From Tenacibaculum sp. 190524A02b (GTDB taxonomy: Bacteria > Bacteroidota > Bacteroidia > Flavobacteriales > Flavobacteriaceae), in assembly GCF_964036645.1 (NCBI RefSeq), contig NZ_OZ038525.1, positions 1,411,501 to 1,475,500 of the forward strand: a stretch of DNA of 64,000 bases, given 5' to 3'. Positions 1 to 64,000 of the stretch are shown one piece after another. The notes below the pieces were generated by a model. The model ran no database searches. It was not told the DNA's origin and saw only the letters and a program-made list of their open reading frames with translations. The stretch's first letter is position 1; every line of letters begins with the position of its first letter. The translations under genes were made by a program, and so were the position numbers.

Positions 1-682
1 CAGCTCTTCTCAAATCCCATTGATAATTTTTATTATTAATATTCCCAAAATCAATATTGGTTAGAATAGCATCGCTTAAATTAATATCAACCATTTTATT
101 TTGATCTTTAACTGCAAAATAGGTATTCTCTATAGTATCATTTTTAAGCTGTTTGATTATTTCTTTAACTTGACTTTTTAACGATATCTCAACTGGAGGA
201 ATTGGTTTTATCAATTTTTGATTTGATATTTCTAAAAATGATATTAAAGCTTGTTCTCTTATTTTTGACGAGTAACGTGGGAAGCCATGTTCCTCTATAT
301 CATATAACTTTTCTTTAATTAATAATTTATGATTTTCTATATTAGAAAAGGCCTCTTGATAATTTTGCTGTTGAAGATAATAGTTTTGTTTTTCAATAAG
401 AAAATTAGATTTAGCCATTAAAAAAATTGTTAAAACCCCTACTAATAAACTTCCTGTAATAACCAAAGCTCCTGTTCTAGTAGGTAACAAATTCCATAAA
501 AAGGCTTTCAATGTAGCTATTCTTGTATATCTTAAGTCTCTAAGCCAATAAGACTTAAATAAATTAATTATAGATCTTATTAATCTATGTTCTTGAACAA
601 TTAGTTTTCTCTCTAGATTTCTTATTTCTTCACTCAGTTGTTCAATAGTTACACTTTCTATTTTCTTGTTTTCATTTTCCAT
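1..682 (-). CDS. membrane protein with pentapeptide-like repeats, C-terminus cut by window edge
   Basis: Open reading frame starting at ATG 682 and running off the left edge, so only about 227 N-terminal residues are visible. Residues 1-30 are charged and probably coiled coil. A hydrophobic stretch at about residues 75-93 (ALVITGSLLVGVLTIFLM) is a single membrane segment, followed by a Q/N-rich helix. The last visible part (NLSDAILTNIDFGNI) has the A(D/N)LxxTNF-like spacing of pentapeptide repeats, so the missing C-terminus may be a right-handed quadrilateral helix. Such proteins are often membrane-anchored adaptors; no enzymatic function can be assigned. The pentapeptide call rests on few repeats and is tentative. 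Confidence 0.6.
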   Translation of the reverse strand, partial: MENENKKIESVTIEQLSEEIRNLERKLIVQEHRLIRSIINLFKSYWLRDLRYTRIATLKAFLWNLLPTRTGALVITGSLLVGVLTIFLMAKSNFLIEKQNYYLQQQNYQEAFSNIENHKLLIKEKLYDIEEHGFPRYSSKIREQALISFLEISNQKLIKPIPPVEISLKSQVKEIIKQLKNDTIENTYFAVKDQNKMVDINLSDAILTNIDFGNINNKNYQWDLRRA

Positions 683-763
683 TTTTTAAAATTTTTAAAT
701 TAACCTCTATAACTTTTTTTAAAAATTATTTTTAGTTTTTTTTAGTATCCTAATTAGCCGTTT

Positions 764-1663
764 TTATTTTACATATACCGTTCTTAAACACCTATTTTTT
801 ATCCAATTAATTGAAATATTTAGCGGTTTTATTTTATTTGTATTATGTCCTAATGATGGAAATAAAACATATTCAAAAGGTTTATTTTTTAGTTTTAAAT
901 TATTAAGTTGTTCAATACACATTTTTACAGGAATTTGAATATCTTTTTCTCCAAATAACCAAAGAGCAGGAACAGAAATATCCTTCAAGTATTCTTTAGG
1001 ATCAGTAGCTTTAAATTGATACCTATCAGGGTCATTTTTAATATGCTCACGCGCTTCTTTTTCTGAATGATTTTCCCAAAAGTCTACTCTTCCATTTGTA
1101 TAAAATTGAAATCTTAATTGCTCTAAAGTAGTTATTGTTGGGCAACTAAACAAAACCATAAATTCTATTAATGAATTGTTATTAGCTACTATTGGCATTA
1201 TCCAACCAGCTTGACTTGCTCCTAAAAGACCAATGGATAGGTCTTTATTTTTTTTATGAAGTAGTTTTACAGCAGCATTAGCATCTTTTGCTAATAAGTT
1301 TAAGTTGTCAATACTAATATTATTAGTACCAACTTCTGGTCCTGCATAAACTCCTCCAGACTCACCTACTCCTCGTTTATCATAAGTTAGTACTGAAATA
1401 TTATGTTTTGCTAAGAATTCTGCTAGTTTTCTCATTCGAGGCACTCTATCTGACCCGTGCACTATTACAACTGCTGAATGTGGATATTTAGGGCTATAAA
1501 TTGTACCCGATAACTTAACACCTTCACTTTTAAAAATTACATTTTCTGTTTTTATAGCGTCTATAGATTTATGATTCTCTACATTTTCTATATTAGTTTT
1601 AGAAGTTTTATTATACGTACAACTAGTTATTATAATTAACAGATAAATAAGATTCGTTTTCAT
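764..1663 (-). CDS. alpha/beta hydrolase lipoprotein
   Basis: A 299-residue secreted serine hydrolase, probably an esterase or peptidase-like enzyme of the dienelactone-hydrolase type. The N-terminus is a lipoprotein signal with lipobox IITSC (Cys15). The oxyanion region is VIVHGSD (about 66-72), the nucleophile elbow is GASQAG (Ser150), the acid is probably the Asp in GEKDIQIP, and the His lies in SLGHNTN near the C-terminus, so the triad looks complete. It is predicted to sit on a membrane facing the periplasm. The substrate cannot be read from sequence. It stands alone on the minus strand, 146 bases downstream of the next lipoprotein gene. Confidence 0.85.
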   Translation of the reverse strand: MKTNLIYLLIIITSCTYNKTSKTNIENVENHKSIDAIKTENVIFKSEGVKLSGTIYSPKYPHSAVVIVHGSDRVPRMRKLAEFLAKHNISVLTYDKRGVGESGGVYAGPEVGTNNISIDNLNLLAKDANAAVKLLHKKNKDLSIGLLGASQAGWIMPIVANNNSLIEFMVLFSCPTITTLEQLRFQFYTNGRVDFWENHSEKEAREHIKNDPDRYQFKATDPKEYLKDISVPALWLFGEKDIQIPVKMCIEQLNNLKLKNKPFEYVLFPSLGHNTNKIKPLNISINWIKNRCLRTVYVK

Positions 1664-1809
1664 TCAAAGTATCTTTGTTTTGTTACAAAAATTAGACATG
1701 TCTAGTTTTAACTAGGTTACTATTTTTTATTCTTTTTAATTATACTAAACTTGTTAGTTATGATCTAAAAACTGTAAAACAAATCTTATTTTTATTTATC
1801 CTAAAAATG

Positions 1810-2388
1810 TTATCTCCATATAATTCTAATAACTTTTGAATTACTATTCTCAATATCTTCAATTGAATATTCTTCTTTATCTGGGCCATTATAATTTCCT
1901 AAAGACATTTCATAAATAATATTAGATTTTTTTTCATATAGGTAAATATGATAATGCTCTGTTATTACGCTCATGTTAGAACGTTTATTTTTAACATCTT
2001 TATAAGGCATTCCTATTTTTACTCCATACTGATCAGATAATTTGGACTCTTTATCCATCAATACTTCAGACAATACATTGCTTTGGATACTTACCGTTGT
2101 TAAAGCAATTTTATCACCAATTTTATATATATAATAATCCGGCCCATCTTGCGTGCCAATACTTTTAGATACTTTTAAGTTATTAAATGCTTTTTTTATT
2201 ACTGATTCTTCAATAGTCATTCCCTTCTTTAAATTAAGTTTTCCAAAAGAATTCTCTTTTAAAACTAATTCATTTGTACTTATTGAAGTGCTTGGTTCTA
2301 TTTTTTTTGAAGGAGCTTTTTCTGCTTTCTTATCAGTTTTACAAGAGGTTATTACTATAAAACTTAATATTAAAATTAATATTCTCAT
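1810..2388 (-). CDS. DUF1131-like lipoprotein
   Basis: A 192-residue lipoprotein with lipobox VITSC (Cys16) and a K/S-rich linker. From about residue 55 it matches, from memory, the pattern of the DUF1131 family (E. coli YfeY, a sigma-E regulated lipoprotein): a central KIGDK segment, the VKIGMPYKDV block, and a C-terminus ending in SKVIRIIWR, compared with SKIIWRR in YfeY. The function of that family is unknown beyond envelope-stress regulation in E. coli. The family call is recalled similarity, not a computed match. No obvious partner gene. Confidence 0.6.
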   Translation of the reverse strand: MRILILILSFIVITSCKTDKKAEKAPSKKIEPSTSISTNELVLKENSFGKLNLKKGMTIEESVIKKAFNNLKVSKSIGTQDGPDYYIYKIGDKIALTTVSIQSNVLSEVLMDKESKLSDQYGVKIGMPYKDVKNKRSNMSVITEHYHIYLYEKKSNIIYEMSLGNYNGPDKEEYSIEDIENSNSKVIRIIWR

Positions 2389-2476
2389 ATTTTAATTATC
2401 TAATCTAGTTGATAGTTACATATAAAAGGGTACATTAAAATTTAACCTAACTTTTATAAAATACTTTCTAACAAAT

Positions 2477-3208
2477 TTAACTTCTAGGTAATATTTTCAA
2501 TTCTGATTGAATTTCGTCATATAATTCGTTCTCCCAATTTATTCCATCTATTTTTGGGTATTCTGAGTTTATTCTAAAATCTCTTGGACTAATTATTATT
2601 TTAACTTTATTTCTAATTGCCTTTTGTGTTAGTACAAATACTTCTTCTATTGCCTCATCACCAATAGGTATACAACCTATTGTCACAGATTTACCATGTA
2701 TAAAAATATCACCTCCCATATCTGAAACACTTGGTAATTTAGTTTTTAACTTGTCAAAATCATTGGGATAGCTAACTTTAATTGAAAGGTAATACAAACT
2801 ATTTGGATTTAGATATTCAACTTTATATACTCCTTCAGGAATTTGCCTATCTCCTTCTTTTAGTTTGGGCCCCAAATTGCCGCTATAAGCCGTAAAAGGA
2901 TATTCTTTTATTAATTTAATTTCATTATGATTTTTTGAGTAAACTTGAAGTATTCTTTCTTCTTTGAATGCTACTAGAATTAACTCTTTAGGGTAACTCT
3001 TTTTGTATCCAACTATACCTAGTTTTTTTTCAAGACGACTCCAAACTTTATCTTCTATTTTATCTATCCTTGATTCAACAGTCTCCTTATTTTTAATTTT
3101 ATTTACAATTGGTAAATAAACAGATTTACTGTATTTAAAAAAGATGATAATTACAGTAACTAAACTTAATATTAAAACTAATTTTCTATTCATTTTTTTA
3201 GTAAGCAT
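2477..3208 (-). CDS. L,D-transpeptidase (YkuD/YafK-like)
   Basis: Peptidoglycan L,D-transpeptidase acting in the periplasm, linking stem peptides or anchoring proteins. The 243-residue protein has one N-terminal membrane segment (about 9-25). Its C-terminal catalytic domain carries the signature FIHGKSVTIGCIPIG, with His171 and nucleophile Cys179. The preceding IPEGVYKV and Y-rich segment fits the YafK subgroup. Two start codons are possible, 3208 or 3193 (MNRKLV); the second puts the membrane segment closer to the N-terminus. Upstream and downstream genes are not obviously related. Confidence 0.85.
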   Translation of the reverse strand: MLTKKMNRKLVLILSLVTVIIIFFKYSKSVYLPIVNKIKNKETVESRIDKIEDKVWSRLEKKLGIVGYKKSYPKELILVAFKEERILQVYSKNHNEIKLIKEYPFTAYSGNLGPKLKEGDRQIPEGVYKVEYLNPNSLYYLSIKVSYPNDFDKLKTKLPSVSDMGGDIFIHGKSVTIGCIPIGDEAIEEVFVLTQKAIRNKVKIIISPRDFRINSEYPKIDGINWENELYDEIQSELKILPRS

Positions 3209-3394
3209 TATGTATTTGGGCTACTAAACAAATTTTATGTAATTTACTTATCATTCAAATTAAAGTAAACTTTTTATATTCAATTTGTTTCTATAAATTA
3301 TCAAAAAATTGCCCTTGGTTTGTTATTTTTAGTTTTTAAACACACACCTTATCTCACTGTACTACAAACTATACCCTTTTTAGAATAAAGATTT

Positions 3395-3943
3395 TTACCC
3401 GTTAAATTCTTTAGCATATTCAACCATTCCATTTACTCCTTTAAGCCCATCTTCAACCAATTCAATTACCATGCAATTTTCTTTTGGTACTTCAAAAGGT
3501 AATTTGATTCCATATTTATCAGCTTGTTCATAACCAAATTTCGGGTAATAACTTTCATGGCCAAGAAGAATAATTGATTTATAACCTAATTCCCTCGCTT
3601 TATTATGAGAATGGGTTATCAATTTTCCACCGATACCTTTATTTTGAAACTCAGGAATTACAGAAACAGGAGCAAGAGCTAAAGAGTCAAATTCTTTCGT
3701 TTTGTTTTTAACTTTCACTTTAGTTATCAAAATATGCCCTACAATCTTTCCATTGACTTCTGCAACTATTGATAATTCAGGAATAAAAGCTTTTGATGTT
3801 CTTAATCTCTCTACTAAAAATTGTTCTTTATGATCTGTAAATTCTTCTTCTTTAAATGCTTTTTCTATTACACTAAAAACCTCTTTAAAGTCATTATTAT
3901 TTTCTTGTCTAATTATCATTCTATTTTCTTTTATATCTATCAT
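3395..3943 (-). CDS. GNAT-family N-acetyltransferase
   Basis: Acetyl-CoA dependent N-acetyltransferase of the YhbS-like type. The acetyl-CoA binding motif A is visible as VIPEFQNKGIGGKLI (Q-x-x-G-x-G) after the beta strand LALAPVSV. The fold ends with YYPKFGYEQA, typical of GNAT strand 6. Annotated from ATG 3943, but an internal ATG at 3919 (MIIRQEN) gives the canonical GNAT N-terminus and is probably the real start. Substrate unknown. Confidence 0.85.
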   Translation of the reverse strand: MIDIKENRMIIRQENNNDFKEVFSVIEKAFKEEEFTDHKEQFLVERLRTSKAFIPELSIVAEVNGKIVGHILITKVKVKNKTKEFDSLALAPVSVIPEFQNKGIGGKLITHSHNKARELGYKSIILLGHESYYPKFGYEQADKYGIKLPFEVPKENCMVIELVEDGLKGVNGMVEYAKEFNG

Positions 3944-3997
3944 GGGGCTGGTTTATTATTACACCTATGTATTAATTAGAGTTATTATAATATCCTT

Positions 3998-5056
3998 TTA
4001 ATATTTATACTTATTTTTCTTCATATTTTTAATCAACTTTCCTAATTTTTTACTCTTCTTTTTTCTTTCCTGAACATTTGATTCAAAATATAGTCTTTCT
4101 TTTTCCATTTTAAGAAAATTCTCATATAAATCAGAATCTAAAACACCTTTATCTAAAGCAACTAATACTGCACATTCATCTTCATTACTATGAGTACAAT
4201 CATTGTATTTACAACCTTGTGCGATGCTAAATATACTCTTAAATGTTGTTTCAAATCCATCAGCTGTATCTGTTATCCCAACTTCTCTCATTCCTGGATT
4301 GTCTATGAGAATTCCTTTTGGAAAAACTATCAATTCTCTATGTGTAGTAACATGCATTCCTCTGTCTATACTCTTACTAATTACACCAGTTTTCATCACT
4401 TTTTCTCCAACCACTGTATTAATTAATGTAGATTTCCCTACACCAGAAGAACCTAATAAACAATAAGTTTTACCACTAATTAATTTGGACTTTAACTTAT
4501 CAATTCCTCTTTTAGATTCACTACTTAAAGCAAGTACAAGAACATTTTTAATTCTCTTTTTTACTTGAGTTAGTATCTCCTCTAGTTTTACTTCTTCAAT
4601 TAAATCTATTTTACTCAGAATAATAATTGGTTCGATTTTAGAAGTATTACAAATAGTTAAATATCTCTCTAGTCGATTAATGTTAAAATCTCTATTAACA
4701 GATTGTATAATAAGTCCAACATCAATATTTGTTGCTATAATTTGAGTTTCTCCTTTTCTCCTAACTGCCTTTCTTTCTATAATTGAACTCCTAGGAAAAA
4801 CGTTATGAATTAATGCTTTCTGTTCATCATATTCTGAAATTGCTACCCAATCTCCAACAAAAGGTAACTCACTTATATTATCAACAGAGAATCTTAGATT
4901 CCCTGTAAGCATACAATCAAATTCGTTTAATTCAGTTTTAACAATGTATCGATCTTTATGTTCTAAAATTACTCTACCTACTTTAAAAGAATCTAATTTT
5001 TGCTCCTTTCTATAATTTTCTAATTTACTATTATATCCTAATGCTTCAATTGTCAT
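3998..5056 (-). CDS. rsgA: ribosome small-subunit-dependent GTPase A
   Basis: Cytoplasmic circularly permuted GTPase that helps late maturation of the 30S subunit. The 352 residues show an N-terminal OB fold, then the permuted order of GTPase motifs: G4 SKID (148-151), G1 P-loop GSSGVGKST (202-210), switch region THRELI, and G3 DNPG (252-255). A C-terminal zinc site uses Cys282, Cys287, His289 and Cys295. Length and motif order match RsgA (YjeQ). It is 55 bases downstream of the GNAT gene's start on the same strand. Confidence 0.95.
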   Translation of the reverse strand: MTIEALGYNSKLENYRKEQKLDSFKVGRVILEHKDRYIVKTELNEFDCMLTGNLRFSVDNISELPFVGDWVAISEYDEQKALIHNVFPRSSIIERKAVRRKGETQIIATNIDVGLIIQSVNRDFNINRLERYLTICNTSKIEPIIILSKIDLIEEVKLEEILTQVKKRIKNVLVLALSSESKRGIDKLKSKLISGKTYCLLGSSGVGKSTLINTVVGEKVMKTGVISKSIDRGMHVTTHRELIVFPKGILIDNPGMREVGITDTADGFETTFKSIFSIAQGCKYNDCTHSNEDECAVLVALDKGVLDSDLYENFLKMEKERLYFESNVQERKKKSKKLGKLIKNMKKNKYKY

Positions 5057-5239
5057 TTCTCTTATTTAGTTCAAATTGATAATATTCTATTAAACATTTG
5101 AATAATCAATCTTAATATTTACAATAAATCAAAAATAAAAACAATAATTAACAAATATTAAATAAAATATTTATAAATGTATACAAAACAAGTACTAATT
5201 TAACTTTTAAAAATTTCTTTTTACTTTCAATACAATCTA

Positions 5240-5827
5240 CTATCCATTTACTGAATATTTTATCAATTGCTTTATACATTCAGCGTTTAAACTAGAAGCA
5301 TAATCTACCTCTATTGTTTTCCATTTAGTGGTATCTGATATATTTTGTATTTGCACAATAAGTTCTCGTCTTTTGTTAAATTCTATTTTCCATTTTTTAA
5401 TAACTTCAGAACCATATTTATCAATCCATTGTTTTTCTTTTGGATTCTCAAAATGCTTTTTCATAAACTGATTAGGTTCACGTTGTTTAAAATACCATAT
5501 ACCTTGAAGCTCTATTTTGTCATTTTTTAAAACTTTTGTCAGTCCATCATATTGTTCTAACGTTCTTGGATATTCAGATAACAATATATTTCCACTAAAT
5601 GTTTGTAAGTTTCTTGATATAAATCTTCCTATAATTTCTTTTGTAAGCATTTCTCCATTTTCCACCAACTTCATCATTTCTTTTCCTAAATCATCATTAT
5701 TTCTCAATTGTTCTTTTAGGCAACTAGTTAAATTAAAAATAGAAGCATTTAACTCAGAAGCTAATGCTTTTTCAATTATATCTCTTGGAAATCTCCAATC
5801 GAAAAGAAGGATATTTAATTTTTTCAT
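5240..5827 (-). CDS. adenylate-kinase-like protein without a P-loop
   Basis: A 195-residue protein resembling nucleoside monophosphate kinases in its NMP-binding half: DLGKEMMKLVENGEMLTKEI (47-66) corresponds to the helix with TELGK and GELVPDE in adenylate kinase, and LSEYPRTLEQYDGL (83-96) to LDGFPRTLEQA. At the N-terminus, where the family has GxPGAGKGT, the sequence is LLFDWRFPRDI, with no glycine-rich loop or lysine. The arginines of the LID are also not recognisable. It is therefore probably not an ordinary kinase; nucleotide sensing or binding is possible. Stands alone. Confidence 0.6.
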   Translation of the reverse strand: MKKLNILLFDWRFPRDIIEKALASELNASIFNLTSCLKEQLRNNDDLGKEMMKLVENGEMLTKEIIGRFISRNLQTFSGNILLSEYPRTLEQYDGLTKVLKNDKIELQGIWYFKQREPNQFMKKHFENPKEKQWIDKYGSEVIKKWKIEFNKRRELIVQIQNISDTTKWKTIEVDYASSLNAECIKQLIKYSVNG

Positions 5828-5978
5828 TGTAATTTTTTAATTTCTTTCTAATATTATTTTTCTAAATAAGCTGTAATCTACTTATTGACGCTACTAGTAA
5901 ATATTAGCAGTAGCAACTATACATATACATACCAGGAGTATCAGAGTAAACTAGAAAATATTCTTAGCCTGCTTTTAT

Positions 5979-6692
5979 TTAAATTTTCGTTGTTTCTATT
6001 ACTAACTTTCTTTTATAATTTTCTATCCAATTAAGAACTATAAATGCTTTAAAATTCTCTCCTTTTATTTTCAATTCCTTATTCATTTTCTTGTATCGGA
6101 ACTTATCTCTAAGTTCTTTTTTTATTCTTTTATTGAAGTTGTTTTTTGCTTTATCATTATAAGGTTTAAGGTTTGTAACCTCTAAATTAGAATTCAAATT
6201 GACTTCATAAATCAAAGCTCCTTTGATTTCTTTTTTAAATAAGTTTGTGTTTAATTTTTCTTTTGTGTATTGTATAATATTTTGAGTTGTATTTTTATGA
6301 ATATTAGCTTTAGTCACCTCTCTCAATATTGATAATACTTTAAAAGTCGGAATATTTTTAGCTAAACAAAATGAAGTTACTAAAAATCCATTTTCATTTT
6401 TATATGCTAAAATGAAATACTCAAAGTTAATTTCAGGAATAAAACTACATGAACTACTCTCTTGACTTTCAATAAATAATTCTGTTTTTTTATTTCCAAC
6501 AAACTGTTCTATGACTTCATACTCCACTTTATAAAACTCTTCAAAATCACTTACTTTTTTTAAAGAAGTAAACTTTATAATTCCAATAAATTCAATACCG
6601 GAAAAAGCATTTGTTAGTCTTAATTGAGAACAACTACAACCAAAACTTGTAACGGTAGATAGTAAGAAAATTATTAATATTATCTTTTTCAT
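5979..6692 (-). CDS. secreted protein with N-terminal CxC, NTR/TIMP-like
   Basis: Start chosen at ATG 6692, giving a clean signal peptide (MKKIILIIFLLSTVTSFG); a longer frame to 6749 would begin inside the upstream gene. The mature end begins CSCSQ followed by a stretch like ADxVFIGxI (SGIEFIGIIKFTSL), an arrangement seen in TIMP/netrin-type (NTR) modules of Bacteroidota proteins. A Cys pair (SSSCSF, TSFCLA) could make disulfides. The C-terminal half (GALIYEVNLNSNLEVTNL) faintly resembles a TonB C-terminal domain. Seven bases follow the end of the putative anti-sigma gene, so it may belong to that operon. Function unknown. Confidence 0.6.
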   Translation of the reverse strand: MKKIILIIFLLSTVTSFGCSCSQLRLTNAFSGIEFIGIIKFTSLKKVSDFEEFYKVEYEVIEQFVGNKKTELFIESQESSSCSFIPEINFEYFILAYKNENGFLVTSFCLAKNIPTFKVLSILREVTKANIHKNTTQNIIQYTKEKLNTNLFKKEIKGALIYEVNLNSNLEVTNLKPYNDKAKNNFNKRIKKELRDKFRYKKMNKELKIKGENFKAFIVLNWIENYKRKLVIETTKI

Positions 6693-6699
6693 CACTTCA

Positions 6700-7104
6700 C
6701 TATTCAATATTCCTAACAAAGTAATTTTTAAGAAAATAGATTTGCACAAAAATTAGCAACATCGCAAAAAAGCAAGCATACACCATAGCGTTAGATACCG
6801 TAATATGTTCAAATACATTAAGAGAAGACCAATCTAACTCAGGTGTGTACTTAGACCAACCAAACTCCTTAAGAGATTTACCATTGGCTACATATACTAA
6901 AGAAGCAATTAACCCTAATACCAATACAAACCACCCTTTTTTAGAAATTAATGGCGTAACCTTATATACCGCTTTATTCTCTTGCTTTTCAATGGCTTTT
7001 AAAATAGTAGCGGTAAAATCAATGGAAGGTTTAGCTACTTCTAGCTCCTGCATATACTTTTTAGCAAAAGCATCTAACTCCTCTATGTGTTTATTTTCTC
7101 CCAT
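6700..7104 (-). CDS. membrane protein cotranscribed with ECF sigma factor, putative anti-sigma factor
   Basis: A 134-residue protein with a soluble N-terminal segment of about 50 residues and two membrane helices (about 57-72 and 106-125). Its start overlaps the end of the sigma factor gene by 14 bases, the usual arrangement for a translationally coupled sigma/anti-sigma pair. No zinc-type HxxxCxxC motif is present. The role as sigma regulator is inferred from position and topology only. Confidence 0.6.
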   Translation of the reverse strand: MGENKHIEELDAFAKKYMQELEVAKPSIDFTATILKAIEKQENKAVYKVTPLISKKGWFVLVLGLIASLVYVANGKSLKEFGWSKYTPELDWSSLNVFEHITVSNAMVYACFFAMLLIFVQIYFLKNYFVRNIE

Positions 7105-7669
7105 ATTGTTTTATTAATTCAGGTTCAACATTCTTTTTAACTACTGTTAAAAGTCGTTTTCTTGCTCGGTGGAGCTTTACTTTTACATTCGCTTCAGATA
7201 ATTCTGTTACTTCCATAATTTCCTTTAAACTTAATTCTTTAAAATAAAACAGCCAAAGTATAGAACGTTCTTCTTCGGGTAACTGTAATAAGCATTCATT
7301 AATAATTACCGCTCGTTCCTTTCGTTCTATACCTTCTAAAACGCTGTCTGTTGCTTTTATTTTATGAAGCGTAACTTCATCAATAGTATCAGTATTATAC
7401 TTTTCTTTCCTCTTTTTTAAAGCATCTAAACAATTTCTATACGCTATTTTATACAACCAAGTAGAAAATTTAGAATCGCCTTTAAAATTGGCTAAGTACT
7501 TATAGGCTTTTATAAAAGTATCCTGACTTACTTCTTCTGCTTCTTCTCTACTCTTTAGCATTTTTACTGCCAATGTAAATACCAATACCTTGTAATTATC
7601 TACAAGATAGGCATAAGCATTTGCATCACCATTCAGTACTTTTTCTATGTAAAACTGATCGTTAATAAT
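7091..7669 (-). CDS. ECF-type RNA polymerase sigma factor
   Basis: Extracytoplasmic-function sigma factor that redirects RNA polymerase to stress or envelope genes. Region 2 is seen as AEEVSQDTFIKAYKYL and FSTWLYKIAYRNCLD, region 4 as LPEEERSILWLFYFKELSLKEIMEVTELSEANVKVKLHRARKRL in several blocks. The first NTG codon in frame is TTG 7585, but the frame upstream encodes a normal sigma N-terminus (DQFYIEKVLNGD, AYLVDNYK) back to a stop at 7702. No ATG, GTG or TTG lies in that extension; ATT at 7669 or 7666 is the best-placed start. Followed by a coupled putative anti-sigma gene. Confidence 0.88.
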   Translation of the reverse strand: MINDQFYIEKVLNGDANAYAYLVDNYKVLVFTLAVKMLKSREEAEEVSQDTFIKAYKYLANFKGDSKFSTWLYKIAYRNCLDALKKRKEKYNTDTIDEVTLHKIKATDSVLEGIERKERAVIINECLLQLPEEERSILWLFYFKELSLKEIMEVTELSEANVKVKLHRARKRLLTVVKKNVEPELIKQYGRK

Positions 7670-7757
7670 AGTTGTTTTATCCCTTTGACTTTTGTAGTTT
7701 TAAAAAGGTTACAAAAAAATTGTATTATTTTTTTTAAAATTTAGTGTAACCTTTTTT

Positions 7758-7765
7758 TAGGTTTG
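7758..7765 (+). promoter_or_regulatory. Bacteroidota -7 box TAGGTTTG
   Basis: TAGGTTTG fits the Bacteroidota -7 consensus TAnnTTTG and lies 47 bases before the start of the small membrane protein at 7813. No clear TTTG -33 element is seen at the expected distance, so the call is tentative. Confidence 0.4.
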
Positions 7766-7812
7766 ACTGTCATACCCACAAACAATTAAAAATAATTATT
7801 AAATTTTAAAAT

Positions 7813-8160
7813 ATGGAAGCAGCAGTAGTATTTATGTTTTTATTCGCAATTATATTTGGTATTTGCTATTTATACTTTTCAACACGTAATAAAGAACGAT
7901 TGGCTCTTATTGAAAAAGGTGTTGATGCCAAGATATTTATGACAGGAGAAAAAAGAAAATCTACCTTTACTTGGCGTGTAGTAATCTTAAATATATCTTT
8001 ATTATTAATGGGTATTGGTTTAGGAGTGTTTTTAGCATTGCTTATTAATACCTATACCACTATTGATGAAGATCCTTTATACCCAGCAATGGTATTTTTA
8101 ATGGGTGGTGCTGGTTTATTTCTTGGTTTTAATCTTACTAAAAATTTAGATAAGGAGTAA
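7813..8160 (+). CDS. DUF6249-like small membrane protein
   Basis: A 115-residue protein with an N-terminal membrane helix (about 4-22), a short basic cytoplasmic stretch RNKERLALIEKGVDA, and two more helices (about 55-77 and 90-107). The RKERxALIEKG block is what I associate with DUF6249 proteins, which are often found beside ECF sigma genes in Bacteroidota; here it is divergent from the sigma operon. It could be a sigma-regulated membrane component. Function unknown. Confidence 0.7.
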   Translation: MEAAVVFMFLFAIIFGICYLYFSTRNKERLALIEKGVDAKIFMTGEKRKSTFTWRVVILNISLLLMGIGLGVFLALLINTYTTIDEDPLYPAMVFLMGGAGLFLGFNLTKNLDKE

Positions 8161-8194
8161 AATAAGTTTTAATACGTTTTTTAGTTCCTCAAAA

Positions 8195-8515
8195 CCTTTT
8201 CACCTGAATTCAATTATTATAGCTAAAAATTAGCTTTTAAACTACTTAATGTCAATTCGAGTATTTTTTATGAAGTGATAACGGAATAAAAATGTATCGA
8301 GAACAATCTCGAAGACGAAAACTTCTCGATATAAAATTATTTTCCATTTTATTGCAAATAATTTCACTCGAATTGACATTCATTTTCACCTGAATTAGAT
8401 TATTATCAATGCTAAAAAACCAGCTTTTAAACACCTGAATGTCAGTTCAATTATTTTTTATAACGTGATAATTGAATAAAAAATATACCAGAATAATTCC
8501 GAAGATGAAAACTTT
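8195..8515. repeat. two imperfect direct copies of a ~130-base intergenic repeat
   Basis: Copy A at about 8195-8325 and copy B at about 8381-8515 share TTTTCACCTGAATT, AGCTTTTAAAC, an AATGTCA(A/G)TTC block, TTTTTTATxAxGTGATAA, and CGAAGA(C/T)GAAAACTT in the same order. They lie in a 650-base gene-free stretch between the membrane protein (stop 8160) and the HU-like gene (start 8811). Probably a dispersed extragenic element; no coding sequence is convincing here. Confidence 0.7.
8248..8380. repeat. long interrupted inverted repeat (perfect 15-base arms)
   Basis: Arms 8248-8262 (AATGTCAATTCGAGT) and 8366-8380 are exact reverse complements. Further inside, AATAAAA(A)TG (8285-8294) pairs with CATTTTATT (8345-8353), and 8295-8303 (TATCGAGAA) pairs with 8323-8331. 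A transcript of either strand would form one long three-part hairpin. The element overlaps copy A of the direct repeat and resembles dispersed palindromic elements of flavobacteria as I remember them. Confidence 0.75.
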
Positions 8516-8577
8516 CATTCAGACTTTTTTTATTAGCTAATAAACGACTGTATATCTTTACTTAAGTAAAATGTATA

Positions 8578-8731
8578 GATCTTTTAAACAAAACATGTAA
8601 ACCTTTTGAACAAAACATATAAACCTTTTGAGCAAAACATATAGATCTTTTAAACAAAACATGTAGACCTTTTGAACAAAACATGTAGATCTTTTGAACA
8701 AAACATGTAGACCTTTTAGCTAAAAGATCTA
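8578..8731. repeat. tandem repeat, seven units of 22 bases
   Basis: Seven consecutive 22-base units with the consensus GAYCTTTTGAACAAAACATGTA. Units 1 to 6 differ at few positions; unit 7 is diverged (TAGCTAAAAGATCTA). The array ends 79 bases before the HU-like gene. An open frame on the minus strand through it is a repeat artefact. Because 22 is not a multiple of three and no spacers exist, it is neither a coding repeat nor a CRISPR array. Confidence 0.9.
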
Positions 8732-8810
8732 AATCTTTTAACTTTTTATTAGTACTCAAATACTCTATATTTACTTGGTAAAAGGAATTAACTTCAAAAA
8801 TTGTCATGAT

Positions 8811-9194
8811 ATGTCTATAAAATTTAAGGTAATCCCCAAAAGAAATGCTCGAAATTTAGAAGCTCCCCACAAGTATTATGCTGCGACTATTAGCAATGGT
8901 AAAACACAATTAGATGATTTGGCTAAATATGCTACCGAAACTTCTTCGGTTAGTAAAGCCGATGTATTAGCTGTTTTAGAATCGGTTTTTACTAAAATAG
9001 CCATAGATGTTGCTGATGGTAAGAATGTTTATGTTGGTGAGTATTTTTCTGTACGCGCAAGCATTAGTAGTACAGGTAATGAAAATATAGAAGATGTTAG
9101 TGCTAAAAACATTACAAAGGTTCGTACTATTTTCAAACCTGGTAAACTGATTAAAAATGCTTTAAAATTAGCTAGTTTTAAAAGGGTTACATAA
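8811..9194 (+). CDS. HU-like DNA-binding protein (HU/IHF-related, Bacteroidota type)
   Basis: A 127-residue basic protein of the histone-like HU-related family found in Bacteroidota (TIGR01201/HU-HIG type), which binds and bends DNA. The start MSIKFKVIPK at 8811 is typical; a longer frame to 8775 lacks family support. Visible features are the repeated start RNxxxxEAPHKYYA, the helical segment LDDLAKYATETSSVSKADVLAVLE, and the beta arm around VRTIFKPG. A repeat array just upstream is unusual (see the repeat entry). No operon partner. Confidence 0.85.
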   Translation: MSIKFKVIPKRNARNLEAPHKYYAATISNGKTQLDDLAKYATETSSVSKADVLAVLESVFTKIAIDVADGKNVYVGEYFSVRASISSTGNENIEDVSAKNITKVRTIFKPGKLIKNALKLASFKRVT

Positions 9195-9353
9195 AAACTT
9201 AACGCTATTCTTATACATTAAAGTAATCCTTTTCTGTAACAAACAGATTACACCATCAGCTAAGACTTCTTCTTAATAACTAAACTCAAAGTAATTGTGA
9301 GAAATTGAAGTAATCTCTTTTTCTTTTACTTTAAACATATTGAAATATATCTT

Positions 9354-9361
9354 TATTTTTG
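9354..9361 (+). promoter_or_regulatory. -7 box TATTTTTG before the YdeI-like gene
   Basis: TATTTTTG matches TAnnTTTG and ends 12 bases before ATG 9374, implying a very short leader for the two-gene operon that follows. The 9195-9353 stretch otherwise holds only a weak dyad (TCTGT/ACAGA near 9234-9248). Confidence 0.4.
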
Positions 9362-9373
9362 AAAGAAAAAAAC

Positions 9374-9943
9374 ATGGAGCCGTCTAAGCCTTATTATTAT
9401 TTTAAAAATACTACCGAATGGCGGAGTTGGCTATCAGAAAACTATTCGCAATTCCAAGGTATTTATTTAATATTTTATAAAATAGAAACTAAAAAACCTA
9501 GTATGTTATGGGAAGAAGCTGTTAAGGTAGCTTTGTGTTTTGGATGGATAGACTCTACTGTAAAGAGTTTAGGTAATGGAAAACGGCAACAATATTTTTG
9601 CCCAAGAAAGCCTAAAAGTGTTTGGAGTAAACTTAATAAAACCTATATAGAGGAATTAACCTCTAGTGGCTTAATGCATTCCGCTGGTTTAGAAAAAGTA
9701 CAAATTGCTAAAGAAAATGGTTCATGGACTACTTTAGACCCTATAGACAATTTAGTTATTCCTGAAGATTTACAACTTGCTTTTAGCAAGCACCCTATTG
9801 CTTATAAAAACTATAAAGGGTTTGCTCCTTCTTACAAGAGAAACTATTTGTATTGGGTATATCAAGCTAAAAGAGTAGCAACAAGAGAAAAACGAATTAA
9901 AGAAGTCATTGCTTTATGTGAGGCTAATAAAAAACAACGATAG
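9374..9943 (+). CDS. YdeI/OmpD-associated family protein
   Basis: A 189-residue cytoplasmic protein of the YdeI/OmpD-associated family. The conserved blocks WRSWLSENY, WEEAVKVALCFGWIDS, FCPRKPKSVWSKLN and the C-terminal YWVYQAKRVATREKRI are all present in the expected order. Members have no established enzymatic reaction. ATG 9374 is preferred to a TTG at 9359. The SDR gene begins one base after its stop, so the two are translationally linked. Confidence 0.88.
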   Translation: MEPSKPYYYFKNTTEWRSWLSENYSQFQGIYLIFYKIETKKPSMLWEEAVKVALCFGWIDSTVKSLGNGKRQQYFCPRKPKSVWSKLNKTYIEELTSSGLMHSAGLEKVQIAKENGSWTTLDPIDNLVIPEDLQLAFSKHPIAYKNYKGFAPSYKRNYLYWVYQAKRVATREKRIKEVIALCEANKKQR

Positions 9944-9944
9944 T

Positions 9945-10832
9945 ATGGCTAAGATTCTTATTACTGGTGGAACTGGTTTAGTAGGTAAACGTTTACAAAA
10001 ACTATTAAAACAACTGAATCATCAAATTGTTATTTTATCTCGAAATCCTAAAAAGGATAATGAATTTAAATGGAATATAACTGAACACTATATTGATGAA
10101 AAAGCTTTTGAAGGTATTACCCATATTATTCATTTAGCTGGAGCTGGTATTGCTGATAAAAGATGGACTACTAAAAGAAAAAAAGAACTTATGAATAGTA
10201 GAGTGGCTTCTGCCAACCTACTCTTTTTCTATATTAAAAAATTGCAAGTACCCTTACAAGGTTTTATTGCTGCTTCAGGAATTAGTTATTATGGAGCGGT
10301 TACTACTGAGAAGACATTTATTGAAAATGATCCTTCTGGAAATGATTTTATTTCTGAAATTTGTATTAATTGGGAAGAAGCTTCCAATCAATTTAAAACA
10401 CTTTCTATTCCGGTTACTATTTTAAGAATTGGTATTGTTTTAAGTGCACAAAATGGCGCATTATCTAAAATGAATACGCCTTTATTCTTATCTGTATTAG
10501 GTAGTGGCAAACAATACATGCCTTGGATTCATATTGATGATTTATGTCAGCTTTTTATATTAGCTATAGAGAATAAACAATTTACTGGAACTTATAATGC
10601 GGTGGCTCCTGAGCATCAAACCAATACTTCTTTCACCAAAACCTTAGGAAAAGTAATTAAAAAGATAGTAGCACCTATTTCCGTTCCTTCATTTGTATTG
10701 AAACTTATTTTAGGAGAATTGGCCTGTATTTTATTGTACGGAAGTAAAATATCCGCAACTAAAACACAGCAACATTATACATTTAAACACACTAAGCTTA
10801 GTAATGCTTTAGAAGATTTACTTATGAAGTAA
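9945..10832 (+). CDS. TIGR01777-type SDR NAD(P)-dependent epimerase (YfcH-like)
   Basis: A 295-residue extended short-chain dehydrogenase. The nucleotide-binding motif TGGTGLVGKRL follows the first strand, the active-site area is SGISYYG, and the motifs PWIHIDDL and AVAPEHQTN plus the C-terminal DUF1731-like part mark the YfcH subgroup. The substrate is unknown. The start MAKILITGG at 9945 lies one base after the upstream stop, which supports cotranscription. Confidence 0.9.
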   Translation: MAKILITGGTGLVGKRLQKLLKQLNHQIVILSRNPKKDNEFKWNITEHYIDEKAFEGITHIIHLAGAGIADKRWTTKRKKELMNSRVASANLLFFYIKKLQVPLQGFIAASGISYYGAVTTEKTFIENDPSGNDFISEICINWEEASNQFKTLSIPVTILRIGIVLSAQNGALSKMNTPLFLSVLGSGKQYMPWIHIDDLCQLFILAIENKQFTGTYNAVAPEHQTNTSFTKTLGKVIKKIVAPISVPSFVLKLILGELACILLYGSKISATKTQQHYTFKHTKLSNALEDLLMK

Positions 10833-10895
10833 CATTTTATAAGTATCATTATTTTGACAGCTATAAAAGAAGCTTATATACTATATAAGGAATAA

Positions 10896-10923
10896 ACCTC
10901 ACAGATTTAAAAACCTGTGAGGT
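10896..10923. terminator. inverted repeat between convergent genes
   Basis: Arms ACCTCACAG (10896-10904) and CTGTGAGGT (10915-10923) with a 10-base AT loop. It lies between convergent genes ending at 10832 and 11060. There is no long T-run, so termination is uncertain; it may instead be a dispersed extragenic palindrome. Confidence 0.5.
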
Positions 10924-10972
10924 CTAATAATAATTATAAATATATGTCTTAAATATAAGCCCTCCTCTTCAA

Positions 10973-11020
10973 CTCCTTAACTCCTTAACTTCTTAACTTC
11001 TTAACTTCTTAACTTCTTAT
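10973..11020. repeat. 8-base tandem repeat, six units
   Basis: Six units of C(T/C)CTTAA type: two CTCCTTAA, three CTTCTTAA and a final CTTCTTAT, all in phase. Located 40 bases beyond the stop codon of the DUF5916 gene. Probably a variable simple repeat without a gene function. Confidence 0.85.
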
Positions 11021-11059
11021 AACTATATCTACTACTTTTCCTAACTCCTCATGCCACAC

Positions 11060-13222
11060 TTAAAAATCAAAACGATAATTAATTTTAAAAGCAGCTCCCC
11101 AATTTGTACGTTGTATTGTTTTATCAAAATTATCAGTAACTACCAGATACATATACGATAATGGTTTGTATTCCCATTGTAATCTTGAGTTTACATTAAA
11201 GTTGTTTCTTTGTGTATTGTATTGTACGTAGGTAGTCCAGTTTAACCGATTGTTAAAAAATACTTCACCTGTAAAACGAGCTAAGTGAAAGGTTCTATTG
11301 CCTAATTCATTTAAATCAATCGAATTTAACTCATAAAGTGTTTCTAAATTAGCAAAAGGTAACAACCTGTATTTCAAACTTAAAACACCTCTATATCGAG
11401 TTCCTGAATAATAACTACCGTATTGATTTTCAATTTTTGCTACAATGTTTTTATTTGGGGTAGTATTATAGCCAACCTGTGCTCTACCATATCTATAAAT
11501 ACCAGGCATAATAAAATTTCCATTCTGTAATACATCAAAACCATATTGTAGGTTTTCATAATCATAATTAAGGTTTGTATACACAAAGGATAAATCTTTA
11601 AACCAAATAGCATGGTTATAATACCAAGACATTTGTGTTAAGGTTCCGTTTTCATTCCAAAAGGAATTATTCTCCAATAAAAGATAGCGTTGTGAATTAA
11701 TCGTTTTAGACTCTTTAGGGAAACGGGTTAATATAACAGAACCGTTAAAGTGAGAGTACCCTTCTCTAACTACTTTAGCATTAATAGGATCATAATTATA
11801 CAATCTTGGTGTAAAACCAACATCTGTAATATAATTTCTGTTTACTTGTTTAAACGATGTATTCCAGCTAAAACCTCTTCTATTATACCAAATACCTGCG
11901 TGGTAAAAACTATTGTTTTTAGTAATGCCTTGGTTAAAACTTTGACCATAGTTTGCTACACCTGTCCACTTTTTATCATCCGACTTATAATTAACATTCA
12001 TTCCTGCTACTCTATTGAAATCATTTCCAAATGAAAAATTATTGGTTTCCTGTCTATTAATTATAAAACCTGTGGCTGTAAAATTGTTAGAAATTTGTTG
12101 CTCTGCTACTAAAGTTCCATAGTTTTGTGCTGCTAAATTATCATTAGAAGTTGTTTGAACATTTAATACACCTAACCTTGTTTTAGGCGCAACATTACCA
12201 GATAGTTTAATTCCAAATTGTACTTCTCTATCCGCACCTATTCTTCTTGAGTAAAAAGGATTCACTCCATTAACACCTAAGTTTGAAAATAAATCAGAGT
12301 TTTCTAAGAAAAAGTTACGTCGTTCAGGAAAAAATACAGAAAACCTTGTTAAGTTGGTTACTTGTTGATCTACTTCTATCTGCGAAAAATCTGGATTGAT
12401 AGTTGCATCTAGTTTTAGGGAAGAAGTAACATTATATTGTACATCTAAACTAGGCTTGTATGTAGTTTCTGTTTTATTATCACCTATCTCTTTTTGATGA
12501 TTTACTGTAAATGATGGTATTACGGCAAAACGAGAGGTTGCTTTTTCAGGAAGCGCTTCCACTTCTAAACTTTTATTAAATCGTAAATCAAAAGTAGGAT
12601 AGTTCCTTTTTACATTAGTATAGAGGGTCCATGTGTTATTTTTTATATCTCTTGTATAAAACTGAACTCCAAATGTTGAATTCCCTTTTTTATAGCTTAA
12701 TGCTTTTAAAGGAATCGCTATCTCATACTGTTTTAACTTTCCTTTTTGAATTGCTTTAGATGTCCAAACGGCATTCCAACTAAAATTTAAGTTATACCCA
12801 TTATTTACGCGTTCAATTAATCCATCTGTTTGATTCCCTAATGAATTAATAGCGAATAAATACCCGTTTTGATCTTGGTTTTGAGTATCTAAAACCATTA
12901 TAAACGAATCACTAGAAGCTATGGAAACATCTCTTTTTAAAGTACTAACTTGTGTTTTCTCTGTAGTGTCTTTATAAGTAACTCCTACATAAATGTATTC
13001 TTTATTATGGAAAATTTTTACTTCGGTTTGATTCTCTGCCTGTCCTTCATCAATGGGCATGTAATTGTAAAAGTTGGTATGCACTGGTAAATCCTGCCAT
13101 ACTTTTTCTTCAAAATGCCCATCAATAGCTATCGTTACTTTTTTGTAAGGAATCTTTAATTCTTGGCCAAAATTTGTTCCGTACAAAAAACAACTACATA
13201 CAACTAAAATAAACTTTCTCAT
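11060..13222 (-). CDS. DUF5916 outer-membrane protein with CBM9-like N-terminal domain
   Basis: A 720-residue outer-membrane protein. After a signal peptide (about 1-19) comes a CBM9-like domain beginning IDGHFEEKVWQDLPV. The remainder is a DUF5916 beta barrel; the block NPDFSQIEVDQQVTNLTRF followed by FFPERRNFFLEN is the family signature. The protein ends in NYRFDF, an aromatic terminus typical of barrels inserted by the BAM complex. Members are thought to act at the cell surface on or with carbohydrate, without a proven reaction. The lumazine-binding-like gene lies 5 bases upstream, making a two-gene operon. Confidence 0.88.
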   Translation of the reverse strand: MRKFILVVCSCFLYGTNFGQELKIPYKKVTIAIDGHFEEKVWQDLPVHTNFYNYMPIDEGQAENQTEVKIFHNKEYIYVGVTYKDTTEKTQVSTLKRDVSIASSDSFIMVLDTQNQDQNGYLFAINSLGNQTDGLIERVNNGYNLNFSWNAVWTSKAIQKGKLKQYEIAIPLKALSYKKGNSTFGVQFYTRDIKNNTWTLYTNVKRNYPTFDLRFNKSLEVEALPEKATSRFAVIPSFTVNHQKEIGDNKTETTYKPSLDVQYNVTSSLKLDATINPDFSQIEVDQQVTNLTRFSVFFPERRNFFLENSDLFSNLGVNGVNPFYSRRIGADREVQFGIKLSGNVAPKTRLGVLNVQTTSNDNLAAQNYGTLVAEQQISNNFTATGFIINRQETNNFSFGNDFNRVAGMNVNYKSDDKKWTGVANYGQSFNQGITKNNSFYHAGIWYNRRGFSWNTSFKQVNRNYITDVGFTPRLYNYDPINAKVVREGYSHFNGSVILTRFPKESKTINSQRYLLLENNSFWNENGTLTQMSWYYNHAIWFKDLSFVYTNLNYDYENLQYGFDVLQNGNFIMPGIYRYGRAQVGYNTTPNKNIVAKIENQYGSYYSGTRYRGVLSLKYRLLPFANLETLYELNSIDLNELGNRTFHLARFTGEVFFNNRLNWTTYVQYNTQRNNFNVNSRLQWEYKPLSYMYLVVTDNFDKTIQRTNWGAAFKINYRFDF

Positions 13223-13227
13223 TCTTC

Positions 13228-13755
13228 TTATCCTTCTACTTTAGTAGCTGTTTTACTTATTATTTTCCACTCTGAATCAATCTTCTTTAACAAGAATAAA
13301 TCTATGTACCGCAAGTTTCCTTTAGAAAACAGAATCTCTACTTTAGCTGTAGCAATATCTTTTACAATTGCTACTTCTAAAATTTTACCAACACGTCCGT
13401 TAAACTTATTAGGTGTACCTTTTTTAAAAAAACCTACATAATCTTCTGGAGCCAATTTTTTAAACTCACCATCTTTCATGGTTAAGTATAAAGTAGCATT
13501 CTCAGCAAAAGCACTTTTTAACATTGCTAATTTGTTGTAAGAACTTCCATTAATGTAATTGTTTAAAGCTTTTTTAACTGATGCCTCTTCTTGTGGAGTT
13601 TTACAATCTTTTAAACTTTTATTTTTTGAAGTACATGTTATCTTACTATGGTTTCCATTAGCGCTTGCTAAAAGTTCTTGTTGTGTGTTTTTTTCAGTCT
13701 GTGAAAAGCTCAAAAGAGAGCATAAAATAGCAATGCTTACTATTACATTTTTCAT
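13228..13755 (-). CDS. secreted lumazine-binding-like (NTF2-fold) protein
   Basis: A 175-residue protein with signal peptide (about 1-18) and an NTF2-like domain of the putative lumazine-binding type: a helix EEASVKKALNNYINGSSYN, then FAENATLYL, DYVGFF, and closing strands AKVEILFSKG, YIDLFLLKK and EWKIISK. Such domains bind small ligands or are subunits of larger complexes. It is the first gene of the operon with the DUF5916 protein. Ligand unknown. Confidence 0.8.
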   Translation of the reverse strand: MKNVIVSIAILCSLLSFSQTEKNTQQELLASANGNHSKITCTSKNKSLKDCKTPQEEASVKKALNNYINGSSYNKLAMLKSAFAENATLYLTMKDGEFKKLAPEDYVGFFKKGTPNKFNGRVGKILEVAIVKDIATAKVEILFSKGNLRYIDLFLLKKIDSEWKIISKTATKVEG

Positions 13756-13815
13756 TTTAAAAGTTTTTTAAATTCTTAGCAAAACTGATAAAATGTGTAA
13801 TAAAATCGATTTTGG

Positions 13816-13844
13816 ATTATAATTTAGGCGTCCTAAATTATAAT
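13816..13844. promoter_or_regulatory. perfect 13-base dyad, candidate operator
   Basis: ATTATAATTTAGG (13816-13828) and its exact reverse complement (13832-13844), separated by 3 bases. It lies 61 bases upstream of the lumazine-binding-like gene and 21 bases beyond the stop of the AraC regulator. No T-run follows, so an operator is more likely than a terminator. Confidence 0.5.
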
Positions 13845-13864
13845 TTTGGACTGTTAACCTACTG

Positions 13865-14935
13865 TTATTCTTGGTTTTTATATTCAGATGGAGTCATGCC
13901 TGTATTTTTTTTAAAAGTAGCGTAAAAGCTAGATTTTGAAGAGAAGCCAGCTTCATATCCTATAGACTCTAAGGTGTATTGTGTATTTTGTTTTATAATA
14001 TTTTTGGCTTCTTCAACTCTATATTCATTAATAAATTGTGCAAAGCTTTTACCTAGATTTTCATTTACTAATTGAGATAGTTTATGAGGAATTATATGTA
14101 ATTCTTTTGCCACATCTTTTAATTTTAAGGTTGAATTTTTATATAGTTTTTCTTCCTGCATTAATTTATTTAAATCAGAAATGAGTTTATCAACTTCTGT
14201 TTTATCAATTTTTTTTGCCTTGTATTTTTCGGGAATGTCTTTAAAAATAGTTTCTCTGTTTTTTTTAAATAGTAAAAAAATTAACAAACCATAAAACACG
14301 AAAGAAAAGGTTAATGTTCCTATTAAATACAAGTAAAAATATCCTATTATATAGGCTATATAAATCAGCAAATTGGCTAAGAATACAGCTATTAACCATA
14401 TTTCAGAAGTAGTGGTACGTTCTCTTTTTATCAATTTGCTAAAAATATCTTTTAATAAATATCCAGCCGCTAATACATAAACACCCCAAACACCGTAAAT
14501 AAACTGAACAAAATAGTTAGCCCAAAAAGCTCTGTGTGTTTTATAGGGCTTGAGTAGACCTACTATTAGAATAACTGCTATTAAAACCGCATAATGTAAC
14601 TTTCCTATTTTAGGAAATTTCTTTTTATTTTCTATGGAGGTTTTTATATAGAAAAATAACGATACACCAATTAAAAAACAGGCTGATAAGCCAATTTGAA
14701 GTATTAGCAAGTCTCTATCTTCACGTGGAGTAAAAATTGTATAAACTGACTTCCCTATTCTTGTACTTAGTACTAATAGTAAAATGCCTAAAAATAAATT
14801 TTGGACTCTTTTTACCTTATGAAAAAATATAAAGTAAAGGCTTAATAAAAAGCCGTTAAATACGCCTAAAGCACAAAAAAAGAATAATATAGGTGTGTTA
14901 AAATTCACAGTAATTATAAAAATATTAAGTAGCAC
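13865..14935 (-). CDS. membrane-bound AraC-family transcriptional regulator
   Basis: A 356-residue regulator. Residues about 1-235 contain six or seven hydrophobic helices; the C-terminal 110 residues are an AraC DNA-binding domain with two helix-turn-helix units (LKLKDVAKELHI, SQLVNENLGKSF; IGYEAGFSSKSSFYATFKK, TPSEYK). Such fusions sense something in the membrane or periplasm and act directly on DNA. The start is GTG (14935 or the in-frame GTG at about 14905); no ATG is available. It precedes the DUF5916 operon on the same strand and is its likely regulator. Confidence 0.85.
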   Translation of the reverse strand: MLLNIFIITVNFNTPILFFFCALGVFNGFLLSLYFIFFHKVKRVQNLFLGILLLVLSTRIGKSVYTIFTPREDRDLLILQIGLSACFLIGVSLFFYIKTSIENKKKFPKIGKLHYAVLIAVILIVGLLKPYKTHRAFWANYFVQFIYGVWGVYVLAAGYLLKDIFSKLIKRERTTTSEIWLIAVFLANLLIYIAYIIGYFYLYLIGTLTFSFVFYGLLIFLLFKKNRETIFKDIPEKYKAKKIDKTEVDKLISDLNKLMQEEKLYKNSTLKLKDVAKELHIIPHKLSQLVNENLGKSFAQFINEYRVEEAKNIIKQNTQYTLESIGYEAGFSSKSSFYATFKKNTGMTPSEYKNQE

Positions 14936-14944
14936 TAAAATAAA

Positions 14945-14970
14945 AAAAGCTCAGAAGTTTCTGAGCTTTT
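14945..14970 (-). terminator. rho-independent terminator of the DUF6263-like gene
   Basis: Stem AAAAGCTCAGA/TCTGAGCTTTT with a 4-base loop, followed on the minus strand by a T-run. It lies just beyond the gene ending at 14993. Confidence 0.85.
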
Positions 14971-14992
14971 CACAAAATTAAATAATTTTTAT

Positions 14993-15730
14993 TTATTTTT
15001 TTTCTGTTGTTATTTTGATGTTAGATTTCATTTTTTTCTCCATAATATCCATATTCATTAATATATCCATTATATCAATAGTACCTGTTGCTCTATCAAT
15101 AGTTGCAGTACCTTTTATATCTCCTTTGGCGATACCACCTACAGTTCCTGTAACATCTAATAGTACTTTATCTTTCTTTATTGAAGTTACTTTATAAACA
15201 AAATTTGTATTTACACCTTCAGAAGTTGTCTTGGAATCCTTCCATTCCATACCAACAGTCACTGCTTCTTTTGGATAGACAATTGAGTTATTGTTTTCTT
15301 TAAATTTAGATACATCTCCTGAACCAGATATAATTTTTGTTTCTGTTATTTCTCCAAATTCATTATACTTGAACATGGCTACAGTTTCTAAAAGTGTTTT
15401 CATTTGTCCATGCGCTCCTTTAGCAAATGGATCCATTTCTTCCTCTTTCATATCTGAGTTATAACTCATCGTTTGCCCAGCCATAATCATATCTATAGAG
15501 GTATTTTTAAAACTCATTTCAGAGGAATACACTCCATCTTGAACATCTTTAATATCCATTTCCATATTCATTCCAATATTCATTTCCATAGCGCCCTCTA
15601 CCACTTGATTCATTTTCATTTTAACTACGAATGCATCCCCTTTTTCATAGTTTAATCGAAGTAAAGCCTTTTCTTGTGCCATACTTATTGTTGTTACAAA
15701 CAATAATAAAGCAATTAATTTTTTTGTCAT
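14993..15730 (-). CDS. DUF6263-like secreted protein
   Basis: A 245-residue protein with signal peptide ending MAQ (about residue 19). The mature part is beta-rich and unusually rich in methionine (MEMNIGMNMEMDI, MDILMNMDIMEKKMK). The arrangement of an LRLNYEKGD start, a central PKEAVTVGMEWKD and a DITG-type ending fits the DUF6263 proteins of Bacteroidota as I know them. Function unknown; a surface or periplasmic protein. Hairpin terminators lie on both sides, so it is monocistronic. Confidence 0.65.
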   Translation of the reverse strand: MTKKLIALLLFVTTISMAQEKALLRLNYEKGDAFVVKMKMNQVVEGAMEMNIGMNMEMDIKDVQDGVYSSEMSFKNTSIDMIMAGQTMSYNSDMKEEEMDPFAKGAHGQMKTLLETVAMFKYNEFGEITETKIISGSGDVSKFKENNNSIVYPKEAVTVGMEWKDSKTTSEGVNTNFVYKVTSIKKDKVLLDVTGTVGGIAKGDIKGTATIDRATGTIDIMDILMNMDIMEKKMKSNIKITTEKK

Positions 15731-15770
15731 TTTTAATTATTTATAAATTTCAGCGAATATACATAAATAA

Positions 15771-15796
15771 AAATGCTCAGGGTTTCCTGAGCATTT
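15771..15796 (-). terminator. rho-independent terminator of the E2 gene
   Basis: Stem AAATGCTCAGG/CCTGAGCATTT with loop GTTT, 22 bases beyond the E2 stop codon, with T-rich sequence on both strands after the stem. Confidence 0.85.
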
Positions 15797-15817
15797 TTAT
15801 TTTATCTTAAAATAGTT

Positions 15818-17134
15818 TTAAAAGTCTTGGTTTACATCCCAAGCTTCTAATATTTCTTTAAACGTTTTGATAAACATGCCTCCTAAAGCTCCATTAACAA
15901 CTCTGTGATCATAAGAATGTGATACAATCATTTTTTGACGAATTCCAATAAAATCTCCTTCTGGAGTTTCAATAACTGAAGGCTTCTTTACAATAGCTCC
16001 TAATGCTAAAATGGCTACTTGTGGTTGGTTTATGATAGGTGTACCCGTAATACTTCCAAAACTTCCAACATTAGTAACTGTATAAGTTCCTCCTTGAATA
16101 TCATCTGGGCTTAACTTATTAGCTCTCGCTCTAGTTGCTAGGTCATTTACTTGTTTAGTCATACCAACTAAACTTAACTGATCTGCATTTTTAATTACAG
16201 GAACAATTAAATTACCATCAGGTAAAGCTGCTGCCATTCCTAAATTGATATTTCCTCTTTTGATGATCTTATCTCCATCTACAGAAATATTTATTAAAGG
16301 ATGTTTTTTAATAGTTTGTGCCACAGCTTGCATAAAGATTGGTGTAAACGTTAGTTTTTCACCTTCTCTTTTTAAATAAGCATCTTTAACTTTATTTCTC
16401 CAATTAACAATATTTGTGACATCTATTTCAATAAACGATTGTACATGCGCTGAGGTTTGTAATGAATCTACCATATGCTTTGAGATTAATTTCCCCATAC
16501 GGCTCATTTCAATGATCTCATCTTCTCCACTCATAGTAACAGGAACGGCTGCTTGTTTTACTGCTGGTCTTTGTGTTACTTGAGAGGTTACAGTTTCTGT
16601 AGCTACAGTAGTAGTTCCTCTATTTTCTATATAAGTTAAAATATCCGTTTTAGTAACACGTCCTTCTTTACCTGTTCCTTTTATAGTTTCTAACTCGCTT
16701 ACAGATATTCCTTCTGTTTGTGCTATACTTTTTACTAAAGGTGAATAAAAACGGTTACTTGTTGTAGTATCTAATGTAGCATTTGAACTAAGACTTACCA
16801 TTTCTTTTGCTTGTTCCATAGTTTTTTCAACCTCAGCAACAGCTTCTTCAACCACTACACTTTCATTAGTACTTTCTTCTACTGCTCCTTCTCCTTCAAC
16901 TTCTATAATAGCTATAGTTTGTCCTACTTGAACTACGGCATCTTTATCAAATAATATTTCAATAAGTTTACCCTCTACTTCACTAGGCACTTCACTATCT
17001 ACTTTATCCGTAGCTACTTCTACTATGGTGTCATCAATTTCAATAGTTTCACCTACTTCTTTAACCCAAGAAGTAATCGTTGCCTCAGCAACACTTTCGC
17101 CCATTTTAGGTAACTTCAATTCGTATCTAGCCAT
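15818..17134 (-). CDS. 2-oxoacid dehydrogenase complex E2 (dihydrolipoamide acyltransferase)
   Basis: Core subunit of a 2-oxoacid dehydrogenase complex, passing an acyl group from lipoamide to CoA. From ATG 17134 (MARYELKLPKMGES; a longer frame to 17200 has no family support): one lipoyl domain (1-76) with lipoyl lysine in ATDKVDSE, an Ala/Glu/Thr-rich linker, an E1/E3-binding domain (FYSPLVKSIAQTEGIS to GRVTKTDIL), and the catalytic domain ending SHSYDHRVVNGALGG. The His of the usual DHRxxDG is kept but the second Asp is Asn. A single lipoyl domain suits a branched-chain or 2-oxoglutarate complex; which one is not decidable here. An IS element lies 222 bases upstream. Confidence 0.88.
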   Translation of the reverse strand: MARYELKLPKMGESVAEATITSWVKEVGETIEIDDTIVEVATDKVDSEVPSEVEGKLIEILFDKDAVVQVGQTIAIIEVEGEGAVEESTNESVVVEEAVAEVEKTMEQAKEMVSLSSNATLDTTTSNRFYSPLVKSIAQTEGISVSELETIKGTGKEGRVTKTDILTYIENRGTTTVATETVTSQVTQRPAVKQAAVPVTMSGEDEIIEMSRMGKLISKHMVDSLQTSAHVQSFIEIDVTNIVNWRNKVKDAYLKREGEKLTFTPIFMQAVAQTIKKHPLINISVDGDKIIKRGNINLGMAAALPDGNLIVPVIKNADQLSLVGMTKQVNDLATRARANKLSPDDIQGGTYTVTNVGSFGSITGTPIINQPQVAILALGAIVKKPSVIETPEGDFIGIRQKMIVSHSYDHRVVNGALGGMFIKTFKEILEAWDVNQDF

Positions 17135-17356
17135 TAATGTATAGTTTTTAACGCTTGCGAAGTTACTAAAATCCAGTGATTTTTCCATGTTTTTTGGCAT
17201 GTTTTTTTAGTAGCAACGTTGAAATAAATTAAATTATTCCTAAAAAAAACCTAAAACACAAGTGATTAATTATTAAAAAACATCTTAAAAAGACCTTATA
17301 TTAAGAATAATTCATTTATAGTTTTATCTATTTATGATGTTCTTAGATTATAATAT

Positions 17357-17381
17357 TGACTAGTCCTAAATAACCGTTACA
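17357..17381. repeat. IS inverted repeat, orfB end
   Basis: Terminal repeat starting TGACTAGTCC; pairs with 18713-18737. Preceded by target duplication TAT. Confidence 0.88.
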
Positions 17382-17402
17382 GTTATTTATTGATTAAATA
17401 TA

Positions 17403-18302
17403 TTAAACATCATCTAAAGTTATAGCTTTAGATGATGTTTTTTTTCGATATGATTTTATTTTCATAATGTTTTGTTGATGTGCTTGGTCAGGAGTTTTAA
17501 AATGACATGACCAATGCGGTCTTTTAGAGTTATAAATAGTTATTGATTGTTTTACTATTTTCTCCATTATCTTAATATCTAGATTTGTAGTATTGGTAAA
17601 GAACTCTTGTTTCAAGATTCCATTAACCCTTTCAGCTATGGCATTTTGATATGGATCATATGATTCTGTCATACTGCATTTAAGCTTTTGTTTTGACAAA
17701 ATATCTTGATAGATGTTACTACAGTACTGTATCCCTCTATCTGAATGATGGATAAGTTCCTTCTCTGGATATACTCTGTTTTTTATAGCCATGACCAAGG
17801 CTTTTACAGTTGAGTTCACCGCTAAAGTTTTATCCAAATGGTATCCCACAATTTTCTTAGAATATGCATCTGTAATTAATGATAAATACATAGGTTTTTT
17901 ACGGCTCCCTAAATAAGTAATATCTGCTACCCATACTTGTTCTGGTCGATTTACTTCCAAAGTTTCAATAAGATTAGCATGTTTTCTAAAACGATGATGT
18001 GAGTTGGTTGTAATATGGTAACTTTTTTGTCGTTTTATCAATAGTTTATTAGCTCGTAAAATATCAAATAATCGATCCCTTCCTACACCTAAACTGCCTA
18101 ATTCTTCTGAAAGAATATAATACAGTTTTCTTGTTCCAATTCTTGGCTGTTCCATTCTTACATCCTTAACCAACTCAACAACCTTATTGGCTATGGTGTG
18201 AGCTTTGGTAACTCTATAATTAGCTCGATAATACACCTGCCTACTAAACCCGAGTAATTTACAGGTGGAAGAAATACTTTCTTTCTTTTGTAAAACAAAC
18301 AT
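17403..18302 (-). CDS. IS3-family transposase OrfB (DDE integrase domain)
   Basis: A 299-residue catalytic part of the transposase. The N-terminal HTH_21 region (RIGTRKLYYIL, GRDRLFDILRANKLL) is followed by the rve integrase core: WVADITYL (first Asp), HHSDRGIQYCS (second Asp) and NAIAERVNGILKQEF (Glu), then YNSKRPHWS. The DDE triad is complete. The same frame is open upstream of ATG 18302 to the slippery site, so the functional product is most likely an OrfA-OrfB fusion made by -1 frameshifting. Confidence 0.95.
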   Translation of the reverse strand: MFVLQKKESISSTCKLLGFSRQVYYRANYRVTKAHTIANKVVELVKDVRMEQPRIGTRKLYYILSEELGSLGVGRDRLFDILRANKLLIKRQKSYHITTNSHHRFRKHANLIETLEVNRPEQVWVADITYLGSRKKPMYLSLITDAYSKKIVGYHLDKTLAVNSTVKALVMAIKNRVYPEKELIHHSDRGIQYCSNIYQDILSKQKLKCSMTESYDPYQNAIAERVNGILKQEFFTNTTNLDIKIMEKIVKQSITIYNSKRPHWSCHFKTPDQAHQQNIMKIKSYRKKTSSKAITLDDV

Positions 18303-18307
18303 ATCAA

Positions 18308-18697
18308 TTACTCGGTTTTGGAGTTTTTTCTGATAGGAATCTTATACTCTTTCTCAGCTAAATCAATCATCATATCAAATAGTATCGCTTTCTTCTCTAC
18401 TGCTGCTGCTTGAGCTTTTAAACGATTATTTTGCTTTTCTAATTGACGTAATTTTTGTTCTAACTCTAATAGTTTTTGTTCTGGTGATTTTGGCATAGTA
18501 GATGGTGTTTGATGATCCCAATCAAAGTTACCATATTTTCTTAACCATACTAAAACAGTGCTACGACCTTGAATCCCATATTTAAGTTGAGCCTGTTTGT
18601 AAGTTAGTTCGCCTTTTTCTACTTCCGATACAACCGAAAGTTTAAAACTCATAGTATAATCTTTCTGTGTACGTTTGCGGTAAATATTGTCATTCAT
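18308..18697 (-). CDS. IS3-family transposase OrfA (HTH)
   Basis: A 129-residue DNA-binding part of the IS transposase: helix-turn-helix YTMSFKLSVVSEVEKGELTYKQAQLKYGI with RSTVLVWLRKYG, followed by a leucine-zipper coiled coil (ELEQKLRQLEKQNNRLKAQ) for multimerisation. Stops 6 bases before the OrfB ATG. Confidence 0.93.
   Translation of the reverse strand: MNDNIYRKRTQKDYTMSFKLSVVSEVEKGELTYKQAQLKYGIQGRSTVLVWLRKYGNFDWDHQTPSTMPKSPEQKLLELEQKLRQLEKQNNRLKAQAAAVEKKAILFDMMIDLAEKEYKIPIRKNSKTE
18323..18329 (-). promoter_or_regulatory. -1 programmed frameshift heptamer A AAA AAC
   Basis: On the minus strand the orfA frame reads AGA AAA AAC, the classic slippery heptamer A_AAA_AAC, four codons before the orfA stop. 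A -1 slip continues as KKLQNRVIDMFVLQKK, directly into OrfB, so a fused transposase can be made. Confidence 0.85.
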
Positions 18698-18712
18698 AAT
18701 GTTACATAATTG

Positions 18713-18737
18713 TGTAACGCTATTTCAGGACGAGACA
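18713..18737. repeat. IS inverted repeat, orfA end
   Basis: Terminal repeat, reverse complement begins TGTCTCGTCC; followed by target duplication TAT. Lies just upstream of orfA. Confidence 0.88.
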
Positions 18738-18740
18738 TAT

Positions 18741-18782
18741 TTTATAAAAAAAGAGGTAACTATCTTTTATGCTACCTTTTTT
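18741..18782 (-). terminator. putative terminator of hemF
   Basis: Imperfect hairpin with GGTA/TACC core flanked by A- and T-runs, ending 6 bases before the hemF stop codon region. The IS right end lies directly beyond it. Confidence 0.5.
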
Positions 18783-18787
18783 ATTGT

Positions 18788-19693
18788 TTATTCTATCCAT
18801 TCTTTTGGTTCGGCTAAAACCTTAAGTAATTTAGCTTCTTCTGTTCCTTCTTCTGGATGATGGTTATATATCCATTGTACTGTTGGTGGTAAACTCATTA
18901 AAATACTTTCAATTCTTCCATTTGTTTTTAACCCAAATAAAGTTCCCCTATCATGAACTAAATTGAACTCTACATATCTACCTCTTCTCACTTCTTGCCA
19001 ATTTTTGTTTTCTTTAGTATAAGCTATTGCTTTTCTTCTTTCAACAATAGGTACATACGATTTTAAAAAGCTATTTCCTACCTCTGTAACAAAGTTATAC
19101 CTATCTTCCATTGTATATTCATCCGTCTTTTTTAAATAATCAAAGAACAAACCTCCTACTCCTCTAGCTTCATTTCTATGTGCATTCCAAAAATACTCAT
19201 CGCAAGTCTTTTTAAACTTTGGATAAAAGTTACTGTCATGTTTATCACACGCTTCTTTGCATGTTTGATGAAAGTGAATAGCATCTTCATCAAATAAATA
19301 GTAGGGAGTTAAATCTTGTCCTCCTCCAAACCATTGGGTTACTATAGCTCCAGAAGCATCATACATCTCAAAATAACGCCAATTTGCATGAACAGTAGGT
19401 ATAAATGGATTTTTAGGATGTATTACTAAACTTAAGCCGCATGCAAAAAAGTTCCCATGCTCTACTTTAAATTGTTTTCTAAGTACTTCTGGTAATTCTC
19501 CATGAACAGCAGAAATATTTACGCCTCCCTTTTCAAAGATATCTCCATTTTCAATAACCCTAGTTCTTCCGCCTCCACCTCCTTTTCTTTTCCAAAGGTC
19601 TTCTTTAAAGGTAGCTTTTCCGTCTACTTTTTCTAACGTAGAAGTGATAGTGTCTTGTAAATTTTGGATGTATGCGTAAAATTGGTCTTTCAT
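18788..19693 (-). CDS. hemF: oxygen-dependent coproporphyrinogen III oxidase
   Basis: Cytoplasmic enzyme that uses O2 to decarboxylate two propionates of coproporphyrinogen III, giving protoporphyrinogen IX. The 301 residues contain the family blocks GGGGRTRVIENGDIFEKGGV, FFACGLSLVIHP, VHANWRYFE, WFGGGQDLTPYY and RRGRYVEFNLVHDRGT; length is normal. Last biosynthetic gene of the minus-strand haem run, 126 bases after the EI24 gene. Confidence 0.96.
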   Translation of the reverse strand: MKDQFYAYIQNLQDTITSTLEKVDGKATFKEDLWKRKGGGGGRTRVIENGDIFEKGGVNISAVHGELPEVLRKQFKVEHGNFFACGLSLVIHPKNPFIPTVHANWRYFEMYDASGAIVTQWFGGGQDLTPYYLFDEDAIHFHQTCKEACDKHDSNFYPKFKKTCDEYFWNAHRNEARGVGGLFFDYLKKTDEYTMEDRYNFVTEVGNSFLKSYVPIVERRKAIAYTKENKNWQEVRRGRYVEFNLVHDRGTLFGLKTNGRIESILMSLPPTVQWIYNHHPEEGTEEAKLLKVLAEPKEWIE

Positions 19694-19819
19694 TACTTTT
19701 GGTTATTAGCATCGTAAAAAGATATAATACTCTTATTTCTTTGCCTCGAAATTAAAATTGTTACTTTATTAAATACCTCGTAGTCTTATCTAGAAGTAGT
19801 TTTAGAAAAGCAAAAATAG

Positions 19820-20566
19820 TTATTCTGGAAGTTCTTTTGATTGAATAATCTTAATAGTTTCTGTAGTAGCTGCTGTTACAGATAAAGGAAAGACTAAAAT
19901 AATACCAACTATTGGGATTAATAAGAGTAGCATAAATACAATTCCATTACCAATAGCTACTCCTTTATTTATTTTTACAAAGTTTATACTTTCTCTATAT
20001 TTAAAGTGTCTCTCTAAGGTATAATCCATATTACCAAAACCTGCATAATAGGCTTGCATCAGGAATAAAATAATAGGAGCTACTAAACCTATAATAGGGA
20101 GTAACCCTAATAATAGAATAGGAACTGTTAACATTAATTCTCTAGAAAGATTTCTAACATTTATTCTTATTCCTCTAATTAATTGCTCATGAAAAGAAGT
20201 TTCTCTGTGTTTATGATTTTCCCCTCTATAATAATCTTCTATTTTTTCTGAAACCGGACTCATAAATGGTGCTGATAATGCCATAACAATGTGTTTATAC
20301 AAAATAAGTCCAATAGTTAAAATTAGTAAACCACTTAAAAAAGTACTAACTATTTCAAATGTACTTTTTCCAAATTCCCATTTCCAAAAGTTAGCTACAT
20401 AATGTCCTATATTATCTGCATAACTTAAAGATAGCGCTATAATACTAACGGCTGTTACAATACTAATTAGGATAGGTATAGTAAAATATTTCCATAACTT
20501 AAGTTTAGAAATCAACCCAAATGCAGTAAAATATGCTTTTATTGCTTCTACAATTTTTTGAATCAT
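19820..20566 (-). CDS. EI24-domain membrane protein (CysZ-like)
   Basis: A 248-residue integral membrane protein with about five hydrophobic segments (near 27-47, 70-92, 140-165, 205-230). The pattern of an N-terminal amphipathic AIKAYFTAFGLISKLKLWKY, and YRESINFVKINKGVAIGNGIVFMLLLLIPIVG, fits the EI24/CysZ family, whose bacterial member CysZ moves sulfate. Its role inside a haem cluster is unknown. A strong terminator precedes it, so it has its own promoter or relies on read-through. Confidence 0.8.
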   Translation of the reverse strand: MIQKIVEAIKAYFTAFGLISKLKLWKYFTIPILISIVTAVSIIALSLSYADNIGHYVANFWKWEFGKSTFEIVSTFLSGLLILTIGLILYKHIVMALSAPFMSPVSEKIEDYYRGENHKHRETSFHEQLIRGIRINVRNLSRELMLTVPILLLGLLPIIGLVAPIILFLMQAYYAGFGNMDYTLERHFKYRESINFVKINKGVAIGNGIVFMLLLLIPIVGIILVFPLSVTAATTETIKIIQSKELPE

Positions 20567-20586
20567 AATCTTTTTAATTTTCCATA

Positions 20587-20630
20587 AAAATACAACCTCT
20601 TTCTAAATTAATAGAAAGAGGTTGTATTTT
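20587..20630 (-). terminator. strong rho-independent terminator after the TlpA-like gene
   Basis: A 19-base-pair stem (20587-20605 with 20612-20630, core ACAACCTCTTTCTA) with a 6-base loop, 22 bases beyond the stop at 20652. T-rich flanks on both strands. Confidence 0.92.
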
Positions 20631-20651
20631 ATTTTTATGAAGACCTTTGTA

Positions 20652-21269
20652 TTATTGTAATACAGGCTTTATGAATTCCTCTAATTGTTTTTCATTAATT
20701 TCATTTACTTGATCCCAAGTCATTTTTTTAGATGGTGAAGCTGCACCTCTTTTAAAATTAATAATTTCTTTATCTTTTGACACTAAATAAGCAGTTGGAT
20801 AATCTAATTTATGAACAAACCCATTTACTTCAATAGTTGATTTATCCGTAGTTTCATCAGAAGAAGCAACTAACTTTATTCTTTTATCTAATTTTTGAGC
20901 CATTCTTTCAACACCAGCCTTTTTATCCCAAAATAACATAATGAACTCCATTTGTCCATTGTATTTTTCTACCATTTTGTTAAGTGCAGGAATTTCTCCC
21001 CAACAAGGTGCACACCAAGTAGCTGCTGCTATTAATAAAATTGGTTTATCAATTTTATCTGTACTTACTACCTCTCCTCCAATAGTTGTAAAATCGTAAT
21101 TAGAAATAAACTTTCCTTTTACACAGTTGTCAACTATATCATTCAACATAGTAGCATCTTTGTTTGAATTTACTATACAATCTTTAACTGCATCTTTGTA
21201 AAACTCTTTTGATTGTGAAAAACTCAATTGTACGGTTAACACTAATAATACAAGTAATATTTTCTTCAT
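20652..21269 (-). CDS. TlpA-family thioredoxin-like protein (CAPC)
   Basis: A 205-residue periplasmic thiol-disulfide oxidoreductase. Signal peptide (about 1-18), then a TlpA/ResA-type thioredoxin fold with active site WCAPCW (Cys86, Cys89) and a cis-Pro region DYPTAYLV. An extra pair of cysteines (Cys31, Cys49) precedes the fold. Located 27 bases after hemE in the haem cluster, where it might keep haem-ligating cysteines of apocytochromes reduced; that link is inference. Confidence 0.88.
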   Translation of the reverse strand: MKKILLVLLVLTVQLSFSQSKEFYKDAVKDCIVNSNKDATMLNDIVDNCVKGKFISNYDFTTIGGEVVSTDKIDKPILLIAAATWCAPCWGEIPALNKMVEKYNGQMEFIMLFWDKKAGVERMAQKLDKRIKLVASSDETTDKSTIEVNGFVHKLDYPTAYLVSKDKEIINFKRGAASPSKKMTWDQVNEINEKQLEEFIKPVLQ

Positions 21270-21296
21270 AATTAATTATTTAAGGGGATTTCCTTA

Positions 21297-22322
21297 TTAA
21301 ACTTTATATTCTTTAACAGCATCTACAAAAGCTTTTGCATTTGCTAGTGGAATATTAGGTAAAATTCCATGCCCCAAGTTAACAATATATTTGTCTTTAC
21401 CAAACTCATTTATCATTTGGTTTACCATTTTTTTAATTTCAGCGGGTGGAGACAATAATCTTGAAGGGTCAAAATTACCTTGTAAGGTTATATTTCCTCC
21501 TGTTAAATAGCGAGCATTTCTTGCACTACATGTCCAGTCTACTCCTAGAGCTGATGCGTTTGATTTGGCCATTACATCTAACGCGAACCAACATCCTTTA
21601 CCAAAAGCTATCACTGGAACATCATCTTTTAATGCTTCTATTATTCGATTAATGTATTGCCATGAAAATTCTTGATAATCTGTTGGAGATAACATTCCTC
21701 CCCAAGAATCAAAAACCTGAACAGCATTTACACCTGCTTTTACCTTTGCTTTTAAATAAGCAATTGTGGTCTCTGTTATCTTAGTAAGCAATTCGTGTGC
21801 CAAAATTGGCTGTGAAAAACAAAACTCTTTTGCTTTATCAAAGTTTTTAGACCCCTGGCCTTGTACCATATAACACAAAATTGTCCATGGAGATCCTGCA
21901 AATCCTATTAATGGTATTTCATCATTTAGTTTTTCTTTAGTAGCCTTTATAGCTTCCATTACATACCCTAATTCTTCATCTACATCAGGTATAATTACCT
22001 GATCTAAACTTTTTCTATCTCTAATAGGGTTTGGTAAATAAGGTCCAAAATTAGGTTTCATTTCTACCTCTACATTCATTGCTTGAGGTACTACTAAAAT
22101 GTCTGAAAATAAAATGGCAGCATCCATTCCGTATCTACGAATTGGTTGTACTGTTATTTCTGATGCTAGTTCTGGAGTTCTACAACGAGTAAAGAAATCG
22201 TATTTTTTTCTGATTTCCATAAATTCAGGTAAATATCTACCTGCTTGACGCATCATCCATACTGGTGGACGTTCTACTGTTTCTCCCTTTAAAGCTCTTA
22301 AAAATAAATCGTTTTTTATCAT
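21297..22322 (-). CDS. hemE: uroporphyrinogen decarboxylase
   Basis: Cytoplasmic enzyme converting uroporphyrinogen III to coproporphyrinogen III. The 341 residues show the signature [15 protein letters not shown] at about 19-33, [14 protein letters not shown] with its catalytic Asp, [16 protein letters not shown] and NLGHGILP. Normal length. Followed after 27 bases by the TlpA-like gene. Confidence 0.97.
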
Positions 22323-22411
22323 GTTTTATTTACGTCACTACGAATATACTAAAAGTAATTTTTATTTTACTTGAGAATATACTGGTTATATACTTAATTT
22401 ATAAGTACTAA

Positions 22412-23698
22412 TTACATTTTTGATACAGCTTCCATAGACTTATCTATAGCTTTTGCTATTTTCTTTATATCTTTTTCAGAAATAGCTGAAGATAAGAACC
22501 ATGCTTCAAATTGCGAAGGTGGTAGGAAAACACCGTTTTTTATCATTTCCCAAAAGAAAGTGGCAAACTTCTTTGTATCTGAGCTTTGTGCTTCTTCAAA
22601 ATTAGTAACTGTCTTATTACTGAAAAAAGGATTAATCATAGAACCAAATCTATTTACGGTAATTTCTACACCATACTTTTTTGCTGACTCTAATAAAAAT
22701 ACTTCAATAATTTGAGCTATTTCATTAAACTTATCATACGGATTTTGCTTTTTTAATTCTGTTAATGTAGAAATTCCTGCAGCCATTGCTATTGGATTAC
22801 CACTTAATGTTCCAGCTTGGTACATTCCTCCTAGTGGAGCTACCATTTCCATTATTTCATTTCTTGCTCCATAAGCTCCTACAGGAAATCCTCCTCCAAT
22901 TACTTTACCTAAACAAGTAATGTCCGCTTCTACTTCAAAAAGTTCTTGAGCTCCTCCGAATTTTGAACGGAATCCTGTCATTACTTCATCTACAATCAAT
23001 AAAGCTCCTTTAGAGTTTACATATTCTTTTAACTCTTTTAAGAAATTATTTTGCGGAGTTACAACACCCATGTTACCAGCTACAGGCTCTAAAATAACTC
23101 CAGCAATATCATCATGACTTTCAAAATGTGCTTTAACACTTTCTAAATCATTATAATTTGCTATTAATGTATTTTTCACGGCTCCTTCAGGTACTCCTTT
23201 ACTTCCAGGTAAACTTAATGTAGCTAATCCTGATCCAGCTGCTACTAATAAAGCATCTTGATGTCCATGATAACATCCTGAAAACTTAATAATTTTGTCT
23301 TTTCCTGTGTAAGCTCTTGCTAAACGGATTCCACTTAAAACAGCTTCCGTTCCTGAGTTTACAAAACGTACTTTATCCATCCCTGGAAAAGCGTCACATA
23401 CAATTTTTGCTAATTTTATTTCGTTTCTAGTTGAAGCTCCAAATGAATAGCCATTTTGTAAAGCTTTTGTAATTGCTTTTTGAACTTTTTTATGACGGTG
23501 TCCTAAAATCATAGGTCCGTAAGACAATACTAAGTCTATATAAGAGTTACCATCAACATCGGTGATCTTACTTCCTTTTGCCTTTTTTATAAATAATGGG
23601 TTCCCTCCTACTGAAGCAAAAGCTCTTACGGGTGAATTCACTGCTCCAACTAGATTTTCTAGCCCTTTATTATATAATTCTTGTGATTTTTTAAACAT
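22412..23698 (-). CDS. hemL: glutamate-1-semialdehyde 2,1-aminomutase
   Basis: PLP enzyme that makes 5-aminolevulinate from glutamate-1-semialdehyde, step two of the C5 route. 428 residues; visible are GAVNSPVRAF, the PLP-phosphate region NSGTEAVLSGIRLAR, CYHGHQDALLVAAGSG, VDEVMTGFR and the Schiff-base Lys in CLGKVIGGGFPVGAYG. Normal length. 25 bases after a small unknown gene on the same strand. Confidence 0.97.
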   Translation of the reverse strand: MFKKSQELYNKGLENLVGAVNSPVRAFASVGGNPLFIKKAKGSKITDVDGNSYIDLVLSYGPMILGHRHKKVQKAITKALQNGYSFGASTRNEIKLAKIVCDAFPGMDKVRFVNSGTEAVLSGIRLARAYTGKDKIIKFSGCYHGHQDALLVAAGSGLATLSLPGSKGVPEGAVKNTLIANYNDLESVKAHFESHDDIAGVILEPVAGNMGVVTPQNNFLKELKEYVNSKGALLIVDEVMTGFRSKFGGAQELFEVEADITCLGKVIGGGFPVGAYGARNEIMEMVAPLGGMYQAGTLSGNPIAMAAGISTLTELKKQNPYDKFNEIAQIIEVFLLESAKKYGVEITVNRFGSMINPFFSNKTVTNFEEAQSSDTKKFATFFWEMIKNGVFLPPSQFEAWFLSSAISEKDIKKIAKAIDKSMEAVSKM

Positions 23699-23723
23699 AA
23701 ACTCTATTATTATTTGTTTTGTT

Positions 23724-24029
23724 TTAAACTCTATAACCTACATTCATCCCCTCTTCTTTTAGATAGTTATGAATTCTATTTGAAGGTTCTTTAAATTTTT
23801 TACTAAAAAGCTTCAAGAATAAAACTCCAGTACCAATCATTAGCCTTGTTTTCATTTCTGGAATAGCAGCCTCTATTAATATTTTATCTTTTTTAATAAA
23901 AATATCAACTCCACTATATTTTGTGTTTTTCACAATTATACAATCTCCTGCTAATTTTCTATTCCCTATACTATACTTATATTCTGGAAATTTACTTTCA
24001 AGCTTAGTCTTTATTTTTTCAAAATCCAT
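23724..24029 (-). CDS. small conserved-looking protein of unknown function in the haem cluster
   Basis: A 101-residue protein without signal peptide or clear membrane helix, though MIGTGVLFLKLF is hydrophobic. It begins DFEKIKTKLESKFPEYKYSIG and has alternating strands (DCIIVKNTKYSGVDIFIKKDKILIEAAIP), suggesting a small alpha/beta fold. I do not recognise a family. It lies 22 bases after hemB and 25 bases before hemL, so it is almost surely cotranscribed with them. Confidence 0.7.
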   Translation of the reverse strand: MDFEKIKTKLESKFPEYKYSIGNRKLAGDCIIVKNTKYSGVDIFIKKDKILIEAAIPEMKTRLMIGTGVLFLKLFSKKFKEPSNRIHNYLKEEGMNVGYRV

Positions 24030-24051
24030 TTTATTAATAAAACTATATTAC

Positions 24052-25017
24052 CTATTTATTTAACAAAGCTCTCGCCGCTTCTTTAGCAAAATAGGTGATA
24101 ATTATATCTGCCCCTGCTCTTTTCATTGACAACAAACTCTCCATCATTACTCTATCACCATCAATCCAACCTTTTTCTGCTGCTGCTTTTACCATAGCAT
24201 ACTCTCCACTTACATTGTAACAAGCTATAGGTCTATCAAAATTATTTTTTAAATCTCTAATAATATCTAAATAAGATAATGCTGGTTTTACCATTAAAAT
24301 ATCTGCGCCTTCTTCATCATCAAAAGTAGCTTCTCGTAAACCTTCATCTCTATTAGAAGGATCCATTTGATAGGTTCTTCTATCGCCAAAAGAAGGTGCT
24401 GAGTCTACTGCATCTCTAAATGGTCCATAAAATGCTGATGCATACTTCACTGAATACCCCATTATTGGTAAATTTGGATACCCTGAATTGTCTAAAGCTT
24501 CACGCATCATTGCAATAGTACCATCCATCATGCCTGATGGAGCTACCATGTCTGCTCCTGCTTTGGCATGAGAAATTGTTTGCTTAGCTATATTTACTAA
24601 AGTAGCATCATTATCAACATCATTATTGTGTATTACTCCACAATGACCGTGAGATGTATATTCACAAAAACAAACATCTGTAATTACATATAAACTTGGA
24701 TATTTTTCTTTAATAAATCGAATGGCTTGTTGCATAATTCCTTCATCATTCCAAGTTTCGGTTCCTGAATCATCTTTTTCAGAAGGAACTCCAAATAGTA
24801 ATACTGCTGGAATATTTAAAGACACTACTTCTTCTAGTTCTTTAGAAATAGTATCTAATGAATATCTCTTTATACCAGGCATAGATGGAATCTCTACTTC
24901 AATACCTGTTCCCTCTTCAATAAACAGAGGGTAAATAAAATCATCCACAGATAGTTTTGTTTCTCTAACTAACCTGCGGATGCTTTCTGTTTTTCTAAGT
25001 CTTCTTGTTCTAAACAT
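24052..25017 (-). CDS. hemB: porphobilinogen synthase (5-aminolevulinate dehydratase)
   Basis: Condenses two 5-aminolevulinates to porphobilinogen. 321 residues; the zinc-binding cluster [14 protein letters not shown] (Cys116, Cys118, Cys126) marks the zinc-dependent type, and the two active-site lysines lie in [15 protein letters not shown] and [10 protein letters not shown]. Normal length. A hairpin precedes it, between it and hemCD. Confidence 0.97.
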
Positions 25018-25036
25018 ATAATATATGTGTAAATAA

Positions 25037-25063
25037 AAAGATAGAATTTAAAATTCTATCTTT
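25037..25063 (-). terminator. hairpin between hemCD and hemB, partial terminator
   Basis: Near-perfect dyad AAAGATAGAATTT/AAATTCTATCTTT with T-rich sequence after it on the minus strand, 6 bases beyond the hemCD stop. Could end part of the hemA-hemCD transcripts or protect mRNA ends. Confidence 0.65.
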
Positions 25064-25068
25064 AGCTT

Positions 25069-26658
25069 TTATGATTCTTTAGCAAAATGTAAACTAACTA
25101 ACTCAAGTACACTTTCTACCGTTGGCATTTTAGCTATTTGTACTTCTTTAAAATGTTTCTTCGCTTCATTTGCTGTAGTTTCTCCTATACAGAAAGCGAT
25201 TTTATCTCCCTCATTCTCCTTCATGTAACTCTCAACAGTTGAAGGACTATAAAATAATACTCCATTCACCTTTTCAGATAATTTTACAGGACTTAACATT
25301 GTTTTGTATGCCTCTACTTCCTCTACATTAACATCATTAGCTTTTAAAATAGCAGATAAAGTATCTAGACGGATGTTACTACAGAAATAAGTTACTTTTT
25401 CTCCTTTTAAAACTCCCGACATATATTGAGCTAATTTTCTAGCATTTCTTTCTACATGAGTTACTTTTCCTATTCTTTCTTCTATTAACTTTTTTGTCCT
25501 TCTTCCAACACAATAAATATTTTCAAACTGTAATTCTTCTTTTGTAAAACTATTTAAAAGTGCTTCAACACCATTTTTACTAGTTATTACAACATTTTCT
25601 ATTTTTTGTTTCACTACTTTTGGAGCAATGCGATTAAATCGTATTTTGATAAAATCACTATCTTCAACACTTACCGTAGTTGGTAATAATTTTTTTTGTG
25701 CTTCAGATAATTTTTTAGTAGAATAAACAGAAAATTCTTTTTCTATTCCTTCATCCTCCAACATCATTAATTTTCCTCCTCTATCAATAATATAAGCAGC
25801 ACAATCTTTGGCCAAAAATTTATGCCTCCCTAATGGTACCTTTTTACTTATCTCTATTTTTTTGCTACCATCTCTACTCAATAAAACACCTTTGAAATTA
25901 ATTTCTTTTTCTACTTCATTAATATAAGCCAAGGCTCCAATAGGTGCAGTACATCCACCTTCTAGACGGTGTAAAAACTCTCTTTCTATTCCTGTACAGG
26001 TTTGAGTGTCTCTATCATTTATTTGCTCACAAGCATCAATAACATATGTATTCTCCTCTAAAGCCGTAACCATAATTGCTCCTTGTGCTGGTGCTGGTAT
26101 CATCCATGATAATGAAATAGCTCCTTTAGGTCTTTTTCCTATTCTTTCTAAACCTGCAGCTGCAAATACAGCTCCATTCCATTCGCTATTATCAAGCTTT
26201 TCTAAACGTGTATTTACATTACCACGTAAGTCTTCTACCTCATGTGTTGGATATCTGTTTAACCACTGTGCTCTTCTTCGTAAACTACCTGTGGCTATTA
26301 CTCCTTTAGGTTGACCTAAAAATTCTTCGTTATCTTTTAAAACTAAAATATCGTTATGATTCGCTCTTTTTAATACAGCTGCTTGTACAATACCTTTAGG
26401 CAAAACCGTTGGTACATCTTTCATAGAATGTACAGCAATATCTATATCACCATTTAACATGGCAATATCTAAGTTTTTTGTAAACACTCCTACAATTCCT
26501 AACTCATAAATAGGTCTATCTAGTACAATATCTCCTGTTGATTTAATAGGTACTATTGTAGTTTCATACCCTAACTCTTCTAATTGTTTTTTTACTTTAT
26601 TGGCTTGCCATAAAGCTAGTTCACTTTCACGTGTACCAATTCTAATTATCTTCTGCAT
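25069..26658 (-). CDS. hemCD: fused hydroxymethylbilane synthase / uroporphyrinogen-III synthase
   Basis: Bifunctional 529-residue enzyme making uroporphyrinogen III from porphobilinogen. Residues 1 to about 300 are HemC: RIGTRESELALWQA, HSMKDVPT, TGSLRRRAQ, and the dipyrromethane cofactor Cys236 in GGCTAPIGA. Residues about 310-529 are HemD: weakly conserved two-lobed fold with TSKNGVEALL, CVGRRTKKL and FYSPSTVESYM. The fusion is usual in flavobacteria. The start overlaps the end of hemA by 17 bases, giving translational coupling. Confidence 0.95.
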   Translation of the reverse strand: MQKIIRIGTRESELALWQANKVKKQLEELGYETTIVPIKSTGDIVLDRPIYELGIVGVFTKNLDIAMLNGDIDIAVHSMKDVPTVLPKGIVQAAVLKRANHNDILVLKDNEEFLGQPKGVIATGSLRRRAQWLNRYPTHEVEDLRGNVNTRLEKLDNSEWNGAVFAAAGLERIGKRPKGAISLSWMIPAPAQGAIMVTALEENTYVIDACEQINDRDTQTCTGIEREFLHRLEGGCTAPIGALAYINEVEKEINFKGVLLSRDGSKKIEISKKVPLGRHKFLAKDCAAYIIDRGGKLMMLEDEGIEKEFSVYSTKKLSEAQKKLLPTTVSVEDSDFIKIRFNRIAPKVVKQKIENVVITSKNGVEALLNSFTKEELQFENIYCVGRRTKKLIEERIGKVTHVERNARKLAQYMSGVLKGEKVTYFCSNIRLDTLSAILKANDVNVEEVEAYKTMLSPVKLSEKVNGVLFYSPSTVESYMKENEGDKIAFCIGETTANEAKKHFKEVQIAKMPTVESVLELVSLHFAKES

Positions 26659-27910
26659 TAACTGATTGTAAAGTTGTTCCGAATACTCTTGACATTACTT
26701 CAATACTTTGATTTATTGAAGTATTTTCATCTTTTAAGTGTTTTACGAACTGTGTAGTTATTTTTTGAATAAATCTTGAGGTAATTACTTCAGCGTGTTC
26801 CTCGTTAAAATCTTCTATTTTTTTCTTATGAAAGTTTATTTCATCTTTCTGAATAGCTAGTAGAGATTGTTTTAATGCATTTATAGCAGGTGTAAACTTT
26901 CTATGACTCAACCATTCATTAAACTCTTCTTTATGTGTATCTATAATTGCTTCTGCAACAGGTATTTCTTGTTGTCTTATAGCCAATGTTTCATCCGTTA
27001 TCTTAGATAATTCATCAACATTCACCAATGTGATATTTTCTTTTTCAGATACTTCTTTTGCTACATTTGCTGGCATAGATAAATCTAAAATCAATAATTC
27101 TTTACCAGATATATACTCAGAAGTTACTGTTGGTTTATCTGCTCCTGTAGATACTATCAATACATCTGCATTGGCTATTTCTTCTTTTAAGTTGTTATAG
27201 CTAGCTTCTCTAATAAATGGGTGTTCTTTAACAAACTCTTTTGTTTTCTCTTCCGTTCTATTTACTAAACTAACGGTTTTATTTTTGGTATACTCAGCTA
27301 AGTTTTTGCAGGTATGCTTCCCCATTTTTCCCAAACCAAATACTAAGATATTTTTAGTATTGTAATCTGGTAAATTCTTAATTAAATATTGTACCGCTGC
27401 ATATGATACTGAAGTTGTTCCTGAGCTTAATTTTGTTTCGTTCTTAACTCGTTTACTAGCTTGCATAACGCAATTTAGCAAACGTTCTAAATACGCATTG
27501 GTTGTTCCTGCTTCTTTTGCTAGTTTAAATGCTTGTCTAAGTTGGCCAACAATTTCATAATCACCTAAAATTTGGCTATCTAGTCCAGTTCCCATTCTAA
27601 ATAAATGTTGAATAGCGTCTTGCCCTTTATTTACATATGAAACTTTAGCAAACTCCTCTACTGAACCATTAGAATAATCACATAACATGCTTATTAATTG
27701 AAATGGGTGTTCAGCAAAACCAGTTATTTCTGTCCTGTTACATGTAGATAGTACAAAAACTCCATCTAAACCTTTTTCTTTTGCAGCTGTTAAAAGTGCT
27801 AATTGGTTTTCTTTAGATAGAGAGAATTTTCCTCTTGTATTGGCATCTGCTTTAACATAGCTAACACCAATGTTATAGAATTTAGTAGGTCTGTTATTAT
27901 CTGTATACAT
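26642..27910 (-). CDS. hemA: glutamyl-tRNA reductase
   Basis: First enzyme of the C5 haem pathway, reducing Glu-tRNA to glutamate-1-semialdehyde with NADPH. ATG 27910 (MYTDNN, 422 residues) is preferred to 27937 because a -7 box sits at 27935-27942. Visible are the catalytic Cys in FVLSTCNRTEITG, the tRNA-recognition region GLDSQILGDYEIVGQLRQAF, the NADPH site VFGLGKMGKHTCKNL and a C-terminal dimerisation helix. Heads the minus-strand haem run and diverges from an AraC regulator. Confidence 0.95.
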   Translation of the reverse strand: MYTDNNRPTKFYNIGVSYVKADANTRGKFSLSKENQLALLTAAKEKGLDGVFVLSTCNRTEITGFAEHPFQLISMLCDYSNGSVEEFAKVSYVNKGQDAIQHLFRMGTGLDSQILGDYEIVGQLRQAFKLAKEAGTTNAYLERLLNCVMQASKRVKNETKLSSGTTSVSYAAVQYLIKNLPDYNTKNILVFGLGKMGKHTCKNLAEYTKNKTVSLVNRTEEKTKEFVKEHPFIREASYNNLKEEIANADVLIVSTGADKPTVTSEYISGKELLILDLSMPANVAKEVSEKENITLVNVDELSKITDETLAIRQQEIPVAEAIIDTHKEEFNEWLSHRKFTPAINALKQSLLAIQKDEINFHKKKIEDFNEEHAEVITSRFIQKITTQFVKHLKDENTSINQSIEVMSRVFGTTLQSVNAEDN

Positions 27911-27934
27911 CAAAATCTGCTTCCAAAAATCGTT

Positions 27935-27942
27935 CAAAAATA
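27935..27942 (-). promoter_or_regulatory. -7 box TATTTTTG of hemA
   Basis: On the minus strand TATTTTTG fits TAnnTTTG; transcription would start near 27929, about 19 bases before ATG 27910. No good -33 TTTG was seen. Confidence 0.4.
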
Positions 27943-28024
27943 TAAAGTTTGATTCGTTAAAAGTATCGCTAAAAGAACTTTTAATGTCGTTTCACGTTTT
28001 TTAGACCATTTTAATCATCAAACC

Positions 28025-28058
28025 TTACAAAATATTGTAAATTTGCAGTAAATACTGC
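28025..28058. promoter_or_regulatory. two adjacent dyads overlapping a promoter between hemA and the AraC gene
   Basis: TTACAA-AATA-TTGTAA (28025-28040) is followed by GCAGTA-AA-TACTGC (28045-28058). Between them runs TAAATTTG (28038-28045), a perfect TAnnTTTG box pointing to the AraC gene at 28098. The geometry suggests an autoregulated and divergently controlled region. Confidence 0.5.
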
Positions 28059-28097
28059 TATTATAGACGTTTTAATATAGAACGATTCTAAATAACA

Positions 28098-29006
28098 ATG
28101 TTTCTTATAAAGTTTATATCCATGTTAGAAAATGTCGCAGAAAGTACATTCAGAGAAGTATCACTTGAGAAAGGTTTTTTTGTTTTAAAATTCCAAAATA
28201 ACTCCTCAAAAACAGAGGTTTACAAACGAGACATTAATACATCTTATATTCAATTACATTATTGTGTAAAAGGAAATTGCAAATTTCATTTTAACAACAA
28301 TAATTATACTTTTAATGTATTAGATAAGCATTCTATTTTTTTATACAACCCCCAACAGAGTTTACCTATTAATTTGGAAATTTTACCTAAGACATGGTTA
28401 ATATCAGTAATAATTTCTATCGAAAAATTTCACTCTCTTTTTTCAAAAGAAGCAGGCTACATTCCTTTTTTAAGTGAAAACAATAAAAATAAAAAGTATT
28501 ATGACAATACACCTATTAACAATAATGTATTGATTGTATTACAACAAATTTTTGCTGCAAAAAATCATAGTTCTATTCGTGATTTATATGTAAAAGGTAA
28601 AACATATGAATTATTAAGCTTACATTTTGATAGTGGCGAAAACACAAATGATGAATATTGTCCGTTTTTAGTAGATGATAAAGAAGTTTTAAAAATTAGA
28701 AAAGCTAAAGATATTATTATTTCTAAAATGACCGAGCCTCCAAGTTTGCAAGAACTAGCTAATGAAGTTGGGTTAAATTTGAAAAAGCTTAAAGAAGGTT
28801 TTAAACAAATATATGGTGATACTGTATATAGTTTTTTATTTGATTATAAAATGGAAGAAGCTCGTAAATTACTAGAGAGTAATCAATATAATGTTAATGA
28901 AGTTGGGCTTCAAGTTGGATACAGTACATCAAGTCATTTTATTGCTGCTTTTAAAAAGAAGTTTGGAACTACACCAAAACAATACATAATCAACCTAAAT
29001 CAGTAG
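28098..29006 (+). CDS. AraC-family transcriptional regulator beside the haem genes
   Basis: A 302-residue soluble regulator: N-terminal cupin-like sensing region (IQLHYCVKGNCKFHFNNN) and C-terminal AraC domain with two helix-turn-helix units (SLQELANEVGLNLKKLKEGFK and VGLQVGYSTSSHFIAAFKKKFGTTPKQY). The shape is like PchR-type iron/siderophore regulators. It is divergent from hemA and heads a plus-strand run to hemH and hemJ, so control of haem synthesis is the natural guess. ATG 28122 (MLENV) is an alternative start. Confidence 0.87.
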   Translation: MFLIKFISMLENVAESTFREVSLEKGFFVLKFQNNSSKTEVYKRDINTSYIQLHYCVKGNCKFHFNNNNYTFNVLDKHSIFLYNPQQSLPINLEILPKTWLISVIISIEKFHSLFSKEAGYIPFLSENNKNKKYYDNTPINNNVLIVLQQIFAAKNHSSIRDLYVKGKTYELLSLHFDSGENTNDEYCPFLVDDKEVLKIRKAKDIIISKMTEPPSLQELANEVGLNLKKLKEGFKQIYGDTVYSFLFDYKMEEARKLLESNQYNVNEVGLQVGYSTSSHFIAAFKKKFGTTPKQYIINLNQ

Positions 29007-29016
29007 TTATACTTAT

Positions 29017-29529
29017 ATGAAACAACTTACGCATTATGATATAGAAAATCCGCAAGAAACATTTCCTATAACTATTGTTTGTGACGCTATACGGACACCT
29101 GAAAATATAGGTATGTGCTTTAGAATAGCAGAAAGTTTTGGAGTTTCTAAAATATACTTACACGAAAGCTCTCCCTCATTAGATAACAGGATTGTAAAAA
29201 AAACTGCTAGAAATACAATTAATCAAATTAAAAAAGAAAGTTATGATAATTTTCCTGCTATTATTGAGAAATTGAAAAATGAAGGAAATACAATTATTGG
29301 TATTGAAATAACCGATAAAAGCATAAACATTAATAATTACGATTTTAAAGCTCACCAAAAAATTGTATTACTTTTGGGAAGCGAAAGGCATGGGGTTTCT
29401 GATGTAAATTTAGCCGACACTACCATAGCTATACCTATGTATGGAAGGAATTCATCTATGAATGTTGTTCATAGCCTAGCAATTACCTTATACGAAGTAA
29501 CTAATCAATTAATAGAAATTAACAAATAA
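29017..29529 (+). CDS. TrmH-family (SpoU) RNA 2'-O-methyltransferase
   Basis: A 170-residue SPOUT-class methyltransferase. The three knot motifs are visible: 1, RTPENIGMCFRIAESFG; 2, VLLLGSERHGVSD; 3, IPMYGRNSSMNVVHSLAITLYE. The target, tRNA or rRNA ribose, cannot be told from the sequence; it lacks the extra N-terminal RNA-binding domain of RlmB. Starts 10 bases after the AraC stop and 15 bases before hemH. Confidence 0.9.
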   Translation: MKQLTHYDIENPQETFPITIVCDAIRTPENIGMCFRIAESFGVSKIYLHESSPSLDNRIVKKTARNTINQIKKESYDNFPAIIEKLKNEGNTIIGIEITDKSININNYDFKAHQKIVLLLGSERHGVSDVNLADTTIAIPMYGRNSSMNVVHSLAITLYEVTNQLIEINK

Positions 29530-29544
29530 ACATACACACATTAG

Positions 29545-30561
29545 ATGAAAGGAGTTTTGTTAGTAAACCTTGGGTCTCCAGATAGCACTGACCCAAAAGA
29601 TGTAAAAAAATATTTAGGAGAATTCTTAATGGATGAACGTGTGATTGATGTTCCATTATGGCTACGTACCTTTATTGTAAAAGGTATTATACTCAATACG
29701 CGTCCTAAAAAATCTGCTGAGGCTTATCAAAAAATATGGTGGAAAGAAGGATCTCCTTTAATTGTTTTATCTGAACGCTTGCAGAATAAAGTACAAGCTA
29801 AAACTGATTTACCAGTGGCTTTAGCTATGCGTTATGGAAAACCTTCTATAAAATCTGGTTTACAAGAATTATACGCTAAAGGTGTAAAAGATGTTTTACT
29901 TGTTCCTCTATACCCTCAGTTTGCTATGGCTACTACAGAAACCATTTTAGTTTTAGCGGAAGAGTTACGTAAAAAACATTTCCCTGATATGAAAATTACG
30001 GATATACCTGCTTTTTACAACAAACCAGAATACATAAAAGCCCTATCAAATAGTATAAAGGATTATTTAAGTGATAAAGATTATGATCACTTATTATTCT
30101 CCTATCATGGTGTTCCTGAACGTCATATTAGAAAGTCTGACATTACCAAATCACATTGTAAAATTGACGGAAGTTGCTGTAATACGCCTTCAAAAGCTCA
30201 TGAGTTCTGCTATAGACACCAGTGTTATCAAACTACAAAAAATGTGGTTAAAGAATTAGGCTTGGACGAAACTAAAGTATCGACTTCTTTTCAGTCTCGT
30301 TTAGGTGTTGATCCTTGGTTACAACCTTACACCGATAGAACTATAGTTAATAAAGCTGAAAAGGAAGGCATCAAAAAACTGGCAATCGTTACTCCTGCTT
30401 TTGTTTCTGACTGTTTAGAAACTTTAGAAGAGATTGCCATGGAAGGCAAACATGAATTTATAGAAGCTGGTGGAGAAGCTTTCTATACGGTTCCTTGTAT
30501 TAATGACAATGAAGAATGGGTCAATGTTTTGAGTGGTTGGATTCATGAATTTAACAATTAA
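29545..30561 (+). CDS. hemH: ferrochelatase
   Basis: Inserts Fe2+ into porphyrin, the last step of haem synthesis, at the inner membrane face. 338 residues; VLLVNLGSPDSTDPKDVKKYL at the start, YPQFAMATTET, the catalytic His in LLFSYHGVPERHI and FQSRLG...W block are present. The cluster CKIDGSCC with CYRHQCY holds four cysteines and may bind an iron-sulfur cluster as in some bacterial ferrochelatases. hemJ starts 2 bases after its stop. Confidence 0.96.
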   Translation: MKGVLLVNLGSPDSTDPKDVKKYLGEFLMDERVIDVPLWLRTFIVKGIILNTRPKKSAEAYQKIWWKEGSPLIVLSERLQNKVQAKTDLPVALAMRYGKPSIKSGLQELYAKGVKDVLLVPLYPQFAMATTETILVLAEELRKKHFPDMKITDIPAFYNKPEYIKALSNSIKDYLSDKDYDHLLFSYHGVPERHIRKSDITKSHCKIDGSCCNTPSKAHEFCYRHQCYQTTKNVVKELGLDETKVSTSFQSRLGVDPWLQPYTDRTIVNKAEKEGIKKLAIVTPAFVSDCLETLEEIAMEGKHEFIEAGGEAFYTVPCINDNEEWVNVLSGWIHEFNN

Positions 30562-30563
30562 CC

Positions 30564-31160
30564 ATGGATTTCTTATACATAAAAGCCCTACATATTATAT
30601 TTGTAGTTACTTGGTTTGCGGGTTTATTTTATATTGTTAGATTATTTATCTATCATGTAGAAGCTGAAAAAAAAGAAGAACCTGCTAAAGAAATACTACA
30701 AACACAGTACAAGTTAATGGAAAAACGTTTATGGTACATTATCACTTGGCCTTCGGCTATACTTGCTAGTTTCTTTGCTTTTTGGATGCTTTACAAAAAC
30801 CCTATTTATTTAGAAATGCCGTGGATGCACGTAAAGCTATCTTTTGTTCTAGCTTTGTATTTCTATCACGCCGCTTGTCATAAAATATTTAAACAATTGC
30901 AAAATAATATTATTAAATATTCTGCTTTAAAACTTAGAATATGGAATGAGGTAGCTACTATTATACTCTTTGCTGTTGTATTTTTAGTGGTATTGCAAAA
31001 TGCTATTAATTGGATTTGGGGCGTAATAGGCATTGTACTAGTTTCGCTTTTACTAATGTTTAGTGTAAAACTTTATAAAAAAATACGTGCACAAAAAAGT
31101 TGGGACAAATACGAGAAACAATTGTTAGACGAAGACAAAAAATCAACTAACAAACAATAA
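30564..31160 (+). CDS. hemJ: protoporphyrinogen oxidase HemJ (CopD-like)
   Basis: A 198-residue membrane protein with about five helices, oxidising protoporphyrinogen IX to protoporphyrin IX with a b-type haem. N-terminal IKALHIIFVVTWFAGLFYIVRLFIYHVEA holds the conserved His11 and ARLxxYH-like motif, and ITWPSAIL plus WMHVKLSFV match the family. Coupled to hemH, whose substrate it makes. Confidence 0.92.
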   Translation: MDFLYIKALHIIFVVTWFAGLFYIVRLFIYHVEAEKKEEPAKEILQTQYKLMEKRLWYIITWPSAILASFFAFWMLYKNPIYLEMPWMHVKLSFVLALYFYHAACHKIFKQLQNNIIKYSALKLRIWNEVATIILFAVVFLVVLQNAINWIWGVIGIVLVSLLLMFSVKLYKKIRAQKSWDKYEKQLLDEDKKSTNKQ

Positions 31161-31212
31161 TAGTTAGTGAGACTAGTTTAGTAAATACAATTTATTTTAA
31201 CCCCGAAATCTC

Positions 31213-31611
31213 ATGAAAAAACTATTTTTTTTATTAATCTCAGTATCCATTATCACTTCGTGCTCTAAAGACGAAAACACTCAACCCCAAAAACAAACTG
31301 AAAACTCTGATTCCATTGTTGGTATATGGACACTTCAAAAAAATAACGGCTTTGAAGTTAATGATTGTGAAAAGAAAAGTACCTACACTATTAAAAATGA
31401 CAATACATATACTTATAACCAGTTTACTGTAACTAATAGCAACTGTACAGAATCTACTAAAAATTTTCAAAAAGGAGAATGGAAAAACAATAATAACGGA
31501 ACCTATTATTTTAAACGTCATGGTTTCACTTCTGGAGGTGACATCCCTATTAAATTTGAAAACAATAATGAAACAATGATCATTGGACGTTTTACCTGGA
31601 TAAAGAAATAG
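31213..31611 (+). CDS. lipocalin-like lipoprotein
   Basis: A 132-residue lipoprotein (lipobox SIITSC, Cys17) whose mature part starts IVGIWTLQK and ends in short beta strands (TYTIKNDNTYTYN, GTYYFKRHG, ETMIIGRFTWIKK), the pattern of Bacteroidota lipocalin-like domains. Two cysteines could form a disulfide. Ligand unknown. It ends in a hairpin shared with recR. Confidence 0.75.
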   Translation: MKKLFFLLISVSIITSCSKDENTQPQKQTENSDSIVGIWTLQKNNGFEVNDCEKKSTYTIKNDNTYTYNQFTVTNSNCTESTKNFQKGEWKNNNNGTYYFKRHGFTSGGDIPIKFENNNETMIIGRFTWIKK

Positions 31612-31634
31612 TTTTCTAACCAACTATAGATATT

Positions 31635-31669
31635 AAAAGCACTATTTTTTATTAAAATTTAGTGTTTTT
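31635..31669. terminator. bidirectional hairpin between lipocalin gene and recR
   Basis: AAAA(G)CACTA pairs with TAGTGTTTT across an AT-rich loop between two convergent stop codons (31611 and 31673). Confidence 0.55.
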
Positions 31670-31672
31670 ATT

Positions 31673-32290
31673 TTACCCTTTAATACTTTGAATAAAAGGG
31701 ATTCTGTTTATTATACTTCTGCCTAATGTAACTTCATCTGCAAATTGAAGTTCATCTCCTACAGAAATACCTCTTGCAATTGTAGATGTTTTAACATTAT
31801 ACTGTTCAACTTGTTTATAAATATAAAAGTTGGTTGTATCTCCCTCCATAGTTGAGCTCAAAGCAAATATCAATTCTTTTATTTCTCCATTTTTTACTTT
31901 ATCCACTAAAGATTCAATTTGTAAGTTTTGTGGCCCTATCCCTTCAATTGGTGATATTTTACCTCCCAAGACATGGTACAATCCTTTGTATTGTGCCGTA
32001 TTTTCTATTGCCATTACATCTCTAATATCTTCCACTACACAAACTATTTCTTCATTTCTATTGGGGTTTGCACATATATCACACAATAAAGTATCAGAAA
32101 TATTATGGCATTTTCTACATGACTTTACTTCATTTCTTAATGTTGAAAGTGCTTCTGTTAAATATTTTGTATGCTCATTAGGCTGTTTTAATAAATGTAA
32201 TACTAACCTTAATGCAGTTCGTTTACCAATACCAGGCAGTCTACTCACCTCATTAACCGCATTCTCTAATAATTTTGAAGAAAAATCCAT
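31673..32290 (-). CDS. recR: recombination protein RecR
   Basis: Works with RecF and RecO to load RecA at gaps. From ATG 32290 (MDFSSKLL): helix-hairpin-helix [13 protein letters not shown]4 zinc finger [16 protein letters not shown], and Toprim domain starting [15 protein letters not shown] with [16 protein letters not shown]. Length normal (205 residues). The 32291-32467 gap upstream holds only an AT-rich inverted repeat (32335-32345 with 32368-32378). Confidence 0.95.
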
Positions 32291-32467
32291 AGATCGCAAA
32301 ATTACAAATTGTTAAGCGGTTTAAGCCTTTTAAAAATAATAATCTATTAGTATTTTTTATTTTAAAGAGATTATTATTAAAGCTTCCATAATAGTAAATT
32401 AACATCTACTTATTACCTCTTTTTTAACATTCAATTACATTGATCACTAATATTAAACCAAACTATT

Positions 32468-33051
32468 ATGAAAAAAATCAAACTTTTTTTAACACTACTT
32501 AGTTGTATTTTTCTTCTAACTTATTGTTCTAAAAATGAACAGGTTTTTAAAAACCCAACTTTAATTACTCAATCAGAAGAAGTAATTATTACAAATGATT
32601 CGGAACTGAATTCATTACTACGAGAAGCTAACCTTTTTACTCATTCACTAACACTTAAAGAGAAAATGAATTTCCTAAGCAATCATATAGTAGCTAACTT
32701 ACCTAAAAACACAAATAAAAGCATGCTAAAAGCTTCAGATGAAATTATCTGTGTTGCACAAGTTTTTGATGGAACCCAGTACTTTACTCAAGTTAAAACT
32801 GGTACTTCTAATCAATCAATTTATGCTAGTAAAAGGAAATCTTGGCAAACCCCGCCTGTATTTGCTGGAGTTAATGCTAACATCTACAAAAACAGAGGAA
32901 TGTATCAGGAAGTATAGATAAAAGTGAACCTTGCACTCCAGAAGCCCCTCCTATTTATGGAGTAGAGTATTATGCTAGTGCTGTGGCTAGATATACTCCT
33001 AGCAATAATTATTATACTTATGCCAATTATGACTGTCAGGCTTTTGATTAA
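32468..33051 (+). pseudogene. frameshifted lipoprotein gene, unknown function
   Basis: The first frame encodes a lipoprotein (lipobox LLTYC, Cys20) and stops at 32917 after 149 residues. The next frame is open across the stop and continues with plausible protein (SIDKSEPCTPEAPPIYGVEY, then a Tyr/Asn-rich part ending YDCQAFD) to TAA at 33051, directly followed by a terminator. Removing one AG from AGAG near 32893-32896 joins both into about 193 residues. It is either a real frameshift or a sequencing error. Not recognised otherwise. Confidence 0.65.
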
Positions 33052-33072
33052 TTAGCAATAATATTTCACAAT

Positions 33073-33101
33073 AAAAAAGTCTCATTAAATGAGACTTTTT
33101 T
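33073..33101. terminator. bidirectional terminator after the lipoprotein gene and lon
   Basis: 13-base stem AAAAAAGTCTCAT/ATGAGACTTTTTT with loop TAA, between stop codons at 33051 (plus) and 33134 (minus). Confidence 0.93.
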
Positions 33102-33133
33102 GTTATGTATATTAGTTTATCTTTAACTAGACC

Positions 33134-35590
33134 TTAAACTAACTTTCTAGCATTCTTAACTTTTTGCTTAGTAAGGGCTATTTCAACAACCTCACTCATT
33201 TCAGTTACAAAATGAAATTTTAAGCCTTTTAAATAACTTTGTTTAATTTCTTCAATATCTTTTCTATTATCTTCACATAAAATTATTTCCTTAATATTGG
33301 CTCTTTTAGCTGCCAATATTTTTTCTTTTATTCCTCCAACTGGTAGCACCTTACCTCTTAATGTAATTTCACCTGTCATTGCTATTTTATTTTTCACCTT
33401 ACGTTGCGTAAACAATGACACTAATGACGTTAACATAGTGATTCCTGCACTTGGACCATCTTTTGGCGTAGCTCCTTCAGGTACATGAATATGAACATCG
33501 TGCTTATCCAAAACTTCAGGTTTTATCCCAAACTCTTCTGCATTTGCTTTAATATACTTCATAGCAATTGTAGAAGACTCTTTCATTACAGTTCCTAAAT
33601 TACCTGTTATAGAAAGTACTCCTTTTCCTTTAGATAAAATAGATTCTATAAACAAAATATCTCCTCCAACACTTGTCCATGCCAAACCTGTAACAACACC
33701 AGCAGTATCATTATTTTCATACTTATCTCGTTCTAGGCGAGCAGGTCCTAATATAGTTTCAATATCATCTTCAGTTAGAGCTATATTATACGCTTCTTCC
33801 ATAGCTATTGATTTAGCTGCATAGCGTACTACTTTTGCTACCTGTTTTTCTAAACCTCTAACACCAGATTCTCTCGTATACCCCTCTACTATTTTTTCAA
33901 TTTGTGCCTTCCCTAACTTTAAATGTTCTTCATTTAAACCATGTTCTTTTAATTGTTTTGGCAACAAATATTTTTTAGCTATTTCTATCTTCTCTTCAAT
34001 CGTATAACCAGTCACATTAATGATTTCCATACGATCTCTAAGCGCCCAAGGAATTTGTTGTAAGTTATTTGCAGTTGCTATAAATAATACTTTAGATAAA
34101 TCATAACCTACCTCTAAGTAATTATCATAAAACTCCGTATTTTGTTCTGGGTCTAACACTTCTAACATTGCTGAAGAAGGATCACCCTGATGGCTTTGTC
34201 CTAATTTATCTATCTCATCTAATACAAACACAGGATTAGAAGTACCTGATTTTTTAATATTTTGAATCAAACGCCCAGGCATTGCTCCAATATACGTTTT
34301 TCTATGCCCTCTTATTTCTGCTTCATCTCTTAAACCTCCTAAAGACATACGAACATACTTACGACCTAAAGCTTCTGCTATAGATTTCCCTAAAGATGTT
34401 TTACCAACTCCTGGTGGTCCATATAAACATATAATAGGTGACTTCATGTCGCCTCGAAGCTTCAATACAGCTAAGTGCTCTATAATACGTTCCTTAACCT
34501 TTTCTAACCCAAAATGGTCTCTATCTAATATTTTTTGTGCCTTTTTTAAATCGAATTTATCTTCAGAATACTCTCCCCATGGCAACTCCAACATTAACTC
34601 TAAATAGTTACGCTGCACTCCATATTCAGCCATTTGTGGATTCATTCTCTTCAATCTACTCAACTCTTTTTCAAAAGTTTCAGCTACTTCTTTATTCCAT
34701 TTTTTATTTTTTGACTTAGATCGCATTTCCTCTAACTCTTGGTCATGGGAAACTCCTCCAAGTTCATCTTGAATGGTTTTTAATTGTTGATGTAAATAAT
34801 ACTCTCTCTGTTGTTTATCTAAATCTGAACGTGTTTTAGATTGAATATCATTTCTTAATTGTAATTTTTGAAGCTCTTTATCTAAATTTTTTAAAGTTAA
34901 AAGCGCACGCTCCTTTAAACTATCTTTCTCTAGTAAAACTTGCTTTTGTGAAACACTTAACTCCATATTAGATGAAATAAAGTTCACCAAAAATGAATTT
35001 GATTGAATGTTTTTGATAGCAAACGAAGCCTCAGATGGCAGCATTGGATTTTCTTTAATAACCTCCAAGGCCAAATCTTTTATAGAATCTATTATAGCAT
35101 CAAATTCCTTCTGATCATCTATATCTCTTTCATCCTTTGCCTCAGAAACTTTTGCCTTTAAGTAAGGAATTTCTTGAGTTACTTCATCTATTTCAAATCG
35201 TTTCTTACCTTGAATTATTACTGTTGTATTTCCATCAGGCATTTTTAATACACGCAAAATTTGCGCTACAACTCCTGTAGTATGAATATCATCTATAGTA
35301 GGATCTTCTACTTCAGCATTTTTTTGTGCAACTACACCTACTACCTTATCTCCTTTATTAGCATCCTTTATTAATTGGATAGATTTATCTCTCCCTGCAG
35401 TAATTGGAATTACCACACCTGGAAATAACACTGTATTTCTTAACGGCAAAATGGGTAATTCACTAGGAATCTCTTCTTTATTCATATTTTCTTCATCTTC
35501 AGGTGTTAATAAAGGAATTAACTCTGAATTTTCATTAAAGACATCTTGAAGCGACAAACTGTCTAAATGTATTATTTTTGATTTACTCAT
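33134..35590 (-). CDS. lon: ATP-dependent protease Lon
   Basis: Cytoplasmic AAA+ serine protease that degrades misfolded and regulatory proteins. 818 residues: N-terminal substrate-binding LON domain ([16 protein letters not shown], about 45-240), coiled coil, AAA+ module with Walker [10 protein letters not shown] and Walker B FVLDEIDK, and a protease domain with catalytic Ser in [10 protein letters not shown] and Lys in [10 protein letters not shown]. Normal length. Upstream 35591-35837 has no gene. Confidence 0.97.
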
Positions 35591-35837
35591 AATCTTATAT
35601 AATCTGTCATATTGGCATTTTACATTGTATCTTTATTGACTTAAAACACCTCAAAAACACATAACCAACTACAAAACAAATAGTTATTACTAGGTTACTT
35701 GTTTTCTTACAACTCATAGTTCAATTCTTATGCCAAGCAAGGTAATGTTATTCATTTACAGTTGTAACATTTTTTACCATCAATCGTCTAAAAAAATAAC
35801 CTGTATCAAGTTCTATAAAGATATTTAACCAAAACTT

Positions 35838-36533
35838 ATGAAAGCGCAATCTTTACTCTTTTTTCTTTTCTATTTATTATACGCTTGTAATTCTAAGCAA
35901 AACTCTACAGAGTTTATAAATGATGCATCTGGAAGATATTATTTCAATGCTGATGAAATTATTGAAGTCTATTTTGAAGAAAAAGTACTTCATTTAAAAT
36001 GGAGAGGTCAAGATACCAAGCCTTTAAAAGTTAACGATAGTACTTTTTATGTTAAGGCTATAAATGAAAAATTAATTTTTCTTACTAAAGAACATAAAAT
36101 TATTCTGGCTAACAAAAAGGAACATGAGGGTAAGGAATATATTTTTAACAAATTAATGAAAGGAGAAAAAACCCCTAGCGAACATCTTTCAGAGGGTAAC
36201 TACGAATTGGCATTAAACGGGTATCTCAAAATTAAAAAAAATGATAGCTTAAGTCCTATAATTGAAGAAAGAAATCTTAACAGCTTAGGATATAAATGTA
36301 TCAAGAATAAAAACTATAATAAAGCTATTGAAATTTTTAAAATAAATACTGTTTTATATCCAAAAAGCTCCAATACTTATGATAGCTTAGGTGATAGCTA
36401 TTTAGCCGTAAAAGACACTACAAAAGCTATTGAATGTTTCAAAAAGGCACTATCCATTAATCCAGAAAATAGAAGTTCAAAAAGAAAGTTTAACAAACTC
36501 ACTAAAATAAAAAAAGAACATAAACAACTGTAA
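35838..36533 (+). CDS. TPR-containing lipoprotein
   Basis: A 231-residue lipoprotein (lipobox LLYAC, Cys17). Residues about 25-100 form a beta-rich domain (YYFNADEIIEVYFEEKVLHLKWRG split over strands). From about 115 there are two to three tetratricopeptide repeats (NLNSLGYKCIKNKNYNKAIE, TYDSLGDSYLAVKDTTKAIE). Resembles the small domain found after hydrolase modules in Bacteroidota. Probably binds a partner in the periplasm. Function unknown. Confidence 0.75.
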   Translation: MKAQSLLFFLFYLLYACNSKQNSTEFINDASGRYYFNADEIIEVYFEEKVLHLKWRGQDTKPLKVNDSTFYVKAINEKLIFLTKEHKIILANKKEHEGKEYIFNKLMKGEKTPSEHLSEGNYELALNGYLKIKKNDSLSPIIEERNLNSLGYKCIKNKNYNKAIEIFKINTVLYPKSSNTYDSLGDSYLAVKDTTKAIECFKKALSINPENRSSKRKFNKLTKIKKEHKQL

Positions 36534-36613
36534 AACAAACAATAAACCCACTATAAAATTGACTTTAATCTAAAAAAACAGTATATTACTCTATCACAAA
36601 AATCAAAAGAAGT

Positions 36614-36997
36614 ATGAGTAATAATTTTTTAAAGGTGATAGTCTTTATAATTAGTTTTACTTTTATAAACTCTATCAAATGTATTGCACAAAATGAAGTA
36701 GATTCCATATCTATTAGAAAAGTTCTAAAAAAAGAAAAACCTACTACTCTTCAACCTGAAAGAGAGCATAGAAAAAAAGACTATAAAAGTATAAGAAGAA
36801 AAATTGTTAGTGATAAAATAGCTGCAAAAAAGAAGAGGAATGAAGAGCTAATGAAAATTAGAAAAGAGAGAACTGAACAAAAAAGAAAAAGAATAGCTTT
36901 AAAGAAAAAGTTAATTAAAGAGAAAAAAGCGTTAAGAAAAAAGAAGTTAGAGGAAGCTAGAAAAAAGAAACTTAGAAAACAAAAAGAAAAAGCTTAA
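36614..36997 (+). CDS. secreted, highly basic Lys/Arg-rich protein
   Basis: A 127-residue protein with signal peptide (about 1-25, ending IKCIAQ), then almost entirely Lys, Arg and Glu in a long predicted single helix or coiled coil (KKRNEELMKIRKERTEQKRK). The C-terminus is nearly all KKxxLRKK. It has no family I recognise. Exported polycationic helices might bind nucleic acid, LPS or acidic polysaccharide; that is inference. Monocistronic, 80 bases after the TPR lipoprotein. Confidence 0.7.
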   Translation: MSNNFLKVIVFIISFTFINSIKCIAQNEVDSISIRKVLKKEKPTTLQPEREHRKKDYKSIRRKIVSDKIAAKKKRNEELMKIRKERTEQKRKRIALKKKLIKEKKALRKKKLEEARKKKLRKQKEKA

Positions 36998-37075
36998 AAG
37001 AAATAAGTAAATAAACCTACCAAGCATTTTACCTTTTATACTTGTAAAAGTTTTCCTATTTAAAGAAAAAAACTA

Positions 37076-37690
37076 CTACATTAATATTAAAGCTGCAATA
37101 CCAATAAAGACTATTATTTGCGCCCATTTAAGGTAAATCCCTATTTTTTTATTCTGCTTTAGATATGTAGAAATACTTCCTGCTAAAATAGCAATAGAAG
37201 AAAAGACTATAAAAGATACAACTATAAACAAGCCTCCTAAAACATAAAATTGTATAATAGTGTTTATCGTTTTTGAAAATAGAAATTGAGGGAAAAAAGC
37301 TAGAAAAAATATTGTTACCTTAGGGTTTAGTACATTCATCCAAAAACCAGTTTTAAATAACTGTATAGGAGTTTTTTGTTCTATATCTTCAGTAGAAAAA
37401 GCAATTTCTGGATTACTTTGATATACTTTATATGCCAAATACAATAAATATGCAGCCCCTAATAACTTGATAGTAAAAAATAAATTTTCATTTCTATTAA
37501 TTATTTCAGAAACTCCAAAAGCGACTAGAGTTGTATGAATAATACACCCTGTCATTAAACCGGCAACAGTTGCTAACCCATATTTTTTACCATTTACTAT
37601 GCTTTGAGTAAGTACAAAAATATTATCTGGTCCTGGTGAAATTGACAATGTTAATGTGGCTAATACAAAGGAAGCTAGAGTTTCTATCAT
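37076..37690 (-). CDS. LysE/RhtB-family amino-acid exporter
   Basis: A 204-residue inner-membrane protein with about six helices. The N-terminal signature LSISPGPDNIFVLTQSIVNGKKYGL and the GAAYLLYLAYKV block identify the LysE/RhtB superfamily, which exports amino acids or their analogues. The substrate is unknown. Starts 6 bases after mqo, so cotranscribed. Confidence 0.92.
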   Translation of the reverse strand: MIETLASFVLATLTLSISPGPDNIFVLTQSIVNGKKYGLATVAGLMTGCIIHTTLVAFGVSEIINRNENLFFTIKLLGAAYLLYLAYKVYQSNPEIAFSTEDIEQKTPIQLFKTGFWMNVLNPKVTIFFLAFFPQFLFSKTINTIIQFYVLGGLFIVVSFIVFSSIAILAGSISTYLKQNKKIGIYLKWAQIIVFIGIAALILM

Positions 37691-37696
37691 TTAGTT

Positions 37697-39175
37697 TTAT
37701 AATTTTAATATAGTTTTTACCTCTTTTAATTTATCTTTAAATAGTTTTTCCGTTAGAGTTATATTATAAAAAGGAACCATTTCCTTTAATTTTTCTTTCC
37801 CTCCTTTAGCCTCTATGAGTTCTGGAAAAGCTTTTTCTATAACTGACAACATTATAGAAGTAGCTGTTGACGCACCTGGTGAAGCGCCTAATAAACAAGT
37901 AATACTTCCATCTTTACTACTAATAACCTCTGTTCCAAACTGTAGTTTTCCTCCTTCAAATTCATTATTTTTAATAATTTGAACTCTTTGTCCAGCTTTC
38001 ACCACTTTCCAATCTTCATCTTTAGCGTTTTTCATAAACTTTCGTAACGAATTCATTCTTTCTTCTTTCCCCATTAGCACTTGTTCTATCAAATATTGGG
38101 TTAAGGGTAAATTATGCCAAAAAGCACCTAACATTGAAGGAATATTATCAAAGTTAATTGATTTTAATAAATCTAAATTAGAACCTTCTTTTAAAAACTT
38201 AGGGCTAAAACCTGCAAAAGGACCAAACATTAATTGTTGTTCTCCATCAATATAACGAGTATCTAAATGTGGTGTTGACATTGGAGGATCACCTATTCCA
38301 GCTTTACTATATACTTTGGCATTATGTTTTGAAATAATTTCTTTATTAGTACATACTAGCCATTCACCACTTACAGGGAAACCTCCATAACCTTCTTTTT
38401 CTTCTATTTCTACCTTTTGTAACAAAAGTAAACTCCCTCCACCTGCACCTATAAACACATGCTTCGCTTCTACATTTTCCTTTTTTCCTGTTTTTTTATT
38501 TTTAAATTCAACAGTCCAATCTAACTCTGGATCTGGATCTACATCCAAGACCTCATAATTACAATGAACAGGCGTATCAAACTCCTCTGCTAAAATCTTA
38601 AATAGTTTTTCTGTTAAAGCTCCAAAATTCACCTCAGTACCTCTATCGATTCTGGAAGCTGCCATCACTTCATTTTCTTCTCTATTTTGAGCTATTAAAG
38701 GAAACCATTCCTTCATTTTTTGCACATCAGTAGTAAACTCAATAGTATCAAACATAAAGTGCTCTTTAAAAGCTTTATATCTCTTTTCTAGATACTCAGA
38801 ATTTTCTTTTCCAAACACCCAACTATGATGTTTTACTGGCATTACAAAATTTTTTGGCTCTTCTATTAAACCATTTTTCACCAAATAAGCCCAAAATTGT
38901 TTAGATACTTCAAATTGCTGGCATATTTTAATTGCTTTGTCAATATTTATAGCTCCATCTTTATTTTCGGGGCAATAGTTTAATTCACACAATGCTGAAT
39001 GTCCTGTACCAGCATTGTTCCATGCTTTAGAACTTTCACTTGCAACTGATTCTAATTTTTCTAAAATTAAAATATCTAATTTAGGGTTGAGTAATTTCAC
39101 CAATAAAGCCAGATTAGCACTCATAATACCTCCTCCAACACAAATTAAATCGTATTCTTTTTTAAAATTACTCAT
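37697..39175 (-). CDS. mqo: malate:quinone oxidoreductase
   Basis: FAD-dependent, membrane-associated enzyme that oxidises malate to oxaloacetate and feeds electrons to menaquinone, replacing or supplementing malate dehydrogenase. 492 residues; FAD site DLICVGGGIMSANLALL, then SSKAWNNAGTGHSALCELNY, and a C-terminal LLGASPGASTATSIML are diagnostic. 21 bases after pyrD. Confidence 0.96.
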   Translation of the reverse strand: MSNFKKEYDLICVGGGIMSANLALLVKLLNPKLDILILEKLESVASESSKAWNNAGTGHSALCELNYCPENKDGAINIDKAIKICQQFEVSKQFWAYLVKNGLIEEPKNFVMPVKHHSWVFGKENSEYLEKRYKAFKEHFMFDTIEFTTDVQKMKEWFPLIAQNREENEVMAASRIDRGTEVNFGALTEKLFKILAEEFDTPVHCNYEVLDVDPDPELDWTVEFKNKKTGKKENVEAKHVFIGAGGGSLLLLQKVEIEEKEGYGGFPVSGEWLVCTNKEIISKHNAKVYSKAGIGDPPMSTPHLDTRYIDGEQQLMFGPFAGFSPKFLKEGSNLDLLKSINFDNIPSMLGAFWHNLPLTQYLIEQVLMGKEERMNSLRKFMKNAKDEDWKVVKAGQRVQIIKNNEFEGGKLQFGTEVISSKDGSITCLLGASPGASTATSIMLSVIEKAFPELIEAKGGKEKLKEMVPFYNITLTEKLFKDKLKEVKTILKL

Positions 39176-39196
39176 ACTAGACTTTTTTAAAAGCGA

Positions 39197-40231
39197 TTAT
39201 TGCCTAGCTAATATAGCTTTATTTATTCTCTTTACTAAACTTGGTCCTTCATAAATGAAACCAGTATATATCTGAACTAAATCTGCTCCTGCCTCTATTT
39301 TTTCAATAGCATCTTTTTCAGAATGAATACCTCCAACCCCTATAATTGGAAAAGCTTTTTGTGAATTATCCGCTAAATACTTTATAATGCGAGTGCTTCT
39401 ATCTTTAATTGGCTGACCACTTAATCCTCCATTCCCTATATTTTCAAGTGTATCCTTACTCGCTTTTAAACCTTCTCTATTCACAGAAGTATTAGAGGCT
39501 ATTACACCATCAATCTTTGTTTCGGCAACCAAACCTATAATTTCATCCAATTGCTGATTGTTTAAATCTGGAGCTATCTTTAACAATATTGGTTTCGGAT
39601 TTTGTTCTTGGTTATTTATCTTTTGTACTTCAGTTATTAATTCTTTTAAATAATCTGCATCTTCCAACTTTGCATGACTACTTACATTTGGGCAACTTAC
39701 ATTTAAAACAAAGTAATCTACATAAGGATGTAACCCTTTAAAACAGGTCAAATAATCTTGGGTATAACCTTCTGGAGAAGTGTTTGTATTTTTACCAATA
39801 TTCCCTCCTATTATAATTTTACCTTTATTCTTTTTTAGTTGCGTTATTGCTGCTTCTAAACCTTCATTATTAAATCCCATTCGGTTTATTATGCCTTTAT
39901 CATCTTTTAATCTAAAAAGACGTTGCTTTGGATTACCAACTTGACCTTTTGGGGTTACTGTTCCTATTTCTACAAATCCAAAACCAAAATCTGCTAATTC
40001 ATTGTACAAAACCGCATTTTTGTCAAATCCTGCTGCTAAACCTACTGGATTTTTAAAAGTTAATCCAAATAAATTTCTTTCTAATTTTTTATCATTCACA
40101 TGATATAAATTTCTAAAAATAAAAGAAAACAAAGGTATTTTAGATAAAAATTTAACCAATGAAAATGTGAAATAATGAATTTTTTCTGGATCAAAAAGAA
40201 AAAATATAGGACGAATTATTGATTTATACAT
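39197..40231 (-). CDS. pyrD: dihydroorotate dehydrogenase (quinone), class 2
   Basis: Membrane-bound FMN enzyme of pyrimidine synthesis that passes electrons to quinone. 344 residues: an N-terminal membrane-docking helix region (residues 1-40), [15 protein letters not shown], the catalytic Ser region [20 protein letters not shown], and [25 protein letters not shown]. Class 2 is shown by the N-terminal extension and the Ser. Precedes mqo, another quinone-dependent dehydrogenase. Confidence 0.96.
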
Positions 40232-40276
40232 TTGTGTTATTTATATAATTTTAGTTGTGTTATTTATTAGGTATAA

Positions 40277-40302
40277 AAAAACTCCATAAAAATGGAGTTT
40301 TT
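40277..40302 (-). terminator. terminator of pheT
   Basis: Stem AAAAACTCCAT/ATGGAGTTTTT with 4-base loop, just beyond the pheT stop codon at 40306 and before pyrD. Confidence 0.88.
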
Positions 40303-40305
40303 AAC

Positions 40306-42732
40306 TTATCTTAATACAGCATCTAAATTCTTTTCAAAAGTTTGCTGTAGCTTTTGCATTATTTTATCTATTTGTTTGTCTGCTAATGTTTTGTTTTCAT
40401 CTTGTAATACAAAACTCACAGCATATGATTTTTTCCCTTCTGGTAATTTATCTCCCTCGTAAACATCAAACAAATCAACTTCTTTTAAAAGCTTTCTTTC
40501 TGATTGAAATGCTAGGTTATACAGTTCTTTAAACTCTGTTTTATTATCTAATAAAAGTGCTAAATCACGTTTTACCGCTGGATACTTTGGCAAATCACTC
40601 ACTTTTATTTTCTTTTTACCAACTACTTCTAAAATATTTTTCCAATTAAAATCAGCAAATAACACTTCTTGCTTAATTGAAAATTCTTTTAAAATACTTC
40701 TTTTAACAACTCCAAATTCAACAAGTTTTATTTTACCTAAGCTAAACACTAGGCCTTCTGAAAACACATCTGTTTTTACTGGAGAAGACTTTAAAGACGA
40801 AACACCTAATCTTTCTAATATAGAAGTAATAACACCTTTTAAATAAAAGAAATCTGAAGTTCCAGCAGCTACTTTCCAACTATCTTTTACTTTACTTCCA
40901 GTAACAAACAATGTTAAATGTTTATCTTCTTGGTAACCGCTTTCATATTTGTGATAGGTTTTACCAAACTCATAAAATTTTAGTGAATTTTGTTTTCTAT
41001 TAATATTATAGGCTACACTTTCTAAACCACTAAATAGTAATGACTGACGCATTACTTTTAAATCATTACTTAACGGATTAAGCATTTCTACATTATAATC
41101 AGGATTTAAATTTTCTGATAACGCAATATAATCGGCTTTTGTTAGTGAATTAGCCATGGTTTCATTAAAACCTAAAGCGGTTAGTTGCTCAGCAACAACA
41201 TTCTCTACTTTTATTTCTTTATTATTATCAAAAGATATAGAAGTATTTAACTTATGTGAAAACTCAATATTATTGTAACCATACACACGTAAAATTTCCT
41301 CTATAATATCAGCTTCTCTTTGAACATCTACTCTATACGAAGGTATTGTTAATCCTAAACCTGCTTCGGTAGCACTGTTTATTTTAATATCTAAAGAAGC
41401 TAAAATATTTTTAATCGTTTCTTTAGGTATTTCTTGACCTATTAACCTGTAAGTATTTTCAAAAGATAAAAATACTTGGAAATCATCTACTTTTTCAGGG
41501 TAAAAATCTAAAACATCTGAAGACATTTTTCCTCCTGCATACTCCTCTATTAATAACGCTGCTCTTTTTAAAGCATACTTTGTCATGTTTATATCAATAC
41601 CTCTTTCAAAACGGAAAGAAGCGTCCGTATTTAAACCATGACGTTTAGCTGTTTTACGAATAGAAACTGGATTAAAATAAGCACTCTCTAAAAAGATAGT
41701 TGTTGTATGTTCCGTAACTCCTGAATTCAAACCACCAAATACACCTCCAATACATAAAGGATTGTCATCTACATCACAAATCATTATATCTTCTGCAGAC
41801 AATTCTCTTTCTACTTCATCTAATGTTGTAAACTTCGTTCCTTCTGCTAAGTTTTTTACAACTACTTTATTTCCTTTTATCTTTAAAGCATCAAAAGCAT
41901 GTAATGGCTGACCTAACTCATGTAAAACATAGTTTGTTATGTCTACAATATTATTTTTAGGGGTTAATCCAATTGCTTTTAATCTATTCTGAATCCATTC
42001 TGGTGAGTCTTTTACTTCTACATCAGTAATTGTTATCCCACAATATCTTGGAACCAACTCTTTATTATCGACCTCTATATCTACTTTAAAAGTTCTTTCA
42101 TCTACATGAAAATCAGACACTGAAGGAGATATTAACTCTAAACTTGTTCCTTGCTGAATTAATCCTGCTCTTAAATCACGTGCAACACCAAAATGACTCA
42201 TGGCATCTGCTCTATTAGGTGTTAAACCAATTTCAAAAACGTAATCAATTTCAATATTAAAAACATCAGCACATGGAGTTCCTGGAGTTAACTTCTCATC
42301 AAGAATCATAATTCCATCATGTCCCTTACCTAAACCTAGTTCATCCTCAGCACATATCATTCCATGACTTTCTTCTCCTCTTATCTTACCTTTTTTTATC
42401 TTAAAGCCTTCACCTTTTTCATCATACAACATAGTACCAATAGTAGCCACAGGAACTTTTTGACCAGCATCTACATTAGGAGCTCCACAAACTATTTGAA
42501 CTGGAGCCTCACCTCCTAAATTAACAGTAGTTACTTTTAACTTATCAGCATTAGGGTGCTTTACACATGTCAAAACTTCCCCAACTACAACTCCACTAAG
42601 GCTTCCTTTAATACTTTCCACCTTTTCAATTCCTTCTACTTCAAGTCCAAGGTCAGTTAATAACTCTCCTGTTTTTTCTACTTCCCAATCAATTTGTAAA
42701 AATTGTCTTAACCAATTGTATGATATCTTCAT
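40306..42732 (-). CDS. pheT: phenylalanyl-tRNA synthetase beta subunit
   Basis: Forms the alpha2beta2 synthetase that charges tRNA-Phe. 808 residues: start MKISYNWLRQFLQID, tRNA-binding domain (about 40-150, VVGEVLTCVKHPNADKLKV), B3/B4 editing domain (GLTPNRADAMSHFGVARDL), B5 domain (LGLTIPSYRVDVQREADIIEEILRVYG around it) and C-terminal FDX-ACB domain (YPAVKRDLALLLD). No pheS is nearby, as often in Bacteroidota. Confidence 0.97.
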   Translation of the reverse strand: MKISYNWLRQFLQIDWEVEKTGELLTDLGLEVEGIEKVESIKGSLSGVVVGEVLTCVKHPNADKLKVTTVNLGGEAPVQIVCGAPNVDAGQKVPVATIGTMLYDEKGEGFKIKKGKIRGEESHGMICAEDELGLGKGHDGIMILDEKLTPGTPCADVFNIEIDYVFEIGLTPNRADAMSHFGVARDLRAGLIQQGTSLELISPSVSDFHVDERTFKVDIEVDNKELVPRYCGITITDVEVKDSPEWIQNRLKAIGLTPKNNIVDITNYVLHELGQPLHAFDALKIKGNKVVVKNLAEGTKFTTLDEVERELSAEDIMICDVDDNPLCIGGVFGGLNSGVTEHTTTIFLESAYFNPVSIRKTAKRHGLNTDASFRFERGIDINMTKYALKRAALLIEEYAGGKMSSDVLDFYPEKVDDFQVFLSFENTYRLIGQEIPKETIKNILASLDIKINSATEAGLGLTIPSYRVDVQREADIIEEILRVYGYNNIEFSHKLNTSISFDNNKEIKVENVVAEQLTALGFNETMANSLTKADYIALSENLNPDYNVEMLNPLSNDLKVMRQSLLFSGLESVAYNINRKQNSLKFYEFGKTYHKYESGYQEDKHLTLFVTGSKVKDSWKVAAGTSDFFYLKGVITSILERLGVSSLKSSPVKTDVFSEGLVFSLGKIKLVEFGVVKRSILKEFSIKQEVLFADFNWKNILEVVGKKKIKVSDLPKYPAVKRDLALLLDNKTEFKELYNLAFQSERKLLKEVDLFDVYEGDKLPEGKKSYAVSFVLQDENKTLADKQIDKIMQKLQQTFEKNLDAVLR

Positions 42733-42893
42733 TTTTTAATATCTGATTTAGCCTGCAAATTTAAACAAATTAAACCAAAAATTTAACCGTATCTAAACAT
42801 GTTTATATCTTACTGATAGTTAACAATTTGGTAACATTAGAATTTATAAAAAAGTGTTTATTTGTGCGAATTTTTAAAAGTTAACAAATATTT

Positions 42894-45455
42894 ATGAAAA
42901 AAATTTATCCCTTCTTACTTTTATTTATATCAGCAACTGTATTTGCACAAGTTCCTACTTATTATAATGATGTAAATATAAATCTTACAGGAAGCTCTTT
43001 AAGAAACGCTTTAGCTACTAAAATTATTAGTACGCATACTACTAATTTATCCTATACACCTGGTGTATGGAATGCTTTAAAACAAACTGATTTAGATCCT
43101 AATAACAACTCAAAAGTTTTACTTATTTATGGGTATAATGATACAGACGGAAACCACGTTACAGATAGAACTAGAGGCAAAGATGATAATGGTGGAAACG
43201 CAGGCTCTGAATGGAATAGAGAACATGTTTACCCTAAATCATTAGGAAATCCAAATTTAGGAACCTCTGGTCCTGGTGCAGATGTACATCATTTACGACC
43301 TGCAGATATTTCTTTTAATTCACAAAGAGGTAGTCAAAAATTTGCTCAAGGTTCTGGAAATGCCGGTAGTGTTTCTGGCGGATGGTATCCTGGTGACGAA
43401 TGGAAAGGTGATGTTGCTAGAATGATGTTATACATGTACTTGCGTTATGGTAATCAATGTTTACCTAAGAATGTTGCGGTAGGTAGTTCACCTTCTTCTG
43501 ATAACAACATGGTTTCAATGCTTTTAGAGTGGAACGCTCAAGATCCTGTTTCTAATCTTGAAAAACAAAGAAACCCAATTGTAGAAAATTTACAAGGCAA
43601 TAGAAATCCTTTTATTGATAATCCTGCTTTTGCTACAAAAATTTGGGGTGGTCCTCAGGCTGAAGATTTATTTGGTACCGGATCTGGTGATACACAAGCA
43701 CCAACTGCACCAAGTAATTTAACAGTTTCAAATACTACAGCTACATCAGTGAACTTAACCTGGAATGCTTCTTCTGATAATGTTAGTGTAACTGGATATG
43801 ATGTATACAGGAATAATACGAAAATAACTACTGTTTCAAACACTAATTATCAAGTTAATGGATTAACTCCAGCTACTAACTATTCTTTTTATATAAAAGC
43901 TAAAGATGCTGCCAACAATATTTCAACTGCTAGTAATACAGTTAGTGTTACAACTTCTTCAGGAGGTTCTACTGGCACAGCTACAGATTTATTAATCTCA
44001 GAATATATTGAGGGATCATCTAATAACAAAGCCATTGAATTAGCAAATTTTACAGGAAATACTATTAATTTGTCTAACTACAGTCTAAAAAAAGCGACTA
44101 ATGGTGGAGGCTGGTCAAGCACTTTAGCTCTTAACGGACAATTGACTAATGGAAAAACTTACGTGATTGCTCATACAAGTGCGTCTTCTACTGTAAAGAA
44201 CAAAGCACAAAAAACTGATTCAGGAGTACTTTCTTTTAATGGGAATGATGCTATTGGTTTATTTAAAAACAATGTACTTATTGACTTAATTGGAAACCCT
44301 AATAGTTCTAACACCTTTGCTAAGGACAAAACATTACAAAGAAAAAGTACTGTTAATTCACCTAACATTACTTATGTTACTTCTGAATGGAATATTTTAT
44401 CTAAAGATACTTTTTCTGGTTTGGGAAACCACACTATAGATGGAGGTAGTACTCCTGACACTTCTGCTCCAACAACTCCAAGTAACTTAACAATTTCTAA
44501 CATTACTCAAAATTCTATGCAATTAAACTGGAATGCTTCTTCTGATAATATTGCTGTTACTGGATATGATGTATATAGGAATTCTGTAAAAGTAGCTACC
44601 TCTACTTCTACTAATTTTTCAGTTACTGGATTAAATGCTAGTACAAATTATAACTTTTACATTAAAGCTAAAGACGCTGCTGGTAATAGTTCATCTGCTA
44701 GTACTGTTAAATCTGCTACCACTTTAGCGAACAATCTAAGTTATTGTTCTTCTAAAGGCAATAATGCTAACTTTGAGTTTATTGATAATATTGTACTTGG
44801 TGGTATTTCAAATAGCACAAATAGTAATGGTGGTTATGCTGATTTTACTTCTTTAACAGGAACACTACCATATGGTAGTAATACAATTGTAGTTAGTGCT
44901 GGTTTCTCTGATTCTTCTTATACCGAAAATTGGAGAGTATGGATAGACTTCAATCAAAATGGAACTTTTGATAGTAATGAACTAGTGGTAAATGGTTCTT
45001 CCTCTAGTGCTGGTAACTTATCTTATAACTTTAATATACCATCAACTGCTAAATCTGGAAAAACCAGAATGCGAGTTTCTATGAAATGGAACGGTACTCC
45101 TGCTCCTTGTGAAACATTTTCCTATGGTGAAGTTGAAGATTATTCTGTCATTATTGGAGCCTCTAATAGGTTAGATTCTAAAAACATTAAAACTGTAAAA
45201 ATTGATGGAAAACTAGGTAATGAGCCAGCCTCTTTTGATGCTAACATTTACCCTAATCCTGCTAAAGACTTTGTTTCTTTACAGTTAATAGACGGTAGAA
45301 CTTCTAGTTTTGAGATTTATAATTCAATAGGACAAGTTGTTTCTAAAGGAAAATCTTCTAGAGCTATTAATCTTTCAAGCTTAGCAAAAGGTATTTACAT
45401 AATAAACATAAACGATGGTAATAAAACTATTACCAAAAAACTTATTAAAGAGTAA
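42894..45455 (+). CDS. type IX-secreted endonuclease I with FN3, lamin-tail and GEVED domains
   Basis: An 853-residue multidomain exoprotein. Signal peptide (about 1-18); endonuclease I domain (about 20-260) with the beta-beta-alpha metal motif EWNREHVYPKS and HHLRPADISFNSQRG; FN3 (about 270-355); lamin-tail domain (ATDLLISEYIEGSSNNKAIEL, about 362-520); second FN3 (about 525-612); GEVED domain (WRVWIDFNQNGTFDS to YGEVEDYSV, about 620-755); and a C-terminal sorting domain (IYPNPAKDFVSLQL, KGIYIININDG, KKLIKE). A likely extracellular DNase for nutrient use. Strong terminator follows. Confidence 0.92.
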   Translation: MKKIYPFLLLFISATVFAQVPTYYNDVNINLTGSSLRNALATKIISTHTTNLSYTPGVWNALKQTDLDPNNNSKVLLIYGYNDTDGNHVTDRTRGKDDNGGNAGSEWNREHVYPKSLGNPNLGTSGPGADVHHLRPADISFNSQRGSQKFAQGSGNAGSVSGGWYPGDEWKGDVARMMLYMYLRYGNQCLPKNVAVGSSPSSDNNMVSMLLEWNAQDPVSNLEKQRNPIVENLQGNRNPFIDNPAFATKIWGGPQAEDLFGTGSGDTQAPTAPSNLTVSNTTATSVNLTWNASSDNVSVTGYDVYRNNTKITTVSNTNYQVNGLTPATNYSFYIKAKDAANNISTASNTVSVTTSSGGSTGTATDLLISEYIEGSSNNKAIELANFTGNTINLSNYSLKKATNGGGWSSTLALNGQLTNGKTYVIAHTSASSTVKNKAQKTDSGVLSFNGNDAIGLFKNNVLIDLIGNPNSSNTFAKDKTLQRKSTVNSPNITYVTSEWNILSKDTFSGLGNHTIDGGSTPDTSAPTTPSNLTISNITQNSMQLNWNASSDNIAVTGYDVYRNSVKVATSTSTNFSVTGLNASTNYNFYIKAKDAAGNSSSASTVKSATTLANNLSYCSSKGNNANFEFIDNIVLGGISNSTNSNGGYADFTSLTGTLPYGSNTIVVSAGFSDSSYTENWRVWIDFNQNGTFDSNELVVNGSSSSAGNLSYNFNIPSTAKSGKTRMRVSMKWNGTPAPCETFSYGEVEDYSVIIGASNRLDSKNIKTVKIDGKLGNEPASFDANIYPNPAKDFVSLQLIDGRTSSFEIYNSIGQVVSKGKSSRAINLSSLAKGIYIININDGNKTITKKLIKE

Positions 45456-45473
45456 ATTAACCCAAATACATCA

Positions 45474-45510
45474 TAAAGAGGCTATCTAATGCATTTAGAT
45501 AGCCTCTTTA
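45474..45510 (+). terminator. strong terminator of the nuclease gene
   Basis: 16-base stem TAAAGAGGCTATCTAA with its exact complement, loop TGCAT, 18 bases beyond the stop codon. Confidence 0.92.
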
Positions 45511-45572
45511 ACTTTATTATATACAATAAATACCAAAGAAGTAATTTGCCTCCTTTAGTTTCCTTGTTAAAT

Positions 45573-46295
45573 TTATTTAATGTTAATATTCTCTAATACT
45601 ATTTCTGATACTTTCTTCAGATTTCCTTCTTCATAAATCTTATCTATATCCAAAAAGTTAATCGTATTTTCTTTTGGTTTATAGTTATTGTAATCCACTA
45701 AACGTACTCCGCTTATTAAATGTTCTTTTTTAACATCTCTAAAACGAACTCCACCTCCGTTTGTATGGTATTTGTAGGCTAAATATTCTAACTTGAACGT
45801 TTCTGTATTAAACCAATAAAGAAATACATCATCAAAATCATCTCCTCCTCCTTCTTGATTAAAAGTTACCTGAACTTTATAATATGTTTTTCCTTTAATT
45901 ACAATAGAAGGTAGTAACTTTTTATTTACAGCTTTATCATTTAAGCCTAATGGTAAAATTGAAAAATAATGTACTGAATTTACTGAATTAGCATATCTTT
46001 TGACATCCTTATCAGATAAATTAACTAAACTGTCATTTATAAACCTTTTAAAACCCAAATTAGAAAGCACATCTTTAATTACTATACTGTCTTGTTTCCA
46101 TACTTTTGTATACTCATAACTTCCATTATTTCTATTAGCTTTATAGTTTTTCCCTCTAAAATCAAAAGAAATTTCTGCTGTATTCAATTTTTCTAACCCA
46201 GACTTATTTATTGATAAATCTACTATTTGTTGTGCGGTGTATTCTGGTTTACATCCAGTAAAAGCTATTAGTAATAGGAATATAAAATATCTCAT
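45573..46295 (-). CDS. DUF6503-like lipoprotein
   Basis: A 240-residue lipoprotein (lipobox AFTGC, Cys15). The order AQQIVDLSINKSGLEKLNTA, ISFDFRGKNYKANRN, a YTKVWKQDS strand and the central GKTYYKVQVTFNQEGGGDDFDD resembles DUF6503 proteins of Bacteroidota, likely a LolA/LppX-like fold. Function unknown. 61 bases after the cytochrome c peroxidase gene, maybe the same transcript. Confidence 0.65.
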   Translation of the reverse strand: MRYFIFLLLIAFTGCKPEYTAQQIVDLSINKSGLEKLNTAEISFDFRGKNYKANRNNGSYEYTKVWKQDSIVIKDVLSNLGFKRFINDSLVNLSDKDVKRYANSVNSVHYFSILPLGLNDKAVNKKLLPSIVIKGKTYYKVQVTFNQEGGGDDFDDVFLYWFNTETFKLEYLAYKYHTNGGGVRFRDVKKEHLISGVRLVDYNNYKPKENTINFLDIDKIYEEGNLKKVSEIVLENINIK

Positions 46296-46356
46296 GGTGG
46301 TTTATTTATTTGTTTTGGTCGTAATGAAACATCAAAATTACAGTAAAAAATACTAT

Positions 46357-48141
46357 TTAATAATCTTCATCTGTAAGCGTTTTCATAAACACTACAATAG
46401 ACTTTATTTCTTTTTTAGTCAAACCTAGACTATCAGCTGGTAATGTTTGATATTCATAAGAAAACCCTAAACCTTCTCCTCCTCCATTATTATAAAACTC
46501 AACAACTTCTTCTAAGGTTTTATACACTCCATTATGCATATATGGTGCCGTTTTTGCTATATTTCTAATACTAGGGGTTTTAAAAAAGTGTTTTCTTTCA
46601 TTTGTTTTAAAAAGATTATACCTTCCTAAATCTTCACTTAATCCTGTTAAACCTATATTTGGAACACCAATAGCTTCTAACTCTGTATCATTATAATTAG
46701 GAGGTACAGTTCCATTAAATACAGGTGAAAAATGACAGGTTGCACATAAAGCTTTCCCTGTAAACAAGTTAAATCCATCTTTTTCCTCTTGAGTTAAAGT
46801 AGTTTCTTCTCCTCTAATGTTTTTATCAAATTTAGAATTAAACGGATTTAATGTTCTTATATAAGAAGCTATTGCATTTCGTATGTTATAATCTATTCGT
46901 TTGTTACCATATAATTCTTTTAATTTTTGCTGATAACCTTCATTTTTTATAACTCGATTTACTACTGAATCCATGGTCATATTAAATTCGTTATGGTTTT
47001 CTACCACACCTACTACTTGACCTTCTAAACTTCCTGATCTAGCATCCATAAAAAAACCTCTTTGAAAAGCTGCATAAGTTACCGTTGGTGTGTTTCTTGT
47101 TTGCCTGTTGTCAAAAACTCGTTTACCATCTGTAAATGCAAAATCTTTAACATGACAGGTTGCACAAGCCATCGTATTATCTTTTGATAATGACACATCA
47201 TTAAATAACGCTTTACCTAATGCTACTTTACTAGTTAACCTAACTGTATCGTTTTTATAGTCTGAGAAATACCCAATATTCAATGCATCTTCAGAAAATA
47301 ATGAAGTCATATTGTTTGACAATGCCATTGTAAAAGGAAACGTTACTTTCCAATCTTCCTGCACCTTAACCAATGTTTCCAACTGCGGATTTATATAACT
47401 CTTAATAAAATCAAACCTATCAAAAGTATCAAATTCATGTTTCAAAGCTTTTTGTGCCTTTTCAATTTGACTGGTAAATGTTTTTAATAATTCTTTTGAC
47501 GCAAACTTATCCTTGTGCAAGTTCACTACTGTTAAAATTGTTTGATAAGTGAGTATAGTTTCTTCTAAGGATTGATTTAATACTGGTGAATCAAAGCCTG
47601 TAATCCCCGTTGTAGCAATTCTAACTAATTGTTCTCGTAATAACCAAATAACATGGTACTCTTTTAGATCAATATGTATATTATTCCTAATTAGTTTTAA
47701 CCTGTTATTCGTTAAATCAACACTCTTTTTAAGCGCTACTGTATCAATAATTTCTTCATAAAGTGTTTCTTCTATTACTTGAAAACCAAAAGGCTTTATT
47801 ACTTTTATATTCGTTAAATCCTCCTCTTCTACTTTTAAAATATTAGGAGCGTTTAATGACTTGTAATTATTTTTATCAGAATACGCTAAAACAGGTTCTA
47901 AAAGTTTAAAATACTTTCTTGCCTTTTTATAATACTCTTTTTGTTGCGACAACTGGTTTGTTTTTGCTAGACTATCAATACTTGAGATAACTGTATCTAA
48001 ATACTGAGTATATATTACTTTTAACCCTTTATTGGCTGCTTCTAAAGAATAATACGTTGCCTCTTTTTTATGACACGATACTATTAATAGCAAAAGACAT
48101 ACACAAAGGTATGCCTTAAGCTTGCTTAATATGTTTTTCAT
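46357..48141 (-). CDS. di-haem cytochrome c peroxidase with imelysin-like N-terminal domain
   Basis: A 594-residue lipoprotein (lipobox IVSC, Cys23). Residues about 30-265 are all-helical and resemble imelysin-type domains (KPFGFQVIEETLYEE, ITGFDSPVLNQSLEETI). Residues about 290-594 are a CCP/MauG-type enzyme with two c-haem sites, MACATCHVKDFAF and LCATCHFSPVF, plus RNTPTV and the closing FKTPSIRNIAKTAPYMHNG. Acts in the periplasm on peroxide or in protein oxidation. Five bases after a PhoX-like gene, so one operon. Confidence 0.85.
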   Translation of the reverse strand: MKNILSKLKAYLCVCLLLLIVSCHKKEATYYSLEAANKGLKVIYTQYLDTVISSIDSLAKTNQLSQQKEYYKKARKYFKLLEPVLAYSDKNNYKSLNAPNILKVEEEDLTNIKVIKPFGFQVIEETLYEEIIDTVALKKSVDLTNNRLKLIRNNIHIDLKEYHVIWLLREQLVRIATTGITGFDSPVLNQSLEETILTYQTILTVVNLHKDKFASKELLKTFTSQIEKAQKALKHEFDTFDRFDFIKSYINPQLETLVKVQEDWKVTFPFTMALSNNMTSLFSEDALNIGYFSDYKNDTVRLTSKVALGKALFNDVSLSKDNTMACATCHVKDFAFTDGKRVFDNRQTRNTPTVTYAAFQRGFFMDARSGSLEGQVVGVVENHNEFNMTMDSVVNRVIKNEGYQQKLKELYGNKRIDYNIRNAIASYIRTLNPFNSKFDKNIRGEETTLTQEEKDGFNLFTGKALCATCHFSPVFNGTVPPNYNDTELEAIGVPNIGLTGLSEDLGRYNLFKTNERKHFFKTPSIRNIAKTAPYMHNGVYKTLEEVVEFYNNGGGEGLGFSYEYQTLPADSLGLTKKEIKSIVVFMKTLTDEDY

Positions 48142-48146
48142 ATTTC

Positions 48147-49676
48147 TTATCTGTCTAATCCAGTAAGTATATGTAAAACAGAACCTTCTTTTCTACTATT
48201 AGCTACATCAGAATTAGCTAAAGGATCTGTAAAAGCTGTTCCATCTGCTGGGTCCCAACCATGGTTCTGTGTAATTACCATAAATGTATTCTTACCGTTA
48301 TTTACAATATCAGTTACATCTATCATACCCGTAATTTCCCATGCTTTTCCTGTATTACCATAACCTTTAGTTGCTGCTAAATCTTGATTACATTCTAATA
48401 CCACTTTTAATTCACCTGTATTTAAATTGTATTGGTATAACCTAGCATAATGATTTTTTTCAGCAACATCAAAGTATCCGTTTGGATCTTCTTGAATGTA
48501 AGCATAATTTTCAGTTACTAAAATGTTATCAGGACTATGGAATTCTTTTGCTTTACCACTTAACTTGTCTCCATCTAATACACAAGTAATTGTTCCTTTA
48601 CCTGAAGGATCACTAGGATTTAAAACTACTTTATATATACGTCCATAAAAAGTTCCTTTATCTTTTAATCCATCTTTTCTTCTACCTGTAACACAAAAAT
48701 AAAGTTCTCTATTATTTGCTGCAGAACCTCTTCTCCAATCAATATCCTCTAATCTAGAGAATCCCATTACGTCTTTATTTTTACACTCCGTATCTAACGC
48801 ATTGATTTCTTTTTCCTGTAATTCAACAAACTCAATATCATATGATTTTCCTTCTTCCATATCCATTTCATAATCAACACCAGCAGTTGTTACTTTTAAA
48901 CCATATAACTTACCACCTTCTAAATCTCCTTGATTACCAACATACATTCCTAATTGTCCAGAAGGCATATCATTATTACTATGGTCATCTCCTATAAACA
49001 CAACCGTTTTTCCAGCATATGCATCTTTACCTATAGCCACAGCATTTTCAGTAGACCATTGTCCTAAAGCTGTTAACATTTTTGCTGTACCAGCTTGATC
49101 TGCACTTTTTGTTGGTTCAGTAGCAAAAACTCCTTTAGAAGCTCCACCCCATTCTCCTCCTGATAAATATAACGGCCCAAATCCGTGTTCTTGAGGTGAA
49201 ATTAATGAACCTGAACACTGCGCTGTATTTGCAGTAGCAGCAGCATTTAAAATATAATCTCCAGAAACAGGTCTTAAGTTTTTATTTAATTTAATACGTG
49301 CTATAGAATAATCTGCTTCTATATTATTAATTAAAGTAAAACTTCCATCAGCTTCTGCAATCAACCCTGCACCATCTGCCATTGAACCATATACAAAATC
49401 AGGTGAATTAGGTATCACATCTTCCGATGATAAAATTGGAGTAATTTTTAAATCTGAAAATTCTCCGGTAACTTTTAAAAAATTTGGTGTTTTTGATGCT
49501 GTTAAATATACACTAGCATCTGAACCATCATTTCCATCGTTTCCGTCATTTCCATCTTTACCGTCCTTACCATCTATCCCATCAATTCCGTCTACACCAT
49601 CTTGACAAGAGGTTACAGAAGTAAAAGCTATTGATATTGCCATTAAAGCAACTAAGCTTAGTTTTAATCGTTTCAT
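48147..49676 (-). CDS. PhoX-like lipoprotein with collagen-like G-x-D linker
   Basis: A 509-residue lipoprotein (lipobox SVTSC, Cys24). Directly after the Cys is a collagen-like linker GVDGIDGIDGKDGKDGNDG of Gly-x-Asp triplets (about 27-53). The rest is predicted beta-propeller with PhoX/DUF839 features: GEWGGASKGVFA, FIGDDHSNNDMPSGQLGMYV, RLEDIDWRRG and FHSPDNILVTENYAYIQEDPNG. PhoX proteins are Ca/Fe-dependent phosphatases, but metal ligands here cannot be confirmed. It heads the operon with the peroxidase. Confidence 0.72.
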   Translation of the reverse strand: MKRLKLSLVALMAISIAFTSVTSCQDGVDGIDGIDGKDGKDGNDGNDGNDGSDASVYLTASKTPNFLKVTGEFSDLKITPILSSEDVIPNSPDFVYGSMADGAGLIAEADGSFTLINNIEADYSIARIKLNKNLRPVSGDYILNAAATANTAQCSGSLISPQEHGFGPLYLSGGEWGGASKGVFATEPTKSADQAGTAKMLTALGQWSTENAVAIGKDAYAGKTVVFIGDDHSNNDMPSGQLGMYVGNQGDLEGGKLYGLKVTTAGVDYEMDMEEGKSYDIEFVELQEKEINALDTECKNKDVMGFSRLEDIDWRRGSAANNRELYFCVTGRRKDGLKDKGTFYGRIYKVVLNPSDPSGKGTITCVLDGDKLSGKAKEFHSPDNILVTENYAYIQEDPNGYFDVAEKNHYARLYQYNLNTGELKVVLECNQDLAATKGYGNTGKAWEITGMIDVTDIVNNGKNTFMVITQNHGWDPADGTAFTDPLANSDVANSRKEGSVLHILTGLDR

Positions 49677-50189
49677 TGTTTTCTTTATTTAGTTAATATT
49701 TCAGCACAAAAAAACGTTTTGAAATTAAGCTTAACCTTATCCTAATTTTAAATTGATATAAGATAAATGTTAGCTATTTTATCAAACTTTAAATAACTAG
49801 ATTTATTCTAAATAAAGATAATATAGTATTAAACTAGACAAACATTTGCTATTTAACTAATAATAAATAAAACATTGATAATTTTACAAAAAGGACGCTT
49901 AACATTAAAGAAACATTAGTATTATTTCTAGATAACTATATAAAAAGAAAAAACGCCATATAAATGACGTTTTACACCCCTTCATATTTACTTTAAAAAT
50001 ATGAATAACTACAAAGAATCTTCAACTAATACTTAATGCAGTTAAAACCAAAAAACTGCTTCAATAAACAATGAGATCTATCCGATTCCCTATAAATGCT
50101 TTTTCATAAAAATTTTCCCCGACGACTCTAAGTATTATTTTTTATTGCTTATTTCTGATACAAATATATTTTGTCAATTTTTAAATGTG
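49677..50189. other. gene-free AT-rich region upstream of the PhoX-like operon
   Basis: No convincing open frame or homology. It must hold the promoter of the minus-strand PhoX-like operon, though no perfect TAnnTTTG box was found. One hairpin (AAACGCCAT/ATGACGTTT with one mismatch) at about 49951-49971. Confidence 0.5.
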
Positions 50190-50228
50190 GTAAGTCAGTG
50201 ACTTACTTTTAGTAAGTCACTGACTTAC
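50190..50228. repeat. nested palindrome: two 17-base palindromes facing each other
   Basis: GTAAGTCAGTGACTTAC (50190-50206) and GTAAGTCACTGACTTAC (50212-50228) are each palindromic around one central base, and they are exact reverse complements of one another, 5 bases apart. Followed by GGCC-GATTTT-GGCC. It lies about 83 bases upstream of a -7 box; a dimeric regulator could bind each half. Confidence 0.85.
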
Positions 50229-50310
50229 TTTTTGGCCGATTTTGGCCTTTTTTTGCTGTTTTTTGTTAAAGAAATGTTAAAATCGTTTTTTTAGGATTCT
50301 AGAAAAGCCA

Positions 50311-50318
50311 TATCTTTG
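50311..50318 (+). promoter_or_regulatory. -7 box TATCTTTG of the first short unit
   Basis: Perfect TAnnTTTG, followed by CCCATCAATG. Transcription would begin at about 50323, so the ORF starting 50327 would be almost leaderless. A terminator closes the unit at 50507. Confidence 0.55.
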
Positions 50319-50326
50319 TCCCATCA

Positions 50327-50455
50327 ATGACAAAAATTAAAACACATAACATTCAATTTATAACACTTATTAGTGGTGTAATTGAAAAATTACTTGGAGA
50401 GTTTCTTGAAAAAAGTGACGCTCTATGTATACATTTTAAAGTTTTACAAACATGA
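50327..50455 (+). CDS. possible 42-residue small protein
   Basis: Short open frame beginning MTKIKTHNIQFITLISGVIE and ending FKVLQT. Mildly amphipathic, no signal peptide. It fills most of a unit bounded by a -7 box and a good terminator, but almost no leader precedes the ATG and no ribosome-binding site is possible, so the transcript could equally be a non-coding RNA of about 185 bases. Not recognised. Confidence 0.35.
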   Translation: MTKIKTHNIQFITLISGVIEKLLGEFLEKSDALCIHFKVLQT

Positions 50456-50482
50456 TATAACTATATAAATGAATAATACATA

Positions 50483-50507
50483 AGCGTCCAATACTATATT
50501 GGGCGCT
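50483..50507 (+). terminator. terminator of the first short unit
   Basis: Stem AGCGTCCAATA/TATTGGGCGCT (one G-T pair), loop CTA, followed by seven or more T. Confidence 0.92.
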
Positions 50508-50699
50508 TTTTTTATATTTTTTTTACAATATGAGCATCGTACATTAATACAACATATAGAATTTGATTTTAACTATTAAACAACTGATTAGCAAAACATT
50601 GTTAGTTATACACACAACTAGAGAACTTCTGGACAAATACCTCTTTGCCTCAAAACAAACATAAACCACTAACAAACAAGTAATTACCTGTAAAAATTA

Positions 50700-50731
50700 T
50701 TTGCACAGTAAAAAAAAACGCTACATCTTTG
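50700..50731 (+). promoter_or_regulatory. promoter of the second short unit
   Basis: TTTG (50700-50703), 20 bases, CATCTTTG (50724-50731), one mismatch to TAnnTTTG. The surrounding TACATCTTTGCCTCA nearly repeats TACCTCTTTGCCTCA at 50639-50653, which may be a duplicated promoter. Confidence 0.55.
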
Positions 50732-50783
50732 CCTCATCAAAAACAACAAATAATCGAATAATAACTATTTAAAATAAGTAACA

Positions 50784-50891
50784 ATGTATTTACACAGCAC
50801 AACAATCAATAGTAAGGGGAAAATGATAGCCGAATTTGGTATTGAGTTAGTAGTTAGTAAAGATGTAATTTATAAGATGTATTGTAAGTAA
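50784..50891 (+). CDS. possible 35-residue small protein
   Basis: Open frame MYLHSTTINSKGKMIAEFGI... ending DVIYKMYCK. Expected transcription start is about 50737, leaving a leader of some 47 bases, and a terminator lies 30 bases beyond the stop. No family recognised. Short frames like this arise by chance, so translation is uncertain. Confidence 0.35.
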   Translation: MYLHSTTINSKGKMIAEFGIELVVSKDVIYKMYCK

Positions 50892-50920
50892 TGAGATAAA
50901 CGATTCATTCACATATATAT

Positions 50921-50949
50921 AAAGGCATCTTAGTTTATAAGATGCCTTT
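50921..50949 (+). terminator. terminator of the second short unit
   Basis: Stem AAAGGCATCTTA/TAAGATGCCTTT with loop GTTTA, then a T-run. Confidence 0.92.
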
Positions 50950-51024
50950 TTTATTATACTATAATTAGAAAAACGTGATAAATACTCATTATTTCATTGC
51001 TAAAATGTTAAAATCAGTGAATTT

Positions 51025-51056
51025 TTTGGAAATATCGCAATAAATTCTTATATTTG
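51025..51056 (+). promoter_or_regulatory. consensus Bacteroidota promoter for the structured leader
   Basis: TTTG (51025-51028), 20-base spacer, TATATTTG (51049-51056): both elements perfect. Transcription would start near 51062 and, without a terminator before 51702, run through the structured region and the lipoprotein gene at 51484. Confidence 0.7.
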
Positions 51057-51078
51057 AGTATATGAAAATTAAAACACT

Positions 51079-51165
51079 ATGAAAACATTTAAATTGCACA
51101 TACTAATTGAAAAAGGACGTTTACTCATCCAATTGCTACGCTTCCTAAAATTTCATACACCGTAA
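51079..51165 (+). CDS. possible 28-residue leader peptide
   Basis: ATG closely behind the promoter; frame MKTFKLHILIEKGRLLIQLL ending KFHTP, hydrophobic and basic, overlapping the first stem of the structured region. A seven-codon frame (ATG 51062) precedes it. It may be a leader peptide or chance. Confidence 0.3.
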   Translation: MKTFKLHILIEKGRLLIQLLRFLKFHTP

Positions 51166-51450
51166 CGGATAACACAACTATTTTAGTTGTATGAAATCAA
51201 TCAGCTAGCGAAGCACATTAAATTGCAAACGCTTCCTAAATTTATGAAAAGGTAGAATTTACCTGAAGTCTGTTGTACTCAATAGGCCTTGGCAGTAAAG
51301 CATCTTCAAAAATTTTGACATTCATAGTCAATTAAATTCTACAAACACCCAATTCATTGGGGTGTATGGCTATACATCTTATCGAAAGATAAGCATGCTA
51401 TGAACCATCGAATGTATTTCGAGATAACTATTGCTGCATATGCGGCCTAG
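51115..51450 (+). ncRNA. candidate structured RNA or long structured 5' leader
   Basis: Dense pairing in an otherwise non-coding stretch. Seen: a three-way junction (51150-51158 with 51189-51197, enclosing CCG-TAA-CGG and ACAACT/AGTTGT; the last two pairs of the stems compete), a long-range stem 51252-51261 with 51333-51342 (10 pairs) enclosing TGAAG/CTTCA and TTGAC/GTCAA hairpins, ACACC-CAAT/ATTGGGGTGT, CTTATC-GAAA-GATAAG (51378-51393, GNRA loop) and TCGAA/TTCGA (51408-51422). The motif ACGCTTCCTAAA occurs twice. The RNA class is unknown to me. Ends about 34 bases before the lipoprotein ATG. Confidence 0.55.
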
Positions 51451-51483
51451 AAAACTAATGTCAACTATTAAAAATTGAAAATT

Positions 51484-51681
51484 ATGAAAACTTTAAAAAC
51501 TATTTTTGGTCTACTTGTTTTATTAACCTTAACTACTTCTTGTACTGATTTAAGTGAAGATTTAAAACTAAAAGATAAAATTGATAACGAGCCTCCTACT
51601 ATTACTATAGGAGTTAAAGGAGAGTCCCCTTTTTATACTGGTGGTGGAGATGGTAGTGGTGATGGAACTGATAAAGAATAA
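51484..51681 (+). CDS. small lipoprotein with Gly/Asp-rich tail
   Basis: A 65-residue lipoprotein from ATG 51484 (a TTG at 51475 is less likely): signal MKTLKTIFGLLVLLTLTTSC, then a mature peptide of about 45 residues (DLSEDLKLKDKIDNEPPT, FYTGGGDGSGDGTDKE). The acidic, glycine-rich end is unstructured. Similar short lipoproteins beside TPR kinases are familiar to me from flavobacteria, but without a known role. It is 65 bases upstream of the sensor kinase and could be its ligand or accessory; that is inference. Confidence 0.65.
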   Translation: MKTLKTIFGLLVLLTLTTSCTDLSEDLKLKDKIDNEPPTITIGVKGESPFYTGGGDGSGDGTDKE

Positions 51682-51701
51682 ATATCTTTGTCAAATATAC
51701 A

Positions 51702-51730
51702 AAAGTCTTTAGTAATTACTAAAGGCTTTT
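51702..51730 (+). terminator. terminator between lipoprotein and kinase genes
   Basis: Stem AAAGTCTTTAGT/ACTAAAGGCTTT (one G-T pair), loop AATT, then a T-run. A -7-like box TAGATTTG (51734-51741) sits directly in or after the T-run, 5 bases before the kinase ATG. Confidence 0.88.
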
Positions 51731-51746
51731 TTTTAGATTTGCATTT

Positions 51747-53795
51747 ATGCAAGAAAAGATTTTTTTTATTTTTTTTTATTTTACTTTTTCTTTGCTTTTT
51801 CTCTCTTGTAAAGAAGTTAAGAAAGACCTTCCTCAAAAAAAAGCACAAACTGAATTAGATAGTATCACTTACTTTCTAAATAAATCAAAAAAAAACTTAT
51901 TACATAAAAACTCTAGAGTTAAAATTTTAAATAAAGTTTACTCTAAAATTAAGAATAAACAAAATTCAAGTTTAAAAGCCAAACAATATAGTACTCTTGC
52001 CTATCAATATTTTAAAAATGGTGATACCATTCACTTTTTAAAATTAAACAAAGAAGCAAAAAATTTGGCCATTAAAATTAAAGATACTTTTGCCATTGCA
52101 GATGTCTATTGGAACTATGCAAATTTTTACAACAAAAAGCAAGTTTATGAAAAATCATATTCTTATTACAACAAAGCATACAACCACTTTAATAACATAA
52201 ATAAAGATTTTGAGTCTGCTAAAATGCTATATGCCATGTCCTATATAAAAGGCCGTTACAGAAGCTATATGAGTAGTGAAATTCTTAATGTAAAGGCTTT
52301 AGAAAAATTCAAGCTATTAAAGAAAAACTTTGACATTTATCAAAGTTATAATCATTTGGGACTCTTACAATATGATATTAAAGAATATAACAAAGCTATT
52401 TTTTATTATGAAAAGGCTTTAGAGTTTTACAATAAATTAAAACCAAAAACTAAAAAGAAAAACTACATAGAGATCTATAATAATATTGCTAACGCTTATT
52501 TCAAAAAAGGAAAATACAATACTGCTCTTTTTTACTATAATAAAGAACTTAATAACAATCTACTAAGAAAAGAGCAATATGCCCGTATCATAGATAATCG
52601 AGCCTTTTGTAAACTAGCAATGCATGATACTATAAGTGTTAAATCTGATTTTTTAAAAGCTTTAGAAATTCGTGATAGTTTACAGAACAAAACTGACATT
52701 ATAACCTCTAAAATACGTTTATCGGATTATTACAAATATGTAAAAGACACCATTAAGGCAATAAAATACGCTAAAGAAGCAAACAAACTAGCTAAAAGGG
52801 TTAAAAATGGGGGTGATTATTTAACTTCTTTACAGCAACTAGCCAATTTAGATACTCAAAATACCAAAAAATATTTAGACCGTTATATTACCTTTAATGA
52901 CAGCTTAATAAATGCGGAACGCAGAATACAAAATAAGTTTGCGCGTATTGAGTTTGAAACGGATGAGTATATAGAAGAAACAGAGCGTTTAACCCAACAA
53001 CGTATTTGGATTTTAGTCACCAGTTTGGGTGGTTTACTAATTTTGAGTCTGTTGTATTTTTTACGTATGCAAAAAATACAAAATGAAAAGCTAAGTATTG
53101 AAGCGGAACAACAAAAAGCTAATGAAGAAGTATACATCCTTACCTTACAACAACAAGCCAAATTGGAAGAGGAACGTATTAAAGAGCGTAACCGTATTTC
53201 AGAAGAACTACACGATGGTATTTTAGGAAAACTATTTGGTACGCGCTTTGGCTTAGGCTTTTTACCCTTGCAAGGAGATGTTGCTACTTTAGAAAAACAC
53301 AAAGACTTACTGGATGAATTACAAGATATTGAAAAAGAAATTAGAGATGTATCTCATAAGTTAAGTGATAATTTTAATAGTTCTGATATTAACTTTTCTT
53401 CAATTATTAAACAATTGCTAGAAGATAAAAGCGTTATTGGTAATTTTAAGTATCAGATTAGTGTATCCTCAGATATTTCTTGGAATGCTATGAATGAAAT
53501 AACCAAAGCTAATATTTATAGAATAATTCAGGAAGCTTTACAGAATATTATTAAGCATGCTAACGCAAAAAATGTTACTTTAGATTTTTATTTGCAAAAT
53601 GAGAATTTGGTTGCAAAAATAACAGATGATGGTGTTGGTTTTAATAGTAAAAAAGGTAAAAAAGGAATTGGTATTAAAAATATAAAATCAAGAGTTGAAA
53701 AATTAAAAGGAAGTTTAACAATAGAATCAAAAATAAACGTAGGTACTATCCTACACATTAATACTCCCTACATCAAAAAAGATGGAAGAAAATAA
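51747..53795 (+). CDS. sensor histidine kinase with extracytoplasmic TPR domain
   Basis: A 682-residue sensor. Lipoprotein-like signal (LLFLSC, Cys21), then about 380 residues of tetratricopeptide repeats (SYYNKAYNHFNNINKDFESA, AIFYYEKALEFYNKLK, TALFYYNKELNNN), one membrane helix (about 420-439), coiled coil, HisKA_3 dimerisation/phosphoacceptor motif ISEELHDGILGK (His489), and HATPase with NIYRIIQEALQNIIKHA and DDGVGFNSKKGKKGIGIKNI. The TPR part should face the periplasm and bind a peptide or protein. Its end overlaps the response regulator by 14 bases. Confidence 0.92.
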   Translation: MQEKIFFIFFYFTFSLLFLSCKEVKKDLPQKKAQTELDSITYFLNKSKKNLLHKNSRVKILNKVYSKIKNKQNSSLKAKQYSTLAYQYFKNGDTIHFLKLNKEAKNLAIKIKDTFAIADVYWNYANFYNKKQVYEKSYSYYNKAYNHFNNINKDFESAKMLYAMSYIKGRYRSYMSSEILNVKALEKFKLLKKNFDIYQSYNHLGLLQYDIKEYNKAIFYYEKALEFYNKLKPKTKKKNYIEIYNNIANAYFKKGKYNTALFYYNKELNNNLLRKEQYARIIDNRAFCKLAMHDTISVKSDFLKALEIRDSLQNKTDIITSKIRLSDYYKYVKDTIKAIKYAKEANKLAKRVKNGGDYLTSLQQLANLDTQNTKKYLDRYITFNDSLINAERRIQNKFARIEFETDEYIEETERLTQQRIWILVTSLGGLLILSLLYFLRMQKIQNEKLSIEAEQQKANEEVYILTLQQQAKLEEERIKERNRISEELHDGILGKLFGTRFGLGFLPLQGDVATLEKHKDLLDELQDIEKEIRDVSHKLSDNFNSSDINFSSIIKQLLEDKSVIGNFKYQISVSSDISWNAMNEITKANIYRIIQEALQNIIKHANAKNVTLDFYLQNENLVAKITDDGVGFNSKKGKKGIGIKNIKSRVEKLKGSLTIESKINVGTILHINTPYIKKDGRK

Positions 53796-54468
53796 CAAGT
53801 TAACAGCTTTAATCATTGACGACCACCCTTTAATTTCTGAAGCTTATAAAAGTGCTTTTCGTTATTTAGAAATGCAAGAAAACACATTTTTCTTTGACAT
53901 TCACGTGAAACATAATTGTGATGATGCGCGTGAAATTATTCATGAGTTTTCTGAGGCTAATAAAACTATTGACATTATCTTTTTAGACATGCGTTTGCCT
54001 GCTTCTGAAGACGGTACTATTTTGTCTGGTGAAGATTTAGGTCATAAGATAAACGACATGTTACCTGACAGTAAAATTATTGTTTCTACTACTTTTAATG
54101 ATAATTACAGAGTGCATAGTATTATTAGAAGTATAGATCCAGATGGTTTTTTAGTAAAAAATGATATTACGCCACATGAATTGGTAACCGCTATAAAAGA
54201 AGTGTTAACTGCTCCTCCGTATTATAGTAAAACAGTAATGAAATTGGTTCGTAACCAAATGTCTAGTGATTATATTTTGGACGATATTGATCGTAAGATT
54301 TTATACGAGCTTTCCATTGGTAATAAAATGAAGAAGCTTCCAGAGGTAATTCCACTTTCTTTTGCTGGAATTCAAAAAAGAAAACGTCAAATAGCTAAAA
54401 TTTTTGGAGTAGACAGTAATGATGACCGAGAACTTATTTTAGTAGCTAGAGATAAAGGTTTTTTATAA
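53782..54468 (+). CDS. NarL/LuxR-type response regulator
   Basis: A 228-residue response regulator: receiver domain with acidic pair IIDDHPLI and phosphoacceptor Asp69 in IIFLDMRLP, switch TTFNDN and Lys in GFLVKND. The C-terminal part (YILDDIDRKILYELSIGNKMKKLPEVIPLSFAGIQKRKRQIAKIFG) is a diverged HTH of the LuxR class. Partner of the upstream kinase, with overlapping genes. Target genes are unknown; the upstream short units are candidates. Confidence 0.92.
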   Translation: MEENNKLTALIIDDHPLISEAYKSAFRYLEMQENTFFFDIHVKHNCDDAREIIHEFSEANKTIDIIFLDMRLPASEDGTILSGEDLGHKINDMLPDSKIIVSTTFNDNYRVHSIIRSIDPDGFLVKNDITPHELVTAIKEVLTAPPYYSKTVMKLVRNQMSSDYILDDIDRKILYELSIGNKMKKLPEVIPLSFAGIQKRKRQIAKIFGVDSNDDRELILVARDKGFL

Positions 54469-54503
54469 AAAACAAAACCACCCAAAAAGGTGGTTTTGTT
54501 TTT
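54468..54503. terminator. bidirectional terminator
   Basis: 15-base stem AAAAACAAAACCACC/GGTGGTTTTGTTTTT with loop CAAAAA, between convergent stop codons at 54468 and 54509. Confidence 0.92.
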
Positions 54504-54508
54504 ATTTA

Positions 54509-57500
54509 CTAGTTAACAACTATGTTTCCTATATGCAAAACATCTTCTTCTTTATCTAACTTAAAAAGCTTCACTTTTCTTTTTTCATTTTTCTTTCCAT
54601 AGTTTTCAAAAGTAGTAACTTTTAATATCGTTGGTCCAGATATTTTTTGCATAGTATCCGCGTAATAATCCACTTTTATTTGATAAGTTCCTTTTATAGC
54701 GTTTTTAATCATAAATGATTCAGGACCGTAACCTTCTGTTAAATCTTCAGACATTCTACCTCCTGTTTTTGTATTTTTATTTCCATAGTATGCCTTTTCT
54801 CCATTAGGATCAATAACCCATAAATCTAAATCTGTATCATTATGATTCCAATCTACTACCACACGTATATCTGGCGTTACTCTTTTAAAAAGGCCTTTCT
54901 GATATTTATTTAGTTTTAGTTTATCGGAATAGGTATTTACCAATCGTGTTAATTCTACAAAAGCTATAGCTTCAATTCCAAAAAAACGCTCATCTATGTC
55001 TTTGTGTAATAAATCTCCATTATAAATAGAAAATAATAAATTGAAACTTTTAGAATAGTCTCCTACAAATTCATATGCCAAAGCTAAATCTCTATATGAC
55101 TGTGGTTCTTCAGGTCTTAATTCTAAAATTTTTTCGTAAACACTTACTGCCAAATTATATTTTTTTAACGCTTCTAGTTTGTATGCCAATGCTTTTAGTA
55201 ACTCATAATTATCCAACTCTATTTCAACTAGATTAGTGAGCACCCTTACTCCAATTTCTTTTTCTCCTTTACCTATAAAAAAATCAGCTACATCGATAAA
55301 GAACATAGGACTGTTTGAAAAATTCTTTTTAATTCTTAAATACTTTTTATAAGCCTCTTTAATTGTTTTTTCATTGTTTAAAATAGTTAAGTAAGGCATG
55401 GTTGCATCCCAAGATTTTAACTCTATTACTTCTTCTATTTTTTCATTTAAATCTTCTATTTTATTTTTATTATTTTTTATTCCCTCTTTAGTTACCACTA
55501 TTACCACCCCATTTTTAGCTTCCGCTCCAAAAAGTTTTATTCCATCTTGTGCTTTTAATACCTCAACCTCAAAAACTTCATTTGATTTTAAAACACTTAA
55601 AGGATTCTTATCTGTTCTTTCTCCATCTAAAATATACATGGGATTCGTTTCCATCTTCACAACACTAACATTGGCATTACTTGCAGTCTCTTCTTTAGTA
55701 AGTTTTTTACTATCAACTTTAACTCCAGAAGTTACACTACTTAAAGCGTACGAAACACTATGTCTTTTCACTGTTGATGCATAAGCAGTCACTACTACTT
55801 CTTGTAATACGCTTTCATCATTTTTTAATTCAATATCTAGGTTATTGGTAGTGTTTCCTACAAGTACTTCTTTTGTTTCCATTCCTACAAAACTAAAAAC
55901 CAACTCACTTCCTTCAGCTACATTTATAGAAAAGTTCCCATCAAAATCTGTTTCAGTACCATTCATTGTTCCTTTTACAATTACAGCTACTCCTGGCAAA
56001 GGGCCATTTTCATCTTTTACCAGCCCATGTATTGTTTTTTTAGGCAAATCACTTTCATTTAACACTTCTACTTTTTCTACAAGCTGAGTTTCTTCTTCTT
56101 GTTTTATTATTTCTACTTCTTGATCTTTTATTTCCTCTTCTACATTTTCATTTTGCTCTAAAACTTGTGGTTGTATTTCTTCAATTGAATTCTCCACTGT
56201 AGTTTGTCTTCTATTCTCTTTTGCCTCTTTTATAACATAAGACGCATCATACCATTTTAAAATATCTTTGTAATTATCAATTAGTTCTTCTTTTCTGTCT
56301 TGGATATCTAAATCATTCTCTCTTTCCTTTTTTTCTTTTAAAAGTCTTTTATAAGCTTCTTTTAACTCTTCTGGTGGTGTGATTTCATACGTTACATAAT
56401 CTTCAACCCTATCTAAAACTAACATCGATGTATAATCCGTAATTAGATGATACTGTTTAGCTAATTCAATAATCTCTTTTTTATTCTGTTGTTTTGATTT
56501 ATTTAAATGTACTAATCTTTGTTTAGCCCATAGTCTTTTTACAATTGATGAATTAGATGTTTTTTTTATTAAAACTTCTTTTTCCTCTATTACTTTATCT
56601 TGATACCCTAGCAATAGTTTTATAGATGTTGGTCTTTTAAACCTTCCTGCAACTTCAATACCGTTATTAATAGTTACTTTTTCTTTAGGATAAATCTCAA
56701 AAGTTTTATTGTTTTCCTTAATACCCAATAACTGTAAACATTCTTTAGTCAATAATTCTGTAGCCTTATTAATTGGTAACTTATTCAGGTTTATATATGT
56801 TCCTCCAGAAGTTTCTGAAATTGTTTTTAAGTATTCATGATTTGCTGATAAAAGAGAATTTACTACATAAATAGTTTTTTTAGTTCCTTCAGTATTTTGT
56901 TGTCTTAAATTATGTAACCCATCAGAAAATAAGAGTATTTCTTTAGCATCAGTTTTTATATTTTTTAGCACCTCATTTAAATTTGTTCCTCCATCATACT
57001 CCTGCTTTTTAATCTTACTTTTTAACGCTATCCAGTTTCCATTTTTTATAAGGAAATTTTCTTTAGTATGAACTGTTGAACTAAACGTAATAAACTCAAT
57101 TGTTACATTCTCTAAATATTTTAAATACGCTTCTAAAAGTGCTATCTCCTTTTCTAAGTTTTTAAGCCTCATAGAGCCAGAAACATCCCATAAAATAGTT
57201 ATTTTTTTAGGCTTTTCCTTGCTTCTAAGCTTTCCTTTAAAAGGAATATACACATTAAAATAGTCTTTATACGTTGTTACTTTTTCTTTATTTTCTTTTC
57301 CAGAAATTACTAGCTTCAAAAGATCATCTATTCTTTTATTAGTGTTTTTTATTACTGCTATTTGTTTGGTTTCTTTTTCTGTAAAAATTATGTTTTCAAA
57401 CTTTTTATTTGTCAGTTTCAATTTATTAGTTAGATTCCCTTCAATAGTGAGACAAAAATCGAATTTGTTTAACTTTTCACTAAATTTTATTGGGAAGTTA

Positions 57501-57973
57501 TGTATTAAATCACCATTTAAATACGATAGTTTTTCTTCACAGGTTACTACAATTACTTTCTCTTTATTTGGTAAAATTGGATATACTCTAGCTTTATAAT
57601 TATTCCCATTTGTTTTTTCTAATAATGCGGGATCTATTTTTTGTCTAATCGTATTTTCATAAGCTACTCTGGCTAGCTCTTTCTCTACAACAACCGCATC
57701 TCTAAGCTTTCCGTTTAAACTCATTGCAAAACCTGAAACAGCCTGTCCTTCCCCTAAAGGAAACTGTAATTCTCCCTCTAAAAGCCTATCACTATTATTA
57801 AAAAAAGTTAATTTGTATTCTGTAGTTAATGTATTACCTACTATTTTAGCTTTTATAGCCACCTTAGATAGTTTTACGAACTCACCTCCTTCTTTTATAC
57901 TTAATTTTGGTATGTTTTGTGTAAATGTTTGTATACTTATCCACAAACAGTAAAAAGTAATAATTTTTTTCAT
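54509..57973 (-). CDS. VIT/VWA-domain protein with CarboxypepD_reg-like, TPR and DUF2135 parts
   Basis: An 1154-residue exported protein. Signal peptide (about 1-18); VIT domain (about 20-150: LEGELQFPLGEGQAVSGFAM, YENTIRQKIDPALLE); VWA domain with MIDAS motif DVSGSM (about 265) and GGTNLNEVL; a Glu/Gln-rich linker; a carboxypeptidase-D-regulatory-like domain (HGLVKDENGPLPGVAVIVKG, about 665-745) ending LQEVVVTAYAS, as in the junction to TonB plugs; a degenerate plug-like piece; TPR-like helices (YNLAVSVYEKILELRPEEPQ); and a DUF2135 beta domain at the C-terminus (DTDLDLWVIDPNGEKAYYG). Probably envelope-anchored protein binding. No operon partner. Confidence 0.88.
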   Translation of the reverse strand: MKKIITFYCLWISIQTFTQNIPKLSIKEGGEFVKLSKVAIKAKIVGNTLTTEYKLTFFNNSDRLLEGELQFPLGEGQAVSGFAMSLNGKLRDAVVVEKELARVAYENTIRQKIDPALLEKTNGNNYKARVYPILPNKEKVIVVTCEEKLSYLNGDLIHNFPIKFSEKLNKFDFCLTIEGNLTNKLKLTNKKFENIIFTEKETKQIAVIKNTNKRIDDLLKLVISGKENKEKVTTYKDYFNVYIPFKGKLRSKEKPKKITILWDVSGSMRLKNLEKEIALLEAYLKYLENVTIEFITFSSTVHTKENFLIKNGNWIALKSKIKKQEYDGGTNLNEVLKNIKTDAKEILLFSDGLHNLRQQNTEGTKKTIYVVNSLLSANHEYLKTISETSGGTYINLNKLPINKATELLTKECLQLLGIKENNKTFEIYPKEKVTINNGIEVAGRFKRPTSIKLLLGYQDKVIEEKEVLIKKTSNSSIVKRLWAKQRLVHLNKSKQQNKKEIIELAKQYHLITDYTSMLVLDRVEDYVTYEITPPEELKEAYKRLLKEKKERENDLDIQDRKEELIDNYKDILKWYDASYVIKEAKENRRQTTVENSIEEIQPQVLEQNENVEEEIKDQEVEIIKQEEETQLVEKVEVLNESDLPKKTIHGLVKDENGPLPGVAVIVKGTMNGTETDFDGNFSINVAEGSELVFSFVGMETKEVLVGNTTNNLDIELKNDESVLQEVVVTAYASTVKRHSVSYALSSVTSGVKVDSKKLTKEETASNANVSVVKMETNPMYILDGERTDKNPLSVLKSNEVFEVEVLKAQDGIKLFGAEAKNGVVIVVTKEGIKNNKNKIEDLNEKIEEVIELKSWDATMPYLTILNNEKTIKEAYKKYLRIKKNFSNSPMFFIDVADFFIGKGEKEIGVRVLTNLVEIELDNYELLKALAYKLEALKKYNLAVSVYEKILELRPEEPQSYRDLALAYEFVGDYSKSFNLLFSIYNGDLLHKDIDERFFGIEAIAFVELTRLVNTYSDKLKLNKYQKGLFKRVTPDIRVVVDWNHNDTDLDLWVIDPNGEKAYYGNKNTKTGGRMSEDLTEGYGPESFMIKNAIKGTYQIKVDYYADTMQKISGPTILKVTTFENYGKKNEKRKVKLFKLDKEEDVLHIGNIVVN

Positions 57974-58105
57974 TTTTAATAGTTTTTAGATTGCAGTAAA
58001 TGTAGCGTGGCGGATTACTTAAAAAAATGAAGAATTAGGGAACTATACCTTTTAATTAGTTTACATAGCTTATTTAATAAGTAAAACTAGATTGGATATA
58101 ATAAA

Positions 58106-58134
58106 AAAAACCGAAACGTAATGTTTCGGTTTTT
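58106..58134 (-). terminator. terminator of the tRNA-Gly cluster
   Basis: Stem AAAAACCGAAAC/GTTTCGGTTTTT, loop GTAAT, one base beyond the 3' end of the last tRNA, with a T-run on the minus strand. Confidence 0.92.
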
Positions 58135-58135
58135 G

Positions 58136-58208
58136 AGCGAGAGACCGGGTTCGAACCGGCGACATTCAGCTTGGAAGGCTGACGCTCTACCAACTGAGCT
58201 ACTCTCGC
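58136..58208 (-). tRNA. tRNA-Gly (anticodon TCC), third in transcript
   Basis: 73 bases. Acceptor stem GCGAGAG/CTCTCGC, D arm GCTC-AGTTGGTA-GAGC, anticodon loop CTTCCAA, T loop TTCGAAC, discriminator T, CCA not encoded. It differs from its two neighbours by one compensated acceptor pair (A-T instead of G-C). Confidence 0.95.
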
Positions 58209-58250
58209 GGGTAAAGACTTTTGCAAATGTTTATTTTTTATTAAAAATTG

Positions 58251-58323
58251 AGCGGGAGACCGGGTTCGAACCGGCGACATTCAGCTTGGAAGGCTGACGC
58301 TCTACCAACTGAGCTACTCCCGC
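58251..58323 (-). tRNA. tRNA-Gly (anticodon TCC), second in transcript
   Basis: 73 bases, acceptor stem GCGGGAG/CTCCCGC, otherwise identical to the neighbouring copies. Spacers to both are about 42 bases and nearly identical. Confidence 0.95.
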
Positions 58324-58366
58324 GGGTAAAGACTTTTGCAAATGTTTGCTTTTTATTAAAAATTTG

Positions 58367-58439
58367 AGCGGGAGACCGGGTTCGAACCGGCGACATTCAG
58401 CTTGGAAGGCTGACGCTCTACCAACTGAGCTACTCCCGC
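58367..58439 (-). tRNA. tRNA-Gly (anticodon TCC), first in transcript
   Basis: 73 bases, same sequence as the middle copy. The three copies form one tandem minus-strand array ending in the hairpin at 58106-58134. Confidence 0.95.
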
Positions 58440-58489
58440 GATAAAGCGGTTGCAAATATAATACAGTTTCTAGAATCTACAAGGGTTTT

Positions 58490-58942
58490 TTAATAAAATT
58501 TTTCGCCCTCACGCATAACCTTCACAAAATGAAAGCCATAAATTTCAAATCCTTCATTGTAATAAAATTTATGCGATTTTCTGTTGCCTGTATAAGTGTT
58601 TAGCTCCATTGCTTCACATCCTTTTGACTTTGTATATTCATAAATCCAGTTAAAAAACTGTTTCCCAATATTTTTTCCTCGATAGCTTTCGTCAATTATT
58701 ACGTGATCTGGCTCTACACTTTTACCAACATAGTGCCTTGTGCTATACCAAAGCCCAGAAATACCTATTAATTTCTCCTCATCATATACACCAACACATT
58801 CATAGTTTGGGTAAGTAATCATCTCCTCTACCCGCTTTTCTAAAATATCATGCGGCGTTATAGTATTTATTACTTTTAATAATGGAAGTATTTGTTTAAT
58901 TTCTTTGTTAGGAATGGGTTTGTAGGTTAAGTTCATATTCAT
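58490..58942 (-). CDS. GNAT-family N-acetyltransferase
   Basis: A 150-residue acetyltransferase. Strand VGVYDEEKLIGISGLWY, then DHVIIDESYRGKNIGKQFFNWIYEYTK with the acetyl-CoA motif RGKNIGK, and GNRKSHKFYYNEGFEIYGFHFVK at the end. Start ATG 58942, or 58936 (MNLTYK). Substrate unknown. Lies upstream of the tRNA array on the same strand. Confidence 0.88.
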   Translation of the reverse strand: MNMNLTYKPIPNKEIKQILPLLKVINTITPHDILEKRVEEMITYPNYECVGVYDEEKLIGISGLWYSTRHYVGKSVEPDHVIIDESYRGKNIGKQFFNWIYEYTKSKGCEAMELNTYTGNRKSHKFYYNEGFEIYGFHFVKVMREGEKFY

Positions 58943-59033
58943 CAATAAATCATATTAGCTAGAACTAATAATAGTTAACAATAGTATTTTGCTTAATTTT
59001 GCGTGAAATTACTTTATTATCCTTGATTAAAAA

Positions 59034-59468
59034 ATGAAAAGTATTGTTAAAATAATTGAAACGGAGCTAACGTATCCTTTAAGAAAAGAAATTCTAAGGA
59101 AAAATATTGACTTACCTCATACTTTTCAGGGTGATTTTGATGAAGAAACCATTCATATAGGGGCTTATGTTAACGATAAACTTGTTGGAATTACTACCTT
59201 AATGCCTAGTACCAATAGCTTATTTGAGGACTCTCAATACCAATTAAGAGGCATGGCTACATCTACCAATGCTCGTGGCTTAGGTATTGGTAAAAAAATA
59301 CTTGAGTTTGCTTTTACAGTTCTAAAAGAGAAGAACATTACTACATTATGGTGCAATGCACGTGAAATTGCGGTTCCTTTTTATGAGAAATCAGGATTTA
59401 ATATTATGGGCGATTTATTTATGGTGGATAAAGTAGGTCCTCATTACGTGATGAGTATTCAACTTTAA
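59034..59468 (+). CDS. GNAT-family N-acetyltransferase (ElaA-like)
   Basis: A 144-residue acetyltransferase with the motif LRGMATSTNARGLGIGKKILEF and the ending LWCNAREIAVPFYEKSGFNIMGDLF. The PLRKEILRKN start and QLRGMATS block are like predicted acetyltransferases of the ElaA/COG2153 kind. Substrate unknown. Alone on the plus strand, ending 7 bases before a convergent gene. Confidence 0.88.
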   Translation: MKSIVKIIETELTYPLRKEILRKNIDLPHTFQGDFDEETIHIGAYVNDKLVGITTLMPSTNSLFEDSQYQLRGMATSTNARGLGIGKKILEFAFTVLKEKNITTLWCNAREIAVPFYEKSGFNIMGDLFMVDKVGPHYVMSIQL

Positions 59469-59474
59469 AAGCTT

Positions 59475-59687
59475 TTAAGATTCCCGTTGAGCTTTTAATT
59501 TTTTAATACCATCAAATAAAAACCAACTCGCAAATAACGCTCTAACTAATAAAAACACTAATTTACTTTCTGTTTGAAAGCTAAGTAATAATCGATAAGA
59601 TTCTCTTTCTTGTGATATCGCACTTATGGTGCCTATTATAATTACAATTCCAATAAATATATATAGGTAAGGAAGGATTTTGTTCAT
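59475..59687 (-). CDS. small two-helix membrane protein
   Basis: A 70-residue protein with hydrophobic helices at about 4-22 and 42-58 separated by a charged QERESYRLLLSFQTESK loop. Its ATG overlaps the stop codon of the transglycosylase gene by one base, so it is translationally coupled to it. Function unknown. Confidence 0.65.
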   Translation of the reverse strand: MNKILPYLYIFIGIVIIIGTISAISQERESYRLLLSFQTESKLVFLLVRALFASWFLFDGIKKLKAQRES

Positions 59688-60592
59688 TACTTTGAAGTAG
59701 GTATTTTTATTAAGTATTCTTTTCTTGATTTGTTATGTAAACGTGTTTCTCTTAACCAAGGATTTACTAGTTTTAACTCTTTATAAGATACTCCAAAGCT
59801 TTTTGCAAAATTTGGAATACTAGTAATGGCAGTATCTACAGCTACATTGTATGTTTTTGTTGGCTTGTATAAGTCTTCTTCCGAAAAAATAAATCCATAC
59901 TTGCTCGGATTGGCTATAATTTCCTTTAAGGCTAATATTCTAAAAACATAACGAGACGTTTCCATATTTAACAATAAATCATAATACGTTTCTGCTTTTT
60001 GCTCTTTCATTCTTTTTGAAATTCTACCATTACCCGCATTATATGCAGCTGTAGCTAAGGTCCAAGAACCAAATTTTTCTTTTGACTTTGTTAAATACCT
60101 TGCTGCCATTTTAGTTGCTTTTTCTAAATGATATCGTTCATCTACGTTACCATTTACTTCTAAACCGTATTCACGAGCTGTTCCTTTCATAAATTGCCAA
60201 AACCCTGCAGCTCCAGCATATGATTTTACATTCATAAAACCACTTTCGGCTAAAGCTAAATACTTAAAATCATCAGGAACTCCATAAGATTCTAATATTG
60301 GTTCGATAATAGGAAAGAATTTATGTGCTCTTTTAATTAATAACAATCCATTAGATTGCCAGTAAGTGTTAACTAACAACTCTCTATCCATTCTTTCTCT
60401 AATATCCGCTCTATCTAACGGAACTGGTTCTCCTGCTAACTCCATTTTCTCAGGAAGTTTTACTGCTTTTATTTCGTAATGCTCTGCTACGTTTTTTACT
60501 ACAGGTTCTTTATCTTTACTAATGGTATTCATTAATAAAGTTGCTAATGTTATAATGGTTGTTATTGATAAAAATCGTACTGCTTTATTCAT
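59687..60592 (-). CDS. lytic transglycosylase (SLT domain, MltD-like)
   Basis: Cleaves peptidoglycan glycan strands to 1,6-anhydro ends. 301 residues: N-terminal membrane anchor or signal (about 5-23), then an SLT domain with catalytic Glu in YLALAESGF, followed by SYAGAAGFWQFMKGTAREYGL, ATAAYNAGNGRI and ETSRYVFRILALK. The C-terminal TYNVAVDTAITSIPNFAKSFGVSYKELK...NPWL is a LysM-like glycan-binding end. Followed by a coupled small membrane protein and preceded by a hydrolase. Confidence 0.93.
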   Translation of the reverse strand: MNKAVRFLSITTIITLATLLMNTISKDKEPVVKNVAEHYEIKAVKLPEKMELAGEPVPLDRADIRERMDRELLVNTYWQSNGLLLIKRAHKFFPIIEPILESYGVPDDFKYLALAESGFMNVKSYAGAAGFWQFMKGTAREYGLEVNGNVDERYHLEKATKMAARYLTKSKEKFGSWTLATAAYNAGNGRISKRMKEQKAETYYDLLLNMETSRYVFRILALKEIIANPSKYGFIFSEEDLYKPTKTYNVAVDTAITSIPNFAKSFGVSYKELKLVNPWLRETRLHNKSRKEYLIKIPTSK

Positions 60593-60618
60593 ATCCTTCC
60601 TTCTTTACGGTTATCCTA

Positions 60619-61284
60619 CTAAGTTAGCAAAAAACATTCCGTTTCTAAAATTTTAGAAATGCTTTTTGCTTTATTAAGTATCATTATATGTGTTCCGTTT
60701 TCTACTAAAATGGTATCCTTTATATTCTTTATTGGAAATATCTCATCCTTATCTCCATGAATATGAACTACATTAGGTAAGTTTTCTTCTTGGTACCAAT
60801 GTAACACATTATAAATAGCCCAATGTAAATAATCTTTATCTCTTACAGATAAATAAATTTTATACAGCTCGGCTCTCTTTTTTAAATAGTCGTTAAAAAA
60901 GTACTGTTCATACTTTTCTATATTAGAAACTATGTTAGCTGGAAATAATTTGTACGCTTTAGTTACCTGTGCTAATTTTAATCGTTTAGGTAATTCTTTA
61001 TTACTTTTTATACTAGAAATGATAATTACTTTTCTGTAAGTGATGTGCTTGCTCATTTCTTGTACCATAACTCCTCCAAATGAAACTCCTACTAATATTG
61101 GATTTTCATGTTTTATGAAACTACACATTCTTTTTGCGTATTCTTGAATGGATTCATTTATAGATTTTGGTAAAATCCATTCTAAAAAATGCAATTCAAA
61201 GGTTTCTTCTGGTAAAGTAAGGTATTCAAATATTTTTGTATTGGCTGCTAAGCCTGGTACAAAATAAATAGGTATTTTAGGCAT
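60619..61284 (-). CDS. alpha/beta hydrolase
   Basis: A 221-residue cytoplasmic hydrolase: start PIYFVPGLAANTKIFEYL, nucleophile elbow GVSFGG (Ser about 86), and VVHIHGDKDEIFPI with acid Asp and a closing GTHIMIL with His. It is compact, without a long lid. Substrate unknown. 26 bases before the transglycosylase gene and 5 bases after the DUF6438-like gene. Confidence 0.85.
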   Translation of the reverse strand: MPKIPIYFVPGLAANTKIFEYLTLPEETFELHFLEWILPKSINESIQEYAKRMCSFIKHENPILVGVSFGGVMVQEMSKHITYRKVIIISSIKSNKELPKRLKLAQVTKAYKLFPANIVSNIEKYEQYFFNDYLKKRAELYKIYLSVRDKDYLHWAIYNVLHWYQEENLPNVVHIHGDKDEIFPIKNIKDTILVENGTHIMILNKAKSISKILETECFLLT

Positions 61285-61289
61285 TCTTC

Positions 61290-62027
61290 TTATTCTATGT
61301 ATTTTCTTTCTAATAACAGTCCTTCAACATACTCATGTACGTCTACTAATTCTGCTGGAATATTATTCCATAAACGAATTTGTATTTGTTTTTCTTTATA
61401 AGTTATATAGGTACTTGGTAAATCCATTACTCTTGGATTATCATATACATCATTAAAACTTTCAAAGTCTTTGCTTGATAGTTTTTTATTTAATTTTTCA
61501 AGTTCTTCTTTTGACAACTTAAAAGCACGTTTCCCTTTTTCCATAACAAACTGCTCTCCATTGTAAGCTACATTTCCATTTTTATCTATAGTTATCTCAT
61601 ATACTGGACATTCACCAAAACAGTTTGTTTTACGAATGCTAATCAATCTGTTTTTTTCTTTTTCTATAATTTCATTTAATTGTTTTTTACTGTTTTTACT
61701 TACTAAACGGAATTCACCTGTTTCTTGTAATCTTTTTTCCCAAAAATCTCTTTTATCTTCTGGCACTTTTACAACACCTATTTGAGTTGCTTTAGTATCA
61801 TAAGCTGTTTTACTCCAAGTTAATCCACTATTTTTGATTAGTGCCTTTACATCATTACTACTCTTGGCATTTTTTAACACTACTATTAATTCGTCCTTTG
61901 GGTCTTTAGGTTCTGCTACTTTTTCAGTTGTCGCTTTTGACGCTGCTTCAGGAGTTGCTTCTGTAGTTTTTTTAGGAGAACTACAATTTAATGCTAAAAT
62001 TAACATAGAGGATAGAAGGTATTTCAT
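61290..62027 (-). CDS. DUF6438-like lipoprotein
   Basis: A 245-residue lipoprotein (Cys15 in LALNCSS) with an Ala/Thr/Glu/Lys linker. The C-terminal region begins CFGECPVYEITIDKNGNVAYNG and continues with LPSTYITYKEKQIQIRL, a pattern I associate with DUF6438. The middle (KDELIVVLKNAKSSNDVKAL) may be a separate small domain. Function unknown. First gene of an operon with the hydrolase and transglycosylase. Confidence 0.7.
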   Translation of the reverse strand: MKYLLSSMLILALNCSSPKKTTEATPEAASKATTEKVAEPKDPKDELIVVLKNAKSSNDVKALIKNSGLTWSKTAYDTKATQIGVVKVPEDKRDFWEKRLQETGEFRLVSKNSKKQLNEIIEKEKNRLISIRKTNCFGECPVYEITIDKNGNVAYNGEQFVMEKGKRAFKLSKEELEKLNKKLSSKDFESFNDVYDNPRVMDLPSTYITYKEKQIQIRLWNNIPAELVDVHEYVEGLLLERKYIE

Positions 62028-62078
62028 AATGTGTTTTTAATTTTTTGTTGTTGATATAATAACAACATTAAAAGTACA

Positions 62079-62414
62079 TTATTTTTTATCGTTAAAAATA
62101 GATAAGTTAAATTTTTTATCGATTAACCAAATTGGTCCCCAAACAAACAAGGTAAAACTATTGATTATAGTAGTAATAACTACTCTTCGTATGCATAAAC
62201 AATATAAGATGTCTTTTAAACTTCTATTTTTACTCACTTCATTTACTCCAAAAAAATGAGCTACGGACTTAGGTTTTATACTCCTAATAACATCTATTCG
62301 ATCTTTAATTAAAATATATAGAAAAACTATCACTCCAATACCTATTAGACATTGGAAAATAGTTTCTATATTTTCTAAACTCAAAATATTACTTAAAAAA
62401 TTAACAAAAATCAA
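62079..62414 (-). CDS. hypothetical two-helix membrane protein
   Basis: A 111-residue protein with hydrophobic helices at about 20-36 and 78-97 and a basic connecting loop. No ATG is present in the frame; the only usual start is TTG 62414, 14 bases inside the end of mtaB, which would mean translational coupling. Not recognised; the overlap and unusual start make it less certain than its neighbours. Confidence 0.5.
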   Translation of the reverse strand: MIFVNFLSNILSLENIETIFQCLIGIGVIVFLYILIKDRIDVIRSIKPKSVAHFFGVNEVSKNRSLKDILYCLCIRRVVITTIINSFTLFVWGPIWLIDKKFNLSIFNDKK

Positions 62415-63717
62415 ACCTTACCAAACCGTCTTCATCAATAGTAGTTAAAGTTACTTGGTGTAATGTGTTTACTAACTCAGGATTCCAAGGTGTTTTTACT
62501 TTTAGATAGTTTTCTGTAAATCCGTGAATGTAACCTTCTTTATTCTCTCCTTCAAATAATACTGTTAAAGTATTTCCTAATTGACTTTCATAAAAAGCTC
62601 TTCTTTTCTTAACTGATAAGCCTCTTAGCATTTTGCTTCGTTTTGCTCGTACGTTTTTAGGAACTACTCCATCCATCTCTACCGCTTCAGTATTTGCTCT
62701 TTCTGAATAGGTAAATACATGTAGGTAAGAAATATTTAATTCACTTAAGTAGTTATAAGTTTCTAAAAACAACTCATCTGTTTCACCTGGAAACCCTACG
62801 ATTACATCTACTCCAATACAGGCATTAGGCATTACCTGCTTAATTTTTGTTACTCGATCTGTATAAACTCTACGCAAGTAACGTCTTTTCATTCTTTTTA
62901 ATAAGGTATCACTTCCAGATTGTAATGGGATATGAAAATGCGGAACAAAGGTGTTAGATTTTGATACAAAGTCAATGGTTTCGTCCTTTAATAAATTAGG
63001 CTCTATAGATGAAATTCGTAATCGGTGAATTCCTTCAACTTTATCTAAAGCCTGAACTAACTCTAAGAATGTATGCTCATGTTTTTTATTTCCAAACTCT
63101 CCTTTTCCATAGTCTCCAATATTAACGCCTGTTAATACAATTTCTTTAATTCCTTTTTCTGCAATTTCTTTCGCATTTTTTAAAACATTTTCTAAAGTAT
63201 CACTTCTAGAAATTCCTCTAGCTAAAGGAATGGTACAGTAGGTACATTTATAATCGCAACCATCTTGTACTTTTAAAAAAGCTCTTGTTCTGTCTCCTAT
63301 TGAATAGGAACCTACATAAAAATCAGCTTCTTCAATTTCACAAGAGTGTACTTCTCCTATTTCATTTTTTGTTAAATCGTTAATATAACTGGTAACATTG
63401 AACTTTTCTGTAGCTCCTAATACTAAATCTACCCCATCAACATTCGCTAATTCTTCAGGTTTTAACTGTGCATAACAACCCACTCCAATCACAAATGCTT
63501 CTTCATTTTGTTTTAAAGCCGATTTTACAATGGTTTTAAAACGTTTATCTGCATTTTCTGTTACGGAACACGTGTTTATTACATACACATCTGCTTTTTC
63601 TTCAAATTCAACACGTTCAAAACCTTCATTTACAAAGTTTCTGGCAATGGTTGATGTTTCTGAGAAATTTAATTTACATCCTAAGGTGTAAAAAGCTACT
63701 TTTTTATCTGCAATCAT
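62401..63717 (-). CDS. mtaB: tRNA (t6A37) methylthiotransferase MtaB
   Basis: Radical-SAM enzyme that adds a methylthio group to t6A37 in ANN-decoding tRNAs. 438 residues: N-terminal methylthiotransferase domain (YTLGCKLNFSETS, NTCSVTENAD, GCYAQ with three cluster-binding Cys), radical SAM motif CDYKCTYC, GVNIGDYG, and a C-terminal TRAM domain. The KLN-x-SE start distinguishes MtaB from MiaB and RimO. Length normal. Confidence 0.95.
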   Translation of the reverse strand: MIADKKVAFYTLGCKLNFSETSTIARNFVNEGFERVEFEEKADVYVINTCSVTENADKRFKTIVKSALKQNEEAFVIGVGCYAQLKPEELANVDGVDLVLGATEKFNVTSYINDLTKNEIGEVHSCEIEEADFYVGSYSIGDRTRAFLKVQDGCDYKCTYCTIPLARGISRSDTLENVLKNAKEIAEKGIKEIVLTGVNIGDYGKGEFGNKKHEHTFLELVQALDKVEGIHRLRISSIEPNLLKDETIDFVSKSNTFVPHFHIPLQSGSDTLLKRMKRRYLRRVYTDRVTKIKQVMPNACIGVDVIVGFPGETDELFLETYNYLSELNISYLHVFTYSERANTEAVEMDGVVPKNVRAKRSKMLRGLSVKKRRAFYESQLGNTLTVLFEGENKEGYIHGFTENYLKVKTPWNPELVNTLHQVTLTTIDEDGLVRFDFC

Positions 63718-63741
63718 TCTTTCCTAATATCCTTAAATAAA

Positions 63742-63790
63742 GAAGTGGTTTAAATTTTTTAGTTTCAACCGAAAAAGTTTAAATCACTTC
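63742..63790. repeat. inverted repeat upstream of mtaB
   Basis: GAAGTGGTTTAAA (63742-63754) pairs with TTTAAATCACTTC (63778-63790) with one G-T pair. It lies in the mtaB promoter region; a T-poor loop separates the arms. A second small hairpin TCTGTC/GACAGA is at 63854-63868. Confidence 0.6.
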
Positions 63791-63895
63791 AAAAAAATAA
63801 AAGCTTTTGGATAAGTCTTTATTTTTTTAGAAGTTCGTACCTATTACTGCTTTTCTGTCTACGACAGATTTTAAAAATGCAAAAGTACTTAATTT

Positions 63896-64000
63896 ATGGT
63901 GATTTTTGAAACGGAAAGATTAATAGTTAGAAAACTCATTTTAGAGGATTTAGATGGTTTTCATGAAATGCAAAGCAATCCTAAAGTTATGCAATATGCA
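63896..64000 (+). CDS. GNAT-family acetyltransferase, cut by right edge
   Basis: ATG 63896; the 35 visible residues, FETERLIVRKLILEDLDGF and QSNPKVMQYA, are the standard N-terminus of RimJ/RimL-type GNAT acetyltransferases. The catalytic part lies beyond the window. Confidence 0.75.
   Translation, partial: MVIFETERLIVRKLILEDLDGFHEMQSNPKVMQYA

Follow-up and report, generated by a model that had tools for sequence, protein, structure and literature searches.

A conserved Tenacibaculum two-component locus as a candidate switch for secreted antibacterial effectors

The stretch of DNA analysed here (the window, 64,000 nucleotides of Tenacibaculum sp. 190524A02b) contains what, judging by its recurrence across genomes, is a conserved Tenacibaculum two-component signalling locus, and we consider it probable (about 0.72) that this locus is a switch that turns on secreted antibacterial effectors. 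In the mechanism we propose, the kinase would use TPR repeats located beyond the inner membrane to sense a cue. Going by the families of the two proteins, it would phosphorylate a NarL-type response regulator, two dimers of which would bind a pair of 17-bp inverted repeats at a spacing of 22 bp. The promoter-proximal repeat ends 21 nt before a −7 promoter element, an observed geometry that corresponds to a class-II activator position and from which activation may be supposed. The home operator would drive a divergent unit, U0, while distant, species-specific operators would drive genes for RHS proteins, EndoU/AHH nucleases, M23 peptidases and bacteriocin-like peptides, together with immunity-type neighbours. 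The DNA specificity of the regulator would have changed repeatedly within the genus, along with the home and distant operator copies.

Results

The locus is conserved within the genus

The TPR kinase was found in 46 of 166 Tenacibaculum genomes (E ≤ 1e-75). A small lipoprotein, identified by its lipobox pattern, is present at 45/46 kinase loci and a recognisable tandem palindrome at 39/46; 37 genomes each contain a single match to part of the leader RNA, and 36 of them also carry the kinase. The sequence-only reading of this DNA had proposed a signalling locus and would have abandoned it if the short units, palindrome and leader were absent beside close orthologues of the kinase. Kinase, lipoprotein, palindrome and leader do co-occur across Tenacibaculum, and these elements accompany the kinase in most loci, the exceptions being 7/46 loci without a clear operator and 8/45 without the leader motif.

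The kinase gene (51747..53795, plus strand) encodes a signal segment, TPRs, one membrane helix and HisKA_3 and HATPase domains. Hydrophobic segments at residues 3-24 and 418-441 bear out the signal and single membrane helix described earlier, and the Pfam matches (HisKA_3, PF07730, exactly at its cut-off of 24.0; HATPase, PF02518, above) identify a HisKA_3 sensor kinase. The response regulator proposed to follow it lies at 53782..54468, also on the plus strand. It matches Response_reg (PF00072) above cut-off, and the GerE Pfam model was not among its matches. The structural model of the regulator has helices at residues 168-178, 183-188, 194-208 and 215-224, a C-terminal four-helix HTH in which residues 194-208 form the predicted recognition helix. 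Its top PDB matches include LiaR, VraR, DesR and RcsB (16–20% sequence identity), and its best sequence matches include RcsB, NarL and VraR. With its receiver and, as modelled, a C-terminal LuxR-type four-helix HTH, the protein is a NarL/FixJ-type regulator. A report on iridescence mutants of T. discolor IMLK18 gives the changes Q226K in an 'nreB_2' kinase and A41V in a 'uvrY_2' regulator (PMC12521978). In the numbering used here, the locus of T. discolor DSM 18842 has kinase K226 and regulator Q41, and so we found no link between the two.

Terminator-like sites between 49500 and 55200 exceed chance (10 found versus 1.2 expected), whereas E. coli-type promoters in the same scan are not enriched (32 versus 32.1). 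Promoters of the Bacteroidota type carry a −7 element with the consensus TAnnTTTG; such elements precede each unit of the locus and recur in aligned related loci. Of the two promoter-to-terminator units described from the letters, the terminators (50482-50508 and 50921-50949) stand and −7 elements are in place, but the E. coli-type promoters are at chance level. These units are U1 (50323..50508, −7 element TATCTTTG at 50311..50318, recurring in aligned loci) and U2 (50736..50949, −7 element CATCTTTG at 50724..50731, alignment consensus tATaTTTG), both on the plus strand with inferred starts; a conserved element with a consensus like TCTGGATAATATCYGGACAG (50618..50635, no strand assigned) lies upstream of U2. 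For the third promoter, said to lead through a folded region into the lipoprotein gene, unit U3 has a −7 element (TATATTTG, 51049..51056, plus strand) and a structured leader of ~400 nt (51061..51483, plus strand, fold z −2.4). U1, U2 and the lipoprotein, kinase and regulator genes do share the plus strand, as claimed; overlooked was U0 (49974..50156, limits inferred), a unit to the left of the palindrome that is read divergently on the minus strand, which recurs in aligned loci and has its −7 element (TATATTTG on the minus strand, 50161..50168) 21 nt from the operator and a terminator from the scan at 49950..49973, minus strand.

A tandem palindrome at a fixed distance from the −7 element

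The nested palindrome noticed earlier is exact at 50190-50228, with 18-nt arms that are 100% complementary and separated by 3 nt. It consists of two 17-bp inverted repeats, GTAAGTCAGTGACTTAC at 50190..50206 and GTAAGTCACTGACTTAC at 50212..50228 (no strand assigned), the second 22 bp, or two helical turns, after the first. When ≤2 mismatches are allowed, the genome of 5.04 Mb has one further location with the 17-bp unit GTAAGTCANTGACTTAC. At home loci a −7 element (≥5 of 6 positions of TAnnTTTG) stands exactly 21 nt from the operator in 38/39 cases, compared with 1/897 matches over the other offsets (23 offsets tried). The same spacing was found at 9/10 distant sites whose promoter side was picked by hand (5/230 for other offsets) and, taking the better of the two sides, as a good −7 element at 23/29 further distant sites; it is missing in 6/29.

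The extra operator copies often front effector-type genes, namely RHS proteins, EndoU and AHH nucleases, M23 peptidases and bacteriocin-like peptides, and these are often followed by small genes of immunity size. Pfam scans of 30 proteins, covering 27 of the 39 distant sites, gave effector-type domains above cut-offs at 9/27 (DUF6973 included), but for most of the neighbours scanned Pfam offered no informative family; an M14 peptidase among the scanned proteins (L298) lies on the side without a −7 element. Some operator sites precede small or unrelated genes (e.g. L296, L297, L299, L306), and no recognisable effector was found at the L215 site. In one genome (G002, L208) the operator fronts two double-glycine peptides, with family matches below cut-offs. 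Separately, GTAWGGTTTTTCCTTAC-like sites front other double-glycine peptides in some genomes; a paralogue of the regulator may be what acts on them, and the counts do not include them.

The lipoprotein and the cue

A gene for a 65-residue lipoprotein was correctly read at 51484..51681 (plus strand). Its product has the lipobox TTSC and a Gly/Asp-rich tail ending YTGGGDGSGDGTDKE, and a terminator listed in many related loci (51701..51730, plus strand) separates it from the kinase gene. The tail diverges quickly. Tentatively, the likeliest role for the lipoprotein is that of a local signal component or modulator.

Another proposal, still short of an even chance, is that the kinase senses envelope damage or attack by competitors instead of a signal made by the cell itself, be it a peptide or the lipoprotein, with the lipoprotein as a periplasmic regulator or as a reporter of lipoprotein transport. 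LiaR and VraR, among the closest folds to the regulator, are envelope-stress regulators, and among the targets are genes of nuclease, peptidase and RHS type whose neighbours have the size of immunity genes. Against it, the quick divergence of the tail and its somewhat following TPR distance (partial correlation 0.31, 0/2000 permutations, versus 0.23, 2/2000, for the signal-peptide part) suit a ligand slightly better. The earlier reading had suggested the lipoprotein as the signal read by the TPR domain; the coupling between the two is weak and not specific to the tail, the signal-peptide part being nearly equal. Competition sensing is a proposal about the cue alone and does not conflict with a switch for antibacterial effectors.

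Operator and regulator change together

Regulators of the NarL/FixJ class bind inverted repeats. We found that the operator sequence changes between species together with the DNA-binding domain (HTH) of the regulator. After removal of kinase and receiver distance, the partial correlation between operator and HTH distance is 0.50 (0/5000 permutations, n = 36), in rows that are not independent because several genomes share one operator class; that between operator and receiver distance is −0.22 (n = 36). The test comprised 36 loci, none of them a fragment and all with both a regulator and a clear operator, and the regulator alignment 33 of 41 sequences. Residues 195, 198, 202 and 205, among the 14 most associated columns listed, fall within the predicted recognition helix and residue 191 just before it; the top-ranked column, residue 147, lies outside the HTH, as do several others of the 14. 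Moreover, the home operator of the same genome is the best or tied match for 34/36 distant sites (19 genomes, 0/5000 label permutations), a comparison that set aside those sites of G139 and G177 that were single or weak, as well as additional copies at home loci. Because of the linkage between the regulator and its home operator, some of the covariation could come from exchange of cassettes.

It appears unlikely that the operator serves some other transcription factor encoded away from the locus and that the regulator just travels with the locus. Part of the association does reflect shared ancestry, operator distance correlating at 0.50 with kinase distance alone. However, the partial correlation holds for the HTH and not for the receiver, the fold of the regulator is of NarL/FixJ type, and the operator, present in 35/46 kinase-positive genomes, is absent from 35/35 kinase-negative ones (35 of 120 such genomes in the genus, defined as having no kinase match at E 1e-75; in part of this set the best kinase match reaches 4e-50, and most of that part carry more distant TPR kinases). 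A reversed-pattern control gave 0 sites in kinase-positive and 0 in kinase-negative genomes. Covariation with the HTH and the fixed 21-nt spacing make the regulator the best candidate binder of the palindrome, and they support the earlier suggestion that it could bind there.

The small units and the leader RNA

U1, U2 and the leader are, by comparison of their sequences, conserved RNA elements. U1 (fold z −5.0) and U2 (fold z −1.5) contain tiny ORFs of 42 codons (50327-50455) and 35 codons (50784-50891), and their products had been suggested as the signal. This is improbable: the U2 ORF has exactly 38 codons in 24/35 loci examined, but neither ORF has a third-position excess (differences at positions 1/2/3 of 286/367/290 for U1 and 498/592/524 for U2), while the same codon test finds one in the lipoprotein (1802/1615/2726) and the regulator (41517/22503/79976). 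The test excluded L096, L116, L129 and L130, any locus with no ORF at the expected position, and sequence pairs outside 3–35% difference. Since their ORFs lack the mark of coding selection, U1 and U2 are probably non-coding. U0 is probably a non-coding RNA as well; it has a short ORF, MKKHL in the window, that varies from locus to locus among those displayed.

Pairing of U0 with U1, U2 or the leader was rejected, cognate pairs being no better than non-cognate or shuffled ones among 31 genomes. In a test of a terminator/antiterminator switch, pairing of body and terminator arm scored 14.7 for U1 (shuffles 11.7, sd 2.3; non-cognate 12.9) and 14.4 for U2 (shuffles 11.1, sd 2.1; non-cognate 14.1), somewhat above the shuffles but with little to separate cognate from non-cognate pairs.

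Compensatory base-pair changes in 28 leaders exceed shuffled and slid controls, though the structure itself came from this alignment. The alignment kept 28 of the 37 leaders after removal of close duplicates and of a single diverged sequence, and the leader model used 26 of the 28. A search of the whole window with Rfam 15 at gathering score returned three tRNAs only and no match to the leader, U1 or U2; at low threshold there were 15 matches (E up to 5), none of them anywhere near the gathering score of its family. In viral contigs, 36 stretches fit the leader pattern of 14 specified bases, which we took as chance given the size of the collection searched.

It is very improbable that the palindrome acts as a cruciform or as a terminator in both directions instead of an operator. 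Its arms could pair into a hairpin of 18 bp with a loop of 3 nt, and T runs follow, but it is missing from the terminator scan list, the units on its two sides diverge, a −7 element stands 21 nt away (38/39 loci, 9/10 distant sites), and at L125, as we read the sequence, the 17-bp units are fully symmetric yet the middle of the long hairpin is unpaired.

Discussion

To our knowledge, little has been described of how Bacteroidota regulate polymorphic toxins and bacteriocins, and we saw no comparable system among the literature matches listed. The locus offers a testable candidate master switch for effectors, and a simple rule for the operator, namely repeats in tandem with a 22-bp period and a −7 element 21 nt away, points to effector genes from sequence alone. 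The co-changing regulator–operator pairs form a natural series for studying the evolution of DNA specificity. A more speculative extension, which we regard as rather doubtful, is weapon signalling over a private channel in Bacteroidota, in which the Gly/Asp-rich lipoprotein tail would be a kin signal for the external TPR domain and U0, U1, U2 and the 400-nt leader would set the threshold; with a regulator–operator pair of its own, each species could rewire its whole toxin set together.

Among known systems, Blp and Pln are examples of peptide-pheromone regulation of bacteriocins. They share with the locus a kinase–regulator pair beside a small exported product, repeats in target promoters and bacteriocin-type targets, putative ones here, scattered in the genome. 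Unlike Blp and Pln, whose hallmarks are a LytTR-type regulator and direct-repeat operators, the locus has a TPR/HisKA_3 kinase, a regulator of NarL-type fold with no LytTR match, and inverted repeats. It also has an array of small RNA units and, at 45/46 loci, a lipoprotein instead of a double-glycine pheromone beside the kinase, and most of its recognised targets are large polymorphic-toxin-like proteins. One genome (L023) carries a further ORF of 47 aa that contains a GG motif and is matched by no NCBIfam model. The leader accompanies the kinase in 36/37 genomes. Both it and U1 have better folds than shuffled sequences, and the leader has compensatory changes, but neither matches an Rfam family at curated thresholds. 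The NarL/FixJ regulators LiaR, VraR, DesR and RcsB have the same combination of receiver and helix-turn-helix domain, but here the partner kinase bears TPR repeats and the operator arm varies between species of one genus. Finally, the targets resemble polymorphic toxin–immunity loci in their variable C-terminal toxin-type domain (EndoU, AHH) or RHS, often followed by immunity-size genes, and differ in sharing a species-specific operator, putatively under a single two-component system.

Organisation and conservation of the locus

The locus occupies 49950-54468 of the window, within a genome of 5.04 Mb. Its leftmost part is the divergent unit U0 on the minus strand, with a terminator at 49950-49973, and a nested palindrome (50190-50228), read as an operator and so named below, separates U0 from the small unit U1 (terminator 50482-50508). 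The second small unit, U2 (terminator 50921-50949), is followed by a promoter and a long leader (51061-51483) 5′ of the gene for a 65-aa lipoprotein, after which come a terminator, the TPR kinase (682 aa) and, at the right end, the regulator (228 aa). On the minus strand to the left, a lipoprotein-like gene (48147-49676) with a short collagen-type repeat (below the Pfam cut-off) adjoins a gene for a MauG-type di-haem peroxidase (46357-48141). To the right lie a gene for a 1154-aa protein (54509-57973), whose VIT, VWA, CarboxypepD-reg and DUF2135 domains are accompanied by a weak match to TPR, and three consecutive tRNA-Gly (TCC) genes (58135-58439).

The kinase is present in 46/166 genus genomes at E ≤ 1e-75, and we compared 45 fetched loci, or 46 with the window. 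The lipoprotein and leader, which the sequence-only reading had joined to the kinase in one signalling locus, do co-occur with it across genomes. The lipoprotein, with its TTSCTDLTED-like start and Gly/Asp-rich tail, is found at 45 of the 46 loci, window counted; the sole exception (L115) is a 4.2-kb contig ending just upstream of the kinase. The leader motif (≤4 mismatches) lies 350–380 nt 5′ of the lipoprotein start in 37/45 loci. Searched with a covariance model built on part of the leader, 37 of the 166 genus genomes each gave a single copy; 36 of these have the kinase, and the other (G153) is a 70% complete genome. Among 397 family genomes the same model gave a strong match in only two, both Tenacibaculum, and weak matches in two genomes of other genera (E 0.007 and 0.01). 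A three-block leader pattern searched over an 84,980-species genome collection returned 21 loci: 20 from Tenacibaculum and one from ‘Flavobacteriaceae bacterium Hp32’.

The small units and the leader as probable non-coding RNAs

U1, U2 and the leader have one short ORF apiece, of fairly constant length. Since substitutions in these ORFs show no third-position excess, which the lipoprotein and regulator do show in the same comparison, we read all three as probable non-coding RNAs. Folding was better than in shuffled sequences for U1 (z -5.0), moderately so for the leader (z -2.4) and not clearly so for U2 (z -1.5). The consensus structure of 28 leaders is paired in 96.9% of cells and contains eight pairs changed on both sides, more than in any of 500 shuffles or any slid version. 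The count of further pair types was reached in 5/500 shuffles, and the alignment used for scoring is also the one that yielded the structure. The double changes sit in helices 5–7, and the long-range closing helix 1 has one-sided changes only. An AAGGAYGTTTA-like stretch is shared by U1, U2 and the leader in many loci (about 50410, 50860 and 51110), in differing reading frames. Upstream of the U2 promoter, a conserved element at 50618-50635 (TCTGGA...TCYGGACAG) looks like a site for a different regulator.

A probable species-specific operator that covaries with the regulator HTH

The operator consists of two 17-bp inverted repeats (50190-50206 and 50212-50228) with a period of 22 bp. Its arms vary by species (GTAAGTC, GTAAGTG, GTATGGT, GTGAGGT, GTACGGG, GTAGCCG and others), and the inverted symmetry is largely preserved despite these differences. 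Over 36 loci, operator distance correlated with distance in the regulator HTH once kinase and receiver distances were removed (partial r 0.50, 0/5000 permutations); the corresponding values were -0.22 for the receiver and 0.26 for the kinase. Residues 195, 198, 202 and 205, inside the predicted recognition helix (194–208), are among the most operator-associated, and the top-ranked column, residue 147, falls outside it.

A Bacteroidota-type -7 element, TAnnTTTG (≥5/6 positions), stands exactly 21 nt from the operator on the U0 side in 38/39 loci, and an equally good match occurred in 1/897 cases when 23 other offsets were tried. With the -7 element at its normal place relative to the transcription start, the nearer operator site would be centred near -40, the position of a class-II activator. 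Two tandem operators are present at the locus of another genome (G071). In genome G097 the 1.3 kb preceding the locus holds four (contig C3, 4007769-4009086; spacings 293, 493 and 493), which suggests duplicated operator units.

Distant operator sites and the genes beside them

The window genome carries the 17-bp operator unit at one further place, 21 nt from TAATTTTG; two ORFs follow, one encoding a 1058-aa SpvB/RHS protein and the other RHS-like. Nine more distant places were found among 11 genomes with the window's operator class, in five of them. A general tandem pattern (≤2 mismatches) gave sites in 35/46 kinase-positive and 0/35 kinase-negative genomes, and the reversed pattern gave none in either set. 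For 34 of 36 distant sites, the genome's own operator at the kinase locus was the best or tied match when the operators of 19 genomes were compared (0/5000 label permutations). A good -7 element lies at 21 nt in 9/10 distant sites of the first set and 23/29 of the further set.

Thirty neighbouring proteins, from 27 of 39 distant sites, were scanned against Pfam. RHS/SpvB, EndoU (two genomes), AHH nuclease (two), M23 peptidase (two), Endonuclease I and DUF6973, a domain without assigned function, scored above cut-offs; one further neighbour has Sel1 repeats above the cut-off and a secretion tail just under it, and many have no informative family. Two double-glycine, bacteriocin-like peptides stand at an operator in G002 (scores below cut-offs), and small genes of immunity size often lie downstream of distant-operator genes. 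Counter to the effector pattern, small or unrelated genes follow the operator in L296, L297, L299 and L306, and no recognisable effector was found at the L215 site; at L295, L298 and L304 the reading covers only the flank opposite the promoter. Separately, GTAWGGTTTTTCCTTAC-like sites precede double-glycine-type peptides, most beginning like MLKNISNLG...INGG, in seven stretches (L224, L227, L231, L234, L235, L236 and L237), possibly the bacteriocin regulon of a paralogous regulator.

Proposed mechanism and the kinase cue

What is observed is the conservation of the locus, the geometry of the operator, its covariation with the HTH, the distribution of its sites and the kind of genes beside them. 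We propose that the kinase passes phosphate to the regulator, which would bind the operator and, once bound, activate transcription of products that probably act against bacteria. Because its place is constant and its tail fast-changing, the lipoprotein is the best local candidate for the signal component; coupling of the tail to the TPR domain (partial 0.31) barely exceeds that of the signal-peptide part (0.23). Competition sensing as the kinase cue is about as likely as a lipoprotein signal.

In L023 (G011), a second small ORF (MLEKMEQF...VYGG...; reverse complement, about 5798-5941) lies between lipoprotein and kinase, with a lipoprotein-like C-terminal tail (FTGGGDGNGSTGKE) and a double-glycine-like leader replacing the lipobox. 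Elsewhere in the window genome (2,499,778-2,502,184; L060:5779-8185), two adjacent TPR-less histidine kinases of 428 and 359 aa are the window kinase's best other matches, with catalytic parts 52–55% identical to its own. No response-regulator-like ORF was seen near them in the stretch listed, and they could feed the locus regulator too.

Comparison with known systems

Among the literature matches listed, none united a TPR kinase, a lipoprotein, an RNA array and a toxin regulon with a NarL-type regulator whose tandem operator differs between species, and passages of PMC12521978 revealed no connection with the locus. Each protein of the locus is of a known class, and the regulator is predicted to fold like spr1814, LiaR, VraR, DesR and RcsB.
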